This document shows, one piece after another, positions 1-38,285 of a stretch of DNA of 38,285 nt. This DNA is from a virus: the IMG/VR virus record IMGVR_UViG_3300047457_000508, positions 1-38,285 of that record; one strand, 5' to 3'. Made by a program: the position numbers and the translations under genes. The stretch's first letter is position 1. Every line of letters begins with the position of its first letter. Below the pieces are notes generated by a model, which was not told the origin of the DNA, did no database searches, and saw nothing but the letters and a program-made list of their open reading frames with translations.

Positions 1-104
1 GACAAATTCATACATTCTTTTCATCTTGCAAGTCCTCGTAAGCCTGTTCGCTGACCTGTTTTAGTGTGGACAGCCAGGTTAGTATCGATAACTCACCCTT
101 CTTA
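1..104. repeat. Left copy of 104-bp terminal identity (circular junction)
   Basis: These bases are identical to 38182-38285. The overlap splits two genes: the start codon of the zinc-ribbon gene is at 24-22 here, but its full reading frame exists only at 37978-38205. The simplest reading is a circularised contig (circular or circularly permuted molecule) with an assembler overlap. A true short direct terminal repeat is possible but cannot be told apart from sequence alone. Confidence 0.95.
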
Positions 105-250
105 AATTGTAAATCTTTTTCGTTCTCCACAACAGAAATGTTGTTGAGCGATTCTTTTATTTTTTCAATGTCGTCAATCAGATCACGCCAGCCTGGCGTG
201 GCCATCATGGCGAACCTGTCTTCGTAGTATTTTTGTAACTCAGGCGTCAT
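8..250 (-). CDS. Conserved phage hypothetical protein (80 aa)
   Basis: Acidic, largely helical 80-aa protein with the sequence ATPGWRDLIDDIEKI near residues 17-31 and a KGELSILTWL stretch near 51-60. I associate this layout with an uncharacterised small protein found beside zinc-ribbon and scaffold genes of short-tailed phages. The start codon (250-248) overlaps the stop of the 111-aa gene upstream by 4 bases, and its 3' end overlaps the start of the zinc-ribbon gene by 17 bases across the circular junction, so it belongs to the same late transcript. It has no signal peptide or membrane segment. A role in head assembly is only suggested by position. Confidence 0.8.
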   Translation of the reverse strand: MTPELQKYYEDRFAMMATPGWRDLIDDIEKIKESLNNISVVENEKDLQFKKGELSILTWLSTLKQVSEQAYEDLQDEKNV

Positions 251-582
251 AGCGTTCCGATCTGTTCAGACGTCAATGCCACAACGTCAGTGCTGGATAG
301 CGCCGCGATCTGGTCGCTGGTAATCGTCGGTAGCGGATCGGTCGGCAGCTCTGTGGTACCCGGCAGCTCGTACTCAATCCACTGCATCTGGTCGTGGTTC
401 CACTTCCAGCGATAGCCTTCACGGTCTACAGGCTTAGGATCACGCACTACCCATTGCCAGTTCAGCCACACCACCTCTTTGCCTTCAGGTGCTTCAGGCG
501 GCATATCGACTTCGATCCAGCCTTCAGTGCCATCTGTCTCAGGCTTTGGGATAGAGCCGTTTTTTGTGTAGAGCATGGTCAA
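247..582 (-). CDS. Tail-associated hypothetical protein with C-terminal xALT/xQI repeats (111 aa)
   Basis: The N-terminal 75 residues are rich in Trp, Pro and charged residues (GWIEVDMPPEAPEGKEVVWL, then WQWVVRDPKP). The C-terminus is a run of short repeats: ITSDQIAALSS, TDVVALTS, EQIGTL. Such SxDQIAAL repeats are common in phage and bacterial surface fibre proteins and often form a repetitive rod. The gene sits downstream of the LamG fibre gene and the HNH gene, so a fibre accessory or chaperone role is plausible. The repeat may continue a fibre shaft that was once longer. The function is not recognised with certainty. Confidence 0.75.
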   Translation of the reverse strand: MTMLYTKNGSIPKPETDGTEGWIEVDMPPEAPEGKEVVWLNWQWVVRDPKPVDREGYRWKWNHDQMQWIEYELPGTTELPTDPLPTITSDQIAALSSTDVVALTSEQIGTL

Positions 583-585
583 TCC

Positions 586-1101
586 TTATTGGAACTTATT
601 GCCTTTTGCAAGATTATGACTTGCTGGAACAATGGATAAATTATTTTCAACGTGCAAACCGCAAACATTTTTTCCTCTTAGCGGAACTATATGGTCAACA
701 TGATGCTTAACAAAAGGATTGATGAAATCCATAAATTTAGCCATTACATATATATCTTTAATTTTTTGTTTGTTTGCCCATAAAGTAGTTCTGCTAGAAA
801 TAATATCTTCTCTTTGCCTTGCTCTAACTTTGAATGGAATAGGATTTTTACGATACCTATTTCTATCCTTTTCTCTTGCCTTTTCTAAATCTTCTAATCT
901 TTTTTGTTTTGTTTTTGCATTAATTTCATCTTTATTTGCCTCATATCTTTCTTTAAAGTATTTACCAAAATACTTTTTCCCCTTTTCTGTATTCCTCCAA
1001 TATGCCATGTAAGCATTATTCTTTTTCTTTTGCTCAAGTTCTTTATTGCGCTTTAACTCAAGCACAATATCATTGTCATCAAGTAAAGATAATTGGCTCA
1101 T
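586..1101 (-). CDS. Free-standing HNH endonuclease
   Basis: The C-terminal 45 residues carry an HNH motif: [11 protein letters not shown], then [13 protein letters not shown] and AKGNKFQ, giving the His/Asp-His, Asn and Asn/Lys positions of the family. The first 100 residues are very basic and helical ([27 protein letters not shown]), probably a DNA-binding part. The frame is open further up to 1182, but that part is a shadow of the LamG gene. The ATG at 1101, two bases after the LamG stop at 1103, is the better start (171 aa). The gene is visibly more AT-rich than its neighbours, as expected for a homing-type endonuclease inserted between tail genes. Its target cannot be told from the sequence. 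Confidence 0.88.
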
Positions 1102-1102
1102 G

Positions 1103-3148
1103 TTATTGGGTAGGAAATGCCGCAGTCGGCTGTGTGTAAGTAGCGCCTGAATATCTCGCATAGAGTGAGATACGAGCGTCATCTATATATCCAGTAAATG
1201 GGGAGCCAGCGGTAGAACTTTCATAAACTCCACCAACAACCAAATCGCAATTTGTCTTAAGTGCTGTTGAGCTTGTTGTGGTAGCAACTCTGCTGCCGTT
1301 TAGATACAGGCTAAACGTCGTTCCTGAACGCACAATTGCTGCGTGATTCCAAGCGTTTGTATTGAACGTGCCTCCAGTAATCCCTACGTCCTGACCAGAT
1401 GAGCTTGCTGTGGCGCGACAATAAATTGCAGTGCTTGTCGTATAGAGCCACACGCATCCCCATGCTGTGTTATTGCCGGTAGACAACAAGCCTGCCATTG
1501 ATGGAGTCGTTGTTGGATAGAACCAACATTCCATCGTGAAGTCACCAGTACCAAAATCGTATCGGTTGTTCCCACCTTTGGAGAACAGCCAATCCCCCGT
1601 CCCATCGAAGTACATCGAGCTACCACCAAACTTGCTCTGCGTCGTGCTTATCTGCGCATTGCCAACAGTCTCCAGCACATTCTTGCCAGTGGCATCGACG
1701 ATGCCGCCGTTGGTGAAGTTCAGAAGGAGCTGCGTGTTAGTGATAGCGGTATGCGGTGCTGTTGGCGGGGTGAACGGGGCCGTGTAAACAGCAGAACCCT
1801 TAACCAGTCTAACATTCGATATATACGCGTTTGCAAAGGCGGTATACGTCGAATTGGTTTGATTAAGCCCGGCACCAATATTGGTAACGGCAGCGTTATT
1901 GAAGTTTACTGAGTTTGTTGCAGAACCAACAGAAACACCGTTCCTATATAGCGTGATTGTCGTTCCAGAACGGACAACTGCATAATGATCCCACTGCCCA
2001 ACAGGACTAGCAGACGAAGCAGTAATGATCGCTGTGCCGTTTGCATAAACGATCATTGTGCCTGTGTTTGTATTAGTTTGAATTACGAAGGCATTTGTGC
2101 CCGTGTAACCCTTGTCGTATATTGTCTGGTTCCCGCTGAGAGCGTTAAAGTAGACGAAAAACTCAAGCGTGAAGTCGCCGCTTCCAAACTGGAGGTTGGC
2201 TGTATTGGCAATACTAAGATAGTCCCCATTACCATCAAAATACCCACTGCCACCATTCGTCGCCGCGCTGTACGCAGCCGTAGGAGCGAACGGGCTGAAG
2301 GCTTGGACGGAGGGGGAGCCGTTGACGGTAATGGTCTTGGCCGCGACCTGCGTGTTCGTATCGACGAACCTGTTCGACTGCAACGTCAGGAGCTTCGTGT
2401 TCGTGACGTCAGTCAGTGCAGCAGTGGGCGGCGTGAATACGGCGGTTCCGGTTGCCGTGACGCTGGTTTGATAAGCGGTAGGTACGCTGCCTTTGACAAG
2501 GCGTACATTCGACAGATAGCCAGTAAAGTATTCTTGATTCAGGTTGTAGTACGAACGACCAATTGACAGGTCAGCGCCGCCAAGATTGTCAGAGAATGCT
2601 GCGTAGGCTTGCAGAACTCCGTTGACGAAGATTCGGCAGAAGCCGGATGCGCGGGTGATCACAACATGCGTCCATTGGTTAGCAGACCAAGCATTGTTGG
2701 CAGTCGTGACAGCAGTGCCACCGGAAGCATTCATTCTGATGTTTGCTGTTCCAGAAGCAGCGTTAATAAATACAGTCGCAACTCCATTTACGGCGCCGCC
2801 AAAACCCATTACTCCCGTCGATCCGCTGGTGCTGGATGCGTTCATCCAGAATTCAATGGAATAGTCGCCAGTACCTAGCGTGTAATCTGCGCTGTTGCCG
2901 CCAAGTAGATAGTCGGTCGTACCGTTGAAATAGCCACTCCACCCCGTCTGCGAGAACGGCGAGAACGTACCCTGCGTCGTGTTGCCGTTGCGGGTGATGC
3001 TGAAGTTGTTGCTGGACGAATCGAGGAACGTGTTGTTCTGCGCCCCGTTCGTGCCATTACCGGGCAAGAGAAGCGTCACAAGGTTGAAATACCCATCCTT
3101 AATTGCCGCCGCAATGCTACCAGCAAGAATGTTGAGTATGCCTGTCAT
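1103..3148 (-). CDS. Tail fibre / receptor-binding protein with three LamG-like domains
   Basis: 681-aa protein with three concanavalin-A-like (LamG, jelly-roll) modules. Each begins with a signature: [10 protein letters not shown] near residue 72, [12 protein letters not shown] near 300, and [10 protein letters not shown] near 512. Each is followed by LGTGDY or FGTGDFT and later by IVRSGTTxxLYxNG and [12 protein letters not shown]-type strands. LamG modules bind sugars, so this is a likely virion spike or fibre that contacts surface polysaccharide. The start overlaps the stop of the preceding fibre gene by 4 bases. The N-terminal 35 residues are hydrophobic and may form the attachment segment to the particle. 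No enzymatic residues are evident, so binding is likelier than depolymerase activity. Confidence 0.85.
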
Positions 3149-4143
3149 GTCAGTCCTGAACCGTTAATCAGCCAAGTAGTAGAAGTCAGCTTCACCGCTG
3201 TTGCCATACCATACTGCGCCAGACTGCGGCTTCCAGTAGTACCAGTGCCAGCCAGATACAAAGTGTCAGTAGTAATTGCAATGGTTACTACCTGTGAAGT
3301 CATGTTCACAAACGTCAATACAGTACCAACTGCATACGCTACAGAACTATTAGCAGGAATCGTAAATGTCCGAGCATTAGCGTCCGTACTTGGGTGCAGA
3401 ATCACCTTACCTGCATCAGCCAATACCAACGTATAAGCAGTAGATTGAGAATTAACAGGAGCATTACGGAAACCAACAGCGTCCGTACCGTCTACCGTAC
3501 AGTTAGACAATGTGCCAGAACTAGGAGTTCCAAGAGCACCGCTAGGAGCAACATAGTCCGTACCAGCAGTAGCGTTTGCCAGCGCGCCGCCAGAGTTGGC
3601 TTTCAGAATCGATGTGCCTGAAGGTGGAGCAAGATAGTCCGTACCAGCAGTCGCAGCAGTGAAGGCCGATGTGCCATTGCCTTTCAACACACCTGTCAGC
3701 GTCGTGGCGCCTGTACCGCCGTTTGCCACTGGCAGCGTGCCAGAGACTTGCGTGGCCAGATTGACTGAACCAATGACAGTCTTCAAGTTGCCATTAGTGT
3801 CGAAGGTGCCGTCAGTCGTCCAAGTGTCGCCTACTTGCAGCACCACTTTAGCCAGTGTGCGCTGAGTCGCGTTGTTGTCATACTTAACGAACACCGTAAC
3901 GGCTGCTGAGTCGCCGTTATAGATCGTAATGTCTTTAATGACGCGGCGGTTCGAGCCAGTCGGTGCTGGCACCACGGTCACATCAGTCGAGCCATTCAAC
4001 GCGCCGTCAGTTGCACCTTCCGTGATGCCGGAACCCGCATTGTCAGCATAGGTTGCAACAAATGTCGGGTTGGTGGTGGCCGCTGAGGTGGACATTGCCA
4101 CCTGAATGCTAATTGCGGTGCCGTCTAAGACCAAAGTTTTCAT
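3145..4143 (-). CDS. Tail fibre protein with GTLPVANGGTG motif
   Basis: 332-aa, Thr/Ser/Gly/Ala-rich, nearly Cys-free beta protein. Residues 135-151 contain GTLPVANGGTGATTLTG, a sequence very common in phage tail fibres. It is followed by an imperfect duplication (ATAGTDYLAP near 165, ATAGTDYVAP near 190). The N-terminal 110 residues (NPTFVATYADN, RRVIKDITIYN) look like a small virion-attachment or beta-sandwich domain. A purine-rich ribosome binding site (AGAGG) precedes the ATG. It lies between the collagen-like fibre gene and the LamG fibre gene, suggesting that the three assemble into one fibre apparatus. The specific partner is inferred. Confidence 0.8.
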   Translation of the reverse strand: MKTLVLDGTAISIQVAMSTSAATTNPTFVATYADNAGSGITEGATDGALNGSTDVTVVPAPTGSNRRVIKDITIYNGDSAAVTVFVKYDNNATQRTLAKVVLQVGDTWTTDGTFDTNGNLKTVIGSVNLATQVSGTLPVANGGTGATTLTGVLKGNGTSAFTAATAGTDYLAPPSGTSILKANSGGALANATAGTDYVAPSGALGTPSSGTLSNCTVDGTDAVGFRNAPVNSQSTAYTLVLADAGKVILHPSTDANARTFTIPANSSVAYAVGTVLTFVNMTSQVVTIAITTDTLYLAGTGTTGSRSLAQYGMATAVKLTSTTWLINGSGLT

Positions 4144-4152
4144 GTTTACCTC

Positions 4153-5595
4153 TTAAGATAAGAACCAGGCGTATGCACCGCCATCACCAGAACCACCACC
4201 GCCGGTGGACGCAATCGTAATTGATCCAGCGCCATTCGTAATCGTAATATTCGATCCGGCGGTAATATTGGCCTTCTCCCACAGACTTGTCGTCTGGTTG
4301 TAGATCAATATCTGGCCGTTAGTGGGGTTTTGAGCCGACACATTGTGTAGCTCATCCATTTCATAGCCATTTTGAACGCGCACATAGATTTGCCCATTAC
4401 CTGCATTAGCGCGCTCAACCGTTCCGATATAGACCAAATGGTTTGGTGCGTATGGCTTTGTTGCAGTCAAGGCGCCATTGGTTGCACCAAGGTACAAGGA
4501 GTCGCCCGCTGTGTACGCGCTGGTGTCCAAACCATCTAGTACGCCTTGGCAGATAATCATGCCGGTGCCACCAGCAGTAATATCTTCAGCAGCCAAGCCA
4601 AAAGTTTTTGCGGAGGTGGCGTCGGCCGTATTGTTGGCTAATTTAACGGATACCCGATTGCCCGTTGCGCCAAACGCGTAAACAGCTTGGCCTTTGGTAA
4701 TGGTTACGGCTTCAGCGTTAGTTGCGCGAGCGAAAAGCGTCTGGCCTACATTGGCCGCAAGTGTAGATGTCAGGCCAACGGCCAAAGTATTCTGCGCCGC
4801 ATCCCAATACATACGGCCAACAGCATTGGAGACTGTTGGCGACGTATTAAAGTCTACGTAGTTAGCTACCCCTAAAGAGGCTACGCCAGACACAGCGCCT
4901 GTGTCGCTGATTGTCACGACACTGTTTTGGATCAGTTTGCCGGTGGTCGAATCAAAACGTGCGACCGCGTTGTCGGTGGCTGATGCTGGGCCTACGACGT
5001 CACCTGAGCCCGCTGGCGTGCCCCAAGAGGCCGTACTGCCGTCAGTCGTTAGGAACTTGCCCGCGTTGCCCGTCTGGTCTGGCAGACTCGCCCCGCCCCC
5101 ACCACCTCCCGAGGCCCCTTGGTTGATGATGACCTTCAGACGGTCACTTAGGTCCGGCGGCAAGACCTCGCCGACGTTGATCTGACGGCCGTTGGAGAGC
5201 TCAATAACAAGGCTATTGTCAAAATCCAAGAAGGCATTCGTGACCGACACGCCATCTTGGCCATCAATGCCGTCTCGGCCATCGATACCATCGCGACCAT
5301 CCTTACCGTCGCGGCCTGGACGGCCGGGGGCGCCATCGCGGCCGGGCGTACCATCACGTCCTGGCGTGCCGTCGCGGCCATCGCGGATATTTGCAATGCG
5401 TTGTTCTAGCGCAAGAGCTACATCGTCGTATTTACCCTCGATTTCGCTCTTCATCTTGCCCAACGCGGCCAAAACGGCCTGCACGTTGTCGCTTAGACGC
5501 TGACTTTGTGCTCGACGGGCTTCAGCAACGGCATCTCCGACGCTTTTGAACGCCATATCGTCGGACTCGATCTCAAAAATCTTCTCGATATCCAT
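4153..5595 (-). CDS. Tail fibre protein with collagen-like triple-helix segment
   Basis: 480-aa protein in three parts. Residues 1-70 are helical, probably a coiled coil that trimerises and attaches. Residues 73-115 are about 14 Gly-X-Y triplets (GRDGTPGRDG, GRPGRDGKDG and similar), a collagen-like rod of a type known in phage fibres. The rest is a beta-rich shaft and head with a Gly-rich linker near 175-185, DNAVARFDSTTGKLIQNS-type fibre sequence, and a Gly-rich C-terminus. The start overlaps the portal stop by one base (TAATG), so it is translationally coupled to the portal. A fibre beside the portal instead of the tail genes is somewhat unusual. Confidence 0.85.
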   Translation of the reverse strand: MDIEKIFEIESDDMAFKSVGDAVAEARRAQSQRLSDNVQAVLAALGKMKSEIEGKYDDVALALEQRIANIRDGRDGTPGRDGTPGRDGAPGRPGRDGKDGRDGIDGRDGIDGQDGVSVTNAFLDFDNSLVIELSNGRQINVGEVLPPDLSDRLKVIINQGASGGGGGGASLPDQTGNAGKFLTTDGSTASWGTPAGSGDVVGPASATDNAVARFDSTTGKLIQNSVVTISDTGAVSGVASLGVANYVDFNTSPTVSNAVGRMYWDAAQNTLAVGLTSTLAANVGQTLFARATNAEAVTITKGQAVYAFGATGNRVSVKLANNTADATSAKTFGLAAEDITAGGTGMIICQGVLDGLDTSAYTAGDSLYLGATNGALTATKPYAPNHLVYIGTVERANAGNGQIYVRVQNGYEMDELHNVSAQNPTNGQILIYNQTTSLWEKANITAGSNITITNGAGSITIASTGGGGSGDGGAYAWFLS

Positions 5596-7640
5596 TATTT
5601 CAGCCCTTTCTGGAGCTCTTCGAGGAACTGATTCTCCAATCCGGCCACACCATCGCGGGCTTTGGACATTTGCAGTTCCACAATCTTCGTTTTGTTCTTG
5701 ATGTCAGCTTCTTTTAGCATCAATTCCGCTACTTTCGCCCGCTTGTCGAACTCCCGCGAGGCCAAATCCGCCTGATTCGGCAGATTCGCCGTCAGCGCCT
5801 GGCTGATTTTTGCCTCAGTTTCGACCGGCTTCAGACGCGCTTCAATCAATGTCTTCGTCGCTTCAGCACGATTTTGCTCGGCTTGCGTCTGATTGACCGC
5901 AATTTGCGCTTGCGCGGCCTGCATGGCCAGCTGCTGCTGCATCATGGCCATCTGCTGCTGCTCCGGATTCGGCTGGGCCATCTGCGTTAGCGCTTCGAGC
6001 AACTCCAGACGGTTCGAGAGGCTGCTGTTGGCCACGATGCCCTTCAGAATGATCGGCAGCACCGGCGTATCTGGACCCAAAGTCTGTAGCAGACCCACAA
6101 ACTGCTGCTGCTCGTACTCGCGCGCCAAGATGCCCAGCGTGCCAGTGGGCACGAAGTTCAAATCGGTGGACGGGTAGCGATCGGGGTCAAACTGCATGTA
6201 GCGATACGCAGCTTTTTTGATGAACGGAATCAAGAAGTCTTCTTGGAAGTTCACCAGCGTGCGCTTGTACTTCTTAATGATGGTGGCCACCGCCATTGAC
6301 ATCGCAGCACCGTTGCCGTCGCGGCTGACTTGGCTGACCATGCCGTTGCTGTCCATCGTGCCAGTGGCTTGCAAGAGCATTCTCTCGAACGTCTGCGCAG
6401 TCGTGATGTTCTCTTGACCTGTCTGGCCAAACTTGAACGGGAACAGAATCTCGCTTGGGTTGCCGTTGGTCAGTAGCGCTTTGCCAGGCTTGACTTCAAA
6501 CTTCGCACCGCGTGGCAGACGCGTGGCGTCCATGCCCATCATCGGCGAGGTCGTCAGTGCCAGGCTATCCAAATGACTGCGTACCTGAGCATCGATTGCC
6601 TTTTGCATGTTGTACGCTTTTTCAATCGTACCCCTGCCCAACAGACGATTCGGCACCGTGTCGTCCTGGTACGTCAAGACCGGACGGTCTTTCATCATGT
6701 ACGGATTGGCTTCTGCCTTTAGCAGCATGCCATCGTTGCCCACCACGACAATGGCTTCGACCATGTCCTGATAGTCTTCAGCGGCAGAGTCTTCAGGGAA
6801 GAGCTCTTCAATCTTGCCGCCTTCTTCCATCTCTTCGAGCTTGGTCAGATACTCGCGGGGCACCAGACCATAGTAGGTCAGCAGCTTGACCTTCTCGTCT
6901 TGATAGTTCTGCACCTCCTGCGTGGGCTCTAGTTGCGAGTCCTCGTAGGTGGGGGTGATGTTGACCTTGCGGTAGATGCCTCGCTCGATGTTGCGCACGA
7001 CCTTGTGGATGGAGACATACTTCTCAATGGCCACACCCATGCAGTCGTCCACCGTCGTGCCGTTGGGGTCGAACAAGAAGTTCTTAGGATTGACCGGCAC
7101 CAGCTTGACCGCCACACGCGGCTTCTCGATCACACCGATAGCCGCTTGGCCCATCTGACCTGGTATCGGTTGCGTCGCTGGGATGTATTCGGTTTCCATG
7201 CCAACGACGATCTCGCCGATGCCAGTGCCGTATATCTCAGCCAAGAGCTCAATCTGGTCGATCGACTTTTTGATCTTGTCTTTCTTGAAGTCTTCAGACA
7301 ACTGAGCGCGTAGCGCTTCGATGTCGATCGTCTGACCGTTGACGTCTTGCAGGTCGTCTTCAATATCAAAAAACTCGCCAGAGCCGAAGATCGCTTCCAT
7401 GATCTCCGCGTGGCGAGTCTCGACGGCTTGCTGTGCTGCTGGGGTTACTATTCGTGAGCGCTCTGAGTCGCGCGTCTTGTCTTCTGAGGCCCATTCGCCT
7501 CTGAAGATGCGCTCGTACTCTTCCCAGAGCGATAAGTAGTTGGTGTCGCGCCAGTCGCGCCAGCGATTGCAGTGGTCAACGACAAAAGCCGTCAATTCCT
7601 TGTCGGCTTCTGTGGGTTGATCGAATTCGTTCTGATCCAT
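5595..7640 (-). CDS. Portal protein (head-to-tail connector)
   Basis: 681-aa protein directly after the large terminase, the classic place for the portal. The N-terminus has WRDWRDTNYLSLWEEYERIF and the SRIVTPAAQQAVETRHAEIM segment typical of large portals of short-tailed phages. The middle contains GIGEIVVGME and the LTYQDDTVPNRLLGRGTIE region. From residue 545 on it is a long Gln/Ala-rich helix (QQQMAMMQQQLAMQAAQAQ), which fits the barrel or crown helices that project into the capsid. It forms a dodecamer at one vertex, the docking site for terminase and tail adaptor. Length and helical tail resemble P22-like portals more than the T7 connector, but this is a judgement by eye. Confidence 0.9.
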   Translation of the reverse strand: MDQNEFDQPTEADKELTAFVVDHCNRWRDWRDTNYLSLWEEYERIFRGEWASEDKTRDSERSRIVTPAAQQAVETRHAEIMEAIFGSGEFFDIEDDLQDVNGQTIDIEALRAQLSEDFKKDKIKKSIDQIELLAEIYGTGIGEIVVGMETEYIPATQPIPGQMGQAAIGVIEKPRVAVKLVPVNPKNFLFDPNGTTVDDCMGVAIEKYVSIHKVVRNIERGIYRKVNITPTYEDSQLEPTQEVQNYQDEKVKLLTYYGLVPREYLTKLEEMEEGGKIEELFPEDSAAEDYQDMVEAIVVVGNDGMLLKAEANPYMMKDRPVLTYQDDTVPNRLLGRGTIEKAYNMQKAIDAQVRSHLDSLALTTSPMMGMDATRLPRGAKFEVKPGKALLTNGNPSEILFPFKFGQTGQENITTAQTFERMLLQATGTMDSNGMVSQVSRDGNGAAMSMAVATIIKKYKRTLVNFQEDFLIPFIKKAAYRYMQFDPDRYPSTDLNFVPTGTLGILAREYEQQQFVGLLQTLGPDTPVLPIILKGIVANSSLSNRLELLEALTQMAQPNPEQQQMAMMQQQLAMQAAQAQIAVNQTQAEQNRAEATKTLIEARLKPVETEAKISQALTANLPNQADLASREFDKRAKVAELMLKEADIKNKTKIVELQMSKARDGVAGLENQFLEELQKGLK

Positions 7641-8900
7641 TTAGAATCCCGCGATGATGTCTATGGGCTCCCAATCGTCGCTGGCATCGTCTTCGAAGTA
7701 GCTGGTCACAGCCAACTGGTCGATGTACGAGAGCGCGTCGGGCAAGTCATCATGCACGCCTATGGCGGGGAACATGAGCAACTGGTCTAAAAACTCCGTC
7801 CAGTCTTCGTCTCTGTTTAGGATGATCCGGCCGTGCTCAAAGCGTCCCTGAAGGCCCCAGATGATCCTGTCCGCTTTCTTACGGTTGCCGTGCGTCAGGT
7901 CGATGATGTGGGAATATACATTATTCTTCCTCATCAAGTCACTAAGATAAGGCAAAACCGCGTTTTTGAGCGCCCCGCGCTCGATTCCCACCGACAAGGG
8001 CCGGTAGTCGCGCATGGCGATCAGAATCTTCGCTGCCGTCTCGCGGATGTCCCAGCGCCCGTGCTGGATCTCTTTGACGAACCACTGCCCCTCGTCGGTC
8101 ACTTTCACGATCGCAATGGCCGTCTCGTCCAGCCGTTTCTTGGAGTTTGCTGCCTGTTTGGCAACTTCCTCAAATCCTGCCAAGTCAACCGCTACGAAGT
8201 AGCTGCCGTAGTCGGGCTCTTCGCCGTATTTGATCCAGTCTTCCTTGAAGACGTTCGAGCCCGCGTTGTCGAAGCTGGCCATGTACTCTTGCTTGAACGC
8301 AAAGGTACTTAGGGTCTTTTTGGCCGACTCGATCTCTTTGGGGTCGATTAGCGGGTTGTCCTTGGTTGTGAAGTGCCAGCTTTTCCAGTCCTCGTCGTCG
8401 CCAGACTGGCCTAGCCTGAAGATGTCGTAGAACCAATTGCGCCCCTTAGGCGTGCCGATGAAGAGCCCCCGGCCCTTTTTGTCTGACAGAGACGCTCGGA
8501 TGACCTGCTCCCAAGCTTCTGTCTTGATGTCAGCCACCTCATCGAGCACGGCGTAGGTCAGTGAGACGCCTCGCAGCGTGTCGGGCCTATCCGCGCCCCT
8601 CACATAGATGGTCGCGCCGTTGATGAGCGTGATGTCCTGATTGTTGACGTGACTGTTGGCGATCACCTCGCGTCCCAAGTCCAGCAAGACGTTCCAGATA
8701 ATCTGCCGCGCCTGGCCGTTCGTAGGCGCCACGTACAGCACCGCTGACCCCGAAGGGCAGCGCAGCCCCTCAATCAGCAGGGTAGTGGCTGCCAGACGCG
8801 ACTTGCCGCACCGGCGCCCGGCGGCTACGACCTTAAAGCGCGTCTTGTCCTCAAAGACTGTCTTCTGCCAGGGCAGGAGCTGAAAGTTAAGATCCGCCAT
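7641..8900 (-). CDS. terL: Terminase large subunit
   Basis: 419-aa packaging motor. Walker A is AGRRCGKS at residues 27-34. Walker B with catalytic glutamate is YAVLDE at 116-121. The coupling motif is IGTPKG at 148-153. The C-terminal RNase H-like nuclease shows VAVDLAG (Asp 239), DETAIAIVK (Asp 258) and HDDLPDALSYI (Asp 384/385), three acidic positions that bind two metals. The length is normal for a compact TerL. The ATG overlaps the stop of the preceding gene (TGATG), and the stop abuts the portal start (TAAATG). It cuts concatemeric DNA and pumps it through the portal with ATP; the cleavage mode (cos, pac or direct repeat) cannot be read from the sequence. Confidence 0.97.
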   Translation of the reverse strand: MADLNFQLLPWQKTVFEDKTRFKVVAAGRRCGKSRLAATTLLIEGLRCPSGSAVLYVAPTNGQARQIIWNVLLDLGREVIANSHVNNQDITLINGATIYVRGADRPDTLRGVSLTYAVLDEVADIKTEAWEQVIRASLSDKKGRGLFIGTPKGRNWFYDIFRLGQSGDDEDWKSWHFTTKDNPLIDPKEIESAKKTLSTFAFKQEYMASFDNAGSNVFKEDWIKYGEEPDYGSYFVAVDLAGFEEVAKQAANSKKRLDETAIAIVKVTDEGQWFVKEIQHGRWDIRETAAKILIAMRDYRPLSVGIERGALKNAVLPYLSDLMRKNNVYSHIIDLTHGNRKKADRIIWGLQGRFEHGRIILNRDEDWTEFLDQLLMFPAIGVHDDLPDALSYIDQLAVTSYFEDDASDDWEPIDIIAGF

Positions 8901-9301
8901 CAGTCAGGCAACCCAAAAGGGTCTTTGTAGTAGACCGGCTCGGCCGGCGTCGTCTTGGCGCGCATTAGCTGCATGTCGCGCTCCATCACCTGATGCAGCC
9001 ACGCGTCGCGCGCGTTTAGCGCCTCTGACGTGGGGTAGACCGGCCATTTGCCGGCCTCGATGTCCTTCTTCCAGATTTTCCAGAGCTCGTTTTCGCTGTC
9101 GATCACTTTTCCGCCAACAAAGCCGGGGACGGACACGAACTGACCTTTTAGCTTGCCTGACGGTATCTGGATACCGGTAGCGTAGATGGTGATGGGGTTG
9201 CCTTCGGCGTCCATACCCGGCTTGGCCATGTTGGCGCGGTGGTACAGCACTTTATTGAGCTCGCCGGGCGACAAGCCCAGACTGGCTAGGTACTCATCCA
9301 T
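8900..9301 (-). CDS. Hypothetical protein between the terminase genes (133 aa)
   Basis: Not recognised as a named family. The protein has an N-terminal helix (MDEYLASLGLSPGELNKVL), a central beta part (GNPITIYATGIQIPSGKLKG and a VSVPGFVGGKVIDSE stretch), and a C-terminal helix with WPVYPTSEALNARDAWLH and MERDMQLMRA. It overlaps the small-terminase-like gene by 8 bases and the large terminase by one, so it is made together with both. That position suggests a packaging or DNA-recognition accessory, but no DNA-binding motif is obvious. Confidence 0.8.
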   Translation of the reverse strand: MDEYLASLGLSPGELNKVLYHRANMAKPGMDAEGNPITIYATGIQIPSGKLKGQFVSVPGFVGGKVIDSENELWKIWKKDIEAGKWPVYPTSEALNARDAWLHQVMERDMQLMRAKTTPAEPVYYKDPFGLPD

Positions 9302-9665
9302 CTTTCATCTCCACGTCGATGATGTCTGCTTGGGGCGGGCTGTCGGGCCCACCAATGCCGGTGATGTTGATCGTCACAGCCGCCCGTTGCGCGGCGGTCT
9401 TCTCGAACATGCTGACCGGCAGCGCTCGCTCCATACAGAGCTTCAAGGCGGCCATCTGGCCGGGGTGGCCATCTTCCAGCGCGATCTGGATGACCTTCTG
9501 GACGACCTCCTGCCCCTTGCCTTCGATCAGCATCTGCTTCAACTCTTTGATGCGCTGATTGTCGGTTTTGGGTAGTACCGCTGGCGGCACGTACGGCGGG
9601 TCTTTGATTGGCGCGGGCACTTTGTCTCCTGGCTGGAAAGTGGGCGCCGATGCTGCATTCCCCAT
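9294..9665 (-). CDS. Putative terminase small subunit
   Basis: 123-aa protein opening the late operon directly upstream of the terminase genes. The N-terminal 30 residues are Pro-rich and probably disordered. The core (NQRIKELKQMLIEGKGQEVV, then QIALEDGHPGQMAALKLCME, then RALPVSMF) is an alpha-helical pattern I associate with short DNA-recognition proteins annotated as small terminase or DUF5681-like. After it comes a beta strand, AAVTINITGIG. TerS proteins bind the packaging start site and load TerL. The call rests on gene order and helix pattern, with no conserved catalytic signature to check. A longer overlapping frame at 9286-9744 is a shadow. Confidence 0.6.
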   Translation of the reverse strand: MGNAASAPTFQPGDKVPAPIKDPPYVPPAVLPKTDNQRIKELKQMLIEGKGQEVVQKVIQIALEDGHPGQMAALKLCMERALPVSMFEKTAAQRAAVTINITGIGGPDSPPQADIIDVEMKDG

Positions 9666-9715
9666 GACCGTGTGCGGTATGCCACTGCCGTCCTGTCACA
9701 TCAGCGCCTGTGCGC

Positions 9716-9744
9716 ATTCTCTTTTTTGCGCTGGAAGCTGTCAA
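9716..9744 (-). promoter_or_regulatory. Sigma70-type promoter P2 for the late (terminase) operon
   Basis: Reading the minus strand, TTGACA (9744-9739) is followed after 17 bases by GAGAAT (9721-9716). The -35 is perfect and the -10 matches 4 of 6. Transcription would begin near 9709, about 44 bases before the small terminase ATG at 9665. Confidence 0.5.
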
Positions 9745-9756
9745 CTTTTTTGTTGT

Positions 9757-9794
9757 GGCTATTGCCGTTTAGCTAAGAGCCGAATAGCCTTTTT
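9757..9794 (+). terminator. Hairpin with T-run, rightward orientation, inside the late leader
   Basis: GGCTATT (9757-9763) pairs with AATAGCC (9783-9789), followed by five T residues on the plus strand. It would stop rightward (antisense) transcripts. On the minus strand the same bases form a hairpin in the leader of transcripts from promoter P1, with no T-run after it. Confidence 0.45.
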
Positions 9795-9797
9795 GGT

Positions 9798-9850
9798 GTG
9801 GGGGAGAGGGTGGCCCCAAATATATAACCGGGTGAGCCCCCTCCCCCCCC
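9798..9850 (-). other. G/C-tract hairpin in the late-operon leader
   Basis: A G-tract arm (GGGGGAG at 9800-9806 plus GGG at 9808-9810) can pair with a C-tract arm (CTCCCCC within 9837-9850, containing a run of eight C). The loop is AT-rich (AAATATATAAC). In the minus-strand mRNA from promoter P1 this gives a very stable leader structure, and a G-rich strand that might also form a quadruplex. Function unknown. Confidence 0.4.
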
Positions 9851-9858
9851 TATCAATC

Positions 9859-9872
9859 TGATAACATTATCA
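9859..9872. promoter_or_regulatory. Candidate operator TGATAACATTATCA overlapping the P1 -10
   Basis: A 14-bp palindrome (TGATAA, two bases, TTATCA) covers the -10 hexamer of the leftward promoter P1. Twelve of these bases recur inverted at 10248-10259, over the start codon of the small putative DNA-binding gene. A bound repressor here would block P1. Confidence 0.45.
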
Positions 9873-9894
9873 AAATAACAATGCATTATGTCAA
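9866..9894 (-). promoter_or_regulatory. Sigma70-type promoter P1 for the late operon
   Basis: On the minus strand TTGACA (9894-9889), a 17-base spacer and GATAAT (9871-9866) match 11 of 12 consensus positions at optimal spacing. The start point would be near 9859, giving a leader of about 195 bases before the small terminase gene. Between 9666 and 10036 I see no convincing gene, only these promoters, the palindrome and the hairpins. Confidence 0.65.
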
Positions 9895-9918
9895 ATGCAG
9901 GCGGCCATAAACATTTTA

Positions 9919-9934
9919 CATAACGTACGTTATG
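9919..9934. promoter_or_regulatory. Perfect 16-bp palindrome CATAACGTACGTTATG
   Basis: A perfect 16-bp inverted repeat lies 25 bases upstream of the P1 -35 element. This is a usual place for an activator or an upstream repressor site. The binding protein is unknown. Confidence 0.5.
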
Positions 9935-10036
9935 AGAGCGCAAATTACCAGGCGAGCGGGCGCAGGCGGAGGGGCCATTTGCTGGCGGGCGTAGGGCGTG
10001 CGGTTATCGCACATGGATAAATGCAGGCGGGGCCTT

Positions 10037-10249
10037 TCAGCCCTCATCCGTTACAGATTGTTTTTCAGGCTGAATATTGTCTTTAGCACAATTAACACTC
10101 TGCCAGTAAAAATCAATCAAATGCCGAAACCCGGCGCTGATATCGCCCTGGCCCGCGTGGGCCAAAATGGCCGCGTCCGCGTCCGTTAATTGGCGTCGAA
10201 AATGTCGCGTCCGAATTGACGCCGGGCGGCCAGGTTTTATCGACGGCAT
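10037..10249 (-). CDS. Small putative DNA-binding regulator, ribbon-helix-helix-like (70 aa)
   Basis: The N-terminus is basic (KPGRPASIRTRHFRRQLTD), then comes ADAAILAHAGQGDISAGF and an RHLIDFYW helix. The strand-helix-turn-helix pattern with QLTDADAAIL and ISAGFRHLI resembles short ribbon-helix-helix proteins, which bind DNA as dimers through an N-terminal basic strand. The C-terminal 20 residues are polar. It is a lone minus-strand gene inside the regulatory region, flanked by repeats. Its start codon lies inside a 12-base sequence also found at the late promoter, and the TGACCCAAA repeats lie just upstream, which suggests autoregulation. There is no strong ribosome binding site. It is short, so there is some risk it is not expressed. 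Confidence 0.55.
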   Translation of the reverse strand: MPSIKPGRPASIRTRHFRRQLTDADAAILAHAGQGDISAGFRHLIDFYWQSVNCAKDNIQPEKQSVTDEG

Positions 10250-10263
10250 AATGTTATCACTTT

Positions 10264-10500
10264 GTCATGGGTCATTTGGGTCATTTGGTCACGCGATTTT
10301 AATCGCTACCAGTGCAGCTACAAATTGTTTGACGGCGCGCGTCTCGGCGCGCCCTCATATATCTATTACTTTTCCTGAGTACTAGAAAATACATGACCAA
10401 ATGACCCAAAAACACCCAAAAGCTAGACTGCACGCGGCTTTTCGCTTGGGTCATTTGGCCCGCGACAATGACCCAAGCGTGACCAAAATGACCCAATAAT
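10264..10500. repeat. TGACCCAAA repeat cluster (candidate origin iterons or operators)
   Basis: The unit GGGTCATTT or its complement AAATGACCC, with a GGTCA/TGACC half, recurs many times. Tandem copies lie at 10269-10277 and 10278-10286, with a half copy to 10291. Inverted copies lie at 10394-10408, with a degenerate one to 10420. A perfect 13-bp inverted repeat, CGCTTGGGTCATT (10443-10455) and AATGACCCAAGCG (10467-10479), is separated by 11 bases. Further TGACC and TGACCC copies lie at 10480-10496. An AT-rich stretch follows (10497-10590). No gene is visible between 10250 and 10640. Confidence 0.8.
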
Positions 10501-10552
10501 ATTTACAACAAAACAACATAAAAATTATTTTCACGCCCTCATAAAATATTGT
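10497..10552. other. AT-rich stretch beside the repeats, possible DNA unwinding element
   Basis: About 55 bases of mostly A and T (TAATATTTACAAC, then AACATAAAAATTATTTTC and so on) sit between the repeat cluster and a strong promoter. The layout of iterons, inverted repeat and AT-rich stretch is that of many replication origins. This is an inference only. Confidence 0.35.
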
Positions 10553-10580
10553 TTGACACTGTAAAAAAATCTGATATTAT
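10553..10580 (+). promoter_or_regulatory. Strong sigma70-type promoter of the plus-strand early operon
   Basis: TTGACA (10553-10558), a 16-base spacer and TATTAT (10575-10580) match 11 of 12 consensus positions. Transcription should start near 10587, giving a leader of roughly 54 bases to the first gene at 10641. It lies just right of the repeat cluster, so proteins bound there could control it. Confidence 0.75.
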
Positions 10581-10640
10581 ATTTCCACGGCCGGCGCAAA
10601 CGGCCGCAACCAAGCAAACCAAAAACGAAGGGAAAACAAA

Positions 10641-10826
10641 ATGACCAAATTTGAAACGAAGCAAGTCGAAACCATTCGGGCGCACGTCGCGATTGGCAAT
10701 ATCGAATCGGCCGCGCTTGGCCTTTCATCGCTTGTCCGTTGCGCCCGCACGGCGCGCAGCATGGCCGAATTGATGGCCGTCGCGCAAGAATTGGACCTGC
10801 GCAATCATCCGGAATTCCGAGTCTAA
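10641..10826 (+). CDS. Small early protein (61 aa), first gene of the early operon
   Basis: Helical 61-aa protein: TKFETKQVETIRAHVAIGNI, then ESAALGLSSLVRCARTARS, then a MAELMAVAQEL helix. I recognise the pattern as an uncharacterised small protein of proteobacterial phages and plasmids, without a known role. GAAGGG is well placed before the ATG. The block around its start is repeated exactly at the next gene. After the stop, GGCCCGC and GCGGGCC (10836-10842 and 10847-10853) form a 7-bp hairpin without T-run, perhaps an mRNA processing or stability element. Confidence 0.75.
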   Translation: MTKFETKQVETIRAHVAIGNIESAALGLSSLVRCARTARSMAELMAVAQELDLRNHPEFRV

Positions 10827-10856
10827 AAACCCAAAGGCCCGCGCAGGCGGGCCGTC

Positions 10857-10880
10857 AAACGAAGGGAAAACAAAATGACC
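10857..10880 (+). repeat. 24-bp perfect repeat of a translation start region
   Basis: Bases 10857-10880 repeat 10623-10646 exactly. Both end in GAAGGGAAAACAAAATGACC, that is, the ribosome binding site, spacer and first two codons of successive genes. A near copy (GAGGGAAAACAAAATGA) starts the third gene at 11007-11023. Confidence 0.9.
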
Positions 10881-11003
10881 TATCGATTCGCTTTAACTGA
10901 AACCGAAGCCCAGGAAATAGCCCGCCATGAGCGCTTACTCGGGCGCCGTGCGTACATTCTGCAATTGCGGGCGGACTATTTCGAAATTCGTTCTTGGAAA
11001 TAA
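10875..11003 (+). CDS. Very small early protein (42 aa)
   Basis: ATG at 10875 and stop at 11001-11003 give a 42-aa protein: MTYRFALTETEAQEIARHER, then LLGRRAYILQLRADYFEIRS, then WK. The start carries the duplicated ribosome binding block shared with the gene before it, which argues strongly that it is translated. It is an amphipathic, basic, helical protein with no recognised domain. Confidence 0.65.
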   Translation: MTYRFALTETEAQEIARHERLLGRRAYILQLRADYFEIRSWK

Positions 11004-11019
11004 CCGGAGGGAAAACAAA

Positions 11020-11184
11020 ATGAAAGATTCGACCCTAATGATTTTCGGCGGCATTTTTCTTTGCTTCATTACTATTCTTTTAGCCCTAATAAGCGCGCCG
11101 CTATTGTTCACCGGCTTATTTTGCTTCGGCGGCGCCGGCTTGGTACTGGCCGGGCTTTACGAATTAACCGTTAATTTCAATTAA
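11020..11184 (+). CDS. Small membrane protein with two predicted helices (54 aa)
   Basis: The start is ATG 11020, chosen because GGAGGGAAAACAAA precedes it; the frame is open upstream but overlaps the 42-aa gene. After MKDS the protein is almost wholly hydrophobic: TLMIFGGIFLCFITILLALI, a short turn with SAP, then LLFTGLFCFGGAGLVLAGLY, ending ELTVNFN. It should sit in the inner membrane as a hairpin. Possible roles include superinfection exclusion or altering host membrane transport, but no family is recognised. It lies in the early operon far from the lysis genes, so a holin role is unlikely. Confidence 0.7.
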   Translation: MKDSTLMIFGGIFLCFITILLALISAPLLFTGLFCFGGAGLVLAGLYELTVNFN

Positions 11185-11201
11185 AACGAAAGGGCGAAAC
11201 A

Positions 11202-11363
11202 ATGAACAAATTACCAATTATCGCCGGCGCTTTGGCCGGATCTTTGGCGGCGCTTACTTGCGTCGCGATTATCACTGGTGCTGCTACCTGGCCCGAATTG
11301 ATCGGAGGCGCCGTCGCACTGGCCGTGCTAATCGCGGGCCTGATATTGATCGGAAAGGATTAA
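11202..11363 (+). CDS. Small membrane protein with two predicted helices (53 aa)
   Basis: ATG at 11202, preceded by AAAGGGCGAAACA, and TAA at 11361-11363. The sequence is MNKLPIIAGALAGSLAALTC, then VAIITGAATWPE, then LIGGAVALAVLIAGLILIG and KD. It has two hydrophobic helices joined by a TWPEL turn, with Lys at both ends. It directly follows another 2-helix protein of the same size, suggesting a pair that works together in the membrane. Neither is recognised. The gene ends 4 bases before the GP88-like gene. Confidence 0.65.
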   Translation: MNKLPIIAGALAGSLAALTCVAIITGAATWPELIGGAVALAVLIAGLILIGKD

Positions 11364-11367
11364 AACA

Positions 11368-12048
11368 ATGAAGACCGTACATTTAACCCTTAAAAGCGCC
11401 AATGTAAAAACCGGGCCGATTCCGGTTTCCACTACCAGTGCACTATCGTGTTCCGATACCTGCCCGTTTAAAGATAACGGATGCTACGCTGAAAGCGGCC
11501 CGCTTGCTTTGCACTGGCGCGCCGTCACGGCCGGCGAGCGTGGCCTAACCTGGCCTGAATTTTGCGACGCGATCGCGCAATTGCCCGACGGCCAATTATG
11601 GCGCCACAATCAAGCGGGCGATTTGCCAGGCATTGGCGATTACATTAACCCGGCGGCCATGCAACTATTGATTGACGCCAATAGGGGCAAGCGCGGTTTC
11701 ACTTATACACATAAACCCGCGACGCCGGAAAACCTGGAAATAATCCGCGCGGCCAATGCGGCCGGCTTTACCGTCAATTTATCCGCTAATAACTTAGCGC
11801 ACGCCGATACCTTGGCCGATACCGGCGCCGGGCCCGTCGTCACGGTACTACCGACCAATGCGCCCGCGAAAATGACGACGCCGGCCGGCCGGCCCGTGAT
11901 CACTTGCCCGGCGCAAACCCGAGACGACGTCTCATGCGCCGATTGCCAGCTATGCGCCCGCGCCGATCGCCCGACAATTATCGGTTTCCTGGCGCATGGC
12001 ACGGGCGCCAAAAAGGCCGAGAAAATCTACTTTATGGGGAGGGTCTAA
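11368..12048 (+). CDS. Cysteine-rich protein resembling phage GP88-type proteins (226 aa)
   Basis: Eight Cys in 226 aa, most in two clusters. The N-terminal cluster is C28, C32 and C39 (SCSDTCPFKDNGCYAESG). The C-terminal one is C180, C190, C193 and C196 (TCPAQTRDDVSCADCQLCAR). C66 is isolated. Between them lies an alpha/beta part with RHNQAGDLPG, GKRGFTYTHK and GFTVNLSANNL. This paired-Cys layout resembles the uncharacterised phage family around mycobacteriophage gene product 88 (GP88/DUF7227-like) and would suit a zinc or iron-sulfur cluster. Biochemical function is unknown. It is the largest protein of the early operon, so it is probably a host-takeover or nucleic-acid factor. Recognition of the family is tentative. 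Confidence 0.8.
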   Translation: MKTVHLTLKSANVKTGPIPVSTTSALSCSDTCPFKDNGCYAESGPLALHWRAVTAGERGLTWPEFCDAIAQLPDGQLWRHNQAGDLPGIGDYINPAAMQLLIDANRGKRGFTYTHKPATPENLEIIRAANAAGFTVNLSANNLAHADTLADTGAGPVVTVLPTNAPAKMTTPAGRPVITCPAQTRDDVSCADCQLCARADRPTIIGFLAHGTGAKKAEKIYFMGRV

Positions 12049-12050
12049 TT

Positions 12051-12374
12051 ATGTTCAAACGCTATGCACGGGCCACTGGCCGCGACGCCAAAGGGCGCCA
12101 GCTATATCGCATCCCGATTCGAGTTATTTTCACTAATTCGGCCGGGACAATCGACGATTGGATTAACCCGCCGACAATTGATTTTGACATTATCGGCTAC
12201 ACGGCCGCCGAGGCGGCCAATTGGGCCCGAGCGCAGTATGCGACGCGGCCCGAGACTGAAATTATTGCTTGGGGCCCGAAGGGCGGCGAGACGCGGCGCT
12301 TTATTGGTTGGGAAAGCGCCATTGGCGCTGAATTATTGGCGCCGCGCGCGCCCGTCTCGGCGGCGCTTTTTTAA
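12051..12374 (+). CDS. Hypothetical early protein (107 aa)
   Basis: The ATG at 12051 follows the GP88-like stop by two bases. The upstream extension of the frame to 11904 overlaps that gene and is rejected. The protein begins MFKRYARATGRDAKGRQLYR, continues with IPIRVIFTNSAG, and has an IGYTAAEAANWARAQYATRP helix and a GPKGGETRRFIGWESA stretch. It looks like a compact alpha/beta protein, not recognised. The GC-rich codons and frequent GGCC match its neighbours and differ from the structural genes. A hairpin and six T residues overlap its 3' end. Confidence 0.7.
   Translation: MFKRYARATGRDAKGRQLYRIPIRVIFTNSAGTIDDWINPPTIDFDIIGYTAAEAANWARAQYATRPETEIIAWGPKGGETRRFIGWESAIGAELLAPRAPVSAALF
12339..12372 (+). 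terminator. Possible intrinsic terminator inside the early operon
   Basis: GCGCCG (12339-12344) pairs with CGGCGC (12361-12366), followed by TTTTTT (12367-12372), overlapping the end of the 107-aa gene. A second small hairpin, AGCGCC/GGCGCT, lies at 12315-12329. It may cut the amount of mRNA for the last four genes without fully stopping it. Confidence 0.5.
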
Positions 12375-12392
12375 CCTAGTGAGGGCCTGAAA

Positions 12393-12599
12393 ATGAGTCT
12401 ATACGCTGATTTAGTCGCGGCCGGAATTCCGGTATCCAATTGGCAATCGGATCTTTACTTCCCGGTTAGCTATGAGGCGGCCGAAATTCTGGAAAAGTAC
12501 CCGCAGCAAAGCCGATCAATTTTCAAAAGCGAAATTGACGGGCAACCAATGTACGAATGCCCGTTTGCGTTTGATCCTTACTGGCAAAAGCGGGCATGA
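12393..12599 (+). CDS. Conserved small phage protein (68 aa)
   Basis: GAGGG stands upstream of the ATG. The sequence MSLYADLVAAGIPVSNWQSD, then LYFPVSYEAAEILEKYP, then FKSEIDGQPMYECPFAFDPY, matches a pattern I have met in hypothetical proteins of many proteobacterial phages (YADLxxAGxxxxxxxSDLY...DGQPxYxxPFAxDP). The family has no known function. Its stop overlaps the next start by 4 bases. Confidence 0.8.
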   Translation: MSLYADLVAAGIPVSNWQSDLYFPVSYEAAEILEKYPQQSRSIFKSEIDGQPMYECPFAFDPYWQKRA

Positions 12600-12784
12600 G
12601 GCCGCCGCCCGATCATCCACGCTTTACCGGCTCGTTCTGGACCCGGCACGTTTACTACGCATGGTTGGACGACGCCGGCGAAGTAATCCGCTGGTCCACC
12701 GTTAAACCGCCGGCCGGCCAGGCGTATATGCGCCGGGACCCGGTACCGGTTAACACTGAAAATTTCGGAGACGCATTATTATGA
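12596..12784 (+). CDS. Hypothetical early protein (62 aa)
   Basis: The ATG overlaps the previous stop (ATGA), which suggests translational coupling. The sequence is RPPPDHPRFTGSFWTRHVYY, then AWLDDAGEVIRWSTVKPPAG, then a polar end. It is rich in aromatic residues and Pro, and probably a small beta protein. It is not recognised. It ends overlapping the next gene by 4 bases. Confidence 0.65.
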   Translation: MRPPPDHPRFTGSFWTRHVYYAWLDDAGEVIRWSTVKPPAGQAYMRRDPVPVNTENFGDALL

Positions 12785-12999
12785 AAAAGACAATGAAAGC
12801 TAAAGATATCGGAGTCCCTGAAGCGGCCGAAAAGCTACTTCATTATGCCGAGAATGAATTAAAACTATGCGAGCCGCACGCGGCCGCCGCGTTGACAATG
12901 GCCGCCGGCATGCTGGCCGGCGAAAGCGAATCTAATGTATTAACCCTGATCAAAACTATACTTGACACTTATCGCATTTGCTCGGAGGCGAACGAATGA
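12781..12999 (+). CDS. Hypothetical helical early protein (72 aa)
   Basis: An ATG at 12781 overlaps the previous stop. The protein begins MKKTMKAKDIGVPEAAEKLL and continues with helices HYAENELKLCEPHAAAALTM and SNVLTLIKTILDTYRICSE. It has two Cys and no membrane segment. Not recognised. Its stop overlaps the next gene by 4 bases, which fits a tightly coupled set of four small genes at the end of the operon. Confidence 0.65.
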   Translation: MKKTMKAKDIGVPEAAEKLLHYAENELKLCEPHAAAALTMAAGMLAGESESNVLTLIKTILDTYRICSEANE

Positions 13000-13247
13000 A
13001 AACGCAAATTGACTATTCCGCCGGCCACTGGCCGAATCATCTGCGCCCGTTTGAGTACGAATTCGAACCGGGCAAAGTTTTAGCTTGTTTTTTGGAATAT
13101 TCCGAACCGGACCCTGGCGCCGGGTACCCAGGCGGCGCTTGGCTTGTATACGCATTTGCAGGCGGCGTGGATATTGAGGGGATCCTGGCCGATTCAATTA
13201 TCCGCAATATTGAATCGGAGGCGGCATGGCGGTTTTCGGAAAAATAA
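12996..13247 (+). CDS. Hypothetical protein, last gene of the early operon (83 aa)
   Basis: The start at 12996 is chosen over 12978 because GGAGG lies 7 bases before it and it makes a 4-base overlap with the previous stop. The acidic, aromatic protein includes YSAGHWPNHLRPFEYEFEPG, then KVLACFLEYSEPDPGAG, then WLVYAFAGGVDIEGILADSI. It is probably a small alpha/beta fold and not recognised. A palindrome (GATAATAATTATC, 13258-13270) and a strong terminator follow. Confidence 0.7.
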   Translation: MKTQIDYSAGHWPNHLRPFEYEFEPGKVLACFLEYSEPDPGAGYPGGAWLVYAFAGGVDIEGILADSIIRNIESEAAWRFSEK

Positions 13248-13257
13248 TCCTCGCACT

Positions 13258-13270
13258 GATAATAATTATC
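13258..13270. promoter_or_regulatory. 13-bp palindrome GATAATAATTATC
   Basis: A perfect inverted repeat with a single central base, just past the last early gene. Its TGATAA half matches the half-sites at 9859 and 10254, but the spacing is three instead of two bases. It could be another operator or chance in AT-rich DNA. Confidence 0.3.
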
Positions 13271-13363
13271 CTAAAATCGATCTTGCCAGCGCGCGGTTAG
13301 GGTTTCCCTCCCTTTTTCCCTTGATCGCGCTTTGGTGATGTAAGTCTCTGAAATGCGATCTTT

Positions 13364-13401
13364 GCCCGGCCCGGTATTAACCGCGCGCCGGGCTTTTTTT
13401 T
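13364..13401 (+). terminator. Intrinsic terminator of the plus-strand early operon
   Basis: GCCCGGC (13364-13370) pairs with GCCGGGC (13387-13393), followed by eight T residues. An inner CGG/CCG pair extends the stem. It lies between the convergent early operon and the primase-helicase gene, whose stop is at 13407-13405. The T-run faces rightward, so it mainly stops the plus-strand transcript. Confidence 0.88.
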
Positions 13402-13404
13402 CGC

Positions 13405-15774
13405 TTACGACGACTTCACAAGCTTGACGGCCGCCGGCGCCGGCACTTGTTCGACCATGCGGCGCAATTCCGATTTGGGCAAATTGGCGAATTCTGGCGC
13501 GCAAAATATATGTTTTTTGCTTGGGTAATCACCTGAATGTAATCGCCCGCAATCAATCCATCCGGCCTCCCTCAGCGCATGCAAAAGGGCCACTTGTGGA
13601 ATTTTGGTGCCCGTCGGGGCGGCGCTTACCAGGCGGTCGCAAAGGGCGTAAAAGGGCGACGCGATCGCGCCGGCCGCGAATTCGCCCAGGCGGGCGGCGA
13701 TGAGTTCGACCAGATACGACTCGGCCGTGCTGCGCCCTTGGTCAATCATGATTGCTTTGGCCTCGGTCATCGGCGGCGCTGCGCCTGGGTTAAAGGCCGA
13801 CACGTCACGATCGCGCAGGTATGCCGCAACGGCCGCCATGCCGCTATTGCCGCTATTGCCGCTATTGCCGCTATTGCCGCTATTGCCGCGATACCAGCCC
13901 CAAAGGGCCTGGGCGTCAGTTTCGGGTAGTCGTCCGGCGTCCGACCAAAGGCAAAACCAGCGGCGATCGTCCGACGGGATACTGATCGCTGCCCGCTCGT
14001 TTGTGAACGCGACTACTAGGATTCGGTTTAAGGATTCGTACGGGTGCAAACCCTTACGATGAACGGATAAAAACTCAGGTGGTGCCGCAATGATCGGCTT
14101 TAGGCTGTTCTCCAATGCTCGCCGGTCCTTGGCTTCAGATTGTCTTAACTCGGCGATTTCCATAACTTCGCACTCGAGCGCGTAGCCCCACTGAGACGAC
14201 AAGTCTTCATTGCGCACTAGGCTGCAATTGGTTTTCGAGTCGCCGCCAATGGCCCAGAAAAAAGGTGCCATCATCGTATCCTTGCCGCTGCCAGGGTAGC
14301 CGCCGATTAGTATCGCGTGATTGATCTTGCGGTTCGGGTTCTGGAATTTATAAGCCAGGACATTCAAGAAATGCTCGCGCTCGAAGTCGGTGGGGATCAT
14401 GCGGTGAACATGGTCCAGCCAAGGCTTAACACTCGTCCCGACGGGCACCTGCGCAATGGCCGCTGGCCGTGCGTTTTGCCAGCGGTTGCCAAAGGGCATG
14501 CCGTCCTTGGCGACGATCAAGTCCTCGCCCGCCGCGTACGTGACGCCGACCAAGGTTTTAGCGCCCATTGCCTGCCGGTTTTGGTCGTAAGCGATTGACG
14601 CCTCTATCTTCCGGTTTGAGTGTATCGACGTGCAATCGACATGCCGGAATAACGCGTTGAAGGTCGAGCGGGCGATCTCCCGGCGGTCTTGCAGGTCGAA
14701 ATAGCAGTCGTCCGTTTGGATGTACGCGAAGCGCTCAAACCAGCCGGCCTTTTCCAGCCGCCCGAGCTCTTTGCGCTCGATCTCGGCCAGCACAGCGGTT
14801 GGGCTCTGCTCGAACATCTCAGCCGCTGCCTGCGGGTTCAATTTCTCCAATGCCGCGCTCATGGTGCTGGCGATCAGTTCATCTCTCACGCCCGGTTCAT
14901 GCTTAGGCCCACCCTGCTCTGCCACCCAGTTTAAGAACGTCGCTGAGTCGAGCTCCAGGCAGTGCGAATGCAGGCAGCAGTAGGCGCGTGCGGACGGGTT
15001 GTAGCGGCCTTCAGGGTTGCCGTCGGTATGCTGGCCTGAGTTCGGGCAGACGACGCCGGCCCAACCCTCGGGGTTAGGTTTGCGCAAGATTAGCCCTTGG
15101 TCATTCAGCCAGCGGAAGACATCGTCGCCGCCGTCGTCGCGGATTCTGATCGGCGCCGGGCCCAGACTGGCCGACTCGTCAGGCGTGACCTCCAGTTTGG
15201 CGCAGATGAACTCGAGGGTGTACTCCTGTTCGGGGTTGAATTCGATCAGCTTGGCTTTGAAGCCGTTCTTGCCTGGCTTTAGGTTTACGCTGCCCGGCAA
15301 GCGGTAATTGCGCACCGGGTTGCAGGCGCCGGGGTCAGTATAGCCAGCGGCTGCGATGGCCTTAATCGCCGCTGCGAAGTCGGATTTTGTCGGTTGTTCT
15401 GAGAATGCGTAGCCCCACTGAAACGATCCCGGCGACGTCTCCATGATCCACGTCGGCGCCAAGGGCGGCAGTTTCGGTGCCTTCATGGGGTCGCCCACGT
15501 CGTCCAGCACCATGACGAGCACGTACTCGCAATTGGCCGCGCTGGCCGATGGTTTGCCTTCCTTGAAGCGATCGACGATGAAGGACGCCGTGTTACCGTA
15601 CCAAGCTTCACCTTCGCGCCGCTTGTGATCCGGCATGAACGCCGGCCAGGTAGCTTTGATAGCGCCGTCTGCGTGGAATTGCAGTTCGCCTTTTTGTTTG
15701 ATGGGTGTTTGTCTAACGAATAGTGCCGTCTCGCCCTCGGGGGCAAGATTTGCGATATACTCGAAGAAGTCCAT
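13405..15774 (-). CDS. Primase-helicase (AEP-type primase plus SF3-like ATPase)
   Basis: 789 aa from the ATG at 15774; the open frame runs on to 15894 but would cross a hairpin and overlap the polymerase gene. Residues 85-95 (VLVMVLDDVGD) hold the catalytic acidic residues of an archaeo-eukaryotic-type primase, with GSFQWGYAF (116-124) and RNYRLPGSVNLKPG (155-168) as further primase signatures. A zinc-finger-like part (CPNSGQHTDG, then CCLHSHC) lies at 243-272. The C-terminal ATPase has Walker A GGYPGSGKDT (491-500) and a DDRRWF sensor region (602-607), as in DUF5906/SF3 helicases. It should unwind DNA and make primers for the adjacent polymerase. A run of five Asn-Ser-Gly (631-645) marks a flexible linker. 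Confidence 0.9.
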   Translation of the reverse strand: MDFFEYIANLAPEGETALFVRQTPIKQKGELQFHADGAIKATWPAFMPDHKRREGEAWYGNTASFIVDRFKEGKPSASAANCEYVLVMVLDDVGDPMKAPKLPPLAPTWIMETSPGSFQWGYAFSEQPTKSDFAAAIKAIAAAGYTDPGACNPVRNYRLPGSVNLKPGKNGFKAKLIEFNPEQEYTLEFICAKLEVTPDESASLGPAPIRIRDDGGDDVFRWLNDQGLILRKPNPEGWAGVVCPNSGQHTDGNPEGRYNPSARAYCCLHSHCLELDSATFLNWVAEQGGPKHEPGVRDELIASTMSAALEKLNPQAAAEMFEQSPTAVLAEIERKELGRLEKAGWFERFAYIQTDDCYFDLQDRREIARSTFNALFRHVDCTSIHSNRKIEASIAYDQNRQAMGAKTLVGVTYAAGEDLIVAKDGMPFGNRWQNARPAAIAQVPVGTSVKPWLDHVHRMIPTDFEREHFLNVLAYKFQNPNRKINHAILIGGYPGSGKDTMMAPFFWAIGGDSKTNCSLVRNEDLSSQWGYALECEVMEIAELRQSEAKDRRALENSLKPIIAAPPEFLSVHRKGLHPYESLNRILVVAFTNERAAISIPSDDRRWFCLWSDAGRLPETDAQALWGWYRGNSGNSGNSGNSGNSGMAAVAAYLRDRDVSAFNPGAAPPMTEAKAIMIDQGRSTAESYLVELIAARLGEFAAGAIASPFYALCDRLVSAAPTGTKIPQVALLHALREAGWIDCGRLHSGDYPSKKHIFCAPEFANLPKSELRRMVEQVPAPAAVKLVKSS
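13840..13884. repeat. Tandem 9-bp repeat (5 copies) within the primase-helicase gene
   Basis: GCCGCTATT is repeated five times without change. On the coding strand it encodes five Asn-Ser-Gly triplets. Copy number can change by slippage without breaking the frame. Confidence 0.95.
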
Positions 15775-15794
15775 TGCAATCCTTGTAGTTGAGA

Positions 15795-15820
15795 AAGCCG
15801 CCCGGCCAGGCGGCTTTTTT
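15795..15820 (+). terminator. Terminator-like hairpin between polymerase and primase genes
   Basis: AAGCCGCC (15795-15802) pairs perfectly with GGCGGCTT (15809-15816) across a 6-base loop, followed by four more T residues. The T-run lies on the plus strand, although both flanking genes are on the minus strand. In the minus mRNA it is a hairpin just before the primase gene with only a short TTT after it. It may stop antisense transcripts or tune polymerase against primase expression. Confidence 0.6.
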
Positions 15821-17846
15821 ATTTGCCGTAACGACTCATGATTTTGACCCCGGCTTTCAATGGCAGTCCTTGCGCCCAATCGGGCGCAGTACACATGACT
15901 TGCCGGAGTTGTGTTGCAGATTCTTCTGGAGTTGCGGTTTCGAGAACGATTTCATCATGCACATGTAGTACTGCATCAGGAAGCTGGCGTAAAGAATGCC
16001 GTAACAGATCGTTCGCGATCGCTTGCGTTATGTTCTCACAGGCGAGCCCACGCCACAAGCGAGCACGCGGCCATTCTTTAGCGTCTGCCGCCGGTTTCCA
16101 TGCCGCTTTAACATAAGTAATCTCGTCTCCCTCGAACTTAGCGAACGGATAACAGAGAATGCGGCCCGACGGCAGCGAATACCACAGATGCTGGCCGTCG
16201 TAGTAGTAAGTGATGCGTCCGACGGGAAACTCGCGCCCTGGGTTGCGTAGCGCACGCGTGTAGGCGTCTTCGAGTTTCTGCCAGTAGCGCACTGCCCACG
16301 GGTTTGCACGCCGCCACGCGTCAACGATGCGCTTGGCGTCCGACTCCGGCATGAAAATGCCGTAGTTGCGGCCCATTGCCGAGAACGCACCGACACCACC
16401 TGCGAAACCAAGCGAGAGCACGGCCACCTTGCCGATCTGGCGCTCGTCTGACTCAGCGCCGATCTGCTCTTCTGGCATGCGATAGATGCCTGCGGCCTCG
16501 CGGATGTAAATGTCTTTGCCTTCGCGAAAGACATCTAGCACTGCTTCCGCCTGCGGATCGGCCGAGGCCCACGGAGTAACACGCGCTTCAATAGCCGACC
16601 AATCAGCGACGACAAACTGCTTGCCTTCTGCGGGTATCAGTGCGGGCCGGAGCATTCCCCTGAGAACATCTGTAACCCTCTTTCCAAATCTTGGGATGAT
16701 TGAGTGTCCACGTACCATAGCGTTGCGCACGGCGTCTGGGTCGGAGGCACATTTGCGTGTGAAATTATGGACCTGCGCGCCATAGCTACTAGCGCGTCCA
16801 GTGGCAGATCCTCCGGCAAAGACGAAGGCGCCTCGCACACGATCATCCTCTTCGTCAGATAACTCGCTAAGGCGGCTGAACTTCGCAACTGACGACGCCC
16901 AAAGATCATCTGCGCATTGAATGACGTCCGCAACATGGGCCGGAATCTCATCGGGATTTTCCTCCGCAAAGGCTAACAAGTTTGCACGTACTGACTTATC
17001 GATCGAATACTTCTTTTCGCCGTCTTTGTACGTCTCCATCATCTTCAAGGCTTGGGGCCCGACCCGTTCCATCACCCATCGCTTCATGCGCGGGCTGCGC
17101 ACGGATTGAATCTCACCTTTGGTCAGATCATGCACCAGCGACTCGATTTCCTCAAGCTCGGCTGACGCGTACCGCACCGCAGCATCCGCCAGCGGGCGGT
17201 CTAATAGCACGCCACGGTCGTTAATGCGCTCGTTTGTGTGGTAGTCGGTGAGCTCCTCCGCTGACAGATCGCGCATGGCTTTGGAGATCGCCCGCATAGC
17301 GCGAACATCCTGCTCGCAGTAGCGGATCATCTCGGCCATTAGCGCCGGATCATCGTTGAAAGTGCCATCTGCGCGGGGTATCGATAAAGCTCGGATAAGC
17401 TGGCTTCCTCGGTGGTCTTTGCGCATGTTGCTACTAATGGCGCGTCCGACGTCTTCGAGGCTGCCAGGTAGGCAGTTCGCACGCGCTTGTGCAGCGGTGC
17501 AGTAGAACTGTTCGAGTTGAAAGTTACATTGTAGGACGTACCAAAAAATAAGACGTTCGAATGCAGCGTTGTGGGCCCGTATCTGTCCTGCATGATTCTT
17601 AACACGATCCGGAAAAGGCTGGTCGGGAGTCCAAGTGGACACTTCGTCGTCGTCAAACGCGTAGGACATACATAGAACATCTGTACTGGCGTCTTGTGCA
17701 TAGTTGTAGACTCCTTTAGACGACAAGTCACATCGAGAGCGCGTCTCGAAATCGATCCAGAGAATTTTATTCATGGGAATAGGTGGGGTACTCGCTGCGT
17801 CCGGATATCTCTCGTCGCCAGTGGTGCGGTCTGGCTTCCCCGGCAT
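15819..17846 (-). CDS. Family A DNA polymerase with 3'-5' exonuclease
   Basis: The exonuclease domain begins at MNKILWIDFETRSRCDLSS (catalytic Asp and Glu in DFET) and includes RAHNAAFERLIFW and YCEQDVRAMRAI. The polymerase has motif A VVADWSAIEARV, motif B in RQIGKVAVLSLGFAGG and motif C VHDEIVLE near the C-terminus. There is no 5'-3' exonuclease, as usual for phage replicative PolA enzymes. The start is open: ATG 17846 has a GGGGG site and gives 675 aa; ATG 17774 matches where homologues normally begin (651 aa) but has a poor ribosome site. It forms one operon with the putative binding protein upstream and the primase-helicase downstream, and should be the main replicase. Confidence 0.95.
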   Translation of the reverse strand: MPGKPDRTTGDERYPDAASTPPIPMNKILWIDFETRSRCDLSSKGVYNYAQDASTDVLCMSYAFDDDEVSTWTPDQPFPDRVKNHAGQIRAHNAAFERLIFWYVLQCNFQLEQFYCTAAQARANCLPGSLEDVGRAISSNMRKDHRGSQLIRALSIPRADGTFNDDPALMAEMIRYCEQDVRAMRAISKAMRDLSAEELTDYHTNERINDRGVLLDRPLADAAVRYASAELEEIESLVHDLTKGEIQSVRSPRMKRWVMERVGPQALKMMETYKDGEKKYSIDKSVRANLLAFAEENPDEIPAHVADVIQCADDLWASSVAKFSRLSELSDEEDDRVRGAFVFAGGSATGRASSYGAQVHNFTRKCASDPDAVRNAMVRGHSIIPRFGKRVTDVLRGMLRPALIPAEGKQFVVADWSAIEARVTPWASADPQAEAVLDVFREGKDIYIREAAGIYRMPEEQIGAESDERQIGKVAVLSLGFAGGVGAFSAMGRNYGIFMPESDAKRIVDAWRRANPWAVRYWQKLEDAYTRALRNPGREFPVGRITYYYDGQHLWYSLPSGRILCYPFAKFEGDEITYVKAAWKPAADAKEWPRARLWRGLACENITQAIANDLLRHSLRQLPDAVLHVHDEIVLETATPEESATQLRQVMCTAPDWAQGLPLKAGVKIMSRYGK

Positions 17847-17865
17847 CCGCTTTCCCCCGTGTTAC

Positions 17866-18489
17866 TTAAGCCGAACGACGACGACGCTGCGGCGCCGCCT
17901 CTTCCTTAGCTTCATCAGCTTCGGCAGTCTGACCATCCATTGACGCCCATTCTTGAATTTCGAAAACAGGCGTGTAGATTTTGCCGTAGCTCTTGTGCTG
18001 ATACGAGTCTTTCTTCAAGCACACGACCGGCACCGGCAGATTCGGCGTTGTCTCGCACTGGGTAGCGATTGCGATGCCCAGCGTATTAACAGCGCGTTTG
18101 CCACCGACAGACGTTGTCGTGTAGCGCACTTCCAGACCCTTGTCAGGACCTGATAGGCACTTCAACGACATACCGACTTGCACTTCCCAACCTTTCTTCG
18201 CGCCGTGCGGCACGGGCGGCAACTCAGGCTTCGGTTCAGTGACCGGCACCATCATCTCACCCAACACGTCGCCGTCGCCCCACGCGATATAGCCGTGGAT
18301 GAACGAGAACGGATTGACTGCCCAGGTAGAGTCAGACTCGACTTCAGTCTGCTCGGCGCCGTAGATCCAATGGCCACCTTTGTCCATCTTAAGAATGACG
18401 GAGCCAACAGCGCCGACGTCTTTCTCAAGCGTACGCAGAGCAACAGACAGGGACGAAACGGGAGGGAGGTTTGCGATAGCGAATGACAT
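17866..18489 (-). CDS. Putative single-stranded DNA-binding protein (207 aa)
   Basis: Beta-rich protein (FAIANLPPVSSLSVALRTLE, then GSVILKMDKGGHWIYGAEQT, then GWEVQVGMSLKCLSGPDKG, then EVRYTTTSVGGKRAVNTL). The C-terminus is acidic (AEADEAKEEAA), then ends PQRRRRSA. It lies between the RecB-like nuclease and DNA polymerase, a spot where phages commonly encode a single-strand-binding protein. AAAGGAAAG lies before the ATG. The OB-fold cannot be confirmed by eye, and the final basic tail is unlike the acidic tip of bacterial SSB, so the role is an inference from position and strand-rich make-up. Confidence 0.55.
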   Translation of the reverse strand: MSFAIANLPPVSSLSVALRTLEKDVGAVGSVILKMDKGGHWIYGAEQTEVESDSTWAVNPFSFIHGYIAWGDGDVLGEMMVPVTEPKPELPPVPHGAKKGWEVQVGMSLKCLSGPDKGLEVRYTTTSVGGKRAVNTLGIAIATQCETTPNLPVPVVCLKKDSYQHKSYGKIYTPVFEIQEWASMDGQTAEADEAKEEAAPQRRRRSA

Positions 18490-18500
18490 AGTACTTTCCT

Positions 18501-19619
18501 TTACTGTAGTTTAGATAAGGCAGCAGCAAGCTGCTTGCCGATTTGAAGAGCCTCGGGACGGGGATCGCTCTCCGGCACCAAGGTACTGCCCGAAGACACC
18601 GATGTGACTAGCGTCTCAGGAAGTTCGATTTTACGCTTTTTCAGCGCTTTCTCCGCCTGCGCAGGCGACAATAATTCTTGCACGTAAGGTTCTACACCAT
18701 ACTCGCGCAGCCAACTCGCTGCGTTGTCTTTGTTCGTCCACTGGCGCGTACCGCGTTTGGCGACCAGTTTGTAGCCTGGCACCTTGTGGCCTTTATCCAA
18801 CATCGTAAACGCCAACGAGCGCAGGTCTTTGATGAAGTCTTCCAGGCGGTCGGCTTGGCCTAGCATGATGCTGATCTGCTCGGCCGGCAGCGCGTCTAAT
18901 TGCATCTTTAGCGCGCGATCGACTTCGCCAGTCATTTGCGGGCAGATTGGTTTGGCGGTACACCAGCGGCAATGGTCGCCGGTTTGCATTACTGGATCGG
19001 GTCGAAGTGCTTGGGTAACAGCACGCAAGAGGGTAAGCTCGAAATTAGCAACCCGCGCTTTATCAGTGACCCAGCGCCTGATCGCTGGAGGTTGCACGAT
19101 GATGAGCTCAATCTCATCCGCACCCTCAAAAACCCACTTTGCGGCCTCAGTGCGCATAGCTGCCGCCGCATAAAACAGTAACTGAGGGTTATCATCAGCA
19201 TCAACAAGAACCCCATCGCCAAATTTCCAGTCGAGAACAATAGCCCGGCTGCCGATCCGACCCAGTAGATCAGTAGAACCAAATACACCAGGAAGAAAAT
19301 CTCCAAACCCCACTCGGGTTTCGACGCAATATTGCATGCGCTTGTCTGGATCGATTTCTTCGAGTGCTTCCAAAGCGGGTATAACTTTCTCATCGAGTAG
19401 CTCCTGCGTCAAAACTTGGTTTTTGTATTCGGCGCCCAGCATCTGCTCGGGCTTTTTGTCGAACTCCAAGAGTTCAGCCATGACGTTGTGCAGTAGCGTC
19501 CCGCGCGCTGCGTGTTCGGATTCGATCTGTGGGGGCATCTGCTGGCAGAGCTTCACAGACGCGGGGCAGGCGATGACGCGTTTGGCGGTGCTGCCCCCTA
19601 CGATATTGGAGTGAGCCAT
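18501..19619 (-). CDS. DUF2800 / Cas4-RecB-like nuclease with likely Fe-S cluster
   Basis: 372-aa protein of the PD-(D/E)XK group. Residues visible are His 44 (GTLLHNVMAELL), Asp 117 (FGSTDLLG), Asp 130 and Lys 132 (VLDWKFGDG) and Gln 146 (NPQLLFYA), the usual RecB-nuclease set. Four Cys (C18 in ACPAS, and C217, C220, C226 in HCRWCTAKPIC) follow the Cas4/AddB pattern of one N-terminal and three C-terminal Cys that hold a 4Fe-4S cluster. It probably acts as a DNA exonuclease in replication or recombination. The start overlaps the 59-aa gene by one base (TGATG), and it is co-transcribed with the SSB-like protein and polymerase. Confidence 0.88.
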   Translation of the reverse strand: MAHSNIVGGSTAKRVIACPASVKLCQQMPPQIESEHAARGTLLHNVMAELLEFDKKPEQMLGAEYKNQVLTQELLDEKVIPALEALEEIDPDKRMQYCVETRVGFGDFLPGVFGSTDLLGRIGSRAIVLDWKFGDGVLVDADDNPQLLFYAAAAMRTEAAKWVFEGADEIELIIVQPPAIRRWVTDKARVANFELTLLRAVTQALRPDPVMQTGDHCRWCTAKPICPQMTGEVDRALKMQLDALPAEQISIMLGQADRLEDFIKDLRSLAFTMLDKGHKVPGYKLVAKRGTRQWTNKDNAASWLREYGVEPYVQELLSPAQAEKALKKRKIELPETLVTSVSSGSTLVPESDPRPEALQIGKQLAAALSKLQ

Positions 19620-19798
19620 CAGTTACCCGCCTTTGTGTTAATAGCCACAGTGCCTACGAGGAAATTACGCTTTGCGGCATGTATAGCTAGGGTATTTTGA
19701 ATGGCTAGTACAAGCTCATGCTTAACGGCGCCACTAAGAGGCTCGAAACCAGCTGTCTGAACTATAAGGTGTAACTCTTCAGTGATTGCGGTTGCCAT
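19619..19798 (-). CDS. Small protein opening the replication operon (59 aa)
   Basis: The ATG at 19798 is chosen because AGGAGA stands 7 bases before it and a strong promoter lies just upstream. The frame is open to 19954, but that part covers the promoter and the divergent gene. The sequence is MATAITEELHLIVQTAGFEP, then LSGAVKHELVLAIQNTLAIH, then AAKRNFLVGTVAINTKAGN. It is helical then strand-like, with no recognised family. It is coupled to the nuclease gene by a one-base overlap. Confidence 0.7.
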   Translation of the reverse strand: MATAITEELHLIVQTAGFEPLSGAVKHELVLAIQNTLAIHAAKRNFLVGTVAINTKAGN

Positions 19799-19828
19799 AT
19801 TGTATTCTCCTGAACTGATTGAGCCTTC

Positions 19829-19857
19829 AGCATAGCGGGCAAAAAACCGCTTGTCAA
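19829..19857 (-). promoter_or_regulatory. Sigma70-type promoter of the replication operon
   Basis: On the minus strand TTGACA (19857-19852), a 17-base spacer and TATGCT (19834-19829) match 10 of 12. The start point near 19822 leaves a leader of about 24 bases with a good ribosome site. The spacer contains AGCGG and CCGCT as an inverted repeat, a possible operator. Confidence 0.7.
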
Positions 19858-19879
19858 ACATTTTTAAATCATTTAAGCT
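19851..19879 (+). promoter_or_regulatory. Possible divergent rightward promoter for the VRR-NUC operon
   Basis: TTGTCA (19851-19856), a 17-base spacer and TAAGCT (19874-19879) read rightward. The -10 is poor. Its -35 overlaps the -35 of the leftward promoter. Transcription would begin at about 19886, almost at the ATG (19887), implying a leaderless first gene, which fits the lack of a Shine-Dalgarno site there. Confidence 0.35.
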
Positions 19880-19886
19880 ACAACAC

Positions 19887-20174
19887 ATGAAAGAATCTGA
19901 AGTAGAGAAGCATTTCGTCTGGACGGTCGAGCGCCTCGGTGGCCAGACGTACAAGTTCCGCTCTGTAACCCAGCGCGGCGTCTGTGATCGGATCGCCTGC
20001 CTGCCGAATGGCGAGACGTGGTTTATTGAATTAAAAACAACGAATGGTCGGTTGTCTGCTTTGCAAAAGTTTTTCTTATTGACAATGCAGCACTTAAATC
20101 AAAAACATGCAGTGCTTTGGACAAAGGAGCAAATAGATGAATGGGCAAAAACCAGAAGCCCTGCGGCTGGCTGA
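19887..20174 (+). CDS. VRR-NUC domain nuclease
   Basis: 95-aa protein with the compact VRR-NUC fold: helix MKESEVEKHFVWTVERLGGQ, then YKFRSVTQRGVCDRIA (Asp 34), then WFIELKTTNGRLSALQ (Glu 48, Lys 50 and Gln 60). These residues form the restriction-like metal site of a family that cuts DNA junctions or flaps, known in FAN1 and in many phages. The ATG at 19887 lacks a visible ribosome site; a TTG start at 19851 is possible but lies on the promoter. It probably acts in resolving replication or packaging intermediates. Its end overlaps the next gene by 38 bases. Confidence 0.88.
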   Translation: MKESEVEKHFVWTVERLGGQTYKFRSVTQRGVCDRIACLPNGETWFIELKTTNGRLSALQKFFLLTMQHLNQKHAVLWTKEQIDEWAKTRSPAAG

Positions 20175-20382
20175 TGAAATAAGCAAATGTTATGAAGATG
20201 ATGATTACTGGCTTAATGTCGCCACCGAACTGCGCCGCTTGCATGAGGTGAATGCTGAGTTAATGCAGATATTTAAGCGCATTCGGTTTGAACAATGTTT
20301 TGTTTGTGAATGCGGAATTGAAGATGCGACATGGGAATTGATTGAAGCCAACATCGCCAAAGCTACAGGAGAACAACGATGA
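20137..20382 (+). CDS. Hypothetical protein (81 aa)
   Basis: GGAG precedes the ATG at 20137, inside the end of the VRR-NUC gene. The sequence begins NGQKPEALRLADEISKCYED and has a helix ATELRRLHEVNAELMQIFKR, then CFVCECGIEDATWELIEAN. PEALRLADEL-type starts are frequent in small phage proteins of unknown function. Three Cys (CFVCECG) may be incidental. Its stop overlaps the next start by 4 bases. Confidence 0.75.
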   Translation: MNGQKPEALRLADEISKCYEDDDYWLNVATELRRLHEVNAELMQIFKRIRFEQCFVCECGIEDATWELIEANIAKATGEQR

Positions 20383-20543
20383 CAACTTACACAATCGAAG
20401 TAAACCATGACGAGGATGGCGTATCCGTGGTAGTCAAAGACCTTGACCCTAATACAATGGTTGAAGACCGTGAAGCAATCGCGTGTGCGTTAGAAGAAGC
20501 ATTACGGATAACCAGAGAACACTTGCCACAGAGGTTTCAATGA
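20379..20543 (+). CDS. Small hypothetical protein (54 aa)
   Basis: ATG at 20379, overlapping the previous stop (ATGA) after ACAGGAGAACAACG, and TGA at 20541-20543. The sequence is MTTYTIEVNHDEDGVSVVVK, then DLDPNTMVEDREAIACALEE, then ALRITREHLPQRFQ. Strand-strand-helix pattern, acidic, not recognised. The stop overlaps the next start by 4 bases, which supports translation in series. Confidence 0.7.
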   Translation: MTTYTIEVNHDEDGVSVVVKDLDPNTMVEDREAIACALEEALRITREHLPQRFQ

Positions 20544-20965
20544 CCATCACACTAACACGCGAGGAAGCGCAGCAGGTGCTGGATGCGTTAGAAAAATTGG
20601 CAAATGAAACCCCAACAACCCATGTGCGTGTAGGCAGAGCAATTTCAGATGGCAAAGAACATGTTGCTTTATGGTTTGATGATTCAACTGATCCTTTGCA
20701 GCAGGCTTTGTATTTAAACGCAACTAAGCCAGAAAAATTGAAGCCGCTTCTTACGTTCTTCCGCGCCAGACTAAGCGCACCTGAACCGGAGCCGGTGGCT
20801 GGCTATAGGTGGGAAGAAGGACGTATACCGCCAAGCGTAACTTTCACCGCTCCATCACAGCGCGAATGGCAGGGGCTGACGGATGAGGACTTGTCGGTAT
20901 GCGATGAGGACGGCGTGATACTGGCTCGGTATTGGGAAGCCAAGCTACAGGAGAAAAACACATGA
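20540..20965 (+). CDS. Hypothetical phage protein (141 aa)
   Basis: The start is ATG 20540 (the frame is open to 20483, but that part overlaps the 54-aa gene). It begins MTITLTREEAQQVLDALEKL. After a strand-rich middle it ends WQGLTDEDLSVCDEDG, then ARYWEAKLQEKNT. The LTREEAQQVLDALE opening and the WQGLTDEDL...AKLKEKNT ending are known to me as interchangeable blocks in small phage proteins, suggesting a mosaic of two short modules. Function unknown. Confidence 0.78.
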   Translation: MTITLTREEAQQVLDALEKLANETPTTHVRVGRAISDGKEHVALWFDDSTDPLQQALYLNATKPEKLKPLLTFFRARLSAPEPEPVAGYRWEEGRIPPSVTFTAPSQREWQGLTDEDLSVCDEDGVILARYWEAKLQEKNT

Positions 20966-21105
20966 ACTGGCGATATGAACGCGAACGCGCTGAAAGGGCG
21001 CGTAAGAATAAAGAATGGGAAAAACAAAACACACGTAACCTGCACGATCTATTTTTCGGACGCAAAATCAATGAAACTCCGCCCGTACCAAGAAGAGGCC
21101 GCTGA
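20962..21105 (+). CDS. Very small basic protein overlapping the helicase start (47 aa)
   Basis: The ATG at 20962 overlaps the previous stop (ATGA) after CAGGAGAAAAACAC; the stop is at 21103-21105. The sequence is MNWRYERERAERARKNKEWE, then KQNTRNLHDLFFGRKINETP, then PVPRRGR. It is highly charged, Arg-rich and probably a single helix with a basic tail. The last 35 bases overlap the helicase gene in another frame. Good ribosome site and coupling favour a real gene; function unknown. Confidence 0.6.
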   Translation: MNWRYERERAERARKNKEWEKQNTRNLHDLFFGRKINETPPVPRRGR

Positions 21106-22408
21106 TTTCCTTTATGCGCGCAATCGGGCGATGATCTTAGCGCCCGTGGGAGCTGGCAAAACTGCGATCACGCTGACCGCCATGAGGGACGCCATTTACG
21201 ATGGTGTGGCTAGCCGTTTCTTGGTTGTCGCTCCCAAACGCGTATGCACCGACGTCTGGCCCGTTGAGGCACCAAAATGGACGCCATCACTGCGCCTGGC
21301 GTTAGCCGTTGGCTCACCTAAAGATCGCTTGCGTGCGGTCGAGAGCGTAACTGCTGACTTTGTAGTCATTAACTACGACAACCTGCAATGGCTGGCCGAT
21401 TACGGTCTAAGCCGGTTCGATGCGATCGTCTTTGATGAACTGACCAGGCTAAAAGACCCGTCCGGCAAGCGGTTTAAGGCGCTTTTCAAAGCGATCGAAC
21501 ACATCAAGATTCGCTGGGGCCTGACCGGATCGTTCACGTCCAACGGTCTGGAAGACGTCTTTGGTCAGTGCAAGATCATCGACCAGTCGCTCTTAGGCCG
21601 CAGCAAAGGCGCCTTCTTGCAGCAATACTTTGTATGTACGAACCGAGACTTCGGCGACTGGTCACCCAGGCGCGGTGCGCTGGAGTTGGTCATGCAGAAA
21701 ATCAAGCCCGCGACGTACCTGCTGGATGCTGGCGAATACAAGGACAAACTGCCACCACTGAATATTGTCGAGGTGCGCGGCACGATGGACTATACGCTCT
21801 ACAACAAAATGAAGCGCGACTTCGTTGTCGAGTTCCCTAACGCGCAGGCGATTGCTGCAAACGCGGCGGTTGTGACTGGAAAACTGCAACAGATGGCGTC
21901 TGGTTTTGTCTACGAGACGCAGCGAGAGGCGCTGGAGGATTACGGTAAGTTTAAGAATACTCAGACAGCCCATTGGTTTAGCAGCCACAAATTTGATCGA
22001 TTGGACGAACTACTAGAGGAAAACCAACATGCGAACACGATCATTGCGTATACCTATCAGGAGGAGCTTGCAGAACTTCGTCGCCGTTATCCGCAGGGTC
22101 AAACGCTGGATGCGCCAGATGCAATCACGCGCTGGAATGACGGAACGATACGACTACTCTTTGTCCACCCGAAATCCGCCGGGCACGGGCTTAACCTTCA
22201 GCACGGCGGGTGCCACATTGTATTTCTGTCGCTGCCGTGGTCACTGGAGTTGTACGAGCAAACGGTTGGCCGGTTGCACCGAAGCGGCCAGCAACACGCA
22301 GTCTGGTGCTACGTGATGCTAACTGAAAAAACGATTGATGAGCGTATCTGGGGCGCGTTGCATGACAAGCGCGCTATTTCTGACGTTGCATTGGAGGAGC
22401 TAAGGTGA
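21071..22408 (+). CDS. SNF2-type superfamily II helicase
   Basis: 445 aa from the ATG at 21071; upstream codons to 20975 overlap the previous two genes. It shows the Q-like start MKLRPYQEEAADFLY, Walker A APVGAGKT (24-31), motif Ia VVAPKRVC, motif II FDELTRLKD (121-129; DELT in place of DEAH), motif III LTGSFTSNG, and motifs V and VI in SAGHGLNLQHG and YEQTVGRLHRSGQ. This is the DEAD/SNF2 helicase often found in phages, thought to remodel or unwind DNA in replication or recombination. It is the main enzyme of this operon and may work with the VRR-NUC nuclease. The next gene begins inside its stop. Confidence 0.93.
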   Translation: MKLRPYQEEAADFLYARNRAMILAPVGAGKTAITLTAMRDAIYDGVASRFLVVAPKRVCTDVWPVEAPKWTPSLRLALAVGSPKDRLRAVESVTADFVVINYDNLQWLADYGLSRFDAIVFDELTRLKDPSGKRFKALFKAIEHIKIRWGLTGSFTSNGLEDVFGQCKIIDQSLLGRSKGAFLQQYFVCTNRDFGDWSPRRGALELVMQKIKPATYLLDAGEYKDKLPPLNIVEVRGTMDYTLYNKMKRDFVVEFPNAQAIAANAAVVTGKLQQMASGFVYETQREALEDYGKFKNTQTAHWFSSHKFDRLDELLEENQHANTIIAYTYQEELAELRRRYPQGQTLDAPDAITRWNDGTIRLLFVHPKSAGHGLNLQHGGCHIVFLSLPWSLELYEQTVGRLHRSGQQHAVWCYVMLTEKTIDERIWGALHDKRAISDVALEELR

Positions 22409-22608
22409 GAAAGCGAGTCGAAAAACTTTGCGAGCACTTGGAGACGTTGCCACGCGGGCCGGAAGATTTAGAGGCTGCGCGGCTACTGCGCGACCTGGCG
22501 CGGGTATATGAAGCAGCGCGAGAAGTAGTGATGGCCAAGACGCACGAACATAGCAAAGCGGCTTACGCTGAGTTGATCGATATCTTTAAGGGGAAGCCTG
22601 ATGCCTAA
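22405..22608 (+). CDS. Hypothetical helical protein (67 aa)
   Basis: The GTG at 22405 overlaps the helicase stop by 4 bases, with TTGGAGGAGC just before it, so the start is well supported. The sequence is RKRVEKLCEHLETLPRGPED, then LEAARLLRDLARVYEAAREV, then helical to the end. It is two or three charged helices, not recognised. Confidence 0.75.
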   Translation: MRKRVEKLCEHLETLPRGPEDLEAARLLRDLARVYEAAREVVMAKTHEHSKAAYAELIDIFKGKPDA

Positions 22609-22882
22609 ACATCCGCACGCCGAACTGATTAAAGCCTGGGCGGAAGGCGCGCTCGTCGAGACGTTTTCCAAGCGCTATAAACGCTGGGTGGTGGCGGCAA
22701 AACCCACCTGGGATGCCAATACGCAGTACCGCGTCAAACCGCGCTTCACGTTTGCCGAGCGGCGCATTGTTATCCACCCGTACACGGGGATCATGAACGC
22801 TAAGATGGACAACCCCAACGTGCGTTTTTGCTTTGATTCCGACGGCACGCTGCTGTCAGTCGAAAAACTTGAAAGGAAGTAA
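22601..22882 (+). CDS. Conserved phage protein (93 aa)
   Basis: GGGGAAG precedes the ATG. The N-terminus, KHPHAELIKAWAEGALVETF, and the phrase PTWDANTQYRVKPR are typical of a widespread small phage family (HxxLIxAWAxGxxIE...P.W...TEYRIKP) whose role is unknown. The fold is probably a short helix and a beta sheet. It overlaps the previous gene by 8 bases. Confidence 0.82.
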   Translation: MPKHPHAELIKAWAEGALVETFSKRYKRWVVAAKPTWDANTQYRVKPRFTFAERRIVIHPYTGIMNAKMDNPNVRFCFDSDGTLLSVEKLERK

Positions 22883-22883
22883 T

Positions 22884-23078
22884 ATGTCTAGAATGAACTG
22901 GACCACCCTAAACGGGCGCCTGTCTAAATTGACCGAAAAACAAGTCTGGACGCTACTGCAAACAGAACTGGAAACCTACCGCCGCGCGTCGTATTTACAA
23001 CGCTTGCATCAGCGCTACTGCGCGCTGCGTGACGCCCGAGAGCGCGAGGAAATTATGGCAAAGGCATTGGAACGATGA
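22884..23078 (+). CDS. Conserved small phage protein (64 aa)
   Basis: The start is ATG 22884, just after GAAAGGAAGTAAT; an open frame from 22833 overlaps the previous gene. The sequence is MSRMNWTTLNGRLSKLTEKQ, then VWTLLQTELETYRRASYLQR, then LHQRYCALRDAREREEIMAK. The NWTxLN...LQRLHQRYCxLR pattern is one I associate with phages of beta- and gammaproteobacteria. Entirely helical, basic, function unknown. The stop overlaps the next gene by 4 bases. Confidence 0.8.
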   Translation: MSRMNWTTLNGRLSKLTEKQVWTLLQTELETYRRASYLQRLHQRYCALRDAREREEIMAKALER

Positions 23079-23323
23079 AGTGTAAGGAATGCGATTCACG
23101 TACATATGTTGTAGTATCACAACGCTTGCCGGACGGTATCAAACGGCTACGGCGCTGCTATAACTGCGGAGTATCTGCTTACACAGGCGAAGTGTGGCTA
23201 ACGATCACACCGCCAAAAGCCAACAAAGCGGTTTACACTCAGGAAGAGATTTATGAAATAAACAGGAGTAAAGTCAATGCGCGTAGGAAAAACGAAGACA
23301 GGAGGAAGAAAAATGAAGAATAG
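23075..23323 (+). CDS. Zinc-ribbon protein, NrdR-like finger (82 aa)
   Basis: The N-terminus has MKCKECDSRTYVV and, 20 residues on, RLRRCYNCGVSAYTGE: C3, C6, C28 and C31 form a four-Cys zinc ribbon like the finger of the regulator NrdR. No ATP-cone follows. The rest is basic (VNARRKNEDRRKKNEE) and could touch nucleic acid. A role in transcription control is plausible but unproven. It is coupled to the previous gene by a 4-base overlap. Confidence 0.78.
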   Translation: MKCKECDSRTYVVVSQRLPDGIKRLRRCYNCGVSAYTGEVWLTITPPKANKAVYTQEEIYEINRSKVNARRKNEDRRKKNEE

Positions 23324-23537
23324 TAATATGAAGCCAGGCGATCACTACGTCTACACCCCATCAACTACTGACGTCACGATACGCTGGCGCGCGAACTACG
23401 GTTGGGTGCCGCCAACAGAAGACCCGGTCTACCAAAAGAAATGGTCAGACTTTAGGATCAAATGCGCTCAAGGCGTTGAAACCTTGATGAACCCCGAGGC
23501 GCTTACTGCTTCTGCCTCAACGTTTCATACTGCTTGA
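23313..23537 (+). CDS. Hypothetical protein, last gene of the second plus operon (74 aa)
   Basis: GGAGGAAGAAA directly before the ATG at 23313 fixes the start, inside the end of the zinc-ribbon gene. The sequence is MKNSNMKPGDHYVYTPSTTD, then VTIRWRANYGWVPPTEDPVY, then a helix. GWVPPTEDPVYQKKW appears in other small phage proteins. Its last 35 bases overlap the 3' end of the convergent i-spanin gene. I see no terminator between the two. Confidence 0.72.
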   Translation: MKNSNMKPGDHYVYTPSTTDVTIRWRANYGWVPPTEDPVYQKKWSDFRIKCAQGVETLMNPEALTASASTFHTA

Positions 23538-23970
23538 TGCACTGATCTAGCGAGGCTGCGAGCCGGGCTGCGTCGGCACTGTACCTTGCAAGAAACTCTC
23601 CATCTCCCCTTGCCAGTTGCGCTCCACTCGCTCCACTACAAGCGCAGGTGGTACCGGACACGGTACCGCTTTCGGGGGAGGGGCGATCCGGGCGCTCGCG
23701 CAAGCTGTTAGCAAGGGCAGTAGCGCGAGCGTTAATATTCCTAATCTCACGTTCTTTCTCCATTCGTAGATTGTCAGCGCCCTGCTGCAACGCTTGCTCT
23801 TTCTCACGGGCCTGGCGCTGCGCTTCAGCAAACGCCGCCATCTGTTCAGCGCGCTCTTTATCCCACTGCGCGTTGACCTTGGCCTGACCGGCGTCGTCTC
23901 CCTGCCAATGGCCCACACCGTAGGCCAAGACAACCGCAACGACTGAGCCGGCTATGAAGTAGGGATTCAT
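23503..23970 (-). CDS. Rz: i-spanin (Rz-like inner-membrane lysis protein)
   Basis: 155 aa. Residues 4-20 (YFIAGSVVAVVLAYGVG) form one N-terminal membrane helix. A long periplasmic coiled coil follows (NAQWDKERAEQMAAFAEAQR, then QAREKEQALQQGADNLRMEK). This is the shape of lambda Rz. Its gene carries a second frame for the outer-membrane partner, the classical nested Rz/Rz1 layout. Spanins fuse inner and outer membranes in the last step of lysis of a Gram-negative cell. It is the last gene of the late arm and overlaps the convergent plus-strand gene by 35 bases. Confidence 0.92.
   Translation of the reverse strand: MNPYFIAGSVVAVVLAYGVGHWQGDDAGQAKVNAQWDKERAEQMAAFAEAQRQAREKEQALQQGADNLRMEKEREIRNINARATALANSLRERPDRPSPESGTVSGTTCACSGASGAQLARGDGEFLARYSADAARLAASLDQCIKQYETLRQKQ
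23547..23750 (-). CDS. Rz1: o-spanin (Rz1-like lipoprotein) nested inside the Rz gene
   Basis: Reading a different frame wholly inside the i-spanin gene, GTG at 23750 (after GGAGAAAGAAC) starts a 67-aa protein: MRLGILTLALLPLLTACASA with lipobox LLTAC (Cys 17), then the Pro-rich RIAPPPKAVPCPVPPALV. This is the usual Rz1 make-up: signal peptide, lipid-modified Cys and Pro-rich mature part. The frame is open to 23939, but upstream residues lack a signal peptide. It should sit in the outer membrane and bind Rz across the periplasm. Confidence 0.87.
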   Translation of the reverse strand: MRLGILTLALLPLLTACASARIAPPPKAVPCPVPPALVVERVERNWQGEMESFLQGTVPTQPGSQPR

Positions 23971-24551
23971 TTTTTAGCGCCGCTAAATAGGCCAGGGATC
24001 TGTATGCTAACAGGCCGTCCAGTACCTGGCGGCATGCGCTCGCCCGCGTATATACGCAGCGCTGAATACGGATCTAGTGTATTCATTACGTAGTCGCCGC
24101 GCTGCAAAGCTTGGTTTACTCGATTCTCTTGCAGTCTATTAAAGTCGTACTGATCTATTACGCGAACCGTCCCCGTAACAGGATCTATCACATACCTAAA
24201 CTGCCCCAAGCTAGTACGGATATTTTCATACGGGTTTCGATCGCCTGCGTTTACGCCTGCTGCCTGCGAAGTTTCTTTCGAGGATAAAAATGGGAAGTAA
24301 TCCTTGTACTGAATTACCCCCGAAACGCCCGACGGGTCCATTGCCTGCTTTGCGCGAATCAGCGCCGCAATAGTCTGCAACTCTTGCTCCGTAAAATTTC
24401 GCTCGGTAATTGGGCCCCTATTTTCGTCGGCAAAAGTGTCTAAATACAGCCGTTTGTTGGACGGCATTTTAGACCTATCAGCAACGGCGCCATAAGCTTT
24501 TACGCCGCCCTCCACCAATAAATTCGTCAGTTTCTTAAGTATGTCTTCCAT
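23967..24551 (-). CDS. Hypothetical protein (194 aa) in the lysis region
   Basis: The N-terminus is a helix, EDILKKLTNLLVEGGVKAYG. The middle reads PITERNFTEQELQTIAALIR, and the C-terminal half has FRYVIDPVTGTVRVIDQYDF and YSALRIYAGERMPPGTGRPV. TGxVRVIDxYDFN has been seen by me in uncharacterised proteins of short-tailed phages. It has no signal peptide or membrane helix, so it is unlikely to act directly in lysis; a virion protein or regulator is possible. Its stop overlaps the i-spanin start by 4 bases. Confidence 0.75.
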   Translation of the reverse strand: MEDILKKLTNLLVEGGVKAYGAVADRSKMPSNKRLYLDTFADENRGPITERNFTEQELQTIAALIRAKQAMDPSGVSGVIQYKDYFPFLSSKETSQAAGVNAGDRNPYENIRTSLGQFRYVIDPVTGTVRVIDQYDFNRLQENRVNQALQRGDYVMNTLDPYSALRIYAGERMPPGTGRPVSIQIPGLFSGAKK

Positions 24552-24558
24552 ACGTCAC

Positions 24559-24735
24559 CTATTTTTTATCGGTAGGAACTTTGGTGCCTTCGAGCTTTTT
24601 GTGGACTTTAATTGTCTTGCATACCTCGACTTCTTTCCCTTTCTTGTCCTTCTCCGTATGGCAGACTTTTTTCATCTCGCCACCGGCGAACGCGACAAGG
24701 GGGACAAACGCAATAAGTGCAATGAAGTTACGCAT
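24559..24735 (-). CDS. Small secreted protein with two cysteines (58 aa)
   Basis: The ATG at 24735 overlaps the stop of the putative holin gene by 4 bases; TAG is at 24561-24559. The sequence MRNFIALIAFVPLVAFAGG is a signal peptide with an AFA-GG cleavage site. The mature part, EMKKVCHTEKDKKGKEVEVC, then KTIKVHKKLEGTKVPTDKK, is Lys-rich with two Cys that could form a disulfide in the periplasm. Similar short proteins occur beside lysis genes of other phages, without known role. It might modulate the endolysin or the envelope. Confidence 0.75.
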   Translation of the reverse strand: MRNFIALIAFVPLVAFAGGEMKKVCHTEKDKKGKEVEVCKTIKVHKKLEGTKVPTDKK

Positions 24736-25163
24736 CACTCGATCTCCGGTTGGGGCGCCGCAGGCGGCGCGGGTTTGCCATTAAATCCTAATACGACAGG
24801 CGCTGCTGCTGACACTGGCTCGATTGTCGGCTCAACGCGCTTGGCCGCAGGCGTCGGTGCAGGCGACGTCGGAGGCGGCGTCTTCATCGCATCTTCGCGC
24901 TCTTTTGCGGTCGTCAATCCTGGCGGCACGAACTGGTCTTTGCCTTTGACCGCAATGAGGGTCGCCAATGCCCCGAGAATGTACTTGCTCATATCGGATA
25001 ACAAAAGAAAAAAGTTTTTATCCGCAGGCGCTAGTCCCGACATAGGTTGGGTCACAAAAACGACGCTATACATGGAAAGTGACGCCATCATTATAAGGAT
25101 CAAACAAAAACAAATCCCGATGATGAACTTCAGCCAGGCGTTTAGATTTTCTTCGACGCTCAT
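24735..25163 (-). CDS. Putative holin-like membrane protein (142 aa)
   Basis: Two membrane helices are visible: LKFIIGICFCLILIMMASLS (about 11-36) and YILGALATLIAVKG (about 61-74), followed by a Pro/Ala-rich hydrophilic tail (TPPPTSPAPTPAAKR and more). It sits between the endolysin and spanin genes. That position and the two-helix layout fit a class II holin, which would make holes in the inner membrane and release the endolysin. The tail is longer than usual and no holin signature exists to confirm it. The other membrane genes upstream are rival candidates. Confidence 0.55.
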   Translation of the reverse strand: MSVEENLNAWLKFIIGICFCLILIMMASLSMYSVVFVTQPMSGLAPADKNFFLLLSDMSKYILGALATLIAVKGKDQFVPPGLTTAKEREDAMKTPPPTSPAPTPAAKRVEPTIEPVSAAAPVVLGFNGKPAPPAAPQPEIE

Positions 25164-25336
25164 TTACTCACCTTTTCCGGTTGCGTGACATCTTCAGGGC
25201 AGGTGCCCGTCGCGGTGCAGATAGGCGGTTTGCACTCCGCCGACTGCCAATTTTTCGGATCCTGACAAGGGTACCTGAAGCGGTCTTGGCAGGCGGTCAG
25301 ACTAGTGAGCGCCAAGCACATGAAGAGCGTGCTCAT
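25160..25336 (-). CDS. Small phage lipoprotein (58 aa)
   Basis: From ATG 25336: MSTLFMCLALTSLTAC is a lipoprotein signal with lipobox SLTAC. The mature part has QDRFRYPCQDPKNW, then CKPPICTATGTCPED, with five more Cys likely bonded in the periplasm. The YPCQDPxNWxxxxCxxPIC pattern is one I know from phage hypothetical proteins close to lysis genes. An earlier start at 25375 (71 aa) is possible. It overlaps the end of the endolysin gene by 35 bases and the next gene by 4. It could be a lysis accessory or exclusion lipoprotein; the true o-spanin is the nested one. Confidence 0.78.
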   Translation of the reverse strand: MSTLFMCLALTSLTACQDRFRYPCQDPKNWQSAECKPPICTATGTCPEDVTQPEKVSK

Positions 25337-25943
25337 AGTGCTTTTTACGGTCTTCGAGTCCAATCGTTCCTCCATTGATACGCTTGGTCAGCGTCAGGAT
25401 GTCGCCCTCGTCTGCCCACTTGTTGAGATTATTCGTCTCCCAAAACCAGCATGCGCTCTGGGCTGCGCCTTCGAACGTCTCGAGATACGCAGGCACCTCG
25501 TCGATCTTCAGCGGACGCCCGTCCACTTCAATGCTGTCAGCAAAGTTTTGATAGTTTGATCGTCCAGTGAGTTGTATAAGGCCACGACCCCGAAACCGAT
25601 AGCCGTCACCAGAAGACTCATCGCCATTCCCCATACGGTTAGCGTAAATACGGTTGGCAATAGCCTCCTGCTTGTTAGGTTTCGCGCAATACTGTCCAGC
25701 AATAGCATCATCGGGGAAATACTTTGAAAAAAGGCGCCGCAGCGCTTGGGGTTTGTAATTAAGGTTTTCTTGCAGCACACTGAACCCGCCGGATTCATGC
25801 GCGCATTGGGCTATGAAAGCAGCCACTCGACGAGGCGTATTAATATCATAGTCAGGAAGTAGCACAGATAGAGCATGATGCCAGTGCTCTACGTACTTAT
25901 TCTTCGGGAGTAACTGGCGTAGCTGGCTGATCGTCAGATTCAT
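25302..25943 (-). CDS. Endolysin, glycoside hydrolase family 19
   Basis: 213 aa, a single catalytic domain without signal peptide. FIAQCAHESGGF (43-54) carries the catalytic Glu 50 and LQENLNY (57-63) the second Glu 59. YRFRGRGLIQLTGRSNY (115-131) is the hallmark of GH19 chitinase-like lysozymes. It cuts the glycan strands of peptidoglycan and, lacking a signal, needs a holin to leave the cytoplasm. Its start lies 47 bases inside the 112-aa membrane-protein gene, and its end overlaps the lipoprotein gene, so this is a tightly packed lysis cassette. Confidence 0.95.
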   Translation of the reverse strand: MNLTISQLRQLLPKNKYVEHWHHALSVLLPDYDINTPRRVAAFIAQCAHESGGFSVLQENLNYKPQALRRLFSKYFPDDAIAGQYCAKPNKQEAIANRIYANRMGNGDESSGDGYRFRGRGLIQLTGRSNYQNFADSIEVDGRPLKIDEVPAYLETFEGAAQSACWFWETNNLNKWADEGDILTLTKRINGGTIGLEDRKKHYEHALHVLGAH

Positions 25944-26235
25944 ACAGTTTCCTAAGCTCTAAAACATATTTGCGCCGCACTTCGCGCATTCTCTTAAACT
26001 CTTCCGCCGCCGCGACTGTGGCGTTATTCATATCTACGTAAGCCATCCCAAGTAGCGGGATTGCAAAGACAAACGTTAGCGCCATTATTGCCAGACATAT
26101 GACGATAATGATTGATACGTCTGACTTTTCCTTATCATTATTAGCACCACCCATAGCCACACCTGTACGAACAGGATCGCGCCAATCCACGTTGCCAGCG
26201 CCTTTGCCTTGCTTATTGTTCTTGCCCGTTGCCAT
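25897..26235 (-). CDS. Single-helix membrane protein (112 aa) in the lysis cassette
   Basis: The polar N-terminus reads VDWRDPVRTGVAMGGANNDK. A membrane helix, VSIIIVICLAIMALTFVFAI, lies near 40-62, followed by a charged helix (AAEEFKRMREVRRKYVLELR). The start at 26235 would overlap the previous gene by 151 bases. An internal ATG at 26154, after AGGTG, would shorten the overlap to 70. It is placed directly before the endolysin. A holin or an ejection-related membrane protein are both possible; not recognised. Confidence 0.7.
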   Translation of the reverse strand: MATGKNNKQGKGAGNVDWRDPVRTGVAMGGANNDKEKSDVSIIIVICLAIMALTFVFAIPLLGMAYVDMNNATVAAAEEFKRMREVRRKYVLELRKLYESDDQPATPVTPEE

Positions 26236-26777
26236 GCTGCTATTTGAGCTTTCCGCAGTTCCTCAGCGCGAGCGATTGATTGTTCATGGTTAATTCGTTC
26301 CCACATCTTCTCAAATCGCGTCCATAAATCGCCGAGTTCCGGCGGGGCATTCCACGTCATTTCTGTTCGTATCTCTGCCAACATCGAATCAAGCCTGGAC
26401 CGTATCAATACGCGCCTAAGCGCGCGACGCCCAACACTCTCTTCTCCTTTGTAAACCTTTTTGGCCTCCATCTCCTCTTTCAAGAACAGCTTGATGATAG
26501 CGTCGTAAGCGTCCATGAACTTACCGAGATGCTCGCCAATATCGCCTAGCGCCTCATTGGGGTCTGTCTTGGCTATGGTCTGCACCCGTTGCACTTCTTC
26601 GTTGTACTGCTTTTTTTCCTCTACGGATGGGTTTGGTTTAGCAGAGAACTGCTTTTTCAAATCATCCAGTACTTCTTTGACATCGCCTGCTGCGTTTTTG
26701 ATGTCCTTGTAAAGCTTACATCCGGCCTTCGCCGCCGCAATTGCTGTATTAGCGGCGGCGATAAGCGCGAAGGGCAT
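26085..26777 (-). CDS. Conserved phage protein with C-terminal membrane helix (230 aa)
   Basis: It begins MPFALIAAANTAIAAAKAGC and KLYKDIKNAAGDVKEVLDDL, then has long charged helices and VGRRALRRVLIRSRLDSMLA. It ends with a membrane segment, ALATWIGAILFVQVWLWVVL, and a short tail. The AANTAIAAxKxGCxLYKDIK opening is familiar to me from phages with short tails in marine and fresh water, with no known function. Its position right after the ejection-type genes suggests an internal virion or envelope-contact protein. Overlap with the next gene is unusually long for this genome. Confidence 0.78.
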   Translation of the reverse strand: MPFALIAAANTAIAAAKAGCKLYKDIKNAAGDVKEVLDDLKKQFSAKPNPSVEEKKQYNEEVQRVQTIAKTDPNEALGDIGEHLGKFMDAYDAIIKLFLKEEMEAKKVYKGEESVGRRALRRVLIRSRLDSMLAEIRTEMTWNAPPELGDLWTRFEKMWERINHEQSIARAEELRKAQIAAWQRARTISKAKALATWIGAILFVQVWLWVVLIMIRKSQTYQSLSSYVWQ

Positions 26778-28910
26778 TTAGTCCTCAGTAATTAAGCCAC
26801 GCTGCTGCGCTTCACGCAACAAATCTTCATAGGATGCAGATGGAGCTTCTGCCTCACCCTCTGACATAAGGTCGACCGGCATGCTAGGTTGCGTTGTCTC
26901 CATCATTGGTACGCCTCTAGCTATCCCTATACCCGCACCTTTAGCTAAAATCTTGGCTCCACTGAATGCCTTATCTAGCGTTGTTTTTGGCTTGGCTAAA
27001 TCCAGTAAAAGTTTGCGGTTATCTGCTTGGTAAATAACTTTAGCAAAAGCTTCAGGACTAGCCACTACGTCACGGAAGATGGGGTACAGAAAATCCCGTA
27101 CCGATAGAGCAGCCGCAGCCGAACCGCCAGCCGCGCGGGCGGCCGTATACGCTGCGCTGGCCGATGGCCCTGCGGCGGTAGACGGTGCCTCGCCGGTTAA
27201 AATGCGCTTCATGACATTCATCGCCAGTTGCGCTTCTTTTAGGTCAGCCGGGTTAGCAAACAGTTGGCCGAGTGAACCAGACTTGCGGTCCATTTCGCGC
27301 AATGCGCGGTCAATAGCAAAGGTTGGCGCTGTCTCCGCGCCGCCGGCAATTTGCGCTTTTGTCAGCACGTCATCAAATGCTGCACGGCGTACCGTATCCA
27401 GTACGCCTTGCACATTAGCGTTTGGGCTATTTTGTAAAACGTCTACCAAAATGGCGCGCTGCGACGGCGGCAAACCTTTCAGTTTGTTGACAACTTGCTC
27501 GGGCACCAATTCGCTCGGGTTAGCTACATCAAAATATTTAACTAGCGGGCGGTTAGAATATTCTTCAATTGCTTTAATGTTGGCGCTGAACTTATCGCGG
27601 GCGGATTTTAGTTTGTCTGCTCCAGGGACGCCTTGCTGAATAGCTTGATCCAATGCTTCGCGGAAGCCATTCAGCACAGAGATTGCTGCGCCTTTTACCT
27701 GACCTGGCGCCACACCCTCAAAAATGTTGCCTTTACCAAAATCAGCTTTGCCTGAGTAGACCGCTTCACCCCAAGCAGATAAATTCTTTTGCAGCCGGTC
27801 AATATCGATCTTTAATGCTTGCGCCGGCGTACCGGGCGTTACTGTGACCGACGCAGGTGCTCCGGCTTGGTTAAGGATAGACGACGGGGTAGTAGTAGAT
27901 GGCGTAGCTGGTATGTAATACTCATTCTTTATTCTTTGCGCGGCATTTTGTATGGCCGACATGTCGCGCAACTCAGGCGGCAAGGTATTAAGCCAATTGT
28001 CAACCGCGCCAATAATTGGTGACGTATCGACTTGACCGCCTGCTGCCTTGGCCGCGTTAAAGTCTTTTTTCGCGTCTGACCGCAAACGCGACGACAATGC
28101 TTTTCCGTAGTTACGGAAAGACTCCACCAAATTCTCGGTGGCTGCTGGCGCGGACATAGCCTGGCTAGAAGCGCGATCGAACAGGTTTGTTAGGAAAGAC
28201 TCAACGCTTTGCGCTTGTTTTTGAGCAAACTGTTGTGGTGCTGCGCCTGATTCTGGACGGGCAGCGACGCGCGCCTCGGTAGCCAACTGTTGCCGGCTAA
28301 GACCAGCTTGGCCGGGCGTCATCGGCGCGACGCGCAGCATATCTTGTAGTTCCGACGCAATTGGGAACATACCTTCGGGGCGGGTAATGCGTTCACGGGT
28401 TAGCCCTACGGCACCTTTGGCAACATAAGGCGACAGTCCAATAGCTAACTGTGCCAAGGGGCTTTCCGGTGCAATTTGCTGGCCGGCTAGACCAGTGGCG
28501 CCTGCCACACCAAATTCGCCGGCTACGCCGAGCGGTGTACGACTAAAAAGACCTGGAAAGCCAGCCGCAGTTAACACAGCTTGTGGAGCGCCGGCCGAGG
28601 AAAATTCGTACGCCCCCCGATAGCCAGGAATGGACAATATGTCTAAGCCAGTCAGATCGCGTATTTCTTTGGCGATCCCAGCGGACGAAAACATACTGGG
28701 CGTTTTACTTTTAGACAGGTAATCGTAAAGATTACCCCATCCACCAAACAGATCAACAACACCTTTGGGAATGCCTTTTAGCGTCGATTCGGCAAACTTG
28801 GAAAACTCACCGCGACCAGGCTGTTCTTCGAACATAACCGATTCGCTAGATGTAACAAGTCCTCGGCTACGCGCCTCGTTAAGCATCTCTTCGTAGGTTG
28901 GATCAGCCAT
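26778..28910 (-). CDS. Internal virion / ejection-type protein (710 aa)
   Basis: Large, Ala-rich, mainly helical protein. Its position as third in a set of three long genes after the tail genes matches the ejection proteins of T7- and P22-like phages, which leave the head with the DNA and build a channel through the envelope. A Gly-rich segment (GVAGEFGVAGATGLAGQQ) lies near 130-145 and a Pro/Thr-rich linker near 335-360. The motif YEEMLNEARSRGLVT (6-20) returns at the very end as YEDLLREAQQRGLIT (694-708). It has no recognisable lysozyme or protease site. The function is by analogy only. Confidence 0.65.
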   Translation of the reverse strand: MADPTYEEMLNEARSRGLVTSSESVMFEEQPGRGEFSKFAESTLKGIPKGVVDLFGGWGNLYDYLSKSKTPSMFSSAGIAKEIRDLTGLDILSIPGYRGAYEFSSAGAPQAVLTAAGFPGLFSRTPLGVAGEFGVAGATGLAGQQIAPESPLAQLAIGLSPYVAKGAVGLTRERITRPEGMFPIASELQDMLRVAPMTPGQAGLSRQQLATEARVAARPESGAAPQQFAQKQAQSVESFLTNLFDRASSQAMSAPAATENLVESFRNYGKALSSRLRSDAKKDFNAAKAAGGQVDTSPIIGAVDNWLNTLPPELRDMSAIQNAAQRIKNEYYIPATPSTTTPSSILNQAGAPASVTVTPGTPAQALKIDIDRLQKNLSAWGEAVYSGKADFGKGNIFEGVAPGQVKGAAISVLNGFREALDQAIQQGVPGADKLKSARDKFSANIKAIEEYSNRPLVKYFDVANPSELVPEQVVNKLKGLPPSQRAILVDVLQNSPNANVQGVLDTVRRAAFDDVLTKAQIAGGAETAPTFAIDRALREMDRKSGSLGQLFANPADLKEAQLAMNVMKRILTGEAPSTAAGPSASAAYTAARAAGGSAAAALSVRDFLYPIFRDVVASPEAFAKVIYQADNRKLLLDLAKPKTTLDKAFSGAKILAKGAGIGIARGVPMMETTQPSMPVDLMSEGEAEAPSASYEDLLREAQQRGLITED

Positions 28911-30341
28911 TTACTTCCCCTTTGCTTTAGGTTTGGCTTTTTTCAGCGCGTCTAACAATTGTTGATCAGACATAGCCGCTGCACCGGTTTTTGGGGTAGG
29001 GGCCAATGGTATTTTTGGCTTAAATCCACCTAAACCATTATTCTGACGGGCGTATTCTTCCAGTCGGGTCGTCTCATCCACGATCTGCATGTTTTTCTTG
29101 ATCATGAAGTTGATAAGCTCACGCCGTGCAGTAGCGCTGTTTTCGAGTTGGGGAACAATACTCTGAATAAACTTACGATCTTCGTTAGAAAATCCTGCCC
29201 CCAAGCGTCCACCCAACGTAGCCAACACAAGATCATTGGCTTGTTTCTGGAACTGCTCTGAACTTGCCAGCGACACTTGATCTTTAGCCCCGATAAGACC
29301 CAACGTATTCAAGAAATTAGACGCCCCAACTCGGCCCGTCGCGTAGGATCCACTAATTAAGCCTTGATCATTAAGCCGCGACATTTCTTGCAGTGTATTA
29401 AGCGCCGCGACAGAACTATTACGAGTATCTATAGCATCGGTAACAGTCTTAGCGTCGTTTTTACCTAACTGTTTAATAAACTCTTCTTTTCCTTTTTGCT
29501 CAACAGAAATCTGAGTTTTTGCTGTAGTGCGGTCTACGCCACCAACATAAGGGACGCGCATTTGCTTGCCGTCTGCGCCTGTCTGATATGTAAACTGCTG
29601 GTCGTTATTTACGTCTAAATACACTGGTGCATTTGACCCAACAGCGACACCAACTTCTTTAATGTTGGCTTTTTCAGTTTTTTCTTTGGTCGATAAGCGT
29701 TTTAGTTCATCGCGGTAACGCTTAGTGTATGCTTCCGAACCCTCTGGCCCAGCTTCAAGCGCCAATTCACGGGCTATCTCAATCGCATCGGGAATCTGAC
29801 CTTGACGTGCAGTAGCGGTCAGCCCCGCGAGCGTGTTTTTAATTACCGCAAGCGAACGCGCTTTTTCTGGTGAGTCTGGCATAGCCTCAAGCTGCGCTTG
29901 CTGATCCAGTAGCTGCGCTCTTGCCTGTGCGATTTGCAATTCTTTTGGCGTAGCTGCGGCTTTACCTTCGCGCGTACGCTGTTGCGCTAAAGCCATCTCC
30001 GACTGCGCCTTGCGCGCATAGTCAGCCAAAACGGTTGCAAACTGCATGTCGCCCATTTCGGCGGCTTGCTGGGCGCGCTGCAAAATAGCATTGGGGTCGG
30101 CTACATCCAGCCCTTGCGAAAGCTGCTGGCGCTGACTAATCAGTTTTAGCTGCGGGTCTTCCACACCTAACAGGCTACCAATACCGCTGGCCAGATTAGC
30201 GCCGCCACGGTACAGGCTCATCTCCGCACGCTGAAACGGCGTCAATTGAGCAAATTGCAGCGCGCGCCTATCCAGCGCTTCTTGCTGCTGCATCCGGTAC
30301 ATGTCAGGCGTCGTAAATAGCCCTAAGATTTCGCTTGCCAT
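28911..30341 (-). CDS. Internal virion / ejection-type protein (476 aa)
   Basis: Gln/Ala-rich and helical: RMQQQEALDRRALQFAQLTP, then long coiled stretches (ELQIAQARAQLLDQQAQLEA). It has one beta part near 230-275 (VGSNAPVYLDVNNDQQFTYQ). Near 340-400 are GSYATGRVGASNFLNTLGLI and GGRLGAGFSNEDRKFI. The Lys/Pro-rich C-terminus ends KKAKPKAKGK. By gene order it should be the second ejection or core protein. AAGGAG lies before the next gene's start, and this gene's stop meets the following start (TAAATG). Confidence 0.65.
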   Translation of the reverse strand: MASEILGLFTTPDMYRMQQQEALDRRALQFAQLTPFQRAEMSLYRGGANLASGIGSLLGVEDPQLKLISQRQQLSQGLDVADPNAILQRAQQAAEMGDMQFATVLADYARKAQSEMALAQQRTREGKAAATPKELQIAQARAQLLDQQAQLEAMPDSPEKARSLAVIKNTLAGLTATARQGQIPDAIEIARELALEAGPEGSEAYTKRYRDELKRLSTKEKTEKANIKEVGVAVGSNAPVYLDVNNDQQFTYQTGADGKQMRVPYVGGVDRTTAKTQISVEQKGKEEFIKQLGKNDAKTVTDAIDTRNSSVAALNTLQEMSRLNDQGLISGSYATGRVGASNFLNTLGLIGAKDQVSLASSEQFQKQANDLVLATLGGRLGAGFSNEDRKFIQSIVPQLENSATARRELINFMIKKNMQIVDETTRLEEYARQNNGLGGFKPKIPLAPTPKTGAAAMSDQQLLDALKKAKPKAKGK

Positions 30342-30350
30342 GATGACTCC

Positions 30351-31442
30351 TTAATATGCCCAGTTATAGCCGCTGCCGACATCAGCACTGCCGCCCGAAA
30401 ATGGCATAGGGGAGGCATACGCTGGAGGCGCAATGTTGCTGCGGTATATATTGCGCTCTTCAACCGGCGCAGGTGCCGACGGGAACAGACGGTTCATCAT
30501 TTGCTGTTGCTGCATAGTGTTGCCGATACCCGTCAACGCCGAACCCCAAGGGCTGTACGCGTTTGCTTGCTGCATGGCAGCGGCAGCGCCCAAACCACCT
30601 TGCAGCAACGCATTTGCGCCCGCGATATTGACGTTGCGGCCGCCCAAGTTGGCGCCTAACTCCAGCGGTTGCAGACCTAAGCTTTCCAGAGAGCTCACGC
30701 CGCCCAGATAGCTAGTAAACGGCGACAGCGCGCCAACCTGGCCGGCTTGCATCTGGCCAAGCAAATTGGCGCCCGTGCCAAACAAACCCGTGCCAAACGC
30801 CAATTGGCGTTGGCCTTGCTCTTGTGCTTGGGCTGCCAGCGCTGCGTCTTGCTGTGCCGCTGCGTTATAAAACGCCTCGAGTTCTGGGTTGGTGGCACCA
30901 AGACCTGCCATGCCGGACGGACGCGCGCTTGTTGCGCCGACTGCCAAGCCAGAACGACCAGTCTGAAACACTTGGTTGCGCAACTCAGCCAATTGACGCT
31001 CACGACCAGGCGCCAGCAAATCTATTTGCCGCTGCATGTACTGCTGCGCAACTTGCTCGGGCGATTGCGCCAGGTATTGCTGTCCTAAGCCAAATAGCCC
31101 AGTAGCCGCAGTGCCTAGCGGCGCGTACAGTTGCGGCGCTTGCTCTGCTTGCGTAAGCGCTCCACCCACCAAAGCCGATAAACGATCTTGGTATGCCTTA
31201 AGCTCTGGGCTGATGGTGTAGCCAGCAGAGCTTAGACGGCCCGTCTTCGGGTCCATCGTAAATCGACTAGTGCCAAACCGTGTCGTAATACCAACAGGTC
31301 TAAAGCGAGACTCTTCCGCCGCTATGCGAGCGGCTTGAAGTTGCGCGCCCGCAGACGTTTCGGCCGCGTCTTTAGCGGCTTCACCTTGAAGATAGCCGCC
31401 TAGCAAACTTGCGCCAGCGCTGATAAGTCCACCGATTGGCAT
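30351..31442 (-). CDS. DNA injection / internal virion protein (363 aa)
   Basis: It starts MPIGGLISAGASLLGGYLQG, a Gly-rich hydrophobic stretch common to P22 gp7-like injection proteins and related internal proteins. It continues with many Gln/Ala helices (AAAQQDAALAAQAQEQGQRQ) and ends in a Pro/Ser-rich tail (APAPVEERNIYRSN and later SGYNWAY). The hydrophobic glycine start may insert into the host membrane during DNA delivery. It is the first of the three ejection-type genes. The call is from composition, start motif and order. Confidence 0.7.
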   Translation of the reverse strand: MPIGGLISAGASLLGGYLQGEAAKDAAETSAGAQLQAARIAAEESRFRPVGITTRFGTSRFTMDPKTGRLSSAGYTISPELKAYQDRLSALVGGALTQAEQAPQLYAPLGTAATGLFGLGQQYLAQSPEQVAQQYMQRQIDLLAPGRERQLAELRNQVFQTGRSGLAVGATSARPSGMAGLGATNPELEAFYNAAAQQDAALAAQAQEQGQRQLAFGTGLFGTGANLLGQMQAGQVGALSPFTSYLGGVSSLESLGLQPLELGANLGGRNVNIAGANALLQGGLGAAAAMQQANAYSPWGSALTGIGNTMQQQQMMNRLFPSAPAPVEERNIYRSNIAPPAYASPMPFSGGSADVGSGYNWAY

Positions 31443-31443
31443 G

Positions 31444-31770
31444 TCAGTACCCCTTAATCAAAATATCATCCACTTTCGCTGGGTCTTTCTCGTCCGTTGC
31501 GTGGATGCAAAACCATACACAGTCAGTAATTGCCTTAATGCCGTGCGTTATGCCTGCCTTTATTTCTATACAAGCAGGCGCTTCAATAATATCTACCTTC
31601 TCATCTGCCATTACAGCCACTTTACCTTTGGCCAGAATCGACAGATGACTAAAGTCATGCGTGTGCTTCAAAATTGCTGTGCCTTCAGGCACAAACGCTT
31701 CTTTGGCATACAACCCATCAGAAAAATGATGGGTAATCTCGCCACCAACATTTTCAAGTACGGCGCTCAT
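31444..31770 (-). CDS. Small cupin-domain protein
   Basis: 108 aa from the ATG at 31770, which overlaps the previous stop by 4 bases and has AAGGA before it. An ATG at 31785 is also open. The beta-barrel pattern of a cupin is visible: FVPEGTAILKHTHDFSHLSI, then LAKGKVAVMADEKVDIIEAP, then ACIEIKAGITHGIKAI. The metal-type His residues are in HTHDFSH and THG. It lies between the tail collar protein and the ejection genes. Cupins occur in phage structural clusters but their role is unclear: sugar binding, a sugar-modifying enzyme or a tail decoration are all possible. Confidence 0.82.
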   Translation of the reverse strand: MSAVLENVGGEITHHFSDGLYAKEAFVPEGTAILKHTHDFSHLSILAKGKVAVMADEKVDIIEAPACIEIKAGITHGIKAITDCVWFCIHATDEKDPAKVDDILIKGY

Positions 31771-32450
31771 GCCGTCCTTTTCCACATGTACACCGTAATG
31801 TACGGCTGCAAGTTGGCGTTTGTGCCGGATGAACCCGTGCTGCTAACCGTTACGCTAGGCGCGGTAGAACTGGTGGTGCCACTGTACGAACCATCGTTAG
31901 ACGCGTTCTGAATACCACCAACTAGCGCGCCGCCACCACCGTCGGCACCTGCTTGTGCAATAGCCGTAAAATCGTGGTCGTGTGACGAAGCCGAAGCGCT
32001 GTGGGTGTGGCTAACAACGATTGCGTCTTTTGAGCCGCCAGTTTCTTCTGCGGTGTCAAACAGCGGATCAGATGCGTTAAACCCAACCATTACGCGGCCG
32101 GCGCCAAACGCTGTCCATGTACCAAAACCAAGTAACGTCGCAGGATTAGTGCTGTTGCTGGCGTTGATGTAAATAGACCCGACTGGATAAGCTGCTGCAA
32201 TCCCTGTAGTAATCGCCGCTGCCACAAACGCCGTTGTCGCCAGCTTAGTCGAACTGTCGCCGCTTGACTGTGTAGGCGCTGTTGGGCTGCCGGTCAAAGA
32301 CGGACTGGCCAAATCTGCCTTAGTCGCAATCGCTGTGGCGATGTTATTGAACTCGGTGTCAATCTCAGTGCCTTTGACGATCTTGCCCGCGTTGCCAGAG
32401 GGCAGCGCGTCTTTCGAGGCAAAGTCGGTCGATTTTGTGTAGTCGGACAT
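31767..32450 (-). CDS. Tail collar-type fibre protein (227 aa)
   Basis: The N-terminus (FASKDALPSGNAGKIVKGTE, then IDTEFNNIATAIATKADLAS) is a common attachment part of phage fibre proteins. The middle carries AAYPVGSIYINA and GFGTWTAFGAGRVMVGFN, the collar-domain signature. VVSHTHSASASSHDHDF holds HxH pairs that bind metal in T4-like short fibres. The end NLQPYITVYMWKRT is the standard collar tip. It likely forms a trimeric adhesin near the tail end. AAGGAG overlaps the stop of the nozzle gene just before its start. Confidence 0.88.
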   Translation of the reverse strand: MSDYTKSTDFASKDALPSGNAGKIVKGTEIDTEFNNIATAIATKADLASPSLTGSPTAPTQSSGDSSTKLATTAFVAAAITTGIAAAYPVGSIYINASNSTNPATLLGFGTWTAFGAGRVMVGFNASDPLFDTAEETGGSKDAIVVSHTHSASASSHDHDFTAIAQAGADGGGGALVGGIQNASNDGSYSGTTSSTAPSVTVSSTGSSGTNANLQPYITVYMWKRTA

Positions 32451-32459
32451 GGCCGCTCC

Positions 32460-34016
32460 TTAACTTATACGGCCACGCTTGGCCAAAATCTCAATCTTTT
32501 GGATAGACAACTCATACCCGTTTACTTCTGCTTCGTATCCTGTTTGCACTACCTTGCCAGAACCTGTTGCTTGAGTAGTCAAAGTTTGGATAACAATACC
32601 GCCTGCGTATTGAGCGACTGGCACACCATTAGCTCCGTACTCTGCAATGCCGTATTCAGAAATACCTTGCGTCGGTATGTCTTCGTTCTCCGAAAGATAG
32701 TTCTCAGAAAAGTCATACCCCCATTTAATAGTGACAGTCTGATTTGACCCACCAATAACTACGATTGAAATGCGTTTAACAATAGATGTCACCGACACAT
32801 CACCTAAATCCGCATGGTTGGTGTAATACGCCATACGGTAGGTTGAAGTGTCGTCCAAATAGCCTGTGTACTTGCCTATGTAGCCCGTTTTGCCTATCAA
32901 CAAATCGCCATTACGACGGGCGTATAGAGCGGTAGGGTCTATCTGCGACCAAGTAGTTACGCGAGACGCGCCGTCTGGCATCACCGATCGTGTATCAAAA
33001 ACGTACACTTGATTGGCGGTGGGGAACGTAATCAGGTAAAACGCGTCAACTTCTGAGTAAACGGCTTTGATGGCCGATGGCGTCTCACCTGCAACCAATT
33101 GCATCAAGTCATTACGGACGTTTTTGCTCAAATCCCTAAACGGAGCCGACTTTTCTTGAATTGTTCGCATGATCGAGCGAACGCCACTATTAGACAAGAA
33201 AACAACATCCGTATTGGTACTCTGTATGGAGTCGCGCCATTGGCAACCGATGCCAATTACTGTGTCGTACAGCGACATGGTGGACGGCGCGGTAGCGCCT
33301 TGGTACACCAGGATCTGGCGCTTGCCAAAGATAAACAAAAAGCCGTTGTGCGCTGCCAGTCCAGTAATCTCATCCGCGCCGTTGGGCCAGACGGAGTTGA
33401 CATTTAATGTGCCTGACGTGCCGCCGGTATAGATATGGCCTGATAGCAAGTCAGAAAACGTCAGTGTTACTTTGTCCGCGTTGCTGCCGGCAATCCATAG
33501 CCGACCGTACGCCGACAAGACAATATTGCCTTGCGGCACGGTGCCGGCGTAGCCTGTCTTTTCACTGACACGCCGATACGTAGTGGTGCTAACCGCAGGG
33601 TCGTATATCAGCGGGTCGTGACCTGCTTGGAAAAAGTAAGTAATGCCGCTCAATGATGCGCACTGCCAGTTACTTGCGCTGATTGTCGGGGCGGTACCCC
33701 CTCCCCCATAGGTGAGCTCAGTCAGACTTGTGCCACTCAATTTAAAGAGCTTGTTGTTGCCTGCGCACAACACAGTCACGTTGCCATCTGACTGCACCAG
33801 TTCATGGATGACGCCGACGTCGTTTGACCCTAAATTGCCTGTGCTAGTGTTGACCTTAGCCCAACCCTTGCGCGCGCCCATACGGCCGTACTTGTCCAGA
33901 ATGCAGTTTTGAGCGGTCAGCGCAAAACCCGCCGCCAAATCCAGCGGCGAGTCCTGGGTGTTTAATCCGTAAAACCCAGGCGCGGAGATCGAGAATCGCT
34001 CAAGTGTCTGGCTCAT
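32460..34016 (-). CDS. Tail nozzle / tubular protein (T7 gp12 / P22 gp10-like)
   Basis: 518-aa beta-rich protein. The start FSISAPGFYGLNTQDSPLDL, the DKYGRMGARKGWAKVN stretch and repeated propeller-like strands (GVIHELVQSDGNVTVLCAGN, then YGRLWIAGS, then AHNGFLFIFGKRQILVY) are typical of this family. It comes right after the adaptor gene, the usual order. It forms the hexameric tip of the short tail and holds the packaged DNA. The start overlaps the adaptor stop by 4 bases. P22- and T7-type members cannot be told apart by eye. Confidence 0.85.
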   Translation of the reverse strand: MSQTLERFSISAPGFYGLNTQDSPLDLAAGFALTAQNCILDKYGRMGARKGWAKVNTSTGNLGSNDVGVIHELVQSDGNVTVLCAGNNKLFKLSGTSLTELTYGGGGTAPTISASNWQCASLSGITYFFQAGHDPLIYDPAVSTTTYRRVSEKTGYAGTVPQGNIVLSAYGRLWIAGSNADKVTLTFSDLLSGHIYTGGTSGTLNVNSVWPNGADEITGLAAHNGFLFIFGKRQILVYQGATAPSTMSLYDTVIGIGCQWRDSIQSTNTDVVFLSNSGVRSIMRTIQEKSAPFRDLSKNVRNDLMQLVAGETPSAIKAVYSEVDAFYLITFPTANQVYVFDTRSVMPDGASRVTTWSQIDPTALYARRNGDLLIGKTGYIGKYTGYLDDTSTYRMAYYTNHADLGDVSVTSIVKRISIVVIGGSNQTVTIKWGYDFSENYLSENEDIPTQGISEYGIAEYGANGVPVAQYAGGIVIQTLTTQATGSGKVVQTGYEAEVNGYELSIQKIEILAKRGRIS

Positions 34017-34663
34017 ACCGCGACGAACTCCTGCATTTCAGGAAAGCGCGTAGCCTCCAGCGCGATGTAATCCGACAGCATCGAACGGTAAAGGTTGTAC
34101 GCTTCAGAGGAGGACAAGCCCCCATCCTCGCCGCGCTCAACCAGCGCGCGGGCGTAGGCGTTTTGCTCGATCAGCTTGTAATTAACAAGCGGCTCGTCAC
34201 CGTCAGCCGTTAAATCCGCTTGCGGTACGCACAAGAAAAACTTAATCGTATAGACGCCGTTGGGGATGCCGTAGAACTGCACCTTGGCGTCGCCGCTGCC
34301 GTCCACCCCCTCAAAGCAATATTGCGTCGGGATATTCTGGACAATCGGGGTGAAATTCTGACGGCGGCGCATATCGGCCACTGAGATCGGCCGCATGACG
34401 ACATTGCTAGTCGTGTTCAGTGGGTCGCTGGTGACTCGGAATTTTTGACCGGCGCCGGTCAGCGCGTATTCATATGTGCCAGAGACGGTGCTAAGGGTAA
34501 TTTCTTGGCCGAGAGCATTCCAGTCAAAAGAATCTTCAATCTGGCGCTTGGCGTCATTGACGAATTTACCGATAAGCTGGGAATACGCGGTTAATGCAAC
34601 CGTCGAAACAGACGGCTCACGCAGCCGAAGCAGTATGGAGTTGACGAGTTCTAAATAGGTCAT
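34013..34663 (-). CDS. Head-tail adaptor (T7 gp11 / P22 gp4-like)
   Basis: 216 aa with the start MTYLELVNSILLRLREPSVS, a conserved opening of gatekeeper or adaptor proteins, then KFVNDAKRQIEDSFDWNALG and LSDYIALEATRFPEMQEFVA at the end. It binds below the portal and links it to the nozzle. It overlaps the nozzle gene and the DUF6321-like gene by 4 bases each, so all are coupled. Confidence 0.87.
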   Translation of the reverse strand: MTYLELVNSILLRLREPSVSTVALTAYSQLIGKFVNDAKRQIEDSFDWNALGQEITLSTVSGTYEYALTGAGQKFRVTSDPLNTTSNVVMRPISVADMRRRQNFTPIVQNIPTQYCFEGVDGSGDAKVQFYGIPNGVYTIKFFLCVPQADLTADGDEPLVNYKLIEQNAYARALVERGEDGGLSSSEAYNLYRSMLSDYIALEATRFPEMQEFVAV

Positions 34664-34968
34664 TTGCTTTTCGCCTTATTCCTTGCGGAGATAGCTTTAG
34701 CTTTTGCCTTTGCGTCTGCCTTGGATGATGCGCCCCACGCTTTTAAGGACAGCAGCAGCCGGGTCGGCTCGCCACCCTTGTATTCGGGGCCGGGCATATT
34801 GCCCATCCTGGCAAGAAAAGAAGCTCGTCTTGGGTTATCGCCGGACTTGACCGGCGCTTTCAGGTTCCCACCTGTTGCAGCATTATAGGACGCACGGCCT
34901 TTGGCGTTCAAGCCGCCCTTTGGGTTTTGACCGGCTTTTCGCTGCCAAGCTGGCGTCTTAGAGGTCAT
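34660..34968 (-). CDS. DUF6321-like small basic protein (102 aa)
   Basis: It contains KTPAWQRKAGQNPKGGLNAK and GRASYNAATGGNLKAPV; the signature PxGGLNAKGxxSY is familiar from DUF6321 proteins of short-tailed phages. ARMGNMPGPEYKGGEPTRLL follows, and the C-terminus is nearly all Lys/Ala (SSKADAKAKAKAISARNKAK). The charge suggests contact with DNA in the particle. Function unknown. Confidence 0.78.
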   Translation of the reverse strand: MTSKTPAWQRKAGQNPKGGLNAKGRASYNAATGGNLKAPVKSGDNPRRASFLARMGNMPGPEYKGGEPTRLLLSLKAWGASSKADAKAKAKAISARNKAKSK

Positions 34969-35123
34969 TTTTTCCTCGCGGCTCGCATATTGTCGATTAA
35001 ATTCGGGTAGGGCCGCCCGGCCTTTTTGGCCATTTGCTTGGCGGCAGCTTTTTTAGCCGGGGACAGCGGCTTAGACGGGCCCAAACCCTTTGGGCGCTTC
35101 TGGTCCCAGACTGGCTTTTTCAT
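34965..35123 (-). CDS. Very small basic protein (52 aa)
   Basis: ATG at 35123 and TGA at 34967-34965, each overlapping a neighbouring gene by 4 bases. The sequence is MKKPVWDQKRPKGLGPSKPL, then SPAKKAAAKQMAKKAGRPYP, then NLIDNMRAARKK. Extremely basic, with a GRPYPN phrase. It forms a row with the DUF6321-like and DUF6496-like basic proteins, perhaps capsid-packaged DNA-binding proteins. Confidence 0.72.
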   Translation of the reverse strand: MKKPVWDQKRPKGLGPSKPLSPAKKAAAKQMAKKAGRPYPNLIDNMRAARKK

Positions 35124-35311
35124 TTTTTGGCCTTATTTTTAGCCGTGCGCTGACCGCGCTGCGGCAAAGATTTGCCGGCCTCAGACAGCGCGATCGCGAT
35201 CGCCTGCTTGCGGGACTTGACCACGGGGCCGCCCTTGCCGGAATGCAGCGTGCCGGCCTTGTACTCGCCCATGACCTTCTTGACCTTCTTGTCGGCTTTG
35301 CTCATCTTCAT
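35120..35311 (-). CDS. DUF6496-like small basic protein (63 aa)
   Basis: The sequence KVKKVMGEYKAGTLHSGKGG, then PVVKSRKQAIAIALSEAGKS, matches the short family with VMxEFKxGxLxSGxGxxVxxRKQAIAIALSEA, annotated DUF6496, which is frequent in phages and bacteria. Its role is unknown. The tail is Lys/Arg-rich. It overlaps its neighbours by 4 bases on each side. Confidence 0.85.
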   Translation of the reverse strand: MKMSKADKKVKKVMGEYKAGTLHSGKGGPVVKSRKQAIAIALSEAGKSLPQRGQRTAKNKAKK

Positions 35312-35514
35312 TTTAGAAGTGTCCTATCCAAAACAAACGCGGCCAGACTGCTTAAGGCCGAAACGATGGCCATGCCAGCCCACAAGCCACCTTTAGACTT
35401 GTTAGCCATAGCCAGCAACTTTTTGACGTCTTCGCGCAGAGCATGAACCTCGGTCTGAAGTACCTCAACCTGGGCTTCAAGCTTGCCAAATTCGCGCAAA
35501 TTAATCTCAGACAT
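35308..35514 (-). CDS. Coiled-coil protein with C-terminal membrane helix (68 aa)
   Basis: The start is ATG 35514, with GGAAGCAAGGAA just before it. The frame is open to 35622, but that part overlaps the neighbouring gene. Residues 1-35 form a heptad coiled coil (FGKLEAQVEVLQTEVHALRE, then DVKKLLAMAN). Residues 41-62 (GLWAGMAIVSALSSLAAFVL) form one membrane helix. The layout recalls XhlA-type hemolysin or holin helpers, but the gene lies among head genes, so an envelope-contact or exclusion role is equally possible. Confidence 0.7.
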   Translation of the reverse strand: MSEINLREFGKLEAQVEVLQTEVHALREDVKKLLAMANKSKGGLWAGMAIVSALSSLAAFVLDRTLLK

Positions 35515-35725
35515 TTCCTTGCTTCCTTGGTCTACCAGGACGTTTTTGCGGAATAGGCGCCCTGAATGCGGTGTCGGTACGTACAGCGTCTTGATGCAGC
35601 GGCTCTTCGTTTCCTTCCTCATCCACTCGGACGTAACCGGCGTGGCCTTTCATGCTGTCGATGTCGTGCTGGAGCGTGAAAGTGACGGTTTGACCGCTGG
35701 AGAGGCAGCGAAAGGTTGCAGGCAT
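35507..35725 (-). CDS. Conserved small phage protein with AT-hook-like tail (72 aa)
   Basis: The start is ATG 35725, after CCTGGAGTATTT. The sequence is MPATFRCLSSGQTVTFTLQH, then DIDSMKGHAGYVRVDEEGNE, then a Pro-rich tail with KRPGRPRKQ, an AT-hook-like DNA-binding motif. The FRCxxSGxTVxFxxxxDIxSMxxHxGYxxV pattern is widespread in small phage proteins beside the capsid gene. Function unknown. A terminator lies just upstream. Confidence 0.8.
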   Translation of the reverse strand: MPATFRCLSSGQTVTFTLQHDIDSMKGHAGYVRVDEEGNEEPLHQDAVRTDTAFRAPIPQKRPGRPRKQGNV

Positions 35726-35739
35726 AAATACTCCAGGTG

Positions 35740-35766
35740 AAAAATCAGGGGCCAAAGCCCCTGATT
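35740..35766 (-). terminator. Intrinsic terminator after the decoration-like gene
   Basis: AATCAGGGGC (35743-35752) and GCCCCTGATT (35757-35766) form a perfect 10-bp stem with a 4-base loop. On the minus strand the stem runs straight into five T residues (35744-35740). It should lower expression of the genes after the capsid block. Confidence 0.85.
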
Positions 35767-35767
35767 A

Positions 35768-36094
35768 TTAGGCCAGCGAACGAACGACGACCAAGCGCAG
35801 CGTAGCTGACGCCAGATCGACAGTACCGCCAGTCTCGTTTTGGAAACGAATGCTGACAGTGTTTGCCGCACTGACGTAACCAGTCACGATCAGGCCAGCG
35901 ACGTCTACCGCCAGTGACGCCGATAGAACCATATCGCCCAAGGCTACGCCCGGAACCGCTACGGTATCAGTATCGCCCGCGCCGTCGGCCAGGCTATCTG
36001 CGTTTAATGTGGCTGAAACTAGCCAAGTGTTGGAATACAGGCCGCGAAACTGGTCATCGCCAGCACGGACTGTCACGGAAGTTGCATTTGCCAT
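35768..36094 (-). CDS. Putative head decoration / minor structural protein (108 aa)
   Basis: Beta-rich, Ala/Val/Thr-rich protein: MANATSVTVRAGDDQFRGLY, then LVSATLNADSLADGAGDTDT, then ALGDMVLSASLAVDVAGLIV, then VSIRFQNETGGTVDLASATL. It lies directly after the major capsid gene between two hairpins, which suggests it is made in high amounts with the capsid. Proteins of this size and place often decorate the head surface. No family is recognised with certainty. Confidence 0.65.
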   Translation of the reverse strand: MANATSVTVRAGDDQFRGLYSNTWLVSATLNADSLADGAGDTDTVAVPGVALGDMVLSASLAVDVAGLIVTGYVSAANTVSIRFQNETGGTVDLASATLRLVVVRSLA

Positions 36095-36120
36095 GATGTT
36101 CTCCTAATTAAGTTGGAAAC

Positions 36121-36140
36121 CCCCGGCCCAAAGGCCGGGG
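36121..36140 (-). terminator. Hairpin after the major capsid gene (attenuator)
   Basis: CCCCGGCC (36121-36128) and GGCCGGGG (36133-36140) form a perfect 8-bp stem. On the minus strand it is followed only by GTTTCC, so termination would be partial. It may also protect the 3' end of capsid mRNA. Confidence 0.6.
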
Positions 36141-36147
36141 TGCTCAA

Positions 36148-37119
36148 TTAGGCCGGGACAGCCAGAGCAAAAGCCGAGGACGAGGTAGCTGCGCCGACAG
36201 TTGCAGCAGTACGCATGGCCTTCACACCGTAGATCATGTCTGCGGTGTACAGGGTGGCCAGGTATTCCTGCTTGTACTGAGTCTGCGAGCGAACGCCCAT
36301 CTGCTCAACTAGCACCATCGAGTCACGGTGGCCCATCAGGCAGATACGGTCAGCACCCGAGTTACCTGCGCCGAAGTCGGCGTTGGAGGTAACGAACACG
36401 GGGATGCCGTACAGATTGCCGATTTCGCCGTTACGGATGGCATTGCCGTCACCCACGAAAGCTTGCTCAGTGTAGCGAGCCAGGCCCATCAGGGTGTTGC
36501 GCGACGACGGAGGGATGATGAAGAAACGACCGTCCATCGGGGTGTCGTTGTCATCCAGACGCTGGATCGTGCGGCGAATAGCAGCATCCGTCAGCGCAGC
36601 AGCGTTTGAGGTCGAGCTATTGTAGGCAGTGGTACCGTCCGAGCCAATGTAGGCTTTGGTCGATGCGGCCGAGGTTGCGTAGTCGTTGGTGCCGATAGTA
36701 GCGCCATTGAACGCGCGGCCCAGTTGGATCAGGTCAGAATCAACCTGCTTGGCCAGAGCGTAACCAGCGTCGTCGGTGTAGAACTGACGCAGCGAGTTCA
36801 GCGCCTGAGTCTCGACGATGTCTTCGATCAGACGGCTGTACTCGTAGTGCTTATCGATAGCGATTTGCACTTCGTTCTCGGTTGCAGCGATCAGCGTAAC
36901 TGCGTTGGTTGCGCCTTTTGCCGAGGCAGCGCCGCGGGTCGGGGACGGAACGTGAACGGTGTCGCCTTTCTTGCCACGGAAGTTCATCTTCATGACCAGA
37001 TTGGCCAGAACGAGGTTCTTCTTGTAGGCCGCAACAATTTCATCACTCCAAATCTCTGGAATGAAGGTTGCTGCTGTAGTGGTAGTAACGCTATTTGCAG
37101 GGCTAAATGCGGTTGCCAT
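36148..37119 (-). CDS. Major capsid protein
   Basis: 323 aa. The start SVTTTTAATFIPEIWSDEIV and AAYKKNLVLANLVMKMNFRG, the loop GDTVHVPSPTRGAAS, and EVQIAIDKHYEYSRLIEDIV are typical of HK97-fold capsid proteins of short-tailed phages. Later segments are DDAGYALAKQVDSDLIQLGR, RRTIQRLDDNDTPMDGRFFI, and GIPVFVTSNADFG. A strong TTAAGGAG site precedes the ATG. It follows the scaffold gene, as expected. No protease gene was found, so cleavage of the N-terminus is unlikely. Confidence 0.93.
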   Translation of the reverse strand: MATAFSPANSVTTTTAATFIPEIWSDEIVAAYKKNLVLANLVMKMNFRGKKGDTVHVPSPTRGAASAKGATNAVTLIAATENEVQIAIDKHYEYSRLIEDIVETQALNSLRQFYTDDAGYALAKQVDSDLIQLGRAFNGATIGTNDYATSAASTKAYIGSDGTTAYNSSTSNAAALTDAAIRRTIQRLDDNDTPMDGRFFIIPPSSRNTLMGLARYTEQAFVGDGNAIRNGEIGNLYGIPVFVTSNADFGAGNSGADRICLMGHRDSMVLVEQMGVRSQTQYKQEYLATLYTADMIYGVKAMRTAATVGAATSSSAFALAVPA

Positions 37120-37145
37120 GTCTAACTCCTTAAGTCAAAAGTAAA

Positions 37146-37913
37146 TTACTTGACCCGCCCCTCAGCATATGCCTGCATGATTTCTTCAGACAGGGCATTG
37201 TAGCGAGCCGGATCGGTCATTTTTAGCCGAATCAGGTCTGCCCTACGGTAGACACGTTTTGAAGTCTCTCCAGTTCCACCTGTATCAACTTGTGCGGACT
37301 TCATTTGCTGCTGGCGCTTTTCCTTTTGTTCGGTCTGCACCTGCTGCGTCTTGACGCCCTTTAAAGCTTTATAGGTAGACAGCAATTCATTGCCCGAATC
37401 GAAATCGAACTGGCCATCCGCCTTGGCGTACAACTCCAAGCGTATGGGAGACGATTTAACCCACGCATGGAAATCAGGATCCGACGCTATTTGCATATAG
37501 TCGGGGTGTTCCTGCGCCAGTTTCTGCTGCGTTTGGAGTCGTTTTAACTCCATCGCCGCTTGTCTGGCAGCCAATACGTCAGGGTGTTGCGATACGGTCT
37601 GCTGAATCGCCTTCTGAGGATCTTCATAGAAGTCTACTTCAGGCTCTTTTTGCTCAACAGGCTGTGATTTGGCGCTGAGATTTTGCTTTATGAGCTCGTC
37701 CGCCAGTTTCCGCACTTCCCCGACTTCCTGCGCCTGTCTGCCGATCACTTTTTCGGCTTCCTGGTGCATTTTTATGATGTCTTCGACCGATTTACCTCTG
37801 TATCGGTCGGGGACTTCCGGCACGATATTTTTCGTCGTGTCCTGAAGTTCAGGTAGTTTCGCTTCTTCTGCTTCGAGCTCGCTAGGCGTCTCCGGTTCTC
37901 TATCAATCAGCAT
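37146..37913 (-). CDS. Head scaffolding protein
   Basis: 255 aa, acidic and Gln/Glu/Lys-rich, mostly helical. The N-terminus is disordered (REPETPSELEAEEAKLPELQ), then VEDIIKMHQEAEKVIGRQAQ. A long helical middle and a basic C-terminal helix (RVYRRADLIRLKMTDPARYN) follow; such a C-terminal helix binds the capsid protein in P22 and T7 scaffolds. It lies immediately upstream of the capsid gene. It guides procapsid assembly and leaves before packaging. Confidence 0.85.
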   Translation of the reverse strand: MLIDREPETPSELEAEEAKLPELQDTTKNIVPEVPDRYRGKSVEDIIKMHQEAEKVIGRQAQEVGEVRKLADELIKQNLSAKSQPVEQKEPEVDFYEDPQKAIQQTVSQHPDVLAARQAAMELKRLQTQQKLAQEHPDYMQIASDPDFHAWVKSSPIRLELYAKADGQFDFDSGNELLSTYKALKGVKTQQVQTEQKEKRQQQMKSAQVDTGGTGETSKRVYRRADLIRLKMTDPARYNALSEEIMQAYAEGRVK

Positions 37914-37977
37914 GTCAATTTTCCTTTTCCTGCCATCTTTTGGTTCCCAGGATTAAACATGAACAGGGCATTTCTGC

Positions 37978-38205
37978 TTATCTGTTCGCCTTCTGCTCCG
38001 ATTTTAGCTTGTCGCGGTGCTTTTTATCAAACTGATGAAAAGCTGTCGGGAAATGCCCCGACCACCCCTCCAACCTAAACGGCGTTGCAGATATTACGCG
38101 GCTGGCTAACTTGCCGCAATTGCAACTAACGGTCTTGTCCTCATAAGACGTGAACCGCTCGATGCGCTGTCCGCTTTCGCAGACAAATTCATACATTCTT
38201 TTCAT
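37978..38205 (-). CDS. FmdB-like zinc-ribbon protein (75 aa)
   Basis: The sequence MYEFVCESGQRIERFTSYED, then KTVSCNCGKLASRVISATPF, matches the short FmdB-type zinc-ribbon proteins common in phages. Only C9, C28 and C30 remain of the usual four Cys; the second knuckle partner (normally CxxCG) reads CESGQ. Zinc binding may therefore be weak or use another residue. A role as a small regulator or assembly factor is guessed from families. Its start overlaps the 80-aa gene across the circular junction. No gene is seen in the 64 bases between it and the scaffold gene. Confidence 0.82.
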   Translation of the reverse strand: MKRMYEFVCESGQRIERFTSYEDKTVSCNCGKLASRVISATPFRLEGWSGHFPTAFHQFDKKHRDKLKSEQKANR

Positions 38206-38285
38206 CTTGCAAGTCCTCGTAAGCCTGTTCGCTGACCTGTTTTAGTGTGGACAGCCAGGTTAGTATCGATAACTCACCCTTCTTA
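38182..38285. repeat. Right copy of 104-bp terminal identity
   Basis: Exact copy of bases 1-104. It contains the 5' end of the zinc-ribbon gene and the 3' end of the 80-aa gene whose full copy is at 8-250. That fragment (38189-38285, minus) is a product of the overlap and not a second gene. Confidence 0.95.

Follow-up and report, generated by a model that had tools for sequence, protein, structure and literature searches.

A repeat array of conserved layout and changing word is the very probable replication origin of a group of uncultured phages and covaries with the wing of their primase-helicase

The window analysed here, a stretch of 38,285 nucleotides, is an apparently complete circular phage genome of 38.2 kb with a 104-bp end repeat. 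It contains a cluster of short repeats between a leftward gene for a 70-residue protein that is ribbon-helix-helix (RHH)-like by sequence (10037-10249, minus strand) and a rightward operon, whose first gene encodes a 61-residue protein (10641-10826, plus strand) and which also includes a DUF7227 protein (11368-12048, plus strand). Eight sites of the strict form TGACC(C)AA fall within 10268-10497 (230 bp), starting at 10276 and 10285 on the minus strand, 10394 and 10402 on the plus strand, 10446 on the minus strand, and 10469, 10480 and 10489 on the plus strand; a near-copy, TGACCCAT, occupies 10267-10274. The order-1 Markov expectation for a 237-bp stretch is a mean of 0.03 sites with a maximum of 2 in 20,000, and none of 300 Markov genomes held a 237-bp window with more than 2, so the original prediction of at least eight TGACC(C)AAA copies in both orientations within 237 bp is borne out by the strict sites. 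All four exact copies of CCAAATGACCCA in the genome lie inside the array, the reversed control pattern has no match in the genome, and no second, crr-like cluster of the array word was found elsewhere in it. A blastn comparison of the region with cultured phages gave no match.

The copies are arranged in groups. The left group (10267-10291, minus strand) comprises three tandem copies with a 9/8-bp period, lies approximately 18-42 nt upstream of the start codon of the RHH-like gene, and is found in nearly all RHH-type relatives. A central spacer of about 100 bp (10292-10393), whose right half is AT-rich (10352-10393, 69% AT), separates it from the diverging right-hand groups and is a candidate melting region. 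Beside the left copies, the spacer holds a TTTTAATCGCT element (10295-10306) that is kept in most RHH-type phages and may be part of a leftward promoter; a weak candidate for such a promoter of the RHH-like gene, TTGTAG-16-TAAAAT (10296-10323, minus strand), was recognised by eye and is not among the entries of the promoter listing of the window. The spacer also contains a perfect GC-rich hairpin, GGCGCGC-6-GCGCGCC (10334-10353), which is not kept in the relative L009. To the right follow the pair TGACCAAA TGACCCAAA and one degenerate copy, ACACCCAAAA (10394-10420, plus strand), and then a gap of about 43 bp with an imperfect inverted repeat, AAAAGC...GCTTTT (10418-10442), read by eye from an alignment. 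Several relatives keep its pairing with both arms altered (AAAACC...GGTTTT), and it is possibly a priming or structural element. A single inverted copy (10446-10453, minus strand) precedes the distal group of three (10469-10497, plus strand), and with the copy at 10469 it forms the perfect 13-bp inverted repeat (10443-10455 and 10467-10479) that had been noted before; a longer perfect pair of 17 bp (10275-10291 and 10394-10410) had been missed. Two further features of the original prediction, an AT-rich stretch and a near-consensus promoter beyond the repeats, are likewise present. The flank at 10498-10560 is 76% AT, compared with 47% genome-wide, and is a second candidate melting region, while the sigma-70 promoter TTGACA-16-TATTAT with an extended -10 (10553-10580, plus strand) matches at 11 of 12 positions, would serve the rightward small-gene operon, and has a similar counterpart in most RHH-type relatives.

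Relatives of the window, most of them metagenome contigs, were collected in two ways. The 17-mer TGACCAAATGACCCAAA matched in 36 stretches, over 20 of which have 10-14 copies gathered in a single cluster, and these come from a second phage type; a primase-helicase scan added 80 loci. A word of approximately 9 bp that is specific to each genome is repeated 6-16 times in about 100 related phage contigs, in the same place and in a similar layout, with diverging groups either side of an AT-rich spacer of about 100 bp. In the RHH type, the order is 3 copies, a spacer of ~96-145 bp, 2 copies, ~43 bp, 1 inverted copy, ~22 bp and 3 copies. The richest 40 bp of the spacer averages 78% AT in relatives, compared with 71% for the right flank; the corresponding values in the window are 70% and 80%. 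While place and layout are kept, the word is not, and close relatives can differ in it. With word classes that were in part assigned manually on the basis of automatic motif output, the words include ATGACCCAA, ATGACCCAC, ATTGCCCAC, ATTGTCCAC, ATTGCCTAC, ATTGCCCGC, ATTGCCCTC, ATGACCATT, ATGACCATG, ATGACGTGC and TGACTAC (period 8), among others, and some arrays contain both TGACC and TTGCC forms. The second phage type shares with the window its primase-helicase (61%), PolA (69-72%), exonuclease (63%) and helicase (70%) but not its terminase, capsid or 70-residue gene; its array is extended and reversed relative to the flanking genes (5558-6312 in L104, compared with 10249-10641 in the window), and yet words are common to both types.

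This conservation of layout and place, but not of word, is the reason why a search for conserved repeats can fail. The original prediction was to be refuted by absence of the repeats from close relatives with the same gene order and by a GC-skew minimum elsewhere, and we consider both tests badly posed. The literal word is indeed absent from L006, which has the same gene order and an 87% identical primase, since word and initiator change together. The GC skew was uninformative and lends the origin no support, its detrended amplitude not exceeding that of block-shuffled sequence (fraction 0.12). Two other kinds of repeat were seen among the relatives. CACTAAC arrays, in which up to 14-16 sites alternate in orientation and recur every ~25-30 bp, lie upstream of the terminase small subunit gene, which they adjoin, in part of the second phage type (L225, L226, L193, L188 and L194); they were rejected as iterons and form a separate array type. 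In the more distant L232 (MW202483.1), whose primase is 47% identical and has a different wing, clusters of CACTACCAA and GTTTACA lie near the terminase side (9815-10019 and 10211-10561).

The primase-helicase gene of the window (13405-15894, minus strand) has the array on its 3' side, 2.9 kb away, with other genes between. Its product combines a RepB_primase-like N-terminus, for which the match falls just under the Pfam cut-off, a DUF5906 core and a C-terminal winged-helix-like domain; a domain search found no match to Toprim, and the alignment with most relatives begins at about M41. An AlphaFold2 model of residues 690-829 (49 sequences, pLDDT 78) predicts a helix at 767-777 followed by strands at 780-787 and 790-798, which would place residues 785-791 (LHSGDYP; codons 13522-13542, minus strand) at the tip of a beta-hairpin like the wing of a winged helix. 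The PDB fold matches are weak, the best being the TFIIIC extended winged helix (Z 6.1), with replication terminator protein at Z 4.5; Foldseek E values for the domain are at least 0.28, many of the weak PDB matches being winged helices, and a PDB sequence search with the domain profile returned nothing significant.

It is this seven-residue wing tip that changes together with the word. Where primase-helicases are 96-98% identical and yet go with different words, the differences often fall at residues 782-796 and 803-808. Of 61 close primase pairs whose words differ, 72% have a difference at residue 786, 74% at 790 and 80% at 791; for 75 close pairs with the same word, the values are 0%, 7% and 11%. 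Given that close pairs are not independent, a tree built without the wing region was also used. All seven independent changes of base 8, the last word base, share a branch with a change of residue 788 (codon 13531-13533, minus strand), which shows one extra change, from A to S, and no other primase column co-changes with base 8 on all seven branches. This test is partly post hoc, as the 8-bp TGACTAC words were right-aligned after the data had been seen and the earlier register gave fewer shared branches; the genomes with the seven changes have unambiguous words, except for L150. Arginine at 788 accompanies a final C in 58 of 58 cases, glycine A in 10 of 10, histidine or glutamine G in 3 of 3, and alanine or serine T or A in 6 of 6. 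Of 3,829 residue-base pairs, residue 788 and base 8 show the strongest association (partial r 0.92); residue 787 with base 7 ranks second (0.55), close to other columns, and wherever residue 787 is threonine, base 7 is T or G. This statistic is not usable across protein families, because single outlier genomes can give r = 1.0, as for TerL and the 61-residue protein. A sliding-window partial Mantel test on whole-word distance gave a weak signal that other primase windows almost matched (0.33 against 0.31), and is therefore not relied on.

The association recurs by convergence and was used for prediction. An SGD[YF] wing goes with ATGACCCAA in the window and again in the second type, which is distant from it; Met786 goes with TGACTAC in three lineages, and an NTREH wing goes with TGACGTGC in both phage types. 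At loci whose contig reaches the array, the wing predicted TGACGTGC for L019 and L013, and 4 and 5 copies, respectively, were found in the array region; TGACTAC was predicted for L152, with 4 copies found. L019 is the cleanest of the three, because earlier motif output had hinted at the words of L013 and L152. The word expected from a KSR...D wing, TTGTCCAC, is present in 9 copies in L231, a contig of a Rhodoferax MAG from a separate collection, and L229 has just 3 copies of a word of the expected kind. A single contig, L092 (1056-1328 and 3468-3881), breaks the rule, combining the word TGACCCAA with the wing LKSRAHT, which elsewhere goes with TGACnCAC; it may be a chimeric contig, a recent recombinant or a real exception. 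In addition, identical wings can accompany words that differ in bases 2-4, which, together with the mixed TGACC/TTGCC arrays, indicates that the wing explains the last part of the word only.

Comparable arrangements are known from other replicons. PICI origins have an AT-rich region with a set of iterons on either side (PMC6092414), the C-terminus of SaPI Rep recognises the iterons or origin (PMC7581432), and SaPI/PICI initiators are helicases, sometimes primase-fused, with iterons that differ between elements (PMC6092414, PMC7581432). Judged from the DNA sequence, the present array shares with SaPIbov1, SaPI5 and EcCICFT073 the two iteron sets around an AT-rich region. Unlike in SaPI/PICI, it is not directly downstream of the initiator gene, and here we are dealing with a complete phage genome, a multi-group layout over ~100 contigs and a residue-by-base pattern. 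In phage P4, the alpha protein unites primase, helicase and a C-terminal winged-helix domain and binds at repeats (cited in PMC4234260). The same union is predicted here, although the P4 primase is of the Toprim type rather than RepB_primase-like, and P4 has its crr as a second iteron cluster in addition to ori. RepA of the V. cholerae PLE is known to covary with its iterons (PMC8263062). In contrast to the present case, the PLE system, including the origin-directed nuclease Odn, involves a RepA_N family protein and no primase-helicase, and it has two modules with iterons of ~30 bp rather than about twenty words. In geminiviruses, iterons often differ between close viruses and interact with the virus's own Rep (PMC12548392); this is a rolling-circle protein of plant ssDNA viruses unrelated to the primase-helicase.

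Taken with these precedents in layout, recognition and covariation, the array is read as a replication origin whose 9-bp words are iterons for the primase-helicase. Tandem repeats specific to a cognate initiator and an AT-rich unwinding region, by which iteron origins are generally recognised, are both found in the sequence, and we consider it very probable that the C-terminal domain of the primase-helicase binds the iterons and that replication starts here. Initiator assemblies would load on both diverging groups and melt either the spacer or the 76% AT flank beside the array, whereupon unwinding and priming would start. The wing tip would read the last three word bases, residue 788 being opposite the last of them. 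On balance, we favour the further view of a near position-by-position code that links residues 786-788 of the wing to the three final iteron bases. A few coupled changes would then switch origin identity with little change in array layout or elsewhere in the replicon, possibly avoiding replication interference from co-infecting relatives, satellites or origin-targeting defences.

The primase-helicase might instead bind the array for autoregulation or copy-number control and start replication elsewhere. Such sites also control copy number in iteron plasmids, and the iterons overlap a likely promoter; however, the word clusters nowhere else in the genome, and the two groups of the array surround an AT-rich spacer as in known origins, making this very unlikely. 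With the array as origin, the same overlap means that initiator binding could also repress the leftward genes. In general family scans, none of the genes scanned matched the ParA/ParB-type families that would be linked to a partition (centromere) site.

The original prediction had allowed for a master operator as well as an origin, and here its two parts diverge: the origin part stands, with the primase-helicase as probable binder, and the operator part does not. RHH repressors often use tandem operators, and in nearly all RHH-type genomes three copies lie just upstream of the RHH start codon, over a likely promoter, as would be expected if the array were the operator set of the 70-residue protein and an early transcription switch. 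Yet identical RHH-like proteins stand beside different words (L163 versus L176/L177), the same word occurs with an RHH protein only 30% identical, and no RHH homolog was detectable in seven sampled second-type records with the array (31-43 kb), while four controls matched. The RHH-like protein was thus rejected as word reader, and the operator reading is very unlikely. A PDB sequence search with the RHH profile gave nothing significant and a fold search nothing useful. A cos/pac packaging site bound by the terminase small subunit would suit the position of the array, which adjoins TerS/TerL upstream of the terminase genes in both phage types; it is extremely unlikely, as identical TerS and identical TerL occur with different words and the terminases differ between the two types while words are common to both. 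Different words also accompany DUF7227 proteins that are 99.6% identical and PolA proteins that are 98.9% identical, so that none of these proteins sets the word, and the 61-residue protein was rejected as reader because it has no match in many array-bearing genomes. Finally, a host protein could read the words, the wing correlation reflecting linkage and shared ancestry, as no more than 3 kb separate the array from the primase gene and the class (A)TTGTCCACA (L190, L194, L197 and L231) resembles the DnaA box of high-GC bacteria; this is hardly credible given that the signal is confined to a few residues rather than spread over the linked gene, that distant lineages share the same combination of wing and word, and that co-change was found on all seven branches, although host DnaA might also bind the (A)TTGTCCACA origins.

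The reading of the array as a primase-helicase-bound origin would provide a large group of uncultured phages, mostly known from metagenomes, with an origin and an initiator; related sequences occur in Rhodoferax MAGs. In each phage, initiator and iterons seem to fit together as key and lock for the start of its own replication, and about twenty natural initiator-iteron pairs on one scaffold bring two questions within reach of experiment: the way in which helicase-type initiators read iterons, and the cause of the fast change of origin identity. As a minor observation, the primase gene itself contains a tandem 9-bp repeat, ATTGCCGCT (13830-13901), which encodes a (GNS)n linker and resembles the ATTGCC core of sibling-phage iterons, unlike the window's own word.
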